From positions 24,016,212 to 24,080,211 of the forward strand of contig NC_054876.1 in NCBI RefSeq assembly GCF_018320785.1: DNA of 64,000 nt, read 5' to 3'. Source of the DNA: Cheilinus undulatus (taxonomy: Eukaryota > Chordata > Actinopteri > Labriformes > Labridae). A program made the position numbers and the translations under genes. The notes below the pieces were generated by a model. It did no database searches. It worked only from the letters and a program-made list of their open reading frames with translations, and was not told where the DNA came from. Positions 1-64,000 of the stretch are shown here, piece after piece (position 1 is the first letter of the stretch; each line of letters starts with the position of its first letter).

Positions 1-203
1 CAGGTGAACAGTGTTTACAACATTAGACAACATACAGACTATGAGGCATGTGTTTCTTACAAAGTGACTGGCTCAGTCTTAAGTGTCTGTGTAGTTTTAA
101 ATCACAGCTCGAAGTAAGTCTTGTCTGTGTTTATAAAAGTGTCAGGAGATGTATAAAGTGTACAGCCAACTGTATGTCACATGCATGTCTGTGTGTGTCT
201 CAG

Positions 204-1592
204 GCTCACATGCAAGCTCGTTTCGTGATCCTGCGTGTCCTGCTGGAGGCTGGGGAGGGTCTGGTCGGCCTGGAGGAAGTGACAGGAAAGGACGGCAAGC
301 CTGACGCTCGAATCACTCTGGACCGCAGCAAGATTCACACTGTGGGGAAGAATGCCATCCACAGGTTCCTTCAGAAACTGCAGGTATGTGTATGTAAAGG
401 TAGAACAGCCAAGACATTAATTAGATTCTTTATAACACTGTAATGTATTTGAGAATACATTTTTAAAATCAAGAAATAGATCACATCTCATTCCTTTAAC
501 AACAAAACCCAAAACTGTAGCCACATTACCATTTGTTAATATGATGAAACAGTTGAGTTACTTAAAGGTGCTTGCTAATAAAAAGATGTTTTTTCAGTGT
601 TTGTCACCAAAATTCGAGTGAGACTAACTGAATTAATTTATGCTAAATCCATTTCCTTTCTGAGAAAAGTCTTCACAATTAAATAATTCTCTTCTGCCTT
701 CCCTTTCTCAGGGAAAATGGCTTTTGTTGATTCATTGTCATTTCCATTAAGTTTCTTTGAAACTACTTGCAGAACTTTGTGTTTCACAAAAATATGTAAA
801 ACAGTTTATGATGAAATAAAACAAAATAATGATGCATTAAAATTGCATCTTAAAGTTGTCAGTGCTGTCATGCAGGGTTTCTGCAGATTATTGAAAAAGT
901 CTTAAATTGGGCTTTTGAAATTTAAGGCTATAAAAAGTCTCAAAGTCTTTATTTAACCTGTTCAAGGGCACTTAGACAGGCTATACTGGTGAATGAAATA
1001 TTGTAACTTGGGAAAGGTACAGAGATTATTATAACACCGTCAATGGCTGTCATGTTAAATGAGTGTAATTACCATCGTTCTCTGTGTGTGCCATGTTTAT
1101 CTTTTCCCTAAGTGCTAACCTGATTTCTTCATATCTTAGGTGTTCAAGTCTACAGCAGATGTGGAGGGAGGTAGAGCAATGTACAATAGCTACTCCGCTG
1201 TCAGTGATGGCGGTGCTTACAACTTCCTTCAACTACGCGAGACAGTGCTGCTGAGGAAAGAGGCTCGGAAGATGTTTGTCCAGGCTAACTCCAGAGTTAA
1301 TGGTATGTAATGGAGGTTGACTTTCTTTGGAGGTAAAAGAATGATGAGCTTTGGAGAGACCTGTTCTGAAGTTACGGAATGTGATTTTACATAAGTTTTA
1401 CAAGTGCTAATTAAGGCTTGTGCGCTGATTCTGACTGCATTGTTTTCAGGTGACAGCGTTGAGCTGACTGAATATGAGGGCAGCGCAGCAGGTTTGATTC
1501 GCTCCTTCACTGAGCGTTTTGAAGAAGACGCAGAGAAGCTGGAGGCCGATCTCCTGGAGATGAGCAAAAGAGACGCCCCCTGCTGGTGTTGA
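204..1592 (+). CDS. dpp3: Dipeptidyl peptidase 3, C-terminal exons (5' part outside window)
   Basis: Three exons, 204-383, 1140-1302 and 1450-1592, join in frame into the last 161 residues of a protein I recognise as DPP3. DPP3 is a mainly cytosolic zinc metallopeptidase of family M49 that removes dipeptides from the N-terminus of short peptides such as enkephalins and angiotensins. The first exon opens with [20 protein letters not shown], followed by the [11 protein letters not shown] stretch. The second carries [18 protein letters not shown] and the third [19 protein letters not shown], all close to the mammalian C-terminal lobe. The zinc motif HELLGH lies upstream of the window and cannot be checked. 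Flanking AG and GT dinucleotides are present at every join, and the phases (0, then 1) agree. The C-terminus is about ten residues shorter than in human. The gene converges on rin1. Confidence 0.93.
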
Positions 1593-1686
1593 TGGGTGGT
1601 CCGTCTGATCCAAAGGCCTCGAAGATATCAATCTGATTTGTTTTTCACTCAGCAAGCAACAGATGAAATAAATGGTTTGTACTTTG

Positions 1687-1692
1687 AATAAA
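1687..1692 (+). other. dpp3: Poly(A) signal of dpp3
   Basis: A canonical AATAAA lies 95 bases after the dpp3 stop codon and is the first one downstream. This implies a 3' UTR of roughly 110-120 bases. A second AATAAA-like run near 1774 could give a slightly longer form. Confidence 0.6.
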
Positions 1693-1714
1693 GCCATAAG
1701 ACTTGTTCAGATCT

Positions 1715-2590
1715 GCCAAAGTTTTCCTGCCATGGTCCAACATCAAATTTATGTTTCTGAAACAAGTTTCGTATAAATAAATGAACTGATAAGTACTTCT
1801 GTTTCTATTGCTATTGAATGCACTTGGGAATCATTTTCTTCTAATGACAAGTACTCAAACAAATAAGATGAATGAATGTGTCTTAATTACTTTCTTAAAT
1901 TCTCCTCAGAAAATGACTGAAAATGTATCAATATTTACTGATAGGTTGACTGTAGACCAGCAGCCATTATAAACTTACTTTAAATGTAAGGCAAAGCAAT
2001 CACCTTTGAGTAAGCTTGATAGAGAAATCACTGATAAAAGCTGACTACAAAATAATGCTGTACAAAAGACATGACTTTAATCTGCACTAATTAAATCTGT
2101 GATGTATATATGTAGTGTCATTTTCTACAAAAAGCAAAGGCTTTTCATTTCATGCTACTCTTTCACAATCACAGTATGATGTTTGGTGTATTTGGATACC
2201 ATGAAGATTTTACTGATGTTTGATTTGAGGCTTGGATTATATGGTATATGTTTAATTGAAGCCTTGATGTCTATATGTCAACATTTCTATAAAAGGAGAC
2301 TTGTTAAATTCCTTGTTTTGATTTATTTGAAAAACATTTGTTATCCAATTTAGATGTGTCTTTGTTATAGTGTTAACACCATGATAATATTGTTTTTATC
2401 TGTATCTTTAATGCAAAACATAGACAGCTTCGAGGCCCTCGGCATTAAATTTCTAAAAAAGCATCTACAGTCAGGTTGGAAGTCAGTCAGAAGACTAGAT
2501 TGTGAGAGAATATGCATTAGAGCAGAATGACTAAATTAGCACCAATAATTGTAGTAAATACAAGCAAAACAACACGTCTTTAGAAAAGTT
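1715..2590. other. Intergenic spacer between convergent dpp3 and rin1
   Basis: AT-rich sequence with no long open frame on either strand, no splice-bounded coding block and no repeat that I recognise. It separates the probable dpp3 cleavage site from the probable rin1 cleavage site. Confidence 0.5.
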
Positions 2591-2594
2591 TTTG

Positions 2595-3761
2595 AAAAGC
2601 TTGTATAATTTTTTATTCGTTCTCAAGGAGCAATAAAGTTTTTCTCTTCTAATGTGTTAAAAATTACAAGCCCATTAACACAAACAAACATAAAAAGTCA
2701 ACACAAAAGCAAAAAAAAAAAAACTTTGCCATTTGCTTCACACTGGCAAGAAATCAAACTGCAGGGGAGGGAGGATCGTCAGTGTTAGGAGTGTTTCTGA
2801 CAGAATTCCATAAAAACAGTTTTACCAAGTTCATTGCAGGCTTGAGTGACTTTTAGAAAAAGTCAAAATATACAAAACTAGTGGTGATCCATAACAGAAC
2901 CCTTTTTTTATAATTCTTTTCCTGCAGAACAACAGAAAAATGCATTTGAAGAGTGTTCACACACATTAAGTACATTTAATTCTCTGCAAATATTTTATGT
3001 TACTCTCATAATTCTACAACTGTTTAGACACTTTCATAATCCATTTGACTGACTTTGTGAAAACAGCAAAAGCATTAACTCTATTCTACTAATGTATGGT
3101 TTGATTGGCAAAAGAGTCATCACATAATGATGGACATGCATGACATTCAAAGAGGAGATGATGTTGTACATAATGTGATTAGCATTTTTTTAAATAATCT
3201 GATTTGGTATGTTCTGTCAGTACAAATTAGATTATTTTAAACAGCTAATCCTGAAACAAAGCACAGTTTTTTCAAACCCTAGTAGGTGGTGTTGACCATC
3301 AAAACTTGACAGAGTTGATAAAAATGGCAGTTCAATGATGCTTCTTGTGTAATGCTAATATGTCATTTGTATATGATTTTTTGGGACACCAATGGATGTG
3401 GGTTCAGTGCTGAGTGATCTGAAGAAAGGACTTCAGCTGATTATTTGCCAAAAATTCTGTGAATTTTGCTAGACAGGGTAGTTTGGAGATAAGATGGTTG
3501 TTGAAGAAAGCACATGAGACAATAACCATACATCAGGAATACCTCTGGTTGAAAAAAGAATTAGGTTAAATGCAGAAAGTGGTGACACCTGGAATGGCCA
3601 GTTTCAGAAAGACTGATTCTAAATTACTCTAACCAGTAGGGCTAAGGAGAAGCATGAATACATCTGCACATCTACCATATTTGCAAAATATATCAACATA
3701 GCTACTCTTTGTTAGTCAATGAAGTGCTTCATAATGAAACAAAAAGTCTAAAATGTGTTCA
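2595..3761 (-). other. rin1: Probable 3' UTR of rin1
   Basis: The minus-strand sequence after the rin1 stop has no open frame of 60 codons or more and no block resembling VPS9 or RA coding exons. The first minus-strand AATAAA is at 2617-2612, giving a 3' UTR of about 1.15 kb. I inferred this from the signal; there is no transcript evidence. Confidence 0.45.
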
Positions 3762-6700
3762 CTACAGGCATGCACCATCATCCTGTTTTTGAGATGAACT
3801 CTCTGCTGTCTCCTCAACCCTAAAAGAAGAACTGCAGTTGTCACTCAGAGCAGCAGCACTCATCTGTAAAACCAGACCGTCCTCTTCCTTCTTGTTTAGG
3901 TCCTCATTTGTTTTCTTTTCATCCACACCTGTTCCCTCCATCTCAGTCTCTCTCTCTTGTCTCAACTGATCTGGTCTTGGAGAAGACACAGGTGTGTGAT
4001 AGACCTGCTCCACCAGGTCAGGGAAAGCTGGAGAGGTGAAGGGAGAGAGTGAGAAGGGGACTTGAGGAGAAGGAGATGGCGACACGGAGGGAGAGGCATT
4101 GGGTGACTCATACGGGGAGAGGGAAGACAGCGCCCTGGGAGAAAGACATGGAGATTGGTAAGGAGAGAGAGAGGGAGACGCACCGGGAGAGTCATGAGGA
4201 GAGAAGGATTGGGATACTTTGGGGAAAATGGGAGGCGCCATTGGTGGGACAGAAGGGGAGAGGTAAGGAGAGAGTGAAGGAGTATGGGAGGTCGTGATTG
4301 TTGAAGGGGGCTGCATGTAGTCTGAGTCCTCTAAAAGGTTCCCCATCACTGGTGGTAGCTGATCTGCAGCCTCCTCGTGCTCCTGCATCTCATTCTGAAA
4401 GAGAGGAGCAGCTGAGGGAGGCTTTGGGCTGCCCTCAGTGGAGCAGTCCTGAATTGTGGGATCAATCTGAGTGTTTTTATTTCCCTGTTTCTGGGCTTTA
4501 CATCTCCCTCTGGTTTTGGGCATTAGAGGAGGTGGAGGAGGAGGAATAAGTGGGGGTGAAAGCAAGGACGATGTCTCTGTGGAAACGCGGACCTTGAGGC
4601 TCCGTTTGAACATGCGCCGTCGGGACAGAGGGTTCTGGGACTGCAGAAAAAGAGGGTTGATGAAACAGAGAGCACCCAGGCCAGAGCCACAGTCCAGCTC
4701 TTGGGGGCTGCGAGTTGTGATCGGACAAAACTCATGAAACAGGGTGGAACCAGGACCAGGTGGTTTGGAGTCTGATTTGGGTGCCGACTCAGAGTCAGGC
4801 TGGGGAGCTGAATCAGGCAGAGCTGTGGAGCTAGTTGGTGGAGCAGCAGAGGGAGGAGCCGGGGTTTCAGGTATGGGTGTCTTCTCCTGGTTTTCCTGTG
4901 ACTGTGGAGCTTCTCGAGGCCCTCGTACATTTAGGTGTGAGTTCCAGAACTCTACAAAATATAAAAGGTTTTCATTTCACCTTTATTACAATGACACAAA
5001 ATAAATCAGCAGTATTATGTCTGTTTATAATGATATGTGATTCTTGTGTACATAAATCAGGCCTGTGTATCTGAGGGTTGAATTACAAAATCTGCAGTGA
5101 GGAAACAGATTTACAGCCACCAACCTACTCCCATATGTGAAATGGACTCCAGCTCTTTGTGGGATGACGCCCTTGCAATAGCTTCAGGAAGCTCCAGAGG
5201 GAAGGGCAGTACATCTCTGACAGAGCAACATTACATCATATCAACACCAACAAGTAACTTAACCTAGACAGTGATTGTTGTAGAATGACAAGGAAAAAGT
5301 GCAAGTCAACAAAGAGTATTTTACATGTAACACCTAAGAAAGGATGATAAAGATCATTTTTACCTGCTGACACAATAGAAGGAAATAAGTCTTGGAAGAT
5401 CTGGAAAGCTGATGGCTGAAGTTTCCAGACACAGAGCTGTGGTCAAGGGGGAAAAAGATGGGTGGTCAGTATTAAATGTGTGGTTTTACTTCATCTGAAG
5501 TATTGTTTTTAAAAGATGGATCTGTGGGAGCTGTGTCAGGAAGGTTACTTTCTAAATAATGTAGGTTTCATGATTACCCTGTTGAAAACTGCAATATGTA
5601 ACCATTACTTTTCCATAAAATGTTCAAAACTGAGGAATGAGCATGAGAAAACTATAACTTTAGGGAGGCTTTAAAATGTAAAAAAATGTTATATATACTT
5701 TTACATGTAAAAAAGAAACCATGTCCGCATCAGAGGGAGAGCAACAGAATGACTTTTACAATCTAAGACAAAGCTTTTATTGATAATGATATTTATAAAT
5801 GTAACCTTTATACTCATCCTCCTTTTGATAAGTAACTATTATCTAATCACACATATTTCCCCCCAACTGTGACATATCAAGATTACTTTTGTTTTCAAAG
5901 TCATTACATTATGTGTTACTATTTGCTCTGCAACACTCATTGAAAATATGAATTTTCAACACTAGCAGTAATTTCCTTCTTCATAAAGCTACATGATTTT
6001 CACCATTTTACAAAGTATACATTATCATTAAATTGATTTCCTGCATAGGCAGCTACTGGTTGCAATTTACTTTTGCAGCTAAAAAACAGAATATCATGTA
6101 AAAGTTATCTTTTCCTGATGTACTTAAAAAAGATAAGCTTCCATAAATTCTAGATTCCTCTTATACAAGGTGAAATATTATAAGAATTTGTTTTAATTTT
6201 GCTGATTAAAGCGTGCAGCTCTTAAAAATCAAAAATCCACTTTCTCAAAATATCAGAAAATTGTGGAAAGGTTGAGTTTGCAAACGTGTCCTGAGCCTTC
6301 ATTATCTCATTCTGGTTCAGTACCAAGGTTATTATGGTTAACTAAAACTAACTAAAGAACTAAAACTAAAATTCAATTAAACTAAGCTTTACCAAAAAAA
6401 CAAAAACTAACTTATACTATATAGTCCGCTTACAAAACTAACTAAAATAAATTAAAAAATAGAGAAAAAATATCCTTAGTTTTAGTCTTTGGCACAACCA
6501 TACTGACTGGCACCTACACCCAAGTCTGGGGAGTGTAAAATGGACTGAATTAATTGGTAAAGACTTCACACAGTGGTAGTTTTATGTCTGGAGTTGTAGT
6601 CAAACAACATCTTATATTTAAAAAAAATTAAGCCTGATTGAATATGTTTCTAAAAATGTATGATGTTCACTCAGGCCCGACACATATCTGCAAAAAACTA

Positions 6701-8741
6701 AAACTAACACTAAAAAGAATAAAAACTGAACTAAAAATGAAGCATTTTTGCAAAATAAAAACTAGAATAAACTAACAACTCAACTCAACAAAACTAATTA
6801 AAATTCCAAAACTATTATAACCTTGTTCAGTGCACGCAACCACAACCACAACCATGGGGAAGACTGCTGACCTGACTCTTGTCCCGACAATCATTGACAC
6901 ACTCCACAAGGAGGGTAAGCCACAGAGAGACATTGCTGAAAGGACCGGCTGTTCTCAGAGGCTGTATCAAAGCTTATTCATGGAAAGTTGACTAGAAGGG
7001 AAAAGTTTTGTAAGAAAAGGAGCACAAGCAACAGGGATGAATTCAGCCTTTAGAGGAATCTTAAACAAAGCAGATTCAATAACTAAAAGGAGCTTTACAA
7101 GGAGTGGACTGAGGCTATAGTCAGTGGATCAAGAGCCGACACATACAGACGGGTCCAAATGAGCTACAAGTATCAAGGTCCTAGTGTTGAGCCACTCCTG
7201 AACCACCCACAACGTCACCAGCGTCTCACCTGGGCTGAGGAGAAAAAGCACTTGACCACTGCTCAGTGGTCCAAAGTCCTGTTTTCAGATTAAACTAAAT
7301 TTGAAATTTCATTTGTAAATCAAGGCCCAGAATCTGGAGGAAGAGCAGAGAAGCACAGAACCCAAGGTGCTTGAAGTCTAGTGTTTTCACAGTCAGTGAT
7401 GGTTTGGGGGTGCCATGTCATCTACTGCTGTTGGTCCATTGTGCTTTATCAAGTCCTGAGTCAACACTGTCAGCCATCTACCAGGAGGTTTTAAAACACT
7501 TCATGTTTCCATCTGCTGAGAAGCTTTAAGGAGATACTGATTTCCTTTTCCAGAAGCACTTGGCACCTGCCAACAGTGAAGCCAAAACAACCAGAACTAG
7601 TTTGTTGACCACGATATTACTTCATTTGATTGGTCAGCCAACTGGGGGAATGTCAAGAGACACCAGACTTAACAATACAGATGAGCTACAGCAACCTGGG
7701 CTACATAACACTCCAGCAGTGCCACAGACTGATTGCACAGATGCAGTAATTTGTGCAAAAGGAGCTCCAACTAATTACTGAGCCATAATTCTCAAGAAGG
7801 CCCTTCTTGAATTATTTTTTTGACAGATTTTTTTTGATATTATAATATTTTGAGGTAATGATTTTTTTTATTTTCCATGACCTGTAAACAGTAATCATTA
7901 AGATTTAAATTTTTAAAAACCACTTTGTATTAGATGATTGTAAAATAGACATTTCACTTCTTGAATTAAATCACAGGAAAAAAAATCAACTCTGGCATGA
8001 TATTCTAACTTTTTAAGATGCACCTGTATTTCCAGTCAGTTAAGCACTGAAGTAAACTTGCTAAGGAACCAGCAATAGTTATTTCATTGTTTATTAGTTG
8101 ATAATAAAAAGGCTGTTAACATTATGAAATGTAAATTTGTATTGGAAAGCACTGTGCGAGTTTAGTTATTGTGAAGTTAATCAGTTTTGTGCCTTTGGAA
8201 ATTGTTTTATTTGGGGAAACCAAGTAATCTCTTATTTTAATGTGTGTCTAGAGTCATGTAATTGTCCTCACTTTTACTGGAGCTCTCCTCCCTGATGCCA
8301 AACTGCTGAACAAAGGATGGGACGCTGTCATCTGCCAAACGGACACACAGGACATTCCTTTGGGATGTGCGAGACTTTCGCACTAGGAAGGTCTGCAAGA
8401 CAGCATAATTAAATCAGGACAGAGAGGGCAACAAAGGTATCCACTACAGTTCTATTTTCTGATATACAGATGAGTATACACGGGGTTAAACCATGGGTTT
8501 TGTGAGCTTTTTGTTTTGAAGTGTATGTGGCTCTGACCCCAGGAGGCTCCCTCTGGAGTATGTGGAGTGCAGTGGCAGGGTTGATTGACAGCTGGAGCCA
8601 AACAGGAACAGTGAGCAGGAGACGGTCCAGCACACTGATGCTCCTCAGAGATCCTCTGCTTCTTTGATGCCCCATGAACTTACGCTGTGAGGGCTTGGTG
8701 GGCTCTGGAAAATCATAGAGAGGTTCTTCCTGCTGTGCCAT
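3762..8741 (-). CDS. rin1: Ras and Rab interactor 1-like protein lacking VPS9 and RA domains
   Basis: Five minus-strand exons (8741-8538, 8392-8272, 5436-5364, 5216-5125, 4951-3762) join in frame to 559 residues. Residues about 49-145 form a RIN-type SH2 domain: VPVWLQL, then TFLVRKSRT with the phosphotyrosine-pocket Arg at 73, then SFPDLPRLISFYC. LYDFPE near the N-terminus and MFKRSLKVRVSTETSS at residue 277 closely resemble human RIN1. The rest is proline-rich (IPPPPPP), followed by about sixteen Ser-Pro pairs at 389-471 and an acidic end. RIN1 binds activated Ras and ABL tyrosine kinases and is a RAB5 exchange factor through VPS9. That domain and the RA domain should follow but are absent here. 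The ATG at 8741 follows an in-frame TAG and a possible splice acceptor, so a 5' UTR exon probably lies upstream. The alternative is another RIN paralogue, but the KVRVSTETSS block favours RIN1. Confidence 0.82.
6325..6824. mobile_element. Non-autonomous AT-rich element nested in the Tc1 copy
   Basis: Five hundred bases begin AAGGTTATTATGG and end with the near-inverse ATTATAACCTT, so the termini are imperfect inverted repeats. The interior is built of ACTAAAACTAA-type runs, a composition I know from a common fish repeat. GTTCAGT occurs immediately outside both ends, consistent with a short target duplication of about 8 bp. It contains no open frame. Confidence 0.55.
6854..7781 (+). pseudogene. 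Broken Tc1-like transposase
   Basis: From the ATG at 6854 the frame reads MGKTADLTLVPTIIDTLHKE and then the helix-turn-helix stretch KPQRDIAERTGCSQ, typical of Tc1 transposase N-termini. Farther on, the nucleotide sequence continues to match the family through the DDE region down to a TGA near 7781, but the frame is broken by several stops and small gaps. No intact transposase is encoded, so the copy is presumably immobile. Confidence 0.7.
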
Positions 8742-9540
8742 CTACACACATACAACAAAACACAGATGCCCATTAAATACACCGCATTTGATCATGTCCT
8801 CCGGAGATGCTACAAGTGGTTATTATCTGTCCCTGTGGGGCTCACATTCAGGAACAGAAAGATGGGTGGGATGCCTGAACACACCTGTGTAATAAAGCTG
8901 CCTGGATTGGGAAAGCAAGTCCAGACTTGGCGGAGTGCTGCAGCTCAGACAGAGCTTAAATGAAATAAGAGGCTTTGAGAAAACGCAGTTTATAATTTAG
9001 ACACACAAAAAAAGAATAGAGAACACCACAGCGGGCAGTTTACCTGACATTTTAAAAACAAAGAAAACGGGCAATAGTATAGCTAGTTATTTGCTTGTGG
9101 CTATTACTCTGAATCACAATGTTTTTTCTCCCCATTATCTTGAAAATAATTAATAAAAATCTTTATTACAGCTTCAGCTTAAATGCCAATAAGAACCCGG
9201 ACCCGCAGCCCGCATTCCTGTCAAACTTCCTATTTCCTCCAGTCTCTGTTGCTCGAGTCTTCCTGTTGTACATTCACACAGCCTGTCACATCTGATCCAC
9301 GTGTGCACTGATTCTCACTTTAACATAAACAGGCTCGTTGTTTACCTCTTAACCTCGATCCTTCTTTTTATCCCCTCTGGTTCCAGTTTACATAATCAAG
9401 CTTCTTCCTCTTCCATCAACTCTGAAACGATGAAAAGTTCACTTCTCTTCCACTCTTACGACTGATCCAAGATCCGGAGGTGTATTTGACTCCTCCTCCT
9501 CTCCCACCTGGAACCAAACATGTGCTTGGCTCACGTGACC
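8742..9540 (-). promoter_or_regulatory. rin1: Probable 5' region of rin1
   Basis: This is the sequence upstream of the rin1 start codon. A pyrimidine-poor TGTGTAG directly before the ATG could be a splice acceptor, which would place a non-coding first exon farther upstream. A palindromic E-box, TCACGTGA, lies at 9531-9538. I see no convincing TATA box. The transcription start cannot be fixed from sequence alone. Confidence 0.3.
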
Positions 9541-9829
9541 GATAGTTGCACAAAGCAAAGATTGTACAGGAACTGCAGGAGAGTAGTTTGGCCCACCATA
9601 GCTATACCAGTAGAGAGGTAGTTGGTAATGAGTTTATGTTTGATTCAGCTTTTCACTTACTCTTGTGCTTTCGTTTTTACACTAGAGATATTGATCCGTT
9701 TAGTTTTTGGTCGTTGGATATTAAAGGATATAAAAAAGAAATACAAGTGATGTTTGATAGTCTTTTTTAATACAAAATTATCTCTATATGGTTAAAAATT
9801 TTGAGAAAGAAAAAAAGCATCACGAAAGA

Positions 9830-10060
9830 TGTGTCTAAAGACTCCAATAGAACTGCCAAGACACTAAAATGTAGTCTAAATGAAGACAGTTACTAGAGCC
9901 CTGCACAGGGATGGTTGCAGTCCAAGAAAAAAAAACGTTTTATTCTGTAAAAGAGACACATTCAAGACGGACTGAAGTAGCCTATCCTAAGGACAACCTG
10001 GAGAAAGATTTTGCATACTGGAAGCATGTCCTTTGGCCAGATGAGACTAAACTAGAGCTC
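9830..10060 (+). mobile_element. Fragment of a second Tc1-like transposase
   Basis: Phrases such as CTGCCAAGACACTAAAA, ATGGTTGCAGTCCAAG, GACAACCTGGAGAAAG and CCAGATGAGACTAAACTAGA follow, in order, the nucleotide sequence of a Tc1 family different from the one in rin1 intron 2. The frame is broken and both ends are missing, so this is a relic. Confidence 0.5.
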
Positions 10061-10064
10061 AAAC

Positions 10065-10975
10065 TGAATATGTTAAATCCAAGAAAAAAAAATGCATGGT
10101 CACATTTCAAAAAGCCTGGGCTGGAATTTTTGTGGAGAAACTTTCCATGTTTGTGAAGAATACTTTCATTTTCTAAAGTTGTTACATTATTTTATACTGA
10201 ATCGAATTACCCTCCAAGCAACTCAATTGAATTTGGGAAAAATGCATTTAAGTAAAACAAATTCCCCAAAATGGGCTTTTGGTAACCTAAGAAAATAATA
10301 ACAAATAATAACAAATCAAGTTGAGACAAATCTCTCCAATGGTGTGATCTCTTGCCGTGTCTTCCTTTCTTTCTGTCCAGTGCTTGGAACATTGATTGTA
10401 CCTGTCAATAATGTAAGTAAAATTGGTTTCTAAAGGCCTAACCCCTGCAGTAGTCATATATTCTACTGATGCAGACATACTGGTGCATGTTTGCAGACAG
10501 AGTATGGTTCCAAAGACCTTTTACCAGGAACTAAGGGTCTCTAATAGGGCCTACACTGCAATCTGAGTAAAGCTCAATCCCTATAATGATTTGACTTTGT
10601 CTCGGAATGTGAAAAACAAAAAACATCTTTGTCTTGTTTGTTTCCTTCTAGTTTATTTTTTTTTCTCTTTCAATATAAAAAAAAATCAATTTGTTTTTAA
10701 TTTTCTAATAAAATAGAAAAAACACATTTTAGTCTTTTGATTCAATATTTTGTTTATCTGTATTCATTTATGTAATCCATTCATGTAGCATTTCTAAACT
10801 AAAATAGAAAAAATCTATCCTTCGTTTTTAATATTTCATAAACGGAAAAAAGTGACATGGACCACTGTAAGCAAAAACCTTAATTTTACGTTTAAACTAG
10901 GTTCTTGTTAGTTCCGCAAGGGGAAGTTTCAATCTTAACATTTTCTTATTTTGGGAAAGATAAACATATGCTTTT
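10065..10975. other. Intergenic spacer between rin1 and rbm14
   Basis: AT-rich DNA with homopolymer A and T runs. I see no coding block, RNA gene or well-defined repeat. It lies between two divergently transcribed genes, so distal regulatory elements are possible but not visible. Confidence 0.4.
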
Positions 10976-11112
10976 TGATGAAGGAGTCAAACAGTTTGAT
11001 GCACCTGAAATTATCTTGCTCAAACACATTCATCGTTGGTGAAACTGCGCCCCCATTTCTAGAAACATGAGCCGGATGTGACGTAGGAAACACAGCTCCG
11101 GGACCGCGTTGG
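10976..11112 (+). promoter_or_regulatory. rbm14: Putative rbm14 promoter and non-coding first exon
   Basis: A short, more GC-rich patch contains CCGGATGTGACGTAG at 11072-11086. This combines an ETS-like CCGGAT with a CRE-like TGACGT, a pairing common in TATA-less housekeeping promoters. A good donor (GGTAAGAA) at 11113 suggests that a non-coding exon ends at 11112 and is spliced to 11752. This is inferred from motifs only. Confidence 0.4.
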
Positions 11113-11751
11113 GTAAGAAGTCTGAATAGCTAGTATTCTCACAATATTGAATGCTTTTCCTGCATAGGGTTCATAAGGAGTAAAGGAAACACTATAAAAC
11201 GGTGTAGTTTTATCTTAAAACTACAGTGGAGCTCTTGTGCAAGAAGTAACTTCCAGCCGCTGTGTTCAAGATAATACGTTAGCCAGCTAGCTTAGCTAAC
11301 GTTAGCTACATTGCTAATGTTTGCATCATAATAGCCAGCTATATTAGAGTTAAAGCTCTCTTTGGGTCGCCCTATTAGCCCACAGCGTTACATACAACGA
11401 CTTTCTGGTAAAAACAAACTGTTAGTACATCGTTTTTAAACACTTTTTACATTGCGTGTGGGTTTACATATGTTTGCTAAGGAATTGAGCAGGTAGCTAA
11501 GCTATACCGACTACCTGTAACTTAATTGGATCGATTTTCGCCGCGAAAATTCAAGGTTTAATTTGTTTAGATGATAGTAACAGAGTATCTGGCAACCATC
11601 AAATACTTACTTCTCAGTATACCTAACTGGCTGTAACATACAAATTAACTTAAATTATTAATACTGACACGATTCGGGTATAGGATAAGGATAGGCAATA
11701 TAGAGAATTTGACAAAGCTTGTGTTTACTTTTTTTTTGGTTTATTTTGCAG
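11113..11751 (+). other. rbm14: 5' UTR intron of rbm14
   Basis: Bounded by GTAAGAAG and a T-rich tract ending TTTTGCAG. It contains a GCTA-rich patch around 11278-11340 of the kind seen elsewhere in the window. I see no coding sequence. Confidence 0.45.
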
Positions 11752-11763
11752 ATGTCTGGTTGA
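11752..11763 (+). promoter_or_regulatory. rbm14: Three-codon upstream ORF in the rbm14 leader
   Basis: Directly after the AG acceptor, ATGTCTGGTTGA encodes Met-Ser-Gly-stop. Four bases (AGAG) separate it from the main ATG at 11768, which also begins Met-Ser-Gly. If this acceptor is used, ribosomes meet this start first, so the uORF could reduce translation or force reinitiation. Confidence 0.45.
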
Positions 11764-11767
11764 AGAG

Positions 11768-14462
11768 ATGAGCGGTGAGAACGTGAAGTTGTTTGTGGGG
11801 AACCTTCCTATAGATGCAACACAGGATGAGCTCAATAAGCTCTTTGCCCCGTATGGAGAGATCAACACATGCTCTTTGCTCAGACAGTATGCCTTCGTCA
11901 CCCTGAAGGGAGAGGGGGCAGCTGACAGGTATTCTACTCTCTGTCACTAGTTTTCCAGTGGAGGGATAAGAAGCTTTTCAAGAAATATTTATGTACATTG
12001 AATATTAAAAACATTTTACAGTAGTCTGCTTTTGACATAGAAATAGCAGTGAGAACTTTATTTAAGTACATCTTTCATGCACATAATTTAAATGTGTTTC
12101 ATGTGTTGCTGGTAGAAAATTAAAGCCCGTCAACGATCTGTAGTATGTAAAACAAATATATAACTTGAACCATGTCTTTTAGGACTTCAAAATGTAAATA
12201 TGAGTTTATTTCAAATGGTAAATCAAAGCACAAGTTAAATTCTCTAAGCCTAAATTTGATAGCCTTGTTAAGTTGAGCTGTTGAGTATCATAACAAAAAC
12301 GTTTCATTTAATTTGTTCTTATAGGGCCATAAGGCATCTAGATGGTAAAGAGTACAGAGGCAGGCCCCTGGTGGTTGAGGAGTCCCGTGCACGCCCACCC
12401 AACTCTACTAAAGTTTTTGTGGGAAACCTCAGTGCAACATGTTCAGCAGATGACCTGCACGGGCTTTTCTCAACCTTTGGAAGAGTTTTAGACTGTGATA
12501 AAGTCAAAGGTGAGAAGGAGTACACACATTCCTTACACACACAAAGTAACAATACTAATTTTCTATTAGTGTATTTTCTTTATTAAATTAATTTTTATGC
12601 TAATATGGCTTTCCCTGCAGCAAGATTATGTTCCAATGTTGGCTATGCATTTGTGCATATGGAGAGAAAGGAGGAGGCCCTTGCAGCTATTGAGGCACTC
12701 AATGGGACCATGTACAAGGGCCGTCAGCTGGCAGTGGAGCTGTCCAAAGCCCAACCTTTGATCAATCAGATTGTAACTACTGGTAAATAACATAACTTAT
12801 GAGGGTGAAGACAAGCCATCCACTTAAGTGTCTTGTGCATAATTTAACTCTGAAAACAACACAAATCTATTTTCTGAGCATGTTTGTCTGTTTCTGTTTC
12901 CTTATAGGTGGCAGGGAGGGTCTTCTCCCACGACCACCTCCATCATTAGAGCATCACCAGAGTCAAGCAGCCGTTCTAGCAGCAGCTGCAGCAGCCGCAG
13001 CTGGACTACCCATTCAAGTTTGTGAATTATTTTATAAAACATTAAAAAATCTTTTTAAACAAGATTTGTAGTTATACGTGTGTTCAAGGGGTTTTAAATG
13101 CTGATGTCTTACTGATTTTTGCAGGTTCAACAAAGTGTCCATAATTCATTCTACAACACCACATCTTTTGATCCAACATATGCCGCTCTGAAGGGAATTA
13201 CAAGCTCTAAAGGTGCCGATGGTGTGATATACGGTGCTCTGGCCAGTCAGGTGTATGGATCTGTTGCTGACCAGGTGTACCATGATATAACAAATCACAG
13301 TGCTGGATCCAGTGTTGTTCCTGAAGAAGTAGAACCCCAGACTGCACCAGATCCAACAACCCTTTTTGAGGCAGCAAGAGCCAAGTTCTTTCAGGAGGGA
13401 CAGAAGGTTATTGTGCATTTCTTTTATGCATATACATATTCTTCTTCTTATATATTTTTGTTGTGTTGTACATTTTTATGTGTATTTACTGGCACATCTT
13501 TGAATAAAGGTTCTGGCAGAGCAGCAGGCTGGGAGGAAGGCAGCAACTACAGAAAATGAGCGAGACCGCAGCCCAATCAGGGGTAACAGAGCCCCGCTCC
13601 TACCTGACCCTGTACCAGGTTCCTTCGCTCAGATAAGACCCAAACGCCGCGCCCTGCTGCCAACACCACCTGGAGTGCCTGAAGAGTCGGCGGCTGCAAC
13701 CACTGCACCTGAAGGGTCAGATCCTGTAGCTAGGTACACTTAATGCTTTTTGATATTTGATGGAGACAGGAAAAAGAGCACGTCAGTCCTGCTTTCACAT
13801 GTAATAATATTTAAGATCTGTTGCACAGTTGAGAGTTAGAGAGGGCTATAGTTCAGAGAACAATGATCTTATATGACTGTGTAAGGTTAATGAATTAGGA
13901 AATGTCTCTGATGTGATTTTGAGACTTATTTAGCTTTACTTTTGTTTTATTTCTTCTGTCAACTCAATGCAGGTCGTATTCAGAGTACTACCAGCAAATG
14001 CACCAATATCAACAGTATCAGCAGTACCAGCAACAGTACCAGTACCTCCAGTATGCCTACACCAATCCTCCTCCTCCTCCACCACCTCCTCCTCCCCAAC
14101 CAGCCACCACACAGCCACAGGCCTCCACTACAGTACCGGCACCCCCAGGGACGTACACTGCACCTCCAACCTATGCTGCATCAAATGCCTACCCACCACC
14201 GGGAACATATGACGCTTCTGGAGGGTACGACACCTCATCTGGGAGCTACACTGCTTCATCCGGGAACTACGATTCCTCGTCAGGAAGCTATGACACATCC
14301 GGAGGCTACAGGGCAGCAGGAGCATATGATTCATCGGGAGCTTACGCAGCAACAGGAAGCTACTCCGCATCCACACCGTATGAGCAGACACCCGCACACG
14401 GGCAACCCATGCCCCAGCGCAATGATTACCCTTACCACACGCCAGAACCCCCTTATCGATAG
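11768..14462 (+). CDS. rbm14: RNA-binding protein 14-like (two RRMs and a Tyr-rich prion-like tail)
   Basis: Seven coding exons (11768-11928, 12325-12509, 12621-12782, 12908-13017, 13125-13406, 13510-13733, 13973-14462) join in frame to 537 residues. RRM1 covers about 7-73, with RNP2-like LFVGNL and RNP1-like YAFVTL. RRM2 covers about 83-156, with VFVGNL and GYAFVHME. The RRMs belong to the RBM4/RBM14 group. No CCHC zinc knuckle follows, which excludes RBM4. An Ala tract lies near 194-201, DRSPIRG resembles the RBM14 tail, and residues from 376 are QY-rich, then a ten-Pro run, then Tyr/Ser/Gly repeats. RBM14 (CoAA) is a nuclear coactivator and paraspeckle protein whose YxS repeats drive condensation. 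The donor after exon 4 (CAA/GTTTGT) and the acceptor of exon 6 are weak but keep the frame. Which teleost paralogue this is (rbm14a or rbm14b) cannot be decided. Confidence 0.85.
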
Positions 14463-17400
14463 TCCCAACCCTAAACACTCCTTTCATTCTGCAGATGTAT
14501 GAGTGAGTGTGTGTTTGTGTGAGTGTGTCTGCGTGTGCACATGTGTAATAACTAAAGGGACAGTTCAAAGTGGAAAATTAGACAGGGAGCAAGGTTGTAT
14601 TTGGAGTGCGCTTCAAAACTCAGAGTCTCAAACTAGCTTTGCTGTTAGTTGTTGGCTTTTGAGTAAAGTTGGTGGATTATAAGTTAAGGAGGTCTCTAGA
14701 CTAGTAGAGATAAGTGGCTGACTGAAGCATTGTCAACATTTACAGTATCTGTTGGTTTCTTCTTGAATGTTAAAGAAACTGAAATGTTTTTCAGTGTGAA
14801 ATCAAACCAGGGAAACAGGGAAAACCTTTTATTTGTTCTAAATAAAACCCCTTTATATAATCTACCTACACAAATTTGGATGTCCTTCCAGAATAGTATC
14901 ACAAAACGAATAGTCCAAAGGTCAAACTAGTAAATCATCTATCAGTCTTAACATTAAAAGCCTGAAAAATAGCACATGCCAGCCAAAGGGAGGAGCAGAA
15001 CTGAGGTGAAATTGGGTTATTGCAGTTACCTTCTCCCAGTTGCCGTTGCCTTTATTGAAGAATATTGTTTTGTAAAGATTAAAAATGTTAATGTCCAGAT
15101 TGTGTTTTGAATAAGTTTCACACAAGTGTCACACTCTTAGTAGTGATAAACACGTTTTGATCTTAATTATTGGTCAAGGAAAGCTTTTCTATGACTGGAT
15201 CACTCTGCAAGAGTTGAGGGTTAACCTGTCTCCTGATGTTCAAGCAGCTGTCTAACAAAGGTTGCTACTATGTGTTTGTGGTTGGATTTTGCCTGCTGGT
15301 ATTAGAGGTTTTTCAAGCCTGTATTTGTTGTTGACAGAGGCCATTTTTCTATATTTTGAAGAATTTACTGTACTTACCAGTCTTTGGTTATGGTTGGCTG
15401 AAGGTTTGTAGTAGAGAGCGAACAAACACTAGGGTTAAGGTACAAGGTTGTTGTTGAATCATTGTTGCTTTCAAATTCAAAGAATCTGGCCAAATTTAAG
15501 CCCTTTTTCTTGCATGGCCCAGAAGTAAACAAGCCAGTCAAGAAGAAATTGTCTCCATCCATCTAAGAATGAATTACATCCCTTGCCTCTGAATCTTAAG
15601 GACACAGCTTTTAAAGGAATTTTATTGTAAATTCATGTACCCCTCTTTCCTTAAGTTTTAGGCTGAGATGCTCTCAGAGCATCCCGTGCTATAGAAAGCG
15701 TCTCTCTCTAAGGGCTTCCCTCAGTAGAAACCAGATATTTCACTTTGTGCTGACTGAAGAGGCGTTGTGTTTGGGTTTCTGAGTTTTGGAAAAGTTAGCA
15801 GCAAGCATTATTTGGCTTATGATGCACAAAAAGTCCCAGTATAATGTGTTCTTCAATATCCTATCAATTTTGTGCTGTTTTTGATCATTAGCTTTTGTTC
15901 CTCATATGCCGTCAACATGCCTTCCCTCTTACGGGTGATTTAGAGGGAGAAGTTGAGCTTGTTTTCATACCAGGACTGTGAAATTTCGTAGTTGTGTGAA
16001 TATGTAAAACCTTAAAATGAAAAATAGTTCCGGCCAACATTTGGTTGAACAAGAAAATTACTGACTGTTAATGTTAAGATGAAGTGATTGTATTTCTTCC
16101 CCAGCAGTTTAAAATGGAGAGAGCAGGACAATTGAGATGTGGTATTTTGTTTGTATAGGGAAAAGAAGAGAATCTGTTCTGTGGCAGTCACTGAACGGAT
16201 GACCATCGTTCTTAAGTCTTCAGAAAGTGGTGGGTGTTTGCAAACATGCTGTTGAATTGAAGATTACATTTAACTTTGAAGTGCAGATTTGTAAAATGGG
16301 GTAAGACAGTACATTTGTATTTGAGCTGAGTGCAGGCACAAGAGTTTTTCTTGTAAATGCTATGCAGAGGTGTGTTGCTGATGTTTGTAGGGTCATTGAC
16401 TGAAGGATTTGAGATGACAGTCTCAGTGCTGCAGGTGAAAATAAAGGTTGTTTTCGCTTTATGAAAGGCCTCTGAAATTGCCGAGCAACAGTGAAAGGGA
16501 ACAACGACCTTTCCCTTTTCCCTCTTCTGATCTCACCAGAAACACACACTCTTACACACACACAAACACCTTATTTTGACATTTTGGCTTTTTCTGCATT
16601 GATAATATAACTCCTCAACAACTCCACTCATGCATCTAGATGTACTATAACTGGGTAATTTCAGAAACATGCTTAACTAATACAAATGCGCACCTGATTC
16701 CACTTGTATTTTAAATGACTTGTAGAGTTTGTTCCGTTTGTGATTGTACCACACTCTTGTTACTCATCTTATTTATTTATCCACCTAAGTTGGTAGTGCT
16801 TTTTTAGGCTTAAGTGACACACAGCCTCTCTAAATTTCCACATTATTCCACCTTCTTCCATGTGAACTGTTAGTTGCATGCCTTGTTGTTGCTGCTGCTC
16901 CAGCCACCTTCTTCCTCTTGCTGATTATTGCAGCTAGAGTGGGAGGGAGCCAAACTGAGCCCTTGCCCTGGACGTACGCCACACGCAGCTCTAGCGTGGG
17001 ATGGGGAAAACAGCAGCGTTAGGCCTGAAAATGCTGTGGACGATGGGGTGTCCCCCTCTAAGGTAAACACTCAGACCACACACTTCTGCCCCTCCCCGAA
17101 AACATGTGTACAAATAAACACACTCATACACTCACACAGATACACCTGTGTCGATACCTCTGTTCCTTACCTTTCTCTGAGGATTTATTTGTCAGGATTT
17201 CAGATTTTTGAAAATGGATCCATCCGTCATTTTTATAACAGAAGATGACCTCCCCTTTCGGTTGTCCTGATCAATTCCCAAATTTTCTTCAATCCCTCCC
17301 AATACATTCCTGCTCACACAAACATTTGAAGGAGATGTCTTTTAGTCTAAACGGAGCCCTTTCTAGGCCGTCATGTTGATTTTAGTACATCTTGTATCTG

Positions 17401-17740
17401 ACAGCCTGTCATCCAAGACAACCAGGCAATCACAGCCAGAGCTGGACACGGGACATTTAGCCAAAATGGGTTGTTTTAGTTTTTATAAATGCGCCCTTGG
17501 GGCCACTTTGGGGTTAAGTGCCTTGCTTGAGAGCACATTGGTAGGCCCTTTATTTCAGAGTCGAATTCCCTGGCTCAGGATCGGTTGCTGGTTCAACGCT
17601 CAGCTCCCCCTCGCCCCTAAAACAACAATTTTTGATGCCACATTCAACTTGTATGAAAGACGATGAACACAAATATTTCTTTTTGTTTTAAATTACATTT
17701 TGTCTTATGTTCTTTGAAATGGTTAATTATCAATAAATGA
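14463..17740 (+). other. rbm14: Probable 3' UTR and downstream sequence of rbm14
   Basis: No coding block follows the stop codon. Plus-strand AATAAA signals occur at 14841, 16440 and 17732, so the UTR may be about 0.4, 2.0 or 3.3 kb long. The stretch around 17511-17600 (GGTTAAGTGCCTTGCT, then ATCGGTTGCTGGTTCAA) resembles a sequence recurrent in teleost repeats, so the longest form is the least certain. Confidence 0.4.
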
Positions 17741-18885
17741 ATTTCAAATGATCTAGAGGTTCTCTGTGTGAATATTTGAAATTCAAGTTTTAACCTGAAA
17801 ACTGAGCCAATTACAAATCAGCTTAGTAATGTTTTATTATTGCATTTAAAGTACCTGTGGAGTCTTCAAATAACTAAAAGAGCTCAGCATTAGATGACAT
17901 TTTATTCCGTTTTCTTCCAAAAACATCAACCTATGCTTTTTAAATAAAACAAATAAATTCATAGCAATTCAAATCTATTGATAATCACTTTGATATACAA
18001 AAAAGAGAAGAAACCGAAGGTCTGGAGCCTCACTTGCTGCTAACAAGACTGTTTCATGGACTGCTGGGTTTCATGCCCTCAACACTGATGAACAGAATGA
18101 GTGTACTAAGTGCAGCATACACAATACTGAGGGTATACTGAGGTAATATGAGTAGTTGTATGTATGTAAAGGATGAAGGCTAGAGGCTGAAATGACATCA
18201 TACGCCTTACCTTAGCATAACGATGTAGAAGTGCCTTTCCTGCTCAGGTAAGGTAAATAGCTGGTTTTTATCAACCATATTAATTTGGTAATTTGAGTTA
18301 ACATAGAAGGGTCTGTTTTGTAGGAATCCCGGTTGAGTATCTGTAAACGCTTGAGTCAGTAGATGAGTGTTCCTTTAGAGAAAATATAAGACTGCAAACA
18401 TCCCACTGTGGTAAGTACAATTTAAGGTAAGTCTTTTGTAAAGTTGGAGGGATGGTAGAAGTTAAATGTTTGTTAAACACTCCACTCAGAAAAATTAAAG
18501 GAAGCAATATAATTTAATGTTTTTTATCAAAATTTGGTCAGTGATGAAATTATTCAGTATAAGCAACCACAATTACTCAAAACCACATTTTTATGATTAA
18601 GATTTTCTCCTGTAAAAATGTGTTCCTTTAATTTTCTGAGTGGCATATTAATTTAATACTTGGCTGGAAACGTGTTTATCTTTTTGAATCCTTTATTAGA
18701 CTTGTTGATGAGAAGAAAATATATTTTGTCAAATAGATTCACCTGTAGAATTTGATTTGCTCAAACTACAAAGTCTGACAAATTATCCAAGGAAGCTTCA
18801 AAGAAATCAAACCCTGGATTCAATACTGCAAGTAAGAGTTCACACTGTAGCTTTTTTGCTGTCAGTTACATTTTTCTAGCAGAAA
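17741..18885. other. Intergenic spacer between convergent rbm14 and picalm
   Basis: AT-rich sequence with no convincing open frame or recognised repeat. Minus-strand AATAAA motifs near 17825 and 17900 could belong to an even longer picalm 3' UTR. Confidence 0.4.
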
Positions 18886-21800
18886 AAGGAGGAAAAGAAT
18901 CAGTTTATTCTCTATAATTAAACTATATGCTACAAAAGGATACAGACAGAGACGTTTGGATACTTAATTTTGATAGACATTATACCCATCTGCGCTTTAA
19001 CAGACAGGTTACCTGGCTTTACCAAACGGTCTCAAATTAAATTGAACTTCTTCCAAGTCTGGTTTGGGAAAACCAGTTGGCGCTTTGAAGGATGACAGGA
19101 AAAATTAAGTTGGGTAGATGGGGACAGACAGGACAAGACTGGGCAAACACGTTAGAAACACATCACAATATGGACCAGACCAAACACTTATACAGTACTT
19201 TGACTTTCAATCACAACCTCCCATGATGCTGCTGTCATAGTATGAAAAAGGAGCAAGCATTCAAACACATGTATTGAAAATAGCAACGCTTTAATAAAGA
19301 GCGATTTTACAAGACTGCAATGTCTAGCTAGCTAGGTGATAACTGGTATTGACATCCATGGTGTTTTACAAAAATGCAGTTATGGTAACTGAGTTTGAAG
19401 TTTGATGGGTTACTTGCAAGTTGCATTTCTGCATGCGAGGCAGCCTTCAAACAGTTACAGACCCTACATTGTAAAACATTGATTATGAATGTCAATGAAT
19501 GTTCATGTCAAGAGGTAAGTAAAAAATCTCATGGAGAAATTTCCTCAACAGTTTCCCAACACACCGGTAAGTGAGAGTTCACACAATGGTCATGCTTTTA
19601 CCGGGCACACAAGCCAATAAAAAGACGACACTTAATCATGCAAAAGAAGACAGTTTCTTTGTCTTAAAACATAAAAGAAAAAAAGATTCTTTTGAGTTCT
19701 GATATCATCCATCCTTAGTGACCTTGAATAAGAAGCTGCGCTTTGATGATGACTTTGGTGCAAAAAATGTTCCTGTTTCGAAGAGGACAGACCCTGTCCT
19801 GTCCACTTCCTCGATGAAGACACTCTTGGTATAGACCAGTTGTGAAAGTTAACCCTTGACCCACCCAACCCCAAATCCCACCCACTTCCTTCTCCAGGTG
19901 GACATAAACATTACAAACATAAAACCAACCCCCCACCCATCCCTGGATGATGACACCTTCAAAATACAACCATTCAAACACAGATACAGCAATAAATTGT
20001 CCCACGTACAGTACGTCTTCCAATGGAGCTTTGATCACTTTACAGAGAGAGAGCACGTCTAAAAACACATGAACGGCATTACCTATATACAGGGGACACA
20101 GTAACAGTCAGAGGTTGGCCCAGGATAGATCAAGCTTCGTCGTGGGAGTGAAATGCACAATGAAAGCGCATTCAGCTGACTGCGAAAGACAAACTACTGG
20201 AACCACGAGTAATGGAGAAGAGTGGAACGACAACTTTCCAAATGAGAAATCTGAATGTCAGCAGGAATCTTGCTGAGAAACCTCAGAATATTGGACTGGT
20301 TGATGGCAATTTCTAACGCTGAAGTCCGAGTTTGCTGGTAGTGGAGTCGTAGCTGCAGGGAGACATTTACGTATCCAGCAGTTACTGTTCAAGAGTGAAC
20401 CATTGCGACACATCATACAGATTCAATTCTCAGATTTTTCTTGTGATCTCCAGCATGTGTAGGCACACTTGCAGATTCCAGGTCCAGTGACTTGGGGCTT
20501 TTTCTTTTTGCATTCTTCAGCAGATGAGCGATCCTGGAGCCAACCTGAAATTGACGTTAGGTTGTACAGACTTAGACAAAATCACAATAGCTCATTGTTA
20601 TGTCAATTCACACTACCGGCTCACTAGAGACCATTTGTCTCTAACTGAGGAACATGACCCTGTTTATCTCTATGGGAAGGCATGTGCACACAAACTCACA
20701 TACAATACATGTACATGTACATAGAACAGACACAATCAATAGAAAACGACTTCATCCCTAATCAATTATTGCCCCTTTCGACTGTACATCCCAGCAATGA
20801 TTTTACGTTTTTGTGCAGCAGAGCGTTGTCCCCCTCTTCGAAGGTTGTGCTATATAGTCAGAGATATCGTCTATCTGTGGTTCTAACTTGACCTTGGATC
20901 TGCAAAGAGCCACATTAACTTTAAAACGTACCATTAGCGCCTCCTGTTTCTGGCTGTCTGAGTTAATATGAGTTGTCGTCACTGCAGGCTTTACTGGGGG
21001 CATGATCGACAAAACATTATCCTTCGTTGCTAGTCCTTATTTGGCTCCTCCCACTGACCTTGAGTTGTCCTTTCCATGATTTTAACACTACATTAACTAA
21101 CACTGGTCTTTGCATGTCTTTAATTCCTCCAAGTGGAAGTGAGGCATATGCCGCAGTAATTACCCTTATCCAGTTTTTCTGGAGCACGAAGGACAACACT
21201 GGAGACTAAATTTGTACATGACGTATGCCCAGGATTGAGAGGACATCTTACAGTTTGAAGTTTGACCATTTCTGGTCACCTTTCTGGCTCTCAGTGCATT
21301 TTCACTACTTTTAGAGCAGTACGAATACAACAAAACAGGAGTTAGACCTGGGTAAAAAAATCTAAATGAAACTGCATTCTGTACAGAAACCTGATGCTGA
21401 CATACAATAAGAACATCACTACCGCAGGAAACAGCTTCTAAAGAGACTAGACAATGAGTGGAAAAGACGATCGTGACAGTATGATATTGCACAGCTGTAG
21501 TGGAGTTAAACAAAAAAAAAAAAAAAACAGTCAGTACAGCACATCCCCAAGTAGCAAAGTAAGCATAAGAAGTTTGGTTACATCCAAATGCGATGCCTGG
21601 GTCTGGCTCAGTGCTTTCACCATTTAGTTCCAGTGCAGTAACACATAGTACCTGGCAACACAGTAATGACATCAGGTACCAGAGAAGAAACACATACAGG
21701 ACATTTTCCACATCGTCACGTCCATTCACACACAGACAAACGCAAACTGTCCCTCCACACCGGAATCTTGATGTTAAGTTGGCAATTAAGAACAAATGGA

Positions 21801-22242
21801 GCTCATAAAAAGACTCAAACAGTAACGTTGATGCAGCACATTGAAATGTAGAAAAAGGGAAATACGCACGCAGTCGAATCAACAACTTCTGACATCAGGT
21901 GATTAATGACACGCAACAAGGGTAACCAATCTCAAGATGCTAAAATCCCCGACACAGACACCCTTGGCAAAGTTCACATTGAGTAAAGTGCCAGCAAACA
22001 ATTCAACGAGAGAAGGAGATGCGTGTTCTCCCGAGTTTGATACAGTTGTGGGATGGAGAGGAATGTGGGGAAGGTCTTTACACAGGGAATTATATGCAAG
22101 GATGAGGTTAGGAAGTGGGAATCTGCACTTCCATAGAACTGTCAGTCTTCATAGCATCATAACAGGTCGTAAACGCTGTTTGAATTGGCAAATCAAACAA
22201 GAGGATGAGTGGGATTGATGCGGAGCCTCTGGTGCCCCGGCA
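18886..22242 (-). other. picalm: Probable 3' UTR of picalm
   Basis: This follows the stop codon at 22243. It has little open frame and moderate complexity, and the first canonical minus-strand AATAAA is at 18909-18904; an ATTAAA at 19295-19290 gives a shorter option. Mammalian PICALM also has a long 3' UTR. The extent is inferred from signals only. A run of 16 A (plus strand, 21512-21527) lies inside. Confidence 0.4.
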
Positions 22243-25200
22243 TTACAGAATCTGAGACAGAGAGATCAGTAGCCACATGGAGAGAGGAGAGGAGATTAGA
22301 GGGTGAGGCGACATGAAAACAGACATCAGCATTTCTTCTTTTATCCCTCCTTTGGTCCTCTCTCCCTCTCTCTCTTCCCTCCCTTTTTCCTTCTCTGTCC
22401 TCTTCTTTCTTCCTCCGGCACTGGATTTGGTTCTGGATTCGTTTTCTTTCTCTCCCTCTCTCTTTCCTCGCACAGCTTTGCTGCCATGGTTACCACATCA
22501 TCCCTACATGAAGTGCATCTGCAGATGACGGAGGGAGAGAAAAGAGAGTGATTTAGTTCAACAAAACACCTCATCAAGTGTTCAGGCATTTATTGACAAG
22601 CAAATTACCTGCTGCAGTGCTAGGGAAACAGCTTCTCAGTAAGCGTGATCACTCAGTAAGCAATTATATTACTCTGTTATGTTTGGAATAATTGGTCAAA
22701 ATACACTGTTCTGCTGATAGTCTTGTAGCCAGAATAAGTGATGATTACTTGCTGTGAAAAACAGCTTTTTTCCACATTGGATGGTCATTTTTGAGATTGT
22801 CTGACAACATGATTCATCCTGTTTGTAGAGGTTCACAGCTTGAACACTACTTTAATCAATAATTAATAGCAGCTTCCAGTGAGTGCATTGCTTATATCAA
22901 AAGAGATGAAGCATGTACACAGTTATCAGAATATATTTCTCATCAGTGCATCAAGAGAAAAGTAAAATTTCTATGCCCCTAATGACTGTTATATTTATGT
23001 ATATAAATTTAAAAAAAAAAGTTTTCATCAGTATAAACAACAAAAGTAGGCTTCCATATATGGAGATGTTGCAAAATACAGATTTCATTAACAACATGAC
23101 ATCATCTTTCAGTCTAAGGGTTAACTCATATTTTCTAAACCATGAGGTCCAAGCATGTTAGACCCCCAAGGTCCAATTTGTTTATCCAGTGCAAGTGCAC
23201 CATCTTCTGCTCAAGCACTGTGCACTTCCTTTGCCATGGCATGGATGGAGTGGCTTCAACATGATACAGTTGCTCATGCAAGCACAAAAGCACAGGTTTA
23301 AGTACAGTAAACTCAATCCCTATGTCACTGGCACCAGTATTACGCGTCAGTTAAACTAAATATTAATATTTTTATCAGTTCAGGCCCACAATCCCAGTCA
23401 AACGCCCCATCTAAACCACCACTAGTAGATACTGTTCATAATGATTCCTGCCTTGCTGCAACAATGCTCTAATCTGGTATGAACAACTGCTAACTGCTAT
23501 AGCATCAATATCATCTGGTATGAATGGCACGGTTTTGCATTATTTTGATCAAGAAAATGGGAATAAAGTTGTCGGGTTAAACTCACATAAAACCAACGCA
23601 CTGAGTGATGATACTCAGCTCAGGAACGTGGACGTTAACTTGCTAAAAGGATCCTGTTGCTAGCACTGCTAACATTAGCCACATTCTGCAAACCAACTTC
23701 AGTGTTGTTTTACAACTGCAGTGGGAAGTTTGTTTACAGATTTTTTTTTTTGTTTGAGATAAGAGTAGTCAGCTAAACCCAAATATATTTTGTGTTTAAT
23801 CAGAGGAGAAATAATAGCAACACCTTAGAACAGCACTAGATACAGTTGTGGTCAGTGTGTTCTCCGTTGTTTTAATTTCAAGGCAGGGCTTCTTTTAACC
23901 ACAAGTATGCATGCATCAAGGTGCGCTGGTAGTCGAGTGGTTAGGGCGCGCACCATGTACACGGGCGGCCCGGGTTCAAGTCTGGCCTGTGGCACCATTT
24001 CCTGCATGTCTTTCCCCGCTTTCTTCCCTGTTTTCGAGTCTATCCACCGTCCACCTCTATCTTAAAAAAGGCCCAAAATTAAATCTTAAAAAAAAAAAAA
24101 AAACAAGAAGTATGCATGTGTTGTATCAGGACATATATGTACATGAGGCATGCCTGTGCCCAGTCACACTTGCTTCATCGTAGGGTGAGTGGGTTGAGTG
24201 TCTGAAGTAATGTTTGCAAAGAATTCAACGACATTCCCCCGTGGTCTTCCTTAAAAACAGCGTTAACAAGAGATGAAAGGGAAGCTGGAGAATGGCTTTT
24301 CTAAAGACATTATGATTCCACAGCTAACATGGACATCATCCATAGAGGTAATGCTTTCATTCACTTATTTTATTTCACATATATATCTTATTTCATTGTT
24401 AAATCTTATTCATTTGAGTATGTGTGATAATCGGTTTTACAGTATGTCTGCAAAGCTAAGTTTAATTGCTTGCTAAGTCTTACAGAACTATGAAATCCAA
24501 TAGACAATAGTATCTTCCTTATCCAACTTAACAGCATATTCTCACAAAAATCTGAAACTGTAATTTTCTAAAGCATATAATAGTTGTACCATCTGTGTGT
24601 GTTTGTGTTACCTGTGTCCCTGGGATGGGTCCAAAGGGATTGGTGGGTCTCAGGACAGGCTGGTTGTACATGACAGGCTGAGGGGGCATCATAGGAACTC
24701 CCCCCATCTGATGACTCATCTGAGGAGGGAGCTGCAAAGACAGCAGGTGAGTAGCGGGGTGAATAGAAGATAAAGTGTGAAATAAGGAAAACACTGTGTA
24801 TGTGGAAAACAGTATAAATGACTAGGGTAGTCAAATGATCAACATGTTCAGTCACAGTTAATCTCTGAATTTTTTTAGTTGGTCCGATGAATTGCATTCT
24901 TCTTTCATCGCACTACTTTGCATTTAAAACTGCTTTTGTGTGATTTTGGGTTTTTCAACATTCTTAAACTAAGGGTAACTGACTTCCTTTTGAATATAGA
25001 CCTGTTTTCATAGGTACAGTACATCACTGTGTCTGCAGAGATTTGGAATGGCTTTACCAAGTGTGCAATTAATTGCAATTAAAAAAAATATCAATGCACT
25101 TATTATGGGCTTTGATTAATTGCAGTTTTTAACAACCACTCCTGACAGCCCTATAAATGACATATCTTTATATCTGACTGAAAGTAAAGATGCTGATCTT

Positions 25201-28200
25201 TACCATTCCATACACAGGCACTTGAGGTGTCGTCATAGGAAAAGCCACTGGTGCTGGAGCCTGCACAGAAAACAAAAGGGATACATAGATGATTTACTGG
25301 GCTAAAAGTTAAATAAGGGTGTCAAACTGTCAGATGGTTGCTCTCATGTAGCAGAACCCCTTTTCCTGAAAAACAAAAAGCTGTGCAACATCTAACCACT
25401 AAATTAAGGCCATAAAGTTCTGAAACTACCAAAACTAGAAAATTAAAAATCCCCCTCCCTCTGATAATTCAGGCATTACAAACAAGCTACGTGTATAGAT
25501 TTTTTTCAAGTCAAAATATTTGGATGTCAGGTGAGAACTGGATGAAAGAAGAGGTACTCACATAGCCAGTATAGATCATCCCGTTCTGTGGAACGATACA
25601 GAGGAAAAAGAGAATTACAACAATAATTTTGTAATTCTTCACATGAACTGAAAGATAGACCTGATCTTTGCCCATTCCTCATGCTGTGATCATTGTTATT
25701 CAAGTCGTGCCACCAGCTTTCTGAGCCATTTGCTGCATTAATTAGTGGTTTGAGTTGAAAGGTCAATCAGTTGAAAATTAAAAGATGAAAACAGATTGAA
25801 TGAAAGAGACGTGCAGATAATCAGAGTGGAGAAGAAAGGGCAGAGGGATATTTTGGATGTCCTTGAAAAGCTCTAAATGCAGCAGAAAGTTAAGTGCACT
25901 TGTTGAGCTTCATTACAGGAGGAGATGTCACATGATTAGGGAAGATGACCTTTCTGACTAAAGGATGAATGACACTAACACAGTACACAAAACATATATT
26001 TAAAATATCTGCTGAAATAATGAAGTAGATCTTCTTTGACAAGGCCACACACAGACTTAGTCCTGTATAGTATTTACAATCTAATACATATATAAATACT
26101 AATTTAAGTTTTTATTGTAAATGCCACAAACTTCAGGCTTCTTAAGAGTATTTTAGCAGATTATAGTAGTTAATCCTGTGCTGTTGTTAAATTGGATTCC
26201 TGTATTCTCTAAATAGTTATTTCCACAGTAAAAGGTAAAAAACGAAAGGCATATGAGAGTTCACTGCTGGACCAGAGCTGAATTTAGGGATTTAATGTAC
26301 TGTTTATGAAATGTCAAACAGTTTAGAGCTGATAAAAACTTTTGGTTATAAATGCCCAAATTTGGACAGTCAATTTAATCAGAGTGAGCCAGGGCAGATC
26401 AGAGAGGGATCTGGGGGTCTGCAAAAATGTTGAACATCCAACATTAAACCCCCTGAATTCTAGAGAATATTTATGTGACAATTTGTGGAGGAAGATGTTT
26501 AAGTCATGTAAGGTTGGCTAAAAAACGAAGATTGGATAAAAACATATCTTTCTTAAAGTTTAAGACCTTTTACAGGTAAAAATCAGACCCTTAAAGATGT
26601 TTTAAGGCCTAAAATTAGACACGTGCAGTTTAAGACTAATAAAAACTTCAAGGATCTGTTGGAACCCTGTCTACAGTCTCTTCAAGAATCACAGCATCAT
26701 CAGTAGAGTCCAGATCAGTGTCCTGGACATTGCCAGACCTGTAACCTACCCTTGCCATTTTGATGCTCATATTTGGACCCAACGTTTGATGATGAGCTGT
26801 GACATTGCAGTTGAGTCAAAATCTGGCTGAATTCATGTAGTCTTGCCTGGCCTTAACAGTCGAACATTTGACTGCTTTACTCCTTTCTTTTTTTGGCCCT
26901 TAGATATAGAGCTCTTCTTAACAGTCCTTTGTGGGTTGAGGGAAAAAAACCCATGTGGTAAATTATGACTTTTTAATTATTTGATGTTCAAAATGCAAAA
27001 CAATAGTGTGTAATCACATTGCTACAGGTGTTTCCTAATCTACTGCTGTTCAAACACTGGGCTTGTTTTCACCCAAACAGGGGCGAGATCACTGGAGAGT
27101 GGGATGTGATGTTGAACTGTTTCTATCAGTAATTGCACAAGCAGGGTATGTGTGCTTTTGCTGATTCCTAAACTGCAAAATATGAATTTGTTAATGACAG
27201 AGAGAGCATTTTAAATGTAAGGCACATACATTAACATGAATAAATCAGATTAAGGTAGTTGGCAGTCAGTTACTATAGCTTGTTGGACCTTTACTGAGAT
27301 ACTTGCTGCTTATTTTATCACAGTTATAATAGGGAAAACCTGCAACAACAATGCAGATGGCACAAGAAGCATCAGGCATATTATAGGAAGCACAAAGCTG
27401 AGACTGTGAAACTATTTCAATATTCTCAATTTGATACAGATAAGGGGAAAAGCCTTTTATGTTAGGATATTAAATAAGCATTAATCGGAATGTAGTATTT
27501 TCTGATTAAGATGTGGGATATGCACATATTACCCAAATTTCAAAGGCCTTCTTTTGACACAAATACAGCTCAAGTGAAATATGCGTCTCAATTAGGATTT
27601 TTGCAGCACTGGCCTGTTTATGGTAAGCTTTGGCTTAACAGAGGAATATTAAAGTATTAGTCAACAGCTTAGTCGGATTATTGTCTTTTTTTCAGATAAG
27701 AGCAAAAATGAGATTATTTTATGCATGTAAACATAGTCACTGTCTCAAGCAGAAGTGAAAGCACCTGTGTTAGTGGACTTTGGTGTGTGTATACATTGGT
27801 GTGTAATGTGTGACCTTACATGGCCCACTGAAAAGAATCTGGCTAAAACATGATGATGACGGTGTAGCTCTGGAGTTACCATCTGTGGGACGGGCATGGG
27901 TGCAGGTGCCATGGGATGGGTGGTGTGAGTCCAGTTGGTGCTGGTGCACATAGTCTTTGACTGCCAGCCACTTCCTCCTGTGGGCTTCTTTTCTACAAGC
28001 TGACTCCACTGGAGCTCTGGCCTGATCCAAACATATTATATATACACATCATTTACATGTGCACTGATCAGATTATGCAAAAATGGATAAAATAAAAAAT
28101 GAATCATAGGCGTGTGTGAACAGTGATCAAACTGGGTAGACAGCTGAGTCATTTGCTTCAGGCTAAGTGTAAGATACAAAAAAAACACACTCACTTTTTG

Positions 28201-31200
28201 GCTGGCGTTCCTCCAAATTGAAGGTCTAAGAGAAAAAAAAATGAGATACATTAGCTAGAAGAGAGGAATACTATAGAGAGAAACAACAGAAAAGACAGCA
28301 ACATGAAAGAATGAATATTTGGAAAGAAAAACTGAGCACTCACTGCCAACCAGGTTGGCTAATGAAGAGTCCAAATCATTGGGCAGCATTTTCCCAGAGT
28401 GCAAATGGGCTCCAGGGCTGTGAATTTGAGTAGGTGGGGCTGGCTTTAGCAGGTCACCTGACATCCAAAGGTTACCATGGTAACATAAAATGAGAAAAGA
28501 GGGGAAATGAGTCAAGAGCATGAAGCATCGGGCATCACTGTCACAGCATATCCAGCTCTCTCTAGTGTGTGTTTATGTGTGAGTGGGCTTTATTTGCACG
28601 CTTCATTGATGTTTGCATAATTATGTGTTTGTGCGTGTGTTTATAGGATTGTGTGTGTTTGTTTATGTGCAGGCCTACCTCCCCAGGCATTGTTATTGTT
28701 GGGCACAGTGTGTGTGGTCTGGATGGGGGTGAAGTTAGGCTGCAGGGTGAACAGCTCACTGGTCAGGTTTGGCACACTGCAGGAAAGAAAATGAGAAATT
28801 CTGATACTTTATTTTATGTACGCAGAAAAGATTGCACATCAAATTTATGACGGCCATACAAAAGACCTCTTGTTTGAGAACTGGAGGGGCGGCATGCAAT
28901 CAAACAACTAACACCAGGCTCGTAGTTTGCAGACAAAACTCTACACAGTAAATAAACTTGAAATGCAGTGGGGGAAAGGCTTTCTGCACCACTTCGGTGC
29001 TACTATGAGCATTTTTCTTGTAAGTGCAAAATTCAAGACTCACTGGTTGTTGACGGGTACAATTGGTGAGTTAGAGAAGAGATCTGTCGCCCCTCCACTG
29101 CTGTTGGCACTTCCCACTGATTGGGTGCTGGGTGACGCATTGGGTGTTTGAATGTCAATCACCTTGTGACCGTCTTCCTGCAATGAAAACATCCAGGATA
29201 TTTACATGGTTTGTACACAGCCTTGCAGCTGTCAATAGAGCTTACATCTATATAAAAAAAGCAGAAAACATGATTTATCTCTCCTTTAAGCCATGTAACT
29301 GTCATAAATGCTACTATTCTCTGAGTTTTTTTAAAAAGCATCCGATTGTCCTGGCTGCTGATTTATAAGAAAAAAAAATCCACAGCAGAGACTCTTCAGA
29401 CTTCATTTTCATTCTCTGTGCAGCTCTGTAAGCTACAGACCATCAGCCAGACACAGACAGTGTATTTCACTGTATTGCAGGATTAATGCAAGGGCCATTC
29501 AACTTAAACAACAGAGTGAATGACAAAAGAACTTGACTCACAGCTTTTGTTCACAGCTCAGTAGCTCAAGTGATTTCACTGTGCTTTTCTCACAAAAAGC
29601 AAAACCTGTTATTTTGTGAAAAGGTATGTGCAACAATAGTTGGTTTCATTTAGTGGAGTATTGTTGTAGGATAAGATACTGTAGCTTAACTGTTGCTGTG
29701 TGAATACTTCGGGTTTAAAATTTTTCTGCATTCTTGCCTTGTGTTGCTGCAGTCTGTTGTCATCTGTCTTGTCGTCCATACGGCTGAGAGAGATCCCAGT
29801 GCTGGAGAGAGAGGATACCGTACTGGACAAGGTGCTGGATCTAAAGGTGAGAAACAGAGACATATTTACACATTACACATTTTCTTGAGTTTGCAAGAAT
29901 TTTGTTTGTTTTGTTTTGGCTCTTCATACCAAGATTGTTTAGTACTTTATAGTTCCTTTTAATTTCATTTAAATGAGACTTTGAATTAAATCTAATTCCA
30001 TGTTGTCTGCCCTTTTGGCTACAATGTTCACCCGATTTACATTTCACATTTTTGTATTTATTTATACAGTGTATTTGATAGGGACAATGTAAATTACATA
30101 CATACAAGCTATAAGTAACTGACATTTCATATATAGAGATTGTAGCTATATAAGTTTACATCTCCTGCCCCTAGTTGGGCTTTCAGTAAAAGAAAGAAAG
30201 GACAATATCAAGTTTACATGAAATAACATACTAGTAACATTTTCTTTGAATTTGTCAAAAGACTATAGGGTAGAAATCTACATCAGACTTACATAAAATT
30301 ACAGCAAACTTGGAGTGGTTAAATATGCTCACATTTCTGATTTTGTTTTAGCCACCTTTAACACTTTTGTTGGAAGTCTTTATATCTCTATCTCTTGAGA
30401 GCCTTTTGTAGAAAAGCTGACTACTCCAGGGAGATTTTATTATGGACAAGTCTGCAATCACCACTGACTGTGCTCCTGGTGTTCCTACCACTAGTTTGTC
30501 TTGTGAAAAGTTTAGTAAGAATTTTAAAAACAGTTTTATGCATGACAATTTTATTAAATTATCAAAACCGGGAATTATACTGCTTTGGTATGTGACCGTG
30601 GTGCCATCTCCAAGGTTTTTATCAGTTATTTTTAATGCTTGGTTTTACAAAGATACAACAAGCTTAATCAAAGTCTGCTGTTTGTGATCTTTTTTAAAGT
30701 GTTTGTCAAATTTAAGTTGGTCTTAAATTCATTAACTTTCTCCCTGATACTCTGTGTTTGGCTGATTGTATTTTTTTTTATGGAAAAGCAAATGGAGACT
30801 GTTCTCTTGATGTTCTTAGTGAGCTTATTTTTATGAGGCAACTTTGATGATAATCCTTCAATTTGGTGTCATTTGGTGTCTTTGCTGAAATGTATAGGAA
30901 TGTATCATCAACATAGAGATGATGACCAGCTTCTGTACAAATGCACACACATTTGCACCATGAGTGAAGTTATCCACTGAGTATGATTTGTGCCTGTGAC
31001 TTTAGGTGCTCCTACAGGACTTACAGTCCATATTCTTCTTCAGTTTGCATTGCCTTGACTCCCTGCTTTGTTCTTACCTTGGCACAGATTTTCAAAAGTT
31101 ACTGCAGCTTTGTCGTATCATAAAATATTTAACACTTTCAAAAGTGTAGTGTAATTATATGTTGTGCAGACCAATCTAGGCACTTTTAAAGTGTTATATT

Positions 31201-34200
31201 GAACCATATATGAGTCAAACTCTCAATTTTGCTGTGCATTTTACTTTACTAGAGGTGCAACTTCACCTAAACAAACTGGTTGGAGATCTATTCTCTTGTT
31301 GTTCTTGCCAATGAGGGAAGATCAAATTTTCTGTACAACTCCTCAGTAGCTACCCATTACCCGCTACTCAAAGCAAACTTTACATTCAGTACTTTTATAG
31401 ATTTATAGATCAGTACTTTAACTAGAGTACAATAGTTGTGTACTTTTTCCACCTCTAGTTATAGCACTAATAGTAGTTTTAGTAGTGCTAGTAGTAGCAG
31501 AAGGAATTTATAAATGGACTTAACCTTGAACAACCCTTTCTTAGTTGTCTGACATCTCAAAGAGCTTTTACAATGCAGTTCAGACTTACTCATTCAAACC
31601 TATTCACACACTGATTATTAAGTCTGATATGGAAAGTGTCCGTTACTATTAATTAAGCCAAGTTATACACATTCTTATGACATTGCTGTGGATTAAATTG
31701 GATTTAAGTGATGACCAACTCTACCACTGATCCTCTGCCACCCCTGTGTTAGTAATACTTGTAATAGCAGTAGTGGTAGCAGAAGAAGTATTCACTGTAG
31801 TATTAGAATATAGTAGGAATAGCAGCAGTAGTTGTATTAACAGGCTGGTGTGTCATATCAGATTAGCACTTGATGCTGTGATCTTACCTGCTGGCAGCAG
31901 AGAGGTCCTTAAGCTTCCTGCCCTCTAGAGAGGCTAAATGCTGCTCCAGAGCCTCCAAGAGGGAGCTGGGTGCCTGCGGGAGGGGGTCAGCAGGGAATGA
32001 GGGGTCGATGGAGAAACATTAGAACCATAGCCAAGAGGATGAACAGGGACACACCTCTCTCTCTCTCTTCATTCACCTCATCATCTCCTCATTTATCACA
32101 CTCACTCAACCTTCACACAACCAAAGCAGCAGCAGATTTGAGACATCATCCTCAGATTCATTTGCTACTGTACTACAGCTCTTGGTTCTTTTTTTTAGCA
32201 TTTGGTGTCATCAGGTTTGGTTGACCAGCATGCACACATCATCAGCCTCAGATCATGCAAGCGAGTCCACAAAGGGACTAACAGGTAAGGACATAGCGGA
32301 GCATTATCACTGCAGGGCTCCAGAGTAGAAACACAACAAACACATCTCTGACCCATCTAACAAACCCATGCACAGGCCAGCAGTGCTTTAACGCTCTTAT
32401 AAACACACACACTTAACACACGCAAACACTTAAAGAAAATCACAGTCTAAAGTTCAAGAGTTAACTTGCGGATTCCTTGATTTTTAAAGTCAAATTTGAT
32501 CTACATATTTTTTTTCTGCTAAAGAAATTAGGAAGAGACTGAACAAAGGAGTAAAAGTTTCATCCCAACTGGAAGCCAAGAAGTTAACTCAGTAAAATGT
32601 AAAGATCTGGTGAATAACCAGGTATGCACATTGAGCAGCTAGCCAGCACTCTTTACTGGAAAACAAAAAGGATGAATGGGTTCATTTGGGCAACATGTGA
32701 TACCCCGGTTTTCATCCAGAGCTTTATATTTCCACACCAAAAAGAAATAAAAGCAAACACAACAAGCAAAGAAAAGATTTCTCGTATACTTATTTTAAGG
32801 GGGAAAGAGAGTACAATGCGAATTCTGGATATCCTTCTTCAGAGAAATCTAGAATATGCTAAAAGTTTAAAAGTAAAACAGACACATATCTAGAGCTCAG
32901 TAAAGGCATGGGTCACTATGTAGTTGAATAAGGGCATATAAGGTCTTCATAAGCACTACAAATGTAAGTTTTTGTTGAAAAGGATTTAATTTGTCACTTT
33001 GTTAATATCCAATGTATTGTTCGCTGAAAAGAAGACGTTTGGTTTGGGGCCTTTAGTGTGATGTGCAGTACTTATGATGGCATTATGTGCTCCTATCCAA
33101 GTCATATTTGCAGAAACCTACTTGATAAAAACCATTCGCTGCTCTCCCCACAGCTAGTGCAAAGGGACATAATCTTTTCAAGAAATTGATTTGAACACTG
33201 CTTATGTGGGCAAAAACCTATTTTCAGAGATTTATTGGATTTCATTGGACTAAGGCTAAATATTTTTGTTGAAAAATGGACAAAAACTGCTAAGGAAAAG
33301 AGCAGACAGCTACAAAGCCCTGGTCAATGACATTTTAAATAAAAATATTCAAAAAGGGTCTCACAACGATCTTTTTAAAACTTGTTAAAGCTACTTTGAA
33401 ACTTTTAACATGTTAAAATCTGTTCTTTAAAGCAACAATATGCAGGAATTCAGTTTGGTGTGCTTTAGAACCAAATAAAGGTCTCTTAAGTGGATCTGCA
33501 TTGTCATAACACACAAGAAGGGAGAGTAGTATTATTGGATTGTGTAAAAATATGAGTCTGCTGGCATCTACAGTTCTTGGTTAGCAAACTAATTGCATGT
33601 GGTTGGTATATGTGGATGTGTTGCCACAATGTTTAAAGTACAGGCTGTGGCTAAATGGCTGCATTGGGTAAGGTATTTTATGACAAGCTGCACAGTGAGA
33701 TAGCCTTGCATGGTTCCAAACTTATAAAGCTAACCTGATGACCAAAAAGGAAAGAGGCTTAAGATTAATTAATTTATTTCTATGAATACCTGAGACATGA
33801 CTTGGGTTAAATGACTTTCTGCACTTGAAAGCTGCTTAACATTAGATGAAAATGACTCTGATAACAATACAGCCTAATGTTACACTGTAATCTATTATAA
33901 ATAATACTGCAGGGATGGAAACACTGCCATGTAGCTGTTGCTTTCCTACTAAGAAGGGTCTGGTTGCAGACCATACATTTCTGACAGCCACTCTCACAGA
34001 CCGTTCATCTGAGACACCGTGTATCTAGAAAAGGATGTGTCGTAATTTGCCGGAACAACTTTTCCCAAAATTCAACTTTATTAATAATTGGCATTTCCAT
34101 TCTTGAAATAAACACATGGTAAAACATTATGGACTAAGAAGCATTTCCGAAAGAGATCAGAGGTGTAATCTGGGATCTAATTATGTAAAGACCTATTTTA

Positions 34201-37200
34201 GAAGTAGTTAAACAAAGAGTGGCTTGCTTTAGCTTTGTTAGCCAAAGCTAAAGCTAATATAGCCATACTAACTATTAATGTTACTACATTAGCCAATGTA
34301 GCTAAGCTAGCTTAAGCAACATGAGCAAAGAAAACATAGCTTAAGCTCATGTAGCTATATAGATGATGTATCTAAGTAGGTAATTTGCTTTGTGATCTTA
34401 GCTATAGCTCTGCAGCTATGTTACTTATGTAGCCTTATCTATTACTAAGTTAGCTTTAGAAAAGTGAATTTAAGCAAACATAGGTAAAGCTAACGTAGCT
34501 ACACAGATAACGTAGGTATGTCAAAGTTCTGATACAGCTTATGTAGCTGATTTGTGCGCTTAGCCTTAGCTACATTCGCTATGCTGGCTGCATTAGGGTC
34601 TTTTCAACAAGGATGAGCATTTTTTTTCCTGTGAGCAGACTGTTTTCTTGGCTTTGTTAAACATTTTGTAATCAGGTTTTGCTTGGAAGGTTGTCAATTT
34701 TGAACTTTTGCTATCCTAACCATTACCTTAACCAGAAACAGAAGTTCAAATATGATTTTATTTTAAAAGTTTTAGAGTGTATTTCCATTCTGAGATGTAC
34801 AGTCCTGTGAGATTGGCTGCCAGAGATGAACAGTTTGCAGTCAGACTGGTTTGTTCCCATTATCCATTGGATAGATCCTAATATCCATTTGCATGGCAAT
34901 AATGAAACCAGTTTGCAACGTAGCCAGCACAGCATCAGACTTGTAGACTACAGTTTTCCTCATGCTTATTCTTTTTGCCTAGTCACCCTCTCTTCTTAGC
35001 TTCATCTGTTACGGTTCTCATCTATATATTAACCATTGTATCAAAAAGCACCAGGATAAGCTACGAATATTCTTATCTGAGGGCTGTTGTGTGAACTATG
35101 CCATAAAGCTGTACCAAAGTTACATATTGCTGAAAACAGGACACTCTGTGGAAACTAAAGTATATGCAACTCTTCCTTTTCAATATCATTTTGGTACCAG
35201 AAAGACTTTAAAACTACTATTTTAAGGTGGAAAAGATACATATTGTTGCTTTAATGATTCAGTAAAGGAAAAAAGTGAAAATCCTGCACTTATGCTTGTA
35301 ATCGTAAAAAAATATTTTGTATACTTGTCTTGGTTATTGTTTTCTTTCTCTTTTAGACTGCTCATAGAGAAAAGAGGAAAAAGCGAAGGAGTTAAGGAGT
35401 GTGAAGAAGAGAGGAGGAGGACGGGGCAGCTGCAGTGTGGGCAGGTCTGTAGGGTGAGTAGGGAACGGGAGCGTTTAGAATGAAGCATTATGGGATTGAC
35501 TTGACAGATTTCAATAGTGGTTGACTGGCTGGTTGATTGACTGATTGAGATGAGATGTGGACTGACCTGTGTGAGATCGGGGCTGTCGCCCTGATCTATC
35601 CCAACTCGCTGTGTCACAAAAAAGGAGGGAGGGGGTAAGGGGGGAGGGAGGCAAAATAAAAATAAACCAAATGTAATAACAAAATCCAGGAGTAAACCAA
35701 CAGAGGAAAAAAGGAAGAGGCATGTGAAGGAGGAAGAGGAGGAGGAGGAGGAGGGAGAAAGAAGAATCAAACCCAAGCATTCATTACTCCATGCAGTGGC
35801 TGGAAGAAAAACAAATAAAAGACAACAGAGGAGGAGGGGAGGAGGACGCATGCATACAAACACCTATAAATTTACACAGTATGTACACACACACTTAAAA
35901 GTACACACACACACACACACAGTGAGATCTGGTTTTGAAATGAAGGCTGAGCACACCGACTGATCGAACAGGCAGGAGCAGAGAGGGCAGACAGCAGGTC
36001 ACATAACTGCGAGGTAAGAAACATCCAAAAGGAAGACACTCAACTAATGTTGACTTTGAACAGAAAGACAAGGGAGGGACACAGATGACACACAAACAGA
36101 CAAACACATTTTGTTAGACAGGTAAAATGAATGGGTCCTTAAAGTCAACGTTAGTCTGTCGATGTTTTTTTCTTTGGATTGAGTTACTGCACCCCAAACC
36201 TTCTTCCAAATGGGAACTAAACCAAGCAGAAAGAAAGCCTTTGAAGATGGTGCACGGGAGATCGCTACAAACTCTTCAGAGGATAAGACTACTTTTAATC
36301 ACTTTGAAAACCTAGCAAAGACTGCAGCTGTCAAATGAATAACAGCCATTAGTTAAAGAAAGGGGATAAAATAAAAGAATAAAAAGAGGAGAAAGAGATA
36401 GAAAAGAGCTTGCTTGGGCATGCAGTGCAGGCATGTGAACAGGCAGCACGCGAGGGGTCCCTCAACTGGAAGCTCTACATGAGTGGCTCTCTGATTGGCT
36501 AAGACTCAGCCATTAATCACTGTCTTGGAGTAACCCCCTCCCCAGGTCAGGGCAAGAGAAGGACAGAATCAGGAGAAAATCTAGAGGCGAATAAAAAAGA
36601 CTTGGAAGATTAAGAAGTCACCCCTGGATGCTGATTTACAGTCTGAAATGATCAACCGTATATCAGATCCTGGGGTTAACAGACATCTGGAGCAAATCTC
36701 AACAGGTCTAAGTGGGATATAAGTGAAATTGCTCTAACAAACGGGGTTATGTTATCATAGAACACGGAAGTATAAACAGGAGAGGAGACCGTCGAGATTG
36801 ACTCCAGACAGATATTCTCCAGTGGGGTTAAAGTCTGTGCAGGACAAACAGACGTTACCTCTGCCACTTTGAGAAACTCAGACAGTTTGGTCATCCTGTT
36901 GAGGAAAGTCTTGTAGATCTCCAAAGCTTCTTTACACTGGTTCTTCTTCATATCAAAGTATTTTTCTGTGAACCAGAACACCACAGTCACTGACATATTC
37001 AAAAATTATTACAAGTCTCAGCCTAAAACATTATCGGGATTCCTTTTACCATCCTGAGATGTTAGATAATGGTGTTAAAGGTCACATATGCAAAACACAC
37101 ATTTTCAGGCTTTTCCCAAAATTCAATACTGGAGTGTTTTTTCAGCAACAGACTTCACAGGCATGTTTTGGGGACATCTGAGACCAATATAAAGTTGTCT

Positions 37201-40200
37201 TACAAGGGTAAAATATGTGACCTTTAACAATATTTACAGACAGCAGATAGCATCACGTCTCATCTGCTCAATGATGTCTTTTACACTGTTGGAGCATCTG
37301 TTCTTTTAAATGGGGAAATACTGGTCATGCTCCAGTTGTCTGTGTGCAGATAAAGTGAAAGTGTAATTTCTGGATTTAAGCATCATCAGAGTTTTTAGTG
37401 TTCTCTGATTTGAATTGTTGACTCAGGAGACTGCTAACTTGGTGCTTATAGACTTCTATAGCAATGAAGGTATTGGTTTATGTATGGGGTTGTTTTCATG
37501 TTAACCTTTTATTCTATAAAGCACTTTGGTCAACCTCTGCTATTTTTTGTCAGTGTGCTATAGAGATTAAGTTGGCATGACTTGACTAATAATCAAAAAG
37601 TGCCTCAGAATTCAATCAAATAAAGCTTTGCCCTGATGTTCCTGAACATCTGGTGTGCAAGCTGAAATATATCCGCTCTGAGGCCTGGTTACTTTATGAC
37701 TACAGCTGAACCACTTCAGATCAGGTCAATTAGGTAATGAATCCTTTAATTAACTTTTCGCTCAAGAGTCAGACGGACTGTTCCCAGTTCCCGATTCCTC
37801 TGGCTTAACAATTGATGGAAGAAAAAGTGATCTTTACAGTCTTTAATTGGACTTTGAGAGACAGTCGGAAGAGGACATTGATTTCCCCTTAACGCAGGAT
37901 TGAGTGGAGTCGCAGTCTTAAAAGGCAGATTGCCGCATAAATACTAAATGGACTCAACAGAGATTTACTTGGATCCTCTGTACTGTGTGTATGCTTTACC
38001 TAGCATGTTGATCACTCCTTCATTGTAAGCAGCAAAGAGCCGTATGGAGTCTTTAAACAGCAACATGAAAGCTGTGTTTATCACTCCATTGGTCAGCTCA
38101 TTAGAGTTTGGCTAAAGACAGAAAGAGAACATGAAAAATTAGATTAGATCAAGACTTTGAAGTGACTGCTACACTTTTTTAGTCCTGTGTCTGTAAGTGA
38201 GATGTTTACCTGGAAATCAAGCAGTGCATCCAGCTGGTTCTGGATGATAGGCAGAGTCTTAATCAGCTTCTCTGTGTTCATGGTGCGCATCACACCGTCA
38301 GCTCTAGTAACAAACAGTGAAGACATAGATGCTTACACATATACAGGATTCATTAGACTCCTAGAAAAAAGGTGTTTGTTTACGGTGCCTATGAAAAAAA
38401 TACCTTTTGGATGTTTTATCCTTTTGTTATATAAATCAATCATGGTCAATATAATTTGGCTTTTTTCCCCAAAAAACTTGTCACTCAGTTTGTTAGGATC
38501 TCCTGATCTTAGCAGATTTACACATGTGCCATATTCCTTCCCTTTCTTGATGATGAATTTAACTGAACTCCAGGAGATGTACAGTGCCTTGGAAAAATGT
38601 TTGTATTCATCATATTCATGATTTATACTTTTTAATAACCTTTCCTCCGAGTTGCTTGGAGTGTTCTTTTGTCTTCATGGTGTAATGGTAGCCAGGAATA
38701 CAGTTAACCAGTGACTGGACCTTCCAGACACAGGTGTCTTTATACTATAATCACTTGAGACAAATTCAATGCACTCAGGTGATCCCCATTTCACTAGTTG
38801 TGAGACTACTAGCACCAACTGGCTTGACCTCTCTTGAATTATGTCATTTGCTTTAAAGGGGGTTGATATTTTTGCAGTCACTTATTTTACCTCGCATATT
38901 TTTGTTTAATTGACATTACCTTGTAGAATTTTTTTTTCACTTTGACATTAAAGATAATTTTGTTTTTTTTTGTCTTAAAGCCTAATTATATTGACCATGA
39001 TTGATTTATAAAATCAATAAAAGGGTAAAAGGAACAATCCAGATACAGACATTTTCAATGTTTTCACAAATGCACAAAACTGACCATTTCAGCTATGTTT
39101 TTTAATGCAAAAGCTGTACCCATTTAAAAAAAAAATCTTTAAAATGATGTTGACAGTCTTGGTGAGCCATAGTAAGAATATAGTGGGAAAGATTCTGGAA
39201 AATTCACTGAGAACAAGTGGACAATTGTGATGGCTGCGCACGTGATGATACTGCTTCATACTCTTCTTCATGGTCTTTTTCACTATTTTGTAGAAACTGT
39301 GAATATGTTTAATTATAACCAGCACTGATATACAAGCAAAAGCTGGCATTATGTCAGGCTTTTTTGTGTTGCTCTGGGTCCCTGTATGACAGGAAAACTT
39401 TCATGCTTCGGGGAATATATGTAAAAAAGCAACATGAAGATTTTACATGCAGCCTTTCTAGGAATTTCTAGAAATTTGTAGCAATGTGTATGTAAAAATG
39501 CTGTAAGGATTAGCAACAAAATTATAATCAAAGCTTAATAATGCATACTTCAGCAAAACATGCAACCTCATTTTCAATAAACTCTGTAGTTTGGCCAATA
39601 CAGACCAGCCATCAATAACAAAAGCTTCCTTTAGAGTAGCAGTCTCCAAATGCTTTGCTTTGTTCTTTTCTGATATAGCCCGAAAATCTATGATCATATG
39701 CACATTGTCCCTCCATATGACGGTCTTTTTCTCTAGATAAGCACTTGTTTTATGAAGTTCTCATCATCAGTCTTTCCTTGTTTGCTTAGCTGCAGTAACT
39801 GTTTAATAAAATCTTAGCAGAGACCAGAGGAAACTATACATCAAACCCTTCTTACTGTGTCTGGTTTATCGACCCCTCAGTGAGCTGGGTGATTAATGCC
39901 TCATAGAATTTACGCTTTACAAAACACTGAAGTTGTAAGGGCTCCTACCAGGGGCATATCAGCATTTTATTCACTCACGCAACAATAGATAATGATGTGC
40001 AGCATTTTTTGTTTAATGCAAGTTTGATGCTCTATGTTTAAATGTGTGTCAGTAGTGTGTGCTGAGTTAGTTACCCTCTCTTCATCTTGGTGAAGTCCAC
40101 CGCTGCTAGTCTGTACGACATGGCTTTTTCATTCAGGTAGCGGCTGTAGCGTCTGATGAAAGTTGACATGTTGTAACCTGGGGAGCACAGAGGGGGTGCT

Positions 40201-43200
40201 AGTTTAAGACCACGTTGCTGCAGCTTATTCAAAAAATCAGGCTAAGAAGCTATAATCCCTTTCATATGAAATGGACTAAGTTGTCCTTGAGCAGTCTGCT
40301 TTCCTTCCGTTTGTCAAACTGACCCTTGCACTGTCTAACCTTGATCACTGAGTCCTTGTGCATTTCAATTCAGATGATTTAATACCAGTCACAGATAATC
40401 TGTGTGCATTTTCAGTAACATTCAGCAGCTTTTTGTGTCAAACAATAGCCACATCTATCTGCAGGGTTTCACTTCTGGACTGTAGCCTTGCTTTGAAATA
40501 GGCTCTGAAATGAGCTTATTGATAGCGTTACAGTGCCTGGGAGAGTCCGATATAAAGTCATTTTGTTAGACATACAGCTCTGCTGAGTTCACAAACAGCC
40601 AAATGGCATTAAATCACCTTGTAGTGCAGCCTTATCTAGAAAGTTGTTGAGGTTGAAAAGAGTGTTTCTGGAGGCAAGGTACTGCATCAATCTCTGCAGG
40701 AAGGAGAACAGAGGAAAGAGTAAGTGACATATCTGACGCTCTTCTCTGACAACATCAAGTCACGTCAACACAAACACAACAGCAAAGTAAAGCAAGCATG
40801 AACTGTTTTCTTATTTATGCTTCCCACCACTTCCTAAAACTTTTAGTAGCTGCAACCCTCAGGCATGTGAGCACATTTTTTTGTTTCTTGGACCTTCTGT
40901 AAAGGTGCTTTTAATGCTTTTGGCTCCCAATCTTAGTATGAGCTACAGTCACTTTTAACGAGATTATTTTAGCCTTAAAGATTATAAAGACAAGATTTAC
41001 AGGATTATTTGACTGGTGAATACACATTTTATTGCTGAATGCTGCACATTCAGTGTAGGATGTTATATTTTCTTATAATAGTCAATTGTTTGTCTGTTAA
41101 TGTGTTTTTTTTCTGGTGCTGCCTTTGCCAGCTGCAGCTTTACAAGCATTTAGCAGAGGATCAGTTGATTATCTTAGAGTCATGAGATGAAACAGCAGCT
41201 TCCTCCAAACTAATCAGCTTGACAGAGAGAGTGTAGGTGCAGTCAGCCAAAAAACAGCATATCACCAACCTGAAGCATGCAGAAAATGTTCATTTCTGAT
41301 AATAAAGCATCACTTTTGTTACTACACACAGCAAAAATATCTCAGAACTACAACCTTTAAAGTGGTGTCTATTTTTCTTTGTCTTCAATATCACCTGTAA
41401 ACATGCCTGAGATGTGTTTTCTTGGTCCTGGTTGCCAGTTTTGAGCAAAACAACTTGCATATTTGCATCACATTAATTGTTACTGTGCCTTTAAAAGTAT
41501 TCACCCCCTTGAATGTTTTACCATTTTATTGATTTATAAACCAATCATGGTTAATATAATTTGGCTTCATGACAAAAAAAAACCTCTTAATGTCAAAGTG
41601 AAAACAGATTTCTACAAAGTAATGCCAATTAAATAAAAATACGTAAGGTAAAATAACTGACTGCATTATTATTCACCCACTTCAAGTCAGTATTTAGTAA
41701 ATGCACCTTTTGCTGTAATCACAGCACTGAGTCTGTGTTGATCGGTCTTGGTCAGGATTGCACATCTGGACACATTATTTGTGAGATTACTATCACCAAT
41801 TGGCTGGACCTTTGTTAAACTAGATCAGCCACTTTAAAATGGGATGGTAATGTAGTCATGTATATTCAATGACATAATTTGATTTAATTGCCATTACTTA
41901 GAAGAAATATGTTTTCACTTTGACATTAAAGAGGCTTTTGGAAAATTTTTATTTGTCAAAAAAGCCACATTTTTTTGACAATGACTGATTTATAAAATCA
42001 GTAAAGGGGTTAAAACCCAAGGGAGTGAACACTTTTTATACGCACTGTAAATACTGACATTTAAAAAAATTAAGCTCAATTATGGACAACTTTTTTTTAG
42101 GAATAAACTACTTTTCGTCCCCCCCCCCCATTGCTGTTTTGATACAGCCTTACTGTCTCTAATATTAATAGTAAACAATTAGTTTGTTATTAGCAAACTA
42201 CTCTTACACTTCTGTTACTATGTAAAAATGCTTATTAGGGTCTGGAATTTCTTGCAATTTCAGCAGTATCATTAGCAGTGAACACAAAGTAAAAATATAT
42301 TGCAATAAATGCAAAAAGATATTTTATGTAATTGAACAATATTTTGCTATTCTTAACTTTTGAAGAAGCATGATGTAATTACAGGTACTGAGTAAAACAG
42401 CAAGAACAATACAACCTGTGAGTTAAAGCGGCTATTTACTGTTTTTTGTTCATTAATTTCCTAACATTATTGTAATATTGCCGTTTTTGTCACACATCAC
42501 AGATTTTTCTCTAATCCTTCAGGCCTAAGTCTAATTTACAGAGGTTTTATGGACAGATAAACCAAGTGGTTTTTTACAGATCATGCCTCTGTTCATTTTT
42601 AAAGAAGCTCTCTGGTGAGAATTTTAAAAAGGGTCTGGTTGCCCTCAGTATTCACTGCCACAGCCTCTCTCTCTTCTGGACCAAGACGCTCATCATTTAA
42701 CATGTGTGATGTTCTGCTTGTTGCTGCTGTAGTGTGAGCTGTGCAAGGAGCTGATTTGTCACATTCAGGGGACATTGAAATGTCACCTGAATACTTCATC
42801 AGTCCTTGTTGGACACATGGAAGATACAGCCTTAGAGAAACTTGCTGCAAGAGTTGAAGAGAAATCGCTCCAACCTGGTGAGCAAAATGTCAAACAATCA
42901 ACAGCTCGAATAAGCAGACTGGCAAACTTCCACACCTCATTCTCTCTCTCATGATTGTATGTGGAGGCAGAGGATCAGGGGATATTAGATCATGCAGGAA
43001 GTGTTTTTCTAGCATATTTTCATTGTCTTCTGTCTGCAGAAGCTTTTCATTATTTCAGTAACAATTAATAAAACAATAATGATAATGTTATGGGGTTATA
43101 AGAAAGTGATATCCAAAATCTGTACATTTACTTTCCATCAGATATTTTCAAAAATTACTTAGTAACAATTATAAGTGCAAAGTGCATCTCATAGTCTCCC

Positions 43201-46200
43201 AGGATCAAAACTGCTGCCCTTTATTATCAACAAACACTCAAAGTTATTCATGTTAAACAAGAACTGATTTTTTTTTTAAATCAGCAGCTCCTTAAACTGT
43301 AAGTATTTGTTTTGGATATGGTGTTGTTATGAATTGAAATTTGAATAAATATTTGGATATTTCTGAAATTTCTGATTTTTTGCTCCTTTAAGTAACACTG
43401 TAAAAAACATGTAGTTTATCTGTCTACCTAGACTTTGAAGTTGACTGAATTTGAAATGATGAGTTGAGATAAAGTAGAGTCAACACATAAAACTTTCCAG
43501 GTTAAACCAACGTGTACGTGGCATTAATTTGGAACAACTTGCGGTATTAACTAAGTTGATTGACAGGACTTTTTCTTTTTCATGCATGTCCAAACAGGGA
43601 TAGGAACCAGAAACTTAATAGCCAGTTTTGTAGATGCAATCAAACTAAAACTGAACATTTAAAATGTATGTTAACATGCTAGTCTGACTGAACTCTAATG
43701 TGCCTGCACTGTAAGACCAAACAGCAAAAGGTTATTTAAAAAATGAGTTATGTTAATTTAGAAATTAAAAAAAAAGCTTTTTTCAGCTCTGTTTTTCTGA
43801 GTTGACAGAACACATTTGCAGTTTCATGTAAACAGTGCTTGATCAATTTAAATATTTATTCTCCTTGTGTTCAAATTATTTGACAGTCATTCCTCAATCT
43901 GCATAGCTTTCCCAGAATGCCTTTGTAAATTTGACACTTTTTCACCATGAGTGAAGTTACCCTCTCAGTCACAAACATCCAACCTGTGAGGACTAATTCC
44001 AACATAGCAAGAGGGATGTACTGAATTGCACATCTCAGTCTTTCAGTCCGTTATGGGTTGTGTGATTGTTCAAAATAAAAATATGTGAAAGGCATAAGGG
44101 AAATTGCAGTAGATTAGAAATGTAAATTATTATTACAACTTGACATACCAAAAAAAATGTATTTCCACTACTTTAGTGTAATCAGTTTTGAAAATTTTGA
44201 ACTTGTTTGGGTTTACAGTGTAGATTGTGTGGTTGAAGATGTATTCATTCTTGCCTGTATACACTTCAGTCAGACACAAACTTGCCACTACAAGTTTTAC
44301 CCTGAAGTCAAAACGGCTTAAATACCAAGCAAAGCAGAGGTCATGTTGTCATTTGCCTTTGGAAATCATTATAAGCTAGAAGGGTAGAGCGTATTGTTTA
44401 AGCATCAAAGTAAAGCATACAGTATGAAATGTACAGATCCGTAAAATTTCTACATGTTTTTTTAATTTGCCGTACAACTAGTGAGCTGTTTGCTAACTTG
44501 TTAGCAAGGTCAACTTGAAGCAGGTCCGGTAGTGACAGGCTGAAAGTGGTTTTATTGCCACCTAGTGTAATGGAGTCCAATATACTTTCAATAAAACATT
44601 TCTCTACAGTTCTTGTAATGGCTCAAGGACAGGAGTCCTGTCAAATCTCCTAAATGATCTGTAACTGAGCTTGTAAATTTACTGAATGATAGCCACGTCA
44701 TATGTCATCATCATTAACATGTTTTCAGCTCAGCATTATTATAACATCATAAAGTCTTTTGACCCTTAAATTTCAATTTGATAATTTATTAAAGCTGGAA
44801 TACATAAACTGTAAACATTGGTTGGTTTATTCGTTTATCACAGTAACATCTAGTTATACTGAAAATATTTTTTCAGTTACCATAACTATTCTTTTACTGT
44901 GAGATGCTTGTTGTTCAGGCTTGATAAAGGACTTTTGTTTTTGTCAAACAGTTGTTTGATCATCTAAGTTGTTTTGCACTTGTTTTCTTTTAATTGTTTC
45001 ATCTTAAAACACAAGCTCCTATAGAGTGGTGCATGAATGAGTCCTAAAGCGCTTAAGTAAGTAGCACTTCCAGTTCCCTTCGTCTGAAAGTCGATGGGAA
45101 TTTTGAATGCGTTTTCGGTTAAATGCCTGAAATAAGGTCTGTGGTGAACACAAGTTCAGGACATAAAATAAAATACACCTGAAACGTGCCCCACCTTTGA
45201 ATTGTGTATCTTTTCACGTCTTAATAAAGGCGGTAGCTAAAAGATAGCTAACAAGGACTACATACGTCATCATCCGAAGTGCGGCAACTGAGCCGTTCAG
45301 TTGTATCCACGTGTGATGATGTAAATTCAGTCGACTGTGTTATAGTTCAATATAGCATGATGTTAGCTTTTACTTTCGACAGATTAACGAACCAGATACG
45401 ATTCTTATAGTATCAGTTTATGAAGATTATCTTTATGAACAAAACGTGTAAGTTTCATAAACTTTCATTGGACACAGATCTTATTTTCAGCAATAATCCA
45501 AAAACCCATTGAAAAATCCCATAGGCTTGAAGACGAGGGAACCCATGCTACTCGAACTTCCGTGTTTTCCTACAAAATTACGTCACGACTGCACCACTCT
45601 ACAGTTAATAATCTACACATACAGTACCTCCATAATTATTTGGACAAAGGTTTTCTAGCATTTACAGTTAAATTCAGGGTGAATTTAACTGATTCGCAGC
45701 AGGCAGTTTAAAGGGGACATATGCAAAAATAACTTTTTCAGGCTTTTCTATTAAGCCACATCCATTTCCTGAGAGGGGCGTGGTCAGGGGCGGAGTCAGA
45801 CAGCACAGTAACATTTATAGACACAGAAACTGAGCTGTCTGAGCAGGGCTGAAACGGAGGGGTTTTTTTTAGACATACAAAAATCAATACTGGAGTGTTT
45901 TTTAGCAACAGACTTCACAGGCATGTTTTGGGGACCTCTAAGACCACTATTAACTTGTCTTAAAAGGGTAAAATATGTCCCCTTTAAAGGTGCAGTGTGT
46001 AATACTCAGCCTGGTAGCATTTAGGGGAACAAACTTGGTAAAAATGAAACAAAATATTCACTAGCATGCCTTTGTGAATTGTTGTTTTAATCAACTAAAT
46101 ATAAACATTTTCCATTTTTTCATTCACTTAAAATAAACCTACATAAAGAGTGTCTCCTCCACAAACTCCACCATTTTTGATTTTTGCCTTTGGCATATGT

Positions 46201-49200
46201 CTATGGTACCACAGATGGGACCAAATTACAGAAATGACAGATAAATAACAAGTAACATTTATGTCCCAAATCACATACTTCTTTACTGCATCACTCTGTG
46301 AACGCCATATTGCTGACATAGCAGATGTTGTACTGCTAGCATGCTAGCTGACATTAGCATCCACTAGCTAGCTAACACAAGCTTTACATTCTAGAATCTG
46401 ACTGTAGGGCATCGCTAATATTCCCACTATTACACCATGTATCTTCAATTTTTTTCTTAATTAGTAAAAATACTATTTTCAAAGGAAAGCTTTATTGATA
46501 AAGCTTGTTTAAATTTGCTTTGTAACATGTCAAAGATTGAAATGTATATCCTGACACACTTAATAAATCTGACACCTAACAACATTTTGTCATCAAAAGG
46601 ATTTTAACAAAAACTTCCGGTGCTCTCTTTGTGTTTCCATGCGTTAGCGTTAGCTTACCTCGTTGCCATACATCATGAGGTGGTGTGTGGTGATTAGCGC
46701 TTTGAAAACAACTATCCAGCTGTTGCTCGTTGTGCGCTCCAGCAGTGTGTCTGCCAGGTGGGGGATGCTGACGTTCAGCTCATTGGTGCAGTGGATCAGG
46801 TCTGAAAAAAAAAACAAAAAAAACATTCAGGTAAAACTGTAAAAGAGGAGAAAGGGCAGAACAGATAACAGCCAGAGGAAAGATTTTAGAAAAAAAGTAA
46901 CAGTGAAGGTTTCAAGTCCTTGAAGTCAAACCCTGCCGGTACAATTACTTTAAGTGACAGTGAATGAAAGCTCTAGCCATATATTGAATTTATAATTTAC
47001 AGCCTTGGAGAGCTTACAGGATGAGTTATTATAAGTCAGTGGAGCAAGCAAACAACCCCCATGAATGCAGACACATTGACTGGTGCATTAATTTTGGCTC
47101 AGTCAATATCAGCATACAGGTCGATAAACAAATGATTATTTAATAATAGAGACTGTATAGACAGATGAATCAGAACCACAGCTACTGTATTACAAAATCA
47201 ATGTGGTGGTTGTAATTCAGCAGGGCTACCAAGGTAGCACATCAAAACACCAATAAAATACCAACAAAGAAGATGGAAAGCTGCACATGAGGTCAAATTG
47301 AATTGCAACACAATCAACCAGGGTGATCTGTCCAATGATGAATAATCAATCAGAGTTTTCTCCCTGAGTTTCTTTGTTGTCCGTGATGGACTTGACCTAA
47401 GTCGACCCTGTTGTTCACTCTCTGAGACTCAGATCCAGAGTGTTTATTACCTGTTCAAATACATTTCAAACAGAAATATCGCTGTGATCTTTTAGTTTCA
47501 TGATGTGGGGACCAATGGGGGCCCTGTGGTAGAGTAGGTAATATCAGCGTTGTCAGTACTTGGAGATTGCTTTAACTAAGGTGGGGTCTGTTGAAGGTGG
47601 CGGCAATGATTGGGTTTATGAATCTCATCAGAAGGGCATAAGTATTGAAAGTAGTGTGTAATAGAAGGAGTTTTCAAACTGAATGCTTGTCCTTTCCGTA
47701 AGTGCTCCTGTTTTGTTTTTTAATACAGAACTCTGTTTATCTGTGGTCCGATTACGATTAAACTAAACATGCTGTTAACTCAGTAGCTCCTCTTAAAGAC
47801 TCAGATAAGCTATATATTTAATAAAAATATCATAAGAGAACACAGCTCATAAAAGTAGGGTAGATTACAGGGACAATGCTCCAAATTCTTCAAGGATTTC
47901 TGTGGTTTAGCATCAAAATGTGAAGTATGTCTGTCATCTCTTTAATCTCCTCTAGTTACTACGTAAAAGAGCAAAGCATAATGGCAGTAGCATGTACTTC
48001 TCTGCTTTGTACGTATACTACCATCCATCCATCCATCCATCCATCTATCCCTCTATCATCCACCCACATATCCATCTTTTTATCATCCATCCATTCATCA
48101 ACTCATCCATCCTTCTATCATTCATCCATCCATCGTCAAAACATCCTTCTATCTATCCATTCACCTATGCATCCATCCCTCTATCAATTATCCTTCTATC
48201 CATCCATCCATCCATCCATCCATCCATCCATCCATCAATCCCTCAGTCCGTTCATCCATCCATCCAACCCAGACATCCTTAACCCTAGCAATGTTTCCCT
48301 GCTCAGCTGCGATATATTACACCTCTCGTAGCTCTGGGTCTACCCCAGGCCAGGGTCTCTTCTTTATCAGATGCCTGAACCACCTTTACAGGCTCCTATA
48401 GATTTTATGTATACAGCATATTCTGCAATTCTATGTTGTCCTGGAAACTGCAATGATTTAACTGTAAACATGACCTTTCATTTCAAATGACAACACCAAA
48501 ATGTGCCATTTACATTGTTGTAAAACCATGTATGATGTAAAAAGTTAAAAATAAAGACGAGAAGCAGTTTCCTCTTGATAGCAGAGAACAATATAGTGAA
48601 GACTAAGAAACAAAATAAACACAGGGGAAGTAAAAGAACTAAATCAAAAGGCCCCCTACATAGTCACTGAATCCATTGAGAAAGAGTGAGGTAAAGCATT
48701 CAGAGATCAACACAGTTATTTTTTACACTCTGAGTTTCTGTGAGAAACATCAAGCAGTTTGGTTTCTGAGGCAAATCCTCGGTCTGGTTCTTCCACCAGA
48801 TCAGAGGTTATCGGGGTTTATTTCAAAGCTCTCTGATGTTTTCTGTGCTCGCTGAAACGCTGGATACCAAAAGCGTCCCAGCTGATACCAGGGTTAAATG
48901 TTTAATGCATGTCAAAGGCTCCCAGAGCCACCGCACTTAGCTGCAGCTAATGCTTCAAGACTCTTCAACTTTATATAGTGCTATTTTTGATTGTGAGGAC
49001 CTCAACAGCATTAACACAGCCAATAATAACTGTGACAATATTGATTATGGTCTCCATTGATTCAGCTTGTCAGACCCTCATTTTGCTGTAGAAAAGTCAT
49101 TCTGTCATCACAATCCAACAATTATTTTGAATAAAAATCTGTGAGGAGCAATAAAAATGATATAGGAGATGAACTGAGATTGAAAATGATGTTAATTACC

Positions 49201-52200
49201 TAAAAAGAGTAAAGTTCCCAGGCGTTTTTTCTTTTTAATCATGTAGAGACTTTTATGTTTCAGTCCTAAACCTCATCATTAATATCAAACAGTACTAGGA
49301 AAGTGGAATGTACAGTTTATTTTTTCATCATTAATGGCTTATTTGGAGTTTCCATTTGGCTCAAACATTAATAGCTCTCTATTGATTCCAACTAATTTAT
49401 GCTTACTGTCAAAAATGAACAATCACACAAACATACCAAGGTGGAGACACGTGTTTAGCTGCACACAGCTCCATGGATAGCTAGATATAAAACTCCCTGT
49501 CCAGTCTTAATATTTAAAACATTTTCCCCTAAAAGTGAAGTCATATCTTCTGCGAAGCCCTTACTTCTCTTTTTGAGTGTGAAAATGTGACAGGACACCT
49601 TTAAAACTAATGACCAATGCACTGGCCCCACTGAAGGTGAACAAAGCGGAACATTTTGGGCTTTACTTGTTTGGATGACTTATATCTGTAGGTCATGAGT
49701 AATTTTAAAAAGTTTCTCAGTAAGTTTATCCATATTCTCTTCATTTTTTTCTTTATAAAAAATGAATGTAGGCTGCTTCTATTGAGCCAATGAACAAGTA
49801 AAGAGGTTGGCTAGCTTCACGTTAGCCGTAGTATTTCACATTTTCTAAGTTAAACTGAGTTTGCATGTTTAATTAAATACAAAAGCAATATGTTTTAGCA
49901 GTCAACACAGGCCTTTGATGAGTTTACTAGTCACAATATATACAACTAGTCCACACAGAGTGTTACCTAGCTTTGTGAGTACTAGCTGTTCTCTAGCTCA
50001 GCATGAGGTAAAATGTCTGGATATGTTTATGTTACTTCATCAGGGTCATCCTGAGCTGCATACTCATATGGATGATTTATCATGCCAATTTCTCTTTGTA
50101 TATTTGTTTTAATCATCAGTTAGTCCTCTTTTATATACCTCATTCTTATCTTCTCAATCATATAGTGCATTCAGAAACTATTCAGACCCCCTTCACTTTT
50201 TCCAGTCTTCTTATATTGCATCTTGATGCTAACCTTGCAAAGCAGATAGATACTCCAGTTTCTGTGTTTCTCACTGGCAAATTCATCTTGCAAAGCTCCC
50301 ATCTGAACAGTTTGGGCCTGATTAGGAAGTGACCAGACCAATCAGCGTCTAGGGGTAGTACTTTCGGGCGCGGCAGGGTTGTGATGTAAGCAAGCAGCAA
50401 CAAGAGGCCAGTGCAATTATGGCGGAAGACATTAGTGTGGATGCTGCTAAAGCACCAATTTTATCAGAACTTGATGACATTTCTTTGTTAAAAGAACAGC
50501 AGTGAGTTGTTTTCTTTTCAAAAACCACAAAAGTCGTGTACTGACATGTCTACAGTCACCATAGTTCCGTTATGCAGTTCTGTATGGAGTTTACTCCTTT
50601 GGTACAGCTCAGTAGGCTACCTCACGTGTTTTGTTTGTTCTGATTGGCCCGTAAAGATTTGACAGACAGAATCTTTATCCAATCACCCTCCGAGTTTTTT
50701 TCATAGGCTCTGCCCTTTCCCAAACGCTGTCTATGAGTGGTTTTCCAGATGGATGTGTTTCATCCAACTACTAACCCAAACTCATTTTTTTGTCATTAAT
50801 CTACATCCAGTACCCCATAATGACAAAATGAAAACAGTTTTTTAATTTATTTTTTTTGCAAATTTATTTAAAATTTAAAAAATGAAATATCACATTGACA
50901 ATAAGTAGGCAGACCTTTTCAAAACACACTTTCCAACCATCACTGCATCTCTTCACCAGTATTGGCTGATGGTGTGTCTGAAAAGAAGCCTCTACTCAGT
51001 GAAAAACACATGAAAGCCCACTTGGAGTTTGCAAAAAACTCCAAAAGAAAGCCAATGCGTTTCATACTGAGAAGATGCTTCCATCTAGATGCATTGTAAG
51101 CTGTGAGGCCTTCTATAGAGAGGTATGTGCCTTTCCAAATCATGTATACATAATCATAACCTACCACAGGTGAACTCCAATCAAGGTGTGGAAACATCTC
51201 AGAAAAGATCAAGAAAAATGGGAGGAACCTGCAATGAACTTAGAGGGTTTGCTAAGGGTCTGAATACTTGTGTTAATGTTACATTTCAGTTTTTTATTTT
51301 TAATACATTTGCAAAAAAAATCTAAAATTATGTTTTCACTTTGTCATGATGGGGTACTAAATGTAGATTAATGCAAATATATATATATATATTTTTTTTC
51401 ATCTGTAGCATCAGGCTGCAACAAAAGAAGCAGAAAAACTGAGGGGGGTCTGAATACTTCCTGTATATCAGTCATTCAATGTTTTTTTCTTTCAGTACTA
51501 TTGAAAAGTTCCAGGTAACAGGTAGTGAACTACCAAAGGTGATTCTTTAAAGATGGCAGCTGTGACCCAGCATAGTACTTTAAATTCTGTGTTAGCACTG
51601 GTTCCTGAAAAAGGTCATAAAAATCCACATTCAAATTAAAACACTGAACCTTAGGTCTTTATTTAGACTTTATGATATCTGTCTTTAAAGCTGTATCAGG
51701 ACGGTGTCAGCCAAATCAACATTTAGTGTTTGTTACTATATGAGCATGTTAACAATCTCATATTAGTATTTAGCACAGTATTAGAGCACTTAGTAGTACT
51801 GCAGCTAAGTACAGCCCTCTAAAGCTGCATGCTTATCATATTTCAAATGTCTTTTCTTTTTTTTTTTATTCATTGATAAAACTTCTCTTCCAGCTTTGCT
51901 ACATCGCAACTTATGATGCGTCCATGCTAGGTCCACCTCTATGTCTTCCTTTGGGGGATAATACATCACCTTGGATTTAATTATTGACATGAGATGGAGT
52001 AGATAGCCAAAGGATATGAAGTATCGACTGATGATTGCCAACTGGGATTATTGATAAGCTGCAGCCCACAAGGGAAGTAATGTACATCAATAACACAACT
52101 AGACATGGAATTTACAACAGCAGTATGCAAACACTTGAACAAAGAAAGCTTGTTTGAATAAAACTCAGAGCACTGTCGGCAGTAATGTGTAGCTGAGGGA

Positions 52201-54746
52201 AATTTTCTCATAAAGACTCGTAGAATTATACAAAGACTTCTTACAAGACCTTGGCTTTTTAAATAGTGAGTCATTATGACCTGTTCATCTATATTATAGT
52301 TGCACTCTGACGTGGGAGTCTGTCTCGTTGTACTTGTATTGGCTGTGCATTATTGTAGTTTTGTTTCTTTACTCAGCTTTGTAAAAAAAAATGTGGCTCC
52401 CACAAAATATTTGATGTTTTTTTTTAAACATCTGCAGCACAAACATTTTTGCGGTCATGACACACAGCCAAACAAATCATAGGCTGACTGTGCTTTGAGG
52501 GCAGAAGGTCATTTTTGGACTGATTACTGTTCTGGTGTGATGAATCTGGTTTTCTCTCTCCTCTTTACCATCTCATCACTGCTGAATATTGCCTGGTGAA
52601 AGTGAAATCCAATTACTCCAGCTGTCATGCTCATCATTTGCTGTGGCGTTGTAAATAATCAGCATCTGATGTTTATGTCACAGAGTCTGTCAAGGTCATG
52701 GCAGTTAAAGGAAAGAAAATACAGACAAGTCACCGGTTTGCTAACTCTCCATAACAATAACCAGCATTTAATTTACTGCATGTGCATTTGGAGGAAAGGC
52801 ACAGCCTCTCTCCCTTCTGCTTTAAAAGGACGGATCAATAGCAGGTGGAGTAAATTGTAAAGGAAACTCATGCTCTGTCCAACATCTCAGATAAGGAAAG
52901 CTAATCCAGACTCATGGCCGAGGTGCAGGAGAGAAAAACGTGACCTAAGTTAGCTTCAGTGAATGTGATTTTAAAGCCATGTCTCAGTGCCCTCTGTTTC
53001 AGTACATTTTCTTCCTTTGAGGCTATTTTGTCACCCACATTTAAGTAGTTCTGTTTGCTGGTGTCATTACTCCTAAGGGCTTTTAAGCACCTTTCTCTTA
53101 CCTCAGAATACACACTAAGTCTGCCCCCTTTTTATGACTCTGTTTTACCAGAATTCATACTCTCTATTCACATAAAAACTGGTCCTGAGATCTACCAACC
53201 TCCTGATCTAAAGAACTTGACCTTTACTGCTTCCTTTCTTGGTAACAATGCTTCACAAGACAATTAAAAATAAACATAATAATAATAATTCTGACAGTTG
53301 ATTTGACAAAAATATATATATATGCCTGAAACATAGGCCACTATTCTGTTTAAAGGGATATTTCTGTATTTTTAAAGTTTGGTTGTGTAAGGTACATGGT
53401 AACAGCAACTATATAAGCCAGTGGTTCTCAGCTGGTCCAGCCGTAGGACACACCACCTACGGTTATGTGAAGTAGGGACACAAATTTCTGCTTTTTATTA
53501 AATTAAACAAAAAATGCTAAAATTTGGACCTTGGTTGTTTTTTTTTTTTGTTTTGTTTTTTGTTTTTTAGAAAGGTAACAAGACATTTACTTTCTTGAAA
53601 ATGTTTCCACCCAAGATATCAGGATAAATAAGTGAAGATCTCAAGAAACAGTAAAAATTGACAGGTTTTCCTGTAAAATAAAGTATATGGATAAATGTCT
53701 GCCTAGGGCTTCAACATCAGAGATGTTTTGCTTTTTTTCCCCCTGAAACCACTGAAAACAGCCATGTGACCCACTTTTGGGTCCCAACCCACCAGTTTAT
53801 AACCACTGCTATAAGCCATAACAGATTTAAGTCTGCATTGCTCCTTTAAGGAGAGCAGCAATGCTAGGATACAGCACTACGACAGGTAGAGTTACTCCAT
53901 GTAATTTAACAAATTTTAGGTCAAAACAGACCAAAATCAGTGTTGGTTTAACTGTACATTATTTTTCTCCAGAAAGGCTCTGTTTGGCTCTATTTTAATG
54001 TCTGTTTGGGTCAAAAACTGGTTTTTGGAGCCTGCACTGATTTTTGCTTTTAGTGACCACCTATTCACTGAAAATATTTTTACATCACAGGTGTTCTTGG
54101 ATTTTAAAACTGCCAACAATAGATGTTGTAAAATGAATTATATGAACATAAACCAGTAACATAGTGGAATACTTAACATCAAATAGTGCAATGTTTCTCA
54201 ACCTTTTTTTTCTGTCAAGACATCCTTTAAATTTTTGAAAAATCCCAAGTCATCCCATACAAAAAAGTATTAAATATACCAACATTTAACATCCCTTTTA
54301 CTGCCTTTACTGGATTTATATATATTGATAGAATGAATTAGATAAAACTTTAAAGCTGCGGTTCTCAAATGGTCAGACATCACCACCACCTCCTTAAGAG
54401 ATTTCATTACCCAAATTTGGAACATTTTCCAGCCACTCGCATTTTTTTAATTAAAAAAAATCAGTTTGGACCCCAAATGGAACAAAAAATCACTCAATAA
54501 AGAGAAAGGACAAAACATGTTTTAAAAAAGGAAATCATTACAGAAGGACATGCATTTATAGATCTCTTTTACTCAATTTTTCAGACATTTCTTTGAAATT
54601 TTGTCATATTTTAAGGAAAAAAATTGGGGAAAAAAAAGCTTTGTTATTACAAGAAAAGGCTAACAAAAAAACTCCAGACAAATACTGAAGTTTACTCGTC
54701 ACCATAGGAAAAACTACAATAGCTGGGCTTCCGTACATTGATTATT

Positions 54747-54780
<34 letters not shown>

Positions 54781-57700
54781 ATCTTGGCACACATTCACGA
54801 CCCACTTCGGGTCCCAACCCACCAGTTAAGAACCACTGCTCTAAAGCATTCTTATGAAACAATTTAAATGCCCTGAATGAAATAGTTTGTGTTCTTGAGG
54901 ACTTTAAAACCACATTTTGGTGCGTTTCTCGCTCCATGAACACCTGCCGAACTGAAAAAAAAAAACAAAAAAAAACTCCAGAGCCCTACATCGATGTGAT
55001 TTCAGGAGCATATGACACAATTTTGATGATGTATGCTAAGATAGCCACTGACTTGCATATTCATAAATATTGGTTTCATATAAAGCTTATTGAGGGCAGC
55101 TCTGATAATGCCAGGAGACACCCCAGGGTGTCATGGTACCCCTGTTGAGAGAGCGCTTGTATAGTGTATTCTACAGATGACATGGTACAGTGATGGGGAT
55201 TTAAAAACGTTAGTTTCTAATACTTAATCTGACACTTTTACCTTGTCTATATGGGTCCACACCACAGAGTGTTGATTTGACTCTTTTGAAGAGTTGGTAC
55301 CTCAACATTTTCATTACTGACTCTTTTAGAAGTTAAAATTTGACTATATTGAACACTAACCAGTGTGACTTAAGCTTAACACTTCTTTGAAGTGTCAGAA
55401 ATTTACTCTCTCGGTGTGTCATTTTAAACTGTCTAAGTGTTAACCTCATATTAACACTATAAGGAGTAAATATTTATGTAATTAGTTACTAAAAAATGGT
55501 AAATTGCTAAAATAAAGATTTTAACACTAGCTGTTACTTAAGTTCTTTCAATTTTAATTACTGATACACTGGAATGTACTTTTCAGAATTATGGAATTGT
55601 GACATTTTGTATTGGACTGCTGTTTTTTTTTCTAAGGATGAGGCAAAGAGACAAATGCAGGCCTGAGTAACCACCTTTGTTGAGAATCAGCTCACAACGT
55701 TTTCTTGTAGGCTGCCTCTTGCCGCAGACAGGAAGTCACTGACTCGGTGGATAACATCACTCATGGTGCACAAGTGTCTAATATCTAGAACATTATCCAC
55801 CAGAAACAAGACGTAATCCCAACAGTGATCACTGTACAACATCTAAACACCTATAAATATATCTAAAACACTTCTAAACACTGCACAAGAGCATGATGGG
55901 AAATCTCTGCCCCAGACTTGAAATGGCAGTGGGCTTAGTTTAGATCAATTGACTCTCTACAGAGTTGGACTAACATCACATCAGTGGAGTTTAATAGCTA
56001 AACCAATTAGAGAGTCAGCATCCTATCATTCATATAAACATGATGTTAAATGATTGATTGAGAACAAAAAATGTTAACACTGATACTCTGGCTACCCATA
56101 CTAACAACAACACTGTATCGTGTTCATATGATCGTTTTTCTTTTTAATGTTGTATGTTATATTTTATTCTATGATGCCTAATAACCTCTGTCAAGGGGAC
56201 ATTTTGTTTCATTTCGTTTCGACGTACATTTTTATTTGCTTGAATGTTTATTAATGTACACTGTCCCTTTTGAAATAAATAAATAGAATTAAACAAATTT
56301 AAAATTAAACACTGAATGCATATACTCTGTCCAGTTACTCCAACATGGCCATTTAACTTAGAATGGGGTTAAAATTAGTCTTTGGAAGTTAATATTAACT
56401 CTAAAATGTTTACACTGAGATTTCAACGCTCCAGTTTTAGCTGTGTACCACCTATAAGACACAAATATGAATCATTTTATTAGTAACTAAATTACCTAAA
56501 AATGTATATTATCCATCATTTATTTTATAAATAAAATAAAATAATGAAAATAGATATTTGTATTCATCAATTGACTTTAATGTCATGTCTTTATGAAAAA
56601 TAGAAAACCACAAAAAAAAAATGTGGTAAAATCATCTTGTGAGCCGAGTATCTTGATGAGTATAACATCAGTTAAGTGTATTGATACATGCCTATTCCCT
56701 TATCTTAAAACTGCAGCCCCTCTATTAAATGAAAAACACCGACTTGTGTTTTAAATCATTACCTGAGTGGAAATGAGGGGCTTTTTAGCAAGAAAACAAA
56801 GGTGTGTTTTTTTGTGAAAGCTGTGTTTCTATAAGAACAGCTGCAACTGAGTGGCTCAAACAATCATTTTGCTAAACAACATTAAGGGGTTGAATGGAGC
56901 CAGGCCTTCAGTGTCTGCATTTTTCTCCTCTAATAACCAGAGAAAAAGCCAAAATGTCTGTAACCACCTAAAAACAAAATAAACTCCATGTCCTTGAGCA
57001 TGCTGCTTATGAGCCCTACTTTATAATCCATTTGACAGGTGAAAATTTGTCATGTAAATGCTCCGCTTCTATTTTCAGAATATCTGTTCTCAGCCTTGAG
57101 TTAGTGTTCGTGACATTTACAAGTTTGTGAGAGACTGCGGCTCACGGCCGTTGCAGAACGTGGACGACCTTCTACCATTTAATAACGGGAGAGGTGCTGC
57201 ACCCTGATACAACTGTGTAAGGGCAATATTACTTTTCCAGTGGTTCCATTCACTTCGCTCTACTGCTGATTAATTTTTCACTTTTCAAGTTCCCACTTTC
57301 TTCTGACTCAACAACTAGTCTGATTTTCTTAAATTGAGAATGTACTCACTTAGTTCAGCCTGTATTTGCCAGTGAGTAAAGCATCACAGCAGTAAAGACA
57401 CTCAAACTAAATAATATGCTTTAAAAGAAATCTGGTAAATGCCATCACAGCAGTGGCAATTACTCATCCAAGAGTCTGAAAAAGTGCATCTAAACCCTAC
57501 CAGGCACCGGGCTGACTGTTTTTACTGCCTTGGTGGCCCTTTTATAGTAGGTCAAAGTGATACAACCCTAATTTAGATGTATTGTGTTGCGGCACCCAGT
57601 GGCACATCTTGTGAGGGAGTCCAGAATTCCCAGTGTCACCTCTGCTGTGGACATGACTGACTAATCCACTGCCAAACTTGCCGGCTGACTGGCTGGGCGC

Positions 57701-58778
57701 GTAGCTGGATGACTGACTCTCCGGCTGTTTGGCAACCTGCCTCCTCTCAGACTGATTTATCCACATTTCCTCTTGATTAGCTGTCCTCCTAACCCCCCTC
57801 CTCCTCACCGGTCCGTGTCTGTCTGTCTGTCTTTTCTGACTGCTTGTGAGTCTGACTGGCAGCACCATTGATTACCCATGCTCTCCATCGATCATGCCAA
57901 GCAATTATAGTGAGCCAGAAAAGCCACTTAACCTAATAATCACTGGTAAAAATCTACATGTGAGCGCTCCTCTTTGCTCCCCTTGTACATACAGTAATTG
58001 CAGTTTGCACATATACAGGTAATTAGCAGGAGATCAATTTAACGTGTACCACCAGCATTTCTTGATGCCTAATTTTAGCAGCTACACTACACACAGAGTG
58101 TTGCTCTGACTGACAGCAGCAGAAACACATCCATTAATGATAAGAATGCACCAGAAGACATGACAGTGAACTTGAATGTGAGGTAATAGAAACGAGGGGT
58201 AACTGTAGGTGATGCTGCACTAACACACTCTGCACTGAAGTGTCTCCAGAGGATGAATAGTGGCGTTAATAATGGATAGGCCTACACTGTAAAAGCGGCT
58301 GGTTGCAATATGATTAGCCTATAGCAGAGTGGCCTATTTCCCCTGAATGACGCGCACAGATAGTACCTGGCTGACTGCCCCCTTCGCCTTATATCAAGAT
58401 TAACTGCTTGCATTCTCATCGAGATACATTGCAGAGTATGCGTAAGTGCGTAAATCACATTTGAATCCAAGGGAATGTAATGGTGCCTAATTAAAGAGGC
58501 TGCAAACATAACCAAGCCGGATGAGAAATGAAGAGGAGGAGGAGGAGGAGGGGGGAAGCATAATAGATGCTGTTTATACAAGCTGTCCTTTGTGAGGATG
58601 CATGCAGGCTATCTATACAGTAACAGTGATGGTATGCTCGTAACCTACAGTCAAGGTGCTTCTTCTTGGGTCCGCTGACTTCATGCGTCGTGGCCTTGCA
58701 GACGGCTTTGCTGATGGCAGACCCGGTCATGCTGTGCTGCGCGGCGGCGATCCGGTCCGTCAAAGACTGTCCCGACAT
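22243..58778 (-). CDS. picalm: Phosphatidylinositol-binding clathrin assembly protein (CALM)
   Basis: Nineteen minus-strand exons join in frame to 574 residues: 58778-58649, 46801-46659, 40693-40618, 40177-40075, 38303-38210, 38111-38000, 36965-36859, 35608-35567, 31973-31888, 29840-29738, 29177-29044, 28776-28679, 28457-28344, 28225-28195, 28021-27880, 25585-25562, 25260-25204, 24731-24612, 22251-22243. The first eight or nine exons encode an ANTH domain. K28, K38, K40 and H41, the PIP2-contact positions of CALM, are all present. The unstructured tail keeps DLF and [14 protein letters not shown] and a final NPF at 563-565. CALM binds PIP2, clathrin and AP2, sizes coated pits and sorts VAMP SNAREs. 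[20 protein letters not shown] and the NPF tail favour PICALM over SNAP91. About 90 residues of the human tail are missing. The exon 10 donor is GC, and the C-terminus Ile-Leu differs from human. Confidence 0.92.
23914..24107 (+). mobile_element. tRNA-derived SINE with perfect target duplication
   Basis: The head contains an A-box-like TGGTAGTCGAGTGGTTAG and a B-box GGTTCAAGTC at 23973-23982. A pyrimidine-rich body and an oligo(A) end follow. AAGTATGCATG is repeated exactly at 23903-23913 and 24108-24118 as an 11-bp target-site duplication. It lies in the last intron of picalm, in the opposite orientation. Confidence 0.85.
24612..24731 (-). CDS. picalm: picalm exon 18, NPF-bearing tail
   Basis: This 120-nt, phase-0 exon encodes [20 protein letters not shown] and ends [10 protein letters not shown]. 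The NPF tripeptide is a ligand for EH-domain proteins such as EPS15. The arrangement mirrors the last long exon of human PICALM. The donor (CAG/GTAACA) is good, and the next exon adds only Ile-Leu-stop. Confidence 0.85.
25562..25585 (-). CDS. picalm: picalm 24-nt micro-exon
   Basis: Eight codons, NGMIYTGY, are bounded by TTCCACAG and GTGAGTAC. They correspond in position to NGMHFPQY of some human PICALM isoforms (from memory). The exon is phase 0 at both ends, so skipping it would leave the frame intact. Confidence 0.75.
27880..29840 (-). CDS. picalm: picalm exons 10-15, adaptor-binding tail
   Basis: Six compact exons encode the disordered tail. Exon 10 contains [18 protein letters not shown], exon 11 contains ATDLF (clathrin/adaptor-type motif), exon 12 ends NNAWG, exon 13 holds GDLLKPAP and [10 protein letters not shown], exon 14 [11 protein letters not shown], and exon 15 PELQW and [10 protein letters not shown]. 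Their order matches human PICALM. The human segment between the WG and LLKP positions, which carries an NPF and FESVF-type motifs, has no counterpart in the 221-base intron between exons 12 and 13. Confidence 0.8.
31745..31830. repeat. Degenerate GTA/AGT trinucleotide tract
   Basis: Loose repetition of GTA, AGT and GCA triplets in picalm intron 9, with a similar shorter tract near 31447-31500. It looks like an old, decayed microsatellite. Confidence 0.5.
34215..34590. repeat. GCTA/TAGC-rich degenerate repeat block
   Basis: TAGCTA, AGCTAA and GTAGCT motifs recur many times in a loosely tandem arrangement inside picalm intron 8. Blocks of the same kind occur at 60900-61125 and, smaller, at 11278-11340. 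Confidence 0.5.
35567..46801 (-). CDS. picalm: picalm exons 2-8, ANTH domain core
   Basis: Seven exons encode residues 44-269, the helical ANTH solenoid. Recognisable stretches, in order, are [130 protein letters not shown] and FLKVAE. Exon phases run 0, 1, 0, 0, 1, 0 and 0, consistently on both sides of every join. Identity to human PICALM appears higher than to SNAP91, especially in the NTEKL and PIIQNQ section. Confidence 0.9.
35609..35660 (+). promoter_or_regulatory. picalm: G-rich tract opposite the exon 8 acceptor of picalm
   Basis: The plus strand carries GGAGGGAGGGGGTAAGGGGG followed by GAGGGAGG, which satisfies the usual four-run G-quadruplex pattern. On the transcript strand it is the polypyrimidine tract of the acceptor (TTTGTGACACAG) of the 42-nt exon 8. 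Confidence 0.5.
37079..37223. mobile_element. piggyBac-type MITE, short copy
   Basis: The element is flanked on both sides by TTAA. Its ends are AGGTCACATATG and the inverse ATATGTGACCT. The interior (ATACTGGAGTGTTTTTT, ACAGACTTCACAGGCATG) is shared with the copy at 45712-45983, from which it differs by an internal deletion. Confidence 0.7.
38381..39040. mobile_element. Long-TIR non-autonomous Tc1/mariner-type element, copy 1
   Basis: About 60-80 bases at each end are inverted copies centred on ATCAATCATGGTCAATATAA. The interior (TCATGGTGTAATGGTAGCCA, CAGACACAGGTGTCTTTATA) matches a teleost repeat that I recognise. It lies in picalm intron 4 and encodes no intact protein. Confidence 0.65.
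41482..42050. mobile_element. Long-TIR non-autonomous Tc1/mariner-type element, copy 2
   Basis: It starts ACTGTGCCTTTAAAAGTATT and ends with the inverse (AGTGAACACTTTTTATACGC, then ACTGT). The inner arms hold ATCATGGTTAATATAATTTG and its near-inverse. It is the same family as the copy 2.4 kb away, with a different internal deletion. It lies in picalm intron 2. Confidence 0.65.
43396..44220. mobile_element. Probable non-autonomous DNA transposon with CACTGTAAA ends
   Basis: The left end CACTGTAAAAAACATGTAG and the right end GGGTTTACAGTG are short inverted repeats. The interior motifs TTTGAAGTTGACTGAATTTG and ATGAGTTGA are typical of an abundant fish repeat. Only about nine terminal bases match well, so the limits are tentative. 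Confidence 0.45.
45024..45599. mobile_element. MITE with GAGTGGTGCA ends and TA duplication
   Basis: A 10-bp perfect inverted repeat, GAGTGGTGCA / TGCACCACTC, is flanked by TA on both sides, as expected for the Tc1/mariner superfamily. It has no coding capacity. Confidence 0.6.
45712..45983. mobile_element. piggyBac-type MITE, longer copy
   Basis: Flanked by TTAA, with ends AGGGGACATATG and ATATGTCCCCT. It contains a GC-richer centre (GAGAGGGGCGTGGTCAGGGG) missing from the copy at 37079-37223. Confidence 0.75.
45985..46445. mobile_element. Probable second MITE abutting the piggyBac-type copy
   Basis: The left end AAGGTGCAGTGTGTAATA resembles, about 13 of 18 bases, the inverse of the right end ATTACACCATGTATCTT. 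It begins exactly where the preceding MITE ends and includes a GCTAGC-rich patch. Confidence 0.45.
48021..48262. repeat. ATCC tetranucleotide satellite
   Basis: About 240 bases of CCAT/ATCC units, perfect near 48023-48046 and 48198-48234 and decayed between. It produces spurious long frames rich in His-Pro-Ser. Confidence 0.9.
50163..51472. mobile_element. Decayed Tc1-like transposon with an inserted foreign block
   Basis: The left end AGTGCATTCAGAAACTATTC and the right end GGGGTCTGAATACTTCCTGT are inverted counterparts of a common teleost Tc1 family. Remnants of transposase (AAACACATGAAAGCCCACTT, near 51004) and duplicated subterminal sequence (GACAAAATGAAAACAG and its inverse) remain. Roughly 50310-50770 does not belong to it and carries the helicase-like exon. 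Confidence 0.6.
50419..50501 (+). pseudogene. Isolated first exon of a RecQ-like helicase family
   Basis: The frame ATGGCGGAAGACATTAGTGT onward encodes Met-Ala-Glu-Asp, then [16 protein letters not shown], and stops at a good donor (CA/GTGAGT). This closely resembles the N-terminus of the multicopy RecQ-like ATP-dependent helicases of fish genomes (SELDDISSLKEQQ, from memory). CCAAT upstream (ACCAATCAGCG, 50338 region) suggests that its promoter was carried along. No helicase-motif exon follows, so it is a fragment. Confidence 0.5.
53419..53808. mobile_element. hAT-type MITE, copy 1
   Basis: The ends CAGTGGTTCTCAGCTGG and CCAGTTTATAACCACTG are inverted repeats. The 8-bp flanks ATATAAGC and CTATAAGC differ at one base, which is the target-duplication length of the hAT superfamily. 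Confidence 0.75.
54356..54838. mobile_element. hAT-type MITE, copy 2
   Basis: The right end (GACCCACTTCGGGTCCCAAC, then CCAGTTAAGAACCACTG) is nearly the same as that of copy 1. The left end is damaged (GCGGTTCTCAAATGG). The flanks CTTTAAAGC and CTCTAAAGC are a probable target duplication. It contains a run of 27 T. Confidence 0.6.
58649..58778 (-). CDS. picalm: picalm exon 1, lipid-binding start of the ANTH domain
   Basis: Forty-three codons plus one base from [20 protein letters not shown] to GPKKKHLD. The basic CKATTHE...KKKH cluster is the PIP2 headgroup site of CALM/AP180. The start is the only ATG that fits the conserved MSGQ opening. The split Tyr codon is completed by exon 2. Confidence 0.92.
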
Positions 58779-59700
58779 GTTACTGAGGAGGAAGAGGAGG
58801 AGGTGGTGGTGGTGGTAGTGGAGGTGGAGGAGGAGGAGGCAGGCGAAGTGATGGCCGAGTCCGGGTGGGGGGAACCGGGTAGGTGGACGATCAAAATGTC
58901 TTTAGCGGCGGGGAGGAGGAGGGTAGTGCCCTCTGTGAGGATCGGCCGTCTGAGCAGGAGGAGGAGGAGGTGCTGGTGGTGGTGGAGGACAGCAGTGTAT
59001 ACCGGCGAGAATCCGGTAGGAGAATTCATGCGGCGGCCAATTAAAACATAAAGCAGTCACATCGAGGGAACTATTTAATATTCAGGCGGAGGCATCCGGA
59101 TGAGCCAGCTGCTTGAAAACGAAATGATTCAACTTGAAAAATCTGAATAAAAATGAATGTATAATTAGAGCATTTAAAAAGCAGCTTAGTGTTATAATAT
59201 AAGACAATGTACAGTTAATAAATCCCTGAATTAGACGCTGCCACAGCAGAATGAGTCAGTACGAGAGTTGAATCAGAAATAACGATGGCTAAATCGACAG
59301 ACTGCCGGTGATTATCATCAAATCTATGCCGCATCCCCCTCCGAGCGAAGATTCATCTTTTCAGAGACGATAAAAAATACAGCATTGTCCTTTCCCCTTC
59401 CCTCCTCTTCTTCGGCCGGTTTCTTCTCTGAATGTGAGCAAAGATCCGTCACCAAACACCTCTCTGATCCTCACAGCACCCCGCTCTGGCTGCATCTAAC
59501 CTCAGCCGCTTTGATTTTTTAATATCCCCTCAGTCTGCTTTAATCTCCTTACAAACGGCTGTATCTTCTCTGCTCAGGTTGCCGATAGGCTAATTCTGAT
59601 CTTTTTTTTTTACGGTCGGTCAAACTTGTGTGTAAAATGGCAGTAGCCAACATGAATCAGGTGACGGGGAAAGGAGGGCGATTGGGCCACTTTTCTCGGG
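58779..59700 (-). promoter_or_regulatory. picalm: picalm 5' UTR and promoter region
   Basis: Upstream of the start codon, GGA/GGT triplet runs (58781-58820, 58885-58990) give the mRNA leader a CCT/CCA-rich, pyrimidine-dominated composition. Farther upstream the sequence is moderately CpG-rich (59260-59480, 59610-59690). No TATA box is evident, and the start site cannot be fixed. Confidence 0.4.
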
Positions 59701-59950
59701 TCTGGGGAGGGCATCTTAAAGCAGAAGGCTGCCCCGGGTTTTTCAAGGCAAGGTATCAGCTGATTGATCTCCCTGATGCATGATGGGGGCTCAGGAGTGT
59801 GATGTGCTACCTTTTAATGACCTTCTGACCAAAATGTTGATACACACTGAGGAAAACCTATGATTGAATCAAATCAAGATGTGTGTCATCCGGCTTCAGT
59901 AGCCTACTGCTACTGTTGTCTAATAGGCTGAAAACGTACTGTTATTTCTT

Positions 59951-60790
59951 AGACTGTACATAAAACATGGACAAATCAAGCCTCTAGGTCTGCAAAGTCA
60001 ACACCTTTGGCTAATACATGTATTCTTTGTGATGAACAGCAGAGGGGGACACCAGCGGCTGCTGAATTAATTCTGGTATGTTTTCAAATACAAGAGCTTG
60101 GAAGCCCAAGGAGGGGGAGGGTCTGGCTGCAGACCACAGGTCTCAGACAACCCCTTGAAGACAGTTCATACGTTGTCTGTCAGAATGGAAATGCATGCTG
60201 AAACTTTCTAAATGAGATCTGATTAAACTTTATGTTGGGTTAGGTGAAGGTTTAAGGTGACAGGATACCAAAAGTTAAAACCAAGCGGCAACCTTTGGTC
60301 CTGAAAAATGAAGCCAATGCGGAAGTGCAAAAAACTGCAATACATCGAGTGTCCACTTGAGGCTGGCTGCAGGAACACCGGAGGTCCCATCTCAACACCT
60401 GTTAAAAAGCCGGTTTTTATACTAGAAATAAACTGGTTTACAGCCAAAAAAACCAAATGTGTCTTATGGTGTCTTCATGTGCTCTCACTGTACGGGGGTG
60501 AATTTTTTGTATCACAATTGTTTCTAATTATATTTAGGAAAAACCTCACTGTGGACTGCTTGGCGTGTCTCGTTTGATTGACAAATAGCGCAACGGGCAG
60601 AAACTATGTTTCTGTCAACCAGAATGCTAGCTAGCTGACAGGAGGTTCAGCTTAGTGGGTGGGCCGTTAGGTTGAGACCGCAATTCCAATATGGAAGCCG
60701 CCATGGATTGGCTCAAGAGCTGTTTGAGTCCGTCTATTGTAAGCAAACGGCTGACGTCACACAGGGTTTGTCCAATTCCTTATAAAGTCT
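59951..60790. mobile_element. Unclassified fish interspersed repeat with imperfect inverted ends
   Basis: The left end AGACTGTACATAAAACATGG and the right end CCAATTCCTTATAAAGTCT are imperfect inverses. Inner phrases such as AATGAAGCCAATGCGGAAGT, CCACTTGAGGCTGGCTGCAG and AATATGGAAGCCGCCATGG recur in teleost repeats that I recognise. No coding capacity is seen. Confidence 0.5.
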
Positions 60791-60899
60791 GTGGTTAAAA
60801 CCTGACTGGTAAAGTCTGATTACAAAACATTTAATGAAGCTAAGTTAACAGTCAGGTTATAGGAAAGTAGCTCGTCCTCCATGAAAACATTCAAACCCA

Positions 60900-61125
60900 G
60901 AAAACAGAGCTGCATTAGCTGTGCAAGCTATGTAGCTAACATAGCAATTTAGCTAAAAGTAAGCTCACAAAACAGCTACATAAGCTACATAGCAATTTCA
61001 GGTGAATTCAAACCTTTATAGTAAATTGAAATGCATCAGTTGTAAGCTAACATTGCTTAAGCTTAGTTACATTGGCTTATGTAGTAGTAATATGTAGCTA
61101 GCTTAGCTATGTTAGCTAAAGGAAA
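60900..61125. repeat. Second GCTA/TAGC-rich block
   Basis: GCTATGTAGCTAACATAGC, AGCTACATAAGCTACATAGC and similar runs make a degenerate block like that at 34215-34590. Confidence 0.5.
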
Positions 61126-61765
61126 ACACTCAAAACCTAATTGTCGTTACTTGAAAATCTAGTAAAATAGAATATACAGAAGTAAGTCTATGATCCGAAA
61201 AAGGGCCTGTTTTCTTGCTACCTGAGGAGTAAAGTACCAGTAAGTTCATCATTTCAAGTGTTTGCTTCAAGTCTTCAACAAAGCATAATGCACTTAAAAA
61301 AAATCCCCCATGCTAAATCATACAGTGTTAGGTTGGCTAGTGTGTGGATACATTGCAACTGAAAAGCAGTGGCATGGAAAATAGTTGTACTTAATGCCCG
61401 GTATGTCAAATTCTGCCACCAGGGGGCTCTCAACCAAAACAACAACACAATGAGGCCAGAGTGCAGACAAGCACTACCGCTGTTTACTTCTTGTTTAGAA
61501 TAGAGGACTCCATTCAGGAAAAAACAGCTACTCACAAGGTGTATTTACAAAACTTGACACTACCGTTTTGTTTGCTTTCATGTTTGCTTTCGGGGTAGAA
61601 ATACGCTGAAAAAGGCACGCTGGAAGCAATCCCAGAATGCATATGTGCACTGGAAGCGCTGCTAAAGCAAATGCGCATCATGGCATGGCTAGCTTGGATA
61701 TCCTGGGATATTCTACGAAATAGGTGATAAGTGTATAGCCATGACAACCATAAATTTGTCTTCCA
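61126..61765. other. Intergenic stretch without recognised content
   Basis: I see no splice-bounded coding block, RNA gene or delimited repeat on either strand here. Confidence 0.4.
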
Positions 61766-61769
61766 TGTG

Positions 61770-61917
61770 TTGTTTTGTTTTCAAAGATTTATTTTGTGCC
61801 TTTATTGATAGAGGAAGACAGTGGATAGAGTCGGAAACAGAAACGAGAGAGAGGGGAGACACGCGGTAAAGAGCCACAGGCCGCACCTTAAACCACCAGG
61901 CCACCTGCGCCCCTTTT
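61770..61917 (-). mobile_element. tRNA-derived SINE, internally deleted
   Basis: Read on the minus strand, it begins GGGGCGCAGGTGGCCTGGTG and continues GCCTGTGGCTCTTTACCGCG into the same pyrimidine-rich body as the SINE at 23914. The anticodon and B-box part is missing. An A-rich tail follows near 61775. Confidence 0.6.
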
Positions 61918-62393
61918 TTTGTTGTTTCTATTGTCCCTCTTTCTGCATTCTCCTCTTCTTTCTTCCTGCTTCTTCCCCACCCCGAACCCCTCTACCCCTT
62001 TCCAGATTTGCTATATTCTCAGGCTATTATACAAAGGTGTACAAAAATCTATTACATGTATGCAGCAAAGTTTTGTAACTTACATGAAAAAAAAAAAAAA
62101 ACCTCTGAACGAAATAGTTTTGTTACTCAACAGTGGTCTACATGGTGCAGTGATGCATGACACTACTTTCTGTCGCAGAAATTTAGACCTTTAACCTTCT
62201 GGGTGGCATTCAATTGCATTAAATAACATGGACAAGATGTGTGTCTTTTTAACCAGGTTCCTTTTGGGCAGCAAAAGTTTTATAAGTTATATTTACTTTA
62301 TCTATTCTTCAGTACTCTTTTGCAATTCTGCAAAGTCGGTTATGATATAACGTTCTCTGTACCAAAGATTGCTGTGTTATGAGTTGTAGAAAT

Positions 62394-64000
62394 CTACACA
62401 ATATCCAGTACCCAAACATTACTTTCAAGAACCGCATTGAATTCTGAGCGGAAATCTGGAAAGTTCTCTTAACTCTCTGCTATTTGCAGAATCTTCCCAC
62501 ATGTGTGTCCGATTGGTCTTCTTGTGAATTCTGACATTTCCATAGATTCCATGGATGCTGTCTGTAACTATGAAATCAGATCCTGTGCAGAACCTAAGAA
62601 ATTTTTGAAGTTTAATTTCATCAAGCTCTCTGATGAATCTTTTCAGATGGTTCCCCACATCCTTTTGGTTTGGAGTTAAATCATCATCAAACTTTAGGAG
62701 TCGACAAACCTTTTTTGATGTTGGTTGCAAGTCAGAGACCAACTTTGTCAGGTCATCTGGACTGAGGGAGAGATGACGAAGGGTAATCTCCCTCCAGCAG
62801 TCAATAACAAATATCGGCTTTTGGACGAGCTCTTTGTGTGCAATTTCATCAAGGATTGGTGTGAGATTCTCATCAGAAATTCTCCTCCTGCAGTCATAGC
62901 CTCTGAGAACTTCCAGGAGACCATCAGCATCAGCTGTGGAGAAATCACTCATCGCTTGCTTCAGAACTTCACATTCTTGGCTGCTCACGAACTGCAGGAA
63001 ATGTGCTTTAAGATCACTATACACACAGCTGAAAAGCACCTGCTCAAGGAAGGGCAATGAAAGTTTGTTTGGCAAATACTGACAGTCACAGTAACCTCTC
63101 AAAAGGACTTGGCCAATTGCCTTACATTTTTCTGCTGAAAAATCATGGCGAATTAAGGACACATTAACTGTTGCACCAAGTGTGCATCACTTGTGGAATT
63201 CCTGCCAGAAGCAGCTGAGAACATCTCTCAGTATCCCAGATCCAGTGCCTGCTTCTTCTGGTGTTGTCTGGAAGGATGCATTTCACATTGAGCACTTTGT
63301 TCAAAATCTCTGCGTCAGAGAAGGCAGTAATCATGTCATTTAAAGTGTTGCCACGATGAATAGTTATTGTTATCACATTGTCTGAAAGAGATGGACTGGC
63401 AGGAATAAGAAACTCCTCGTAGATCAGTGTGTCGTCTTGGTTATCTTCAATGTAGTCAAGTGGACCAAAGGTAACTTCAGAATCAACACAAAATCGACAC
63501 ATCTGGAGAAGGTTGGGGTTGATCGGCATCATCGATGACATCTCCTGTTACCTGCTCTGCTGTACTAATTTCACTGACACTGGTTGCTGAGACAAGGATC
63601 ACTTCAGATACATTACTAGCATTTTCGTCAATTTCTTTTGGCTTGGTTGCAACAGCGTAACATCGTCAGCTTCGCAGCCTCGTACATGGTGCCGATGGAA
63701 TGGCATGTTTCATCTGTAAGGCAGTTCTGTTTAAAGTTCCATACCTCAAACTCAAAGTCTAAAACTGATCCTTTTGGTGATACTCCGTCAGGAAAGAGAA
63801 GTTTCTTTCCCTCCTGAAGTACATCTTTTAATCCAGCATCAATTGCGAGCTTAATTTTTCTGGTGCCACCTCCCTGCTTCACCCTCACCTGTTTGGCCAA
63901 TTTTCATCTCTGTGGATCCATCCAATTTCCACATTTGGTGTCGTTTTTATCTTTTTTTCTTTTTTGGCTGTGTTGTACTTGTGTCTTCTTTTGATGTGGT
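62394..64000 (-). pseudogene. Broken G2E3-like HECT ubiquitin ligase, 5' end outside window
   Basis: Minus-strand fragments in several frames line up, in order, with the multicopy 'G2/M phase-specific E3 ubiquitin ligase-like' proteins of fish. They are: VEIGWIHRDEN; QGGGTRKIKLAIDAGLKDVL and LLFPDGVSPKGS; SEVTFGPLDY; ITIHRGNTLNDMITAFSDAE; ILRDVLSCFWQEFHK; VSLIRHDFSAEKCKAIGQVL; and LQKFLRFCTGSDF followed by HTCG, the HECT C-lobe with its Cys codon at 62501-62499. HECT enzymes pass ubiquitin through this Cys. The frame changes near 63940, 63650, 63490, 63265 and 62550, with stops at 63189-63187 and 62471-62469. It is therefore not translatable as one protein. No introns are evident, so a retrocopy or a transposon-borne copy is possible. 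Confidence 0.75.

Follow-up and report, generated by a model that had tools for sequence, protein, structure and literature searches.

A rin1 copy of Cheilinus undulatus without RH, VPS9 and RA domains keeps ABL-type motifs and may divide the labor of RIN1 with its paralogue

The two outputs of RIN1, ABL kinase and RAB5, are coupled in one protein. A preliminary description of one stretch of Cheilinus undulatus DNA reported a rin1 gene that appears to end before the VPS9 and RA domains. We analyzed the whole stretch of 64,000 nucleotides (C12:24016212-24080211; hereafter the window) and searched the genome that contains it (1.17 Gb, 46 contigs). The window rin1 lies on the minus strand and consists of five exons whose introns are all GT-AG and whose in-frame splicing gives 559 codons. 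The gene and its surroundings comprise the following features:

1..1592, plus strand: 3' exons of dpp3, the convergent neighbor (Pfam peptidase M49)
1593..3761: gap of 2.17 kb between the rin1 stop and dpp3, in which no RH, VPS9 or RA sequence was found
2612..2617, minus strand: poly(A) signal AATAAA of rin1
3762-3764, minus strand: stop codon of rin1
3762..4951, minus strand: last coding exon, with the EFW, FINPLF and FKRSLKVRVSTETSS signatures, the Pro-rich tract and the SP/YxxP tail
3975..4328, minus strand: SP-rich tail segment, with YxxP at Tyr375, 393, 428, 444 and 481
4518..4556, minus strand: poly-Pro tract PPLIPPPPPPLMP following FKRSLKVRVSTETSS, a candidate ABL SH3 ligand by analogy with human RIN1 (PMC4374917)
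5125..5216, minus strand: coding exon 4, with the post-SH2 RIN signature DVLPFPLELPEAIARASSHKELESISHMG
5364..5436, minus strand: coding exon 3, SH2 (in-frame splicing, Pfam)
8272..8392, minus strand: coding exon 2, SH2 with FLVRK (in-frame splicing, Pfam)
8538..8741, minus strand: coding exon 1, with the start codon, PLYDFP and the SH2 start (acceptor ..gtgtgtag before the ATG, donor gtcagag)
8706..8723, minus strand: PLYDFP motif with Tyr9 (motif search)

This gene structure is solid, and the window rin1 is a clean coding gene. As the preliminary description had it, the five exons encode an SH2 domain (residues 53-129, Pfam E 8.1e-6) and a tail rich in proline and Ser-Pro, and the last exon is open down to the stop at 3762. 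None of 2000 shuffles of the 245-codon tail in this exon was free of stops (mean 9.3 stops), and the other two sense frames of the tail contain 6 and 14. The poly(A) signal and the dpp3 gene on the opposite strand also lie where they had been placed, and the 3' UTR of rin1 presumably covers about 2.6-3.76 kb of the window. A further coding exon may lie upstream of exon 1. The preliminary description named a segment missing from the assembly as a refuting finding; the window holds no N, and the 20 kb to its left contain a single stretch of 84 N. Elsewhere in the window, a Tc1/mariner-like transposase remnant (MGKTADLTLVPTIIDTLHKEGKPQRDIAERTGCSQRLYQSLF...), identified by eye, sits in the large rin1 intron (6821-7781, plus strand), and the minus strand at 62428-63547 holds two open frames (253 and 127 aa) that overlap; the longer one matches HECT weakly (Pfam E 9.2e-4, which does not reach the curated cut-off).

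The protein combines the SH2 domain with the RIN post-SH2 signature, a feature of the RIN family, and matches the rin copies on contigs C22, C4 and C6. Specifically, its first 319 aa returned 10 matches in the genome at E<=0.01 (five in the window gene itself, two on C22, one on C4 and two on C6), with identities to the window exons of 60 and 71% on C22, 45% on C4, and 46 and 48% on C6. We provisionally take the copies on C4 and C6 to be rin2-like, the copy on C18 rin3-like and that on C2 rinl-like, and we label as rbm14-like a gene in which Pfam shows an RRM only. This rbm14-like gene adjoins rin1 (window 11684-14459, plus strand) and contains a tyrosine/glutamine-rich stretch; outside the window it matches best at C22:24.536 Mb, some 175 kb away from the rin1 copy of that contig. 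The dpp3 search gave three matches, all in the window, and no second copy at E<=0.01. The identities and the rbm14-like neighbor favor descent of the window gene from rin1 over rin2, rin3 or rinl, and they fit a duplicated block in which it and the C22 gene would be the two copies of rin1. The duplication is probably that of the teleost genome, a date that we infer. In cavefish, rin1a and rbm14a are listed together among the genes of one QTL, and the gene annotated rin1a has a variant at residue 768, so that it is long enough for full length (PMC8139031).

The C22 copy is the paralogue with an exchange half whose existence the preliminary description had guessed. Joining seven exons gave an N-terminal model of 481 aa. 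Pfam places SH2 in this model (22.0 bits, cut-off 21), as well as the RIN1-like domain PF23268 (1.5e-17), which we take to be RH. For comparison with human RIN1, here and in all outgroup motifs, we relied on a provisional human sequence whose numbering agrees with five published residues. The C22 exons match it in order before and in VPS9 (tblastn 1.4e-8, 3.2e-8, then 0.010); an RA-like exon matches weakly (tblastn E 0.046) and is missing from the Pfam RA list. Double mutation among the RIN1 residues D537, P541, Y577 and T580 is reported to lower exchange activity (PMC8963869), and the C22 copy keeps the counterparts of all four. We also note that two introns interrupt the C22 rin1 (C22:24345761-24351770) at places where the frame of the window, C4 and C6 copies is continuous, apparently intron gains in one duplicate.

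The window protein matches no Pfam family besides SH2 at E<=1, RH (PF23268), VPS9 and RA included; its last 318 aa match no family at E<=10. In addition, we used RH, VPS9 and RA profiles made from this genome's own rin copies and the provisional human RIN1; these include the C22 copies, so that high C22 scores arise partly by construction. As a control, the C18 copy was kept out of the profile for RH, which gave it 25.3 and 19.3 bits, and out of that for RA, which gave it 12.5 bits. Across the six frames of 1600-3900, the best scores were 0.8 bits for RH, -3.7 for VPS9 and -2.0 for RA; the best of 60 single-base shuffles reached 1.6, 1.4 and 5.3 bits, with 95% points at 0.1, -0.4 and 0.1 bits, respectively. 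The RH score exceeds its 95% point but comes from a plus-strand match over 12 positions. The earlier statement that the remaining ~2.1 kb hold no VPS9 or RA exon is borne out by these scores. A VPS9 remnant in the rin1 3' UTR was rejected, its score lying inside the shuffle range, and LQMSAAALSD in the tail, which resembles human RSMSAAF, was rejected as a remnant of the RH start because the RH profile has no match on the tail; the RA profile scores 0.0 bits there. When the profiles were run over 84 kb (the window and the 20 kb to its left), nothing scored above -2.0 bits, and VPS9 or RA exons left of dpp3 or in its introns were rejected on this basis.

The genome as a whole has 23 Pfam VPS9 matches at E<=10, and 14 when the threshold is E<=0.001. 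Neither any of these 23 nor any of the 33 Pfam RA matches at E<=0.1 falls in the window. Ten of the VPS9 matches lie in five other rin-family loci, and another 11 belong to loci that reach no more than 59 bits in any single piece on the RIN VPS9 profile and that we judged non-RIN; the other two (E 3.4 and 6.3, below the cut-off) stand outside this sorting. On the RIN VPS9 profile, the match at C9:2.93 Mb does not exceed -5.1 bits. Within this sorting, an orphan RIN-type VPS9 elsewhere was rejected, since the non-rin loci score at most 59 bits as single pieces, and near most of them a tblastn search with the window protein (stretches of 3.1-16 kb) found no SH2. No RIN structure was recovered from the PDB, where all 34 matches of the window protein at E<=1 were SH2 proteins of other families, among them SRC, FYN, GRB10/14, SOCS2 and CED-2 (best E 0.0098). 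Together, these searches confirm that the window rin1 is without RH, VPS9 and RA and keeps the SH2 and Pro-rich half; the preliminary description was right about VPS9 and RA and had omitted RH, which is lost as well. It had read the product as a phosphotyrosine- and SH3-binding adaptor, and the SH2 domain and Pro-rich tract support that reading.

Going beyond that description, we found ABL-binding motifs and a YxxP tail. The window protein carries PLYDFP at Tyr9 plus FKRSLKVRVSTETSSLLSPPLIPPPPPPLMP (STETSS..PPLIPPPPPPLMP). We take Tyr9 to be the counterpart of Tyr36 in human PLYDVP, according to a provisional alignment whose register fits the published Y36. Both ABL-activator features of the RIN1 type, a Pro-rich SH3 ligand and a PLYDxP tyrosine, are present in the window copy as sequence motifs. 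In mammalian RIN1, a proline-rich motif is described as binding the ABL SH3 domain, after which Y36 is phosphorylated, and RIN1 then binds the ABL SH2 domain and relieves autoinhibition (PMC4374917). The C22 counterpart of exon 1 has 15 residues before SVLDRLL and no PLYDxP-type tyrosine; across 70 kb of C22 the minus-strand frames contain no [PLVI]Y[DE]xP, and those of roughly 29 kb upstream of the SVLDRLL exon no Y[DE]xP. A PLYDxP coding exon of C22 may be split by an intron or lie more than about 29 kb upstream. The FKRS exon of C22, FKRSMRLRLSESSMNLSLEGIGSYSPPTSLD, aligns with the window copy but is without the Pro tract, and the C22 model (481 aa) has 2 PxxP starts compared with 16 in the window protein (559 aa), whose Pro-rich domain is present. 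The losses in the two copies thus look complementary, with the window copy lacking the exchange/RAS half and C22 lacking the ABL motifs as searched.

Six of the seven tyrosines of the window protein are in YxxP, including all five within residues 171-559. This 5/5 was reached in 1 of 20000 whole-tail shuffles and in 8 of 20000 shuffles of the 118-aa SP-rich part; three of the five belong to related SPYxSP units whose DNA contains degenerate repeats, so that these shuffles overstate independence. Tandem repeats as the origin of the tail were rejected, as Tandem Repeats Finder reported only a 12-nt unit repeated 2.6 times (4252-4282) and a GAG run. Among linker tyrosines, YxxP accounts for 0/2 on C6, 0/2 on C4 and 0/1 on C2, and for 2/2 on C22 and 1/1 in the provisional human RIN1; the latter two mean that YxxP is not special to the window copy. 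No linker of the C18 copy was found. YxxP may be an old rin1 habit, expanded in the window copy. The tail also contains 24 SP/TP dipeptides, and a long SP-rich tail of this kind is unlike the other rin copies. The SH2 domains of CRK and CRKL have phosphorylated YxxP as their consensus, and such motifs are described as substrates of FAK, SRC and ABL (PMC5043372). With this tail, the window copy may also have gained a Cas-like platform for docking.

Over the 129 codons of the SH2 block, the window and C22 copies share 65% identity, with dN 0.24 and dS 1.57; dS is near saturation and averaged over both lineages, and is thus no proof of selection after truncation. With the provisional human RIN1, the window block shares 75 of 129 residues. 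Using this human sequence as outgroup over the 129 columns, changes unique to one copy number 4 for the window copy and 14 for C22, which is suggestive of slower SH2 change in the window copy. On 51 of these sites, those covered by the rin2-like outgroups, the counts for window and C22 were 4 and 5 (C4 as outgroup), 5 and 2 (C6), and 4 and 3 (human). Slower change was not repeated there, and because these counts differ from the 129-column result we do not lean on a rate asymmetry.

We propose, with a probability of about 0.55, that labor was divided after the duplication and that in this one species the window copy is a RAB5-independent adaptor of the ABL arm. This is the simplest account of the complementary losses. 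By losing RH, VPS9 and RA, the window copy would have become a 559-aa SH2/Pro-rich adaptor, presumably expressed, that most likely has inherited the ABL arm from ancestral RIN1. The poly-Pro tract of this protein would dock on the ABL SH3 domain, ABL would phosphorylate Tyr9 in PLYDFP, and the phosphorylated Tyr9 would hold the ABL SH2 domain, relieving autoinhibition. The protein's own SH2 domain could bring the ABL complex to phosphorylated receptors, and the YxxP tail could provide further ABL/SRC sites and docking for CRK-type SH2 domains. RIN-type RAB5 exchange and RAS binding through an RA domain would be missing, and the C22 copy would keep the exchange arm without the ABL motifs. More tentatively, and at clearly less than even odds, we speculate that ancestral RIN1 was split in the fish lineage into an exchange factor for RAB5 that lacks the ABL switch (C22) and a RAS- and RAB5-independent ABL activator that doubles as a Cas-like multi-YxxP scaffold feeding CRK (the window gene).

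The closest competitor, which we nevertheless consider unlikely, is a dominant-negative role, in which the truncated protein takes phosphotyrosine and SH3 partners from full-length RIN1 and so damps RAB5 activation. The intact FLVRK of the window SH2 and the presence of a paralogue with the exchange half are in line with it, but that paralogue yielded neither PLYDxP nor the Pro tract; the two copies should thus no longer share those partners, which leaves mainly SH2 competition, and the window copy may antagonize C22 in this way. For the same reason, division of labor fits better than antagonism. A decaying gene, its function killed by the truncation and its frame surviving by chance or recency, is less probable again: three of the five family domains are indeed lost, but the tail is stop-free over its 245 codons where shuffles average 9.3 stops, every splice site is GT-AG, the SH2 block keeps its 75 of 129 identities with the provisional human RIN1, and no downstream RH or VPS9 remnant was found of the sort that a recent truncation might leave.

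Still fainter is the prospect of a neofunctionalized SP-rich protein of another pathway, with the SH2 and ABL features as relics. The long SP-rich tail and its SP/TP dipeptides would suit it, but PLYDxP, SH2, FKRS..STETSS and the Pro tract are all kept. Least probable are hidden domains, encoded by VPS9/RA exons reached through unusual splicing or by a segment missing from the assembly. An assembly of 46 contigs need not be complete, but the window is free of N, dpp3 directly adjoins, the 84 kb yielded nothing, and 21 VPS9 matches are placed in other rin loci (10) or in loci judged non-RIN (11).

If two genes do split the outputs of RIN1, each arm could be removed singly in vivo without engineered mutants, and the pair would be a domain-level case of subfunctionalization after genome duplication. 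Among the matches listed for open-licence literature (titles and beginnings of abstracts), none reports a VPS9-less rin1 gene. With mammalian RIN1 (SH2-PRD-RH-VPS9-RA; provisional human sequence), the window protein has in common SH2, the post-SH2 signature, PLYDxP, FKRS..STETSS and the Pro-rich tract; it differs in being without RH, VPS9 and RA and in having the SP/YxxP tail. A natural RIN1 splice form without residues 429-490, described as missing 61 residues at the VPS9 start, has no RAB5 exchange activity and still binds RAS weakly (PMC8963869), which provides a precedent for a RIN1 product without exchange activity, whereas the window gene is without the whole C-terminal half at the gene level. 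RINL is, like the window gene, a reduced RIN-family member, but it is described as a RAB5 exchange factor without the Pro-rich domain, and the window gene is the reverse (PMC8963869). With the CAS family (p130Cas/BCAR1), the window protein shares the combination of several YxxP motifs with a signaling domain; it has 6 YxxP rather than 15, SH2 rather than SH3, and no FAT-like domain (PMC5043372), and Pfam at E<=1 finds neither the N-terminal SH3 nor the C-terminal FAT-like domain of CAS in it. The likeness to the CAS family is one of working, not of descent.
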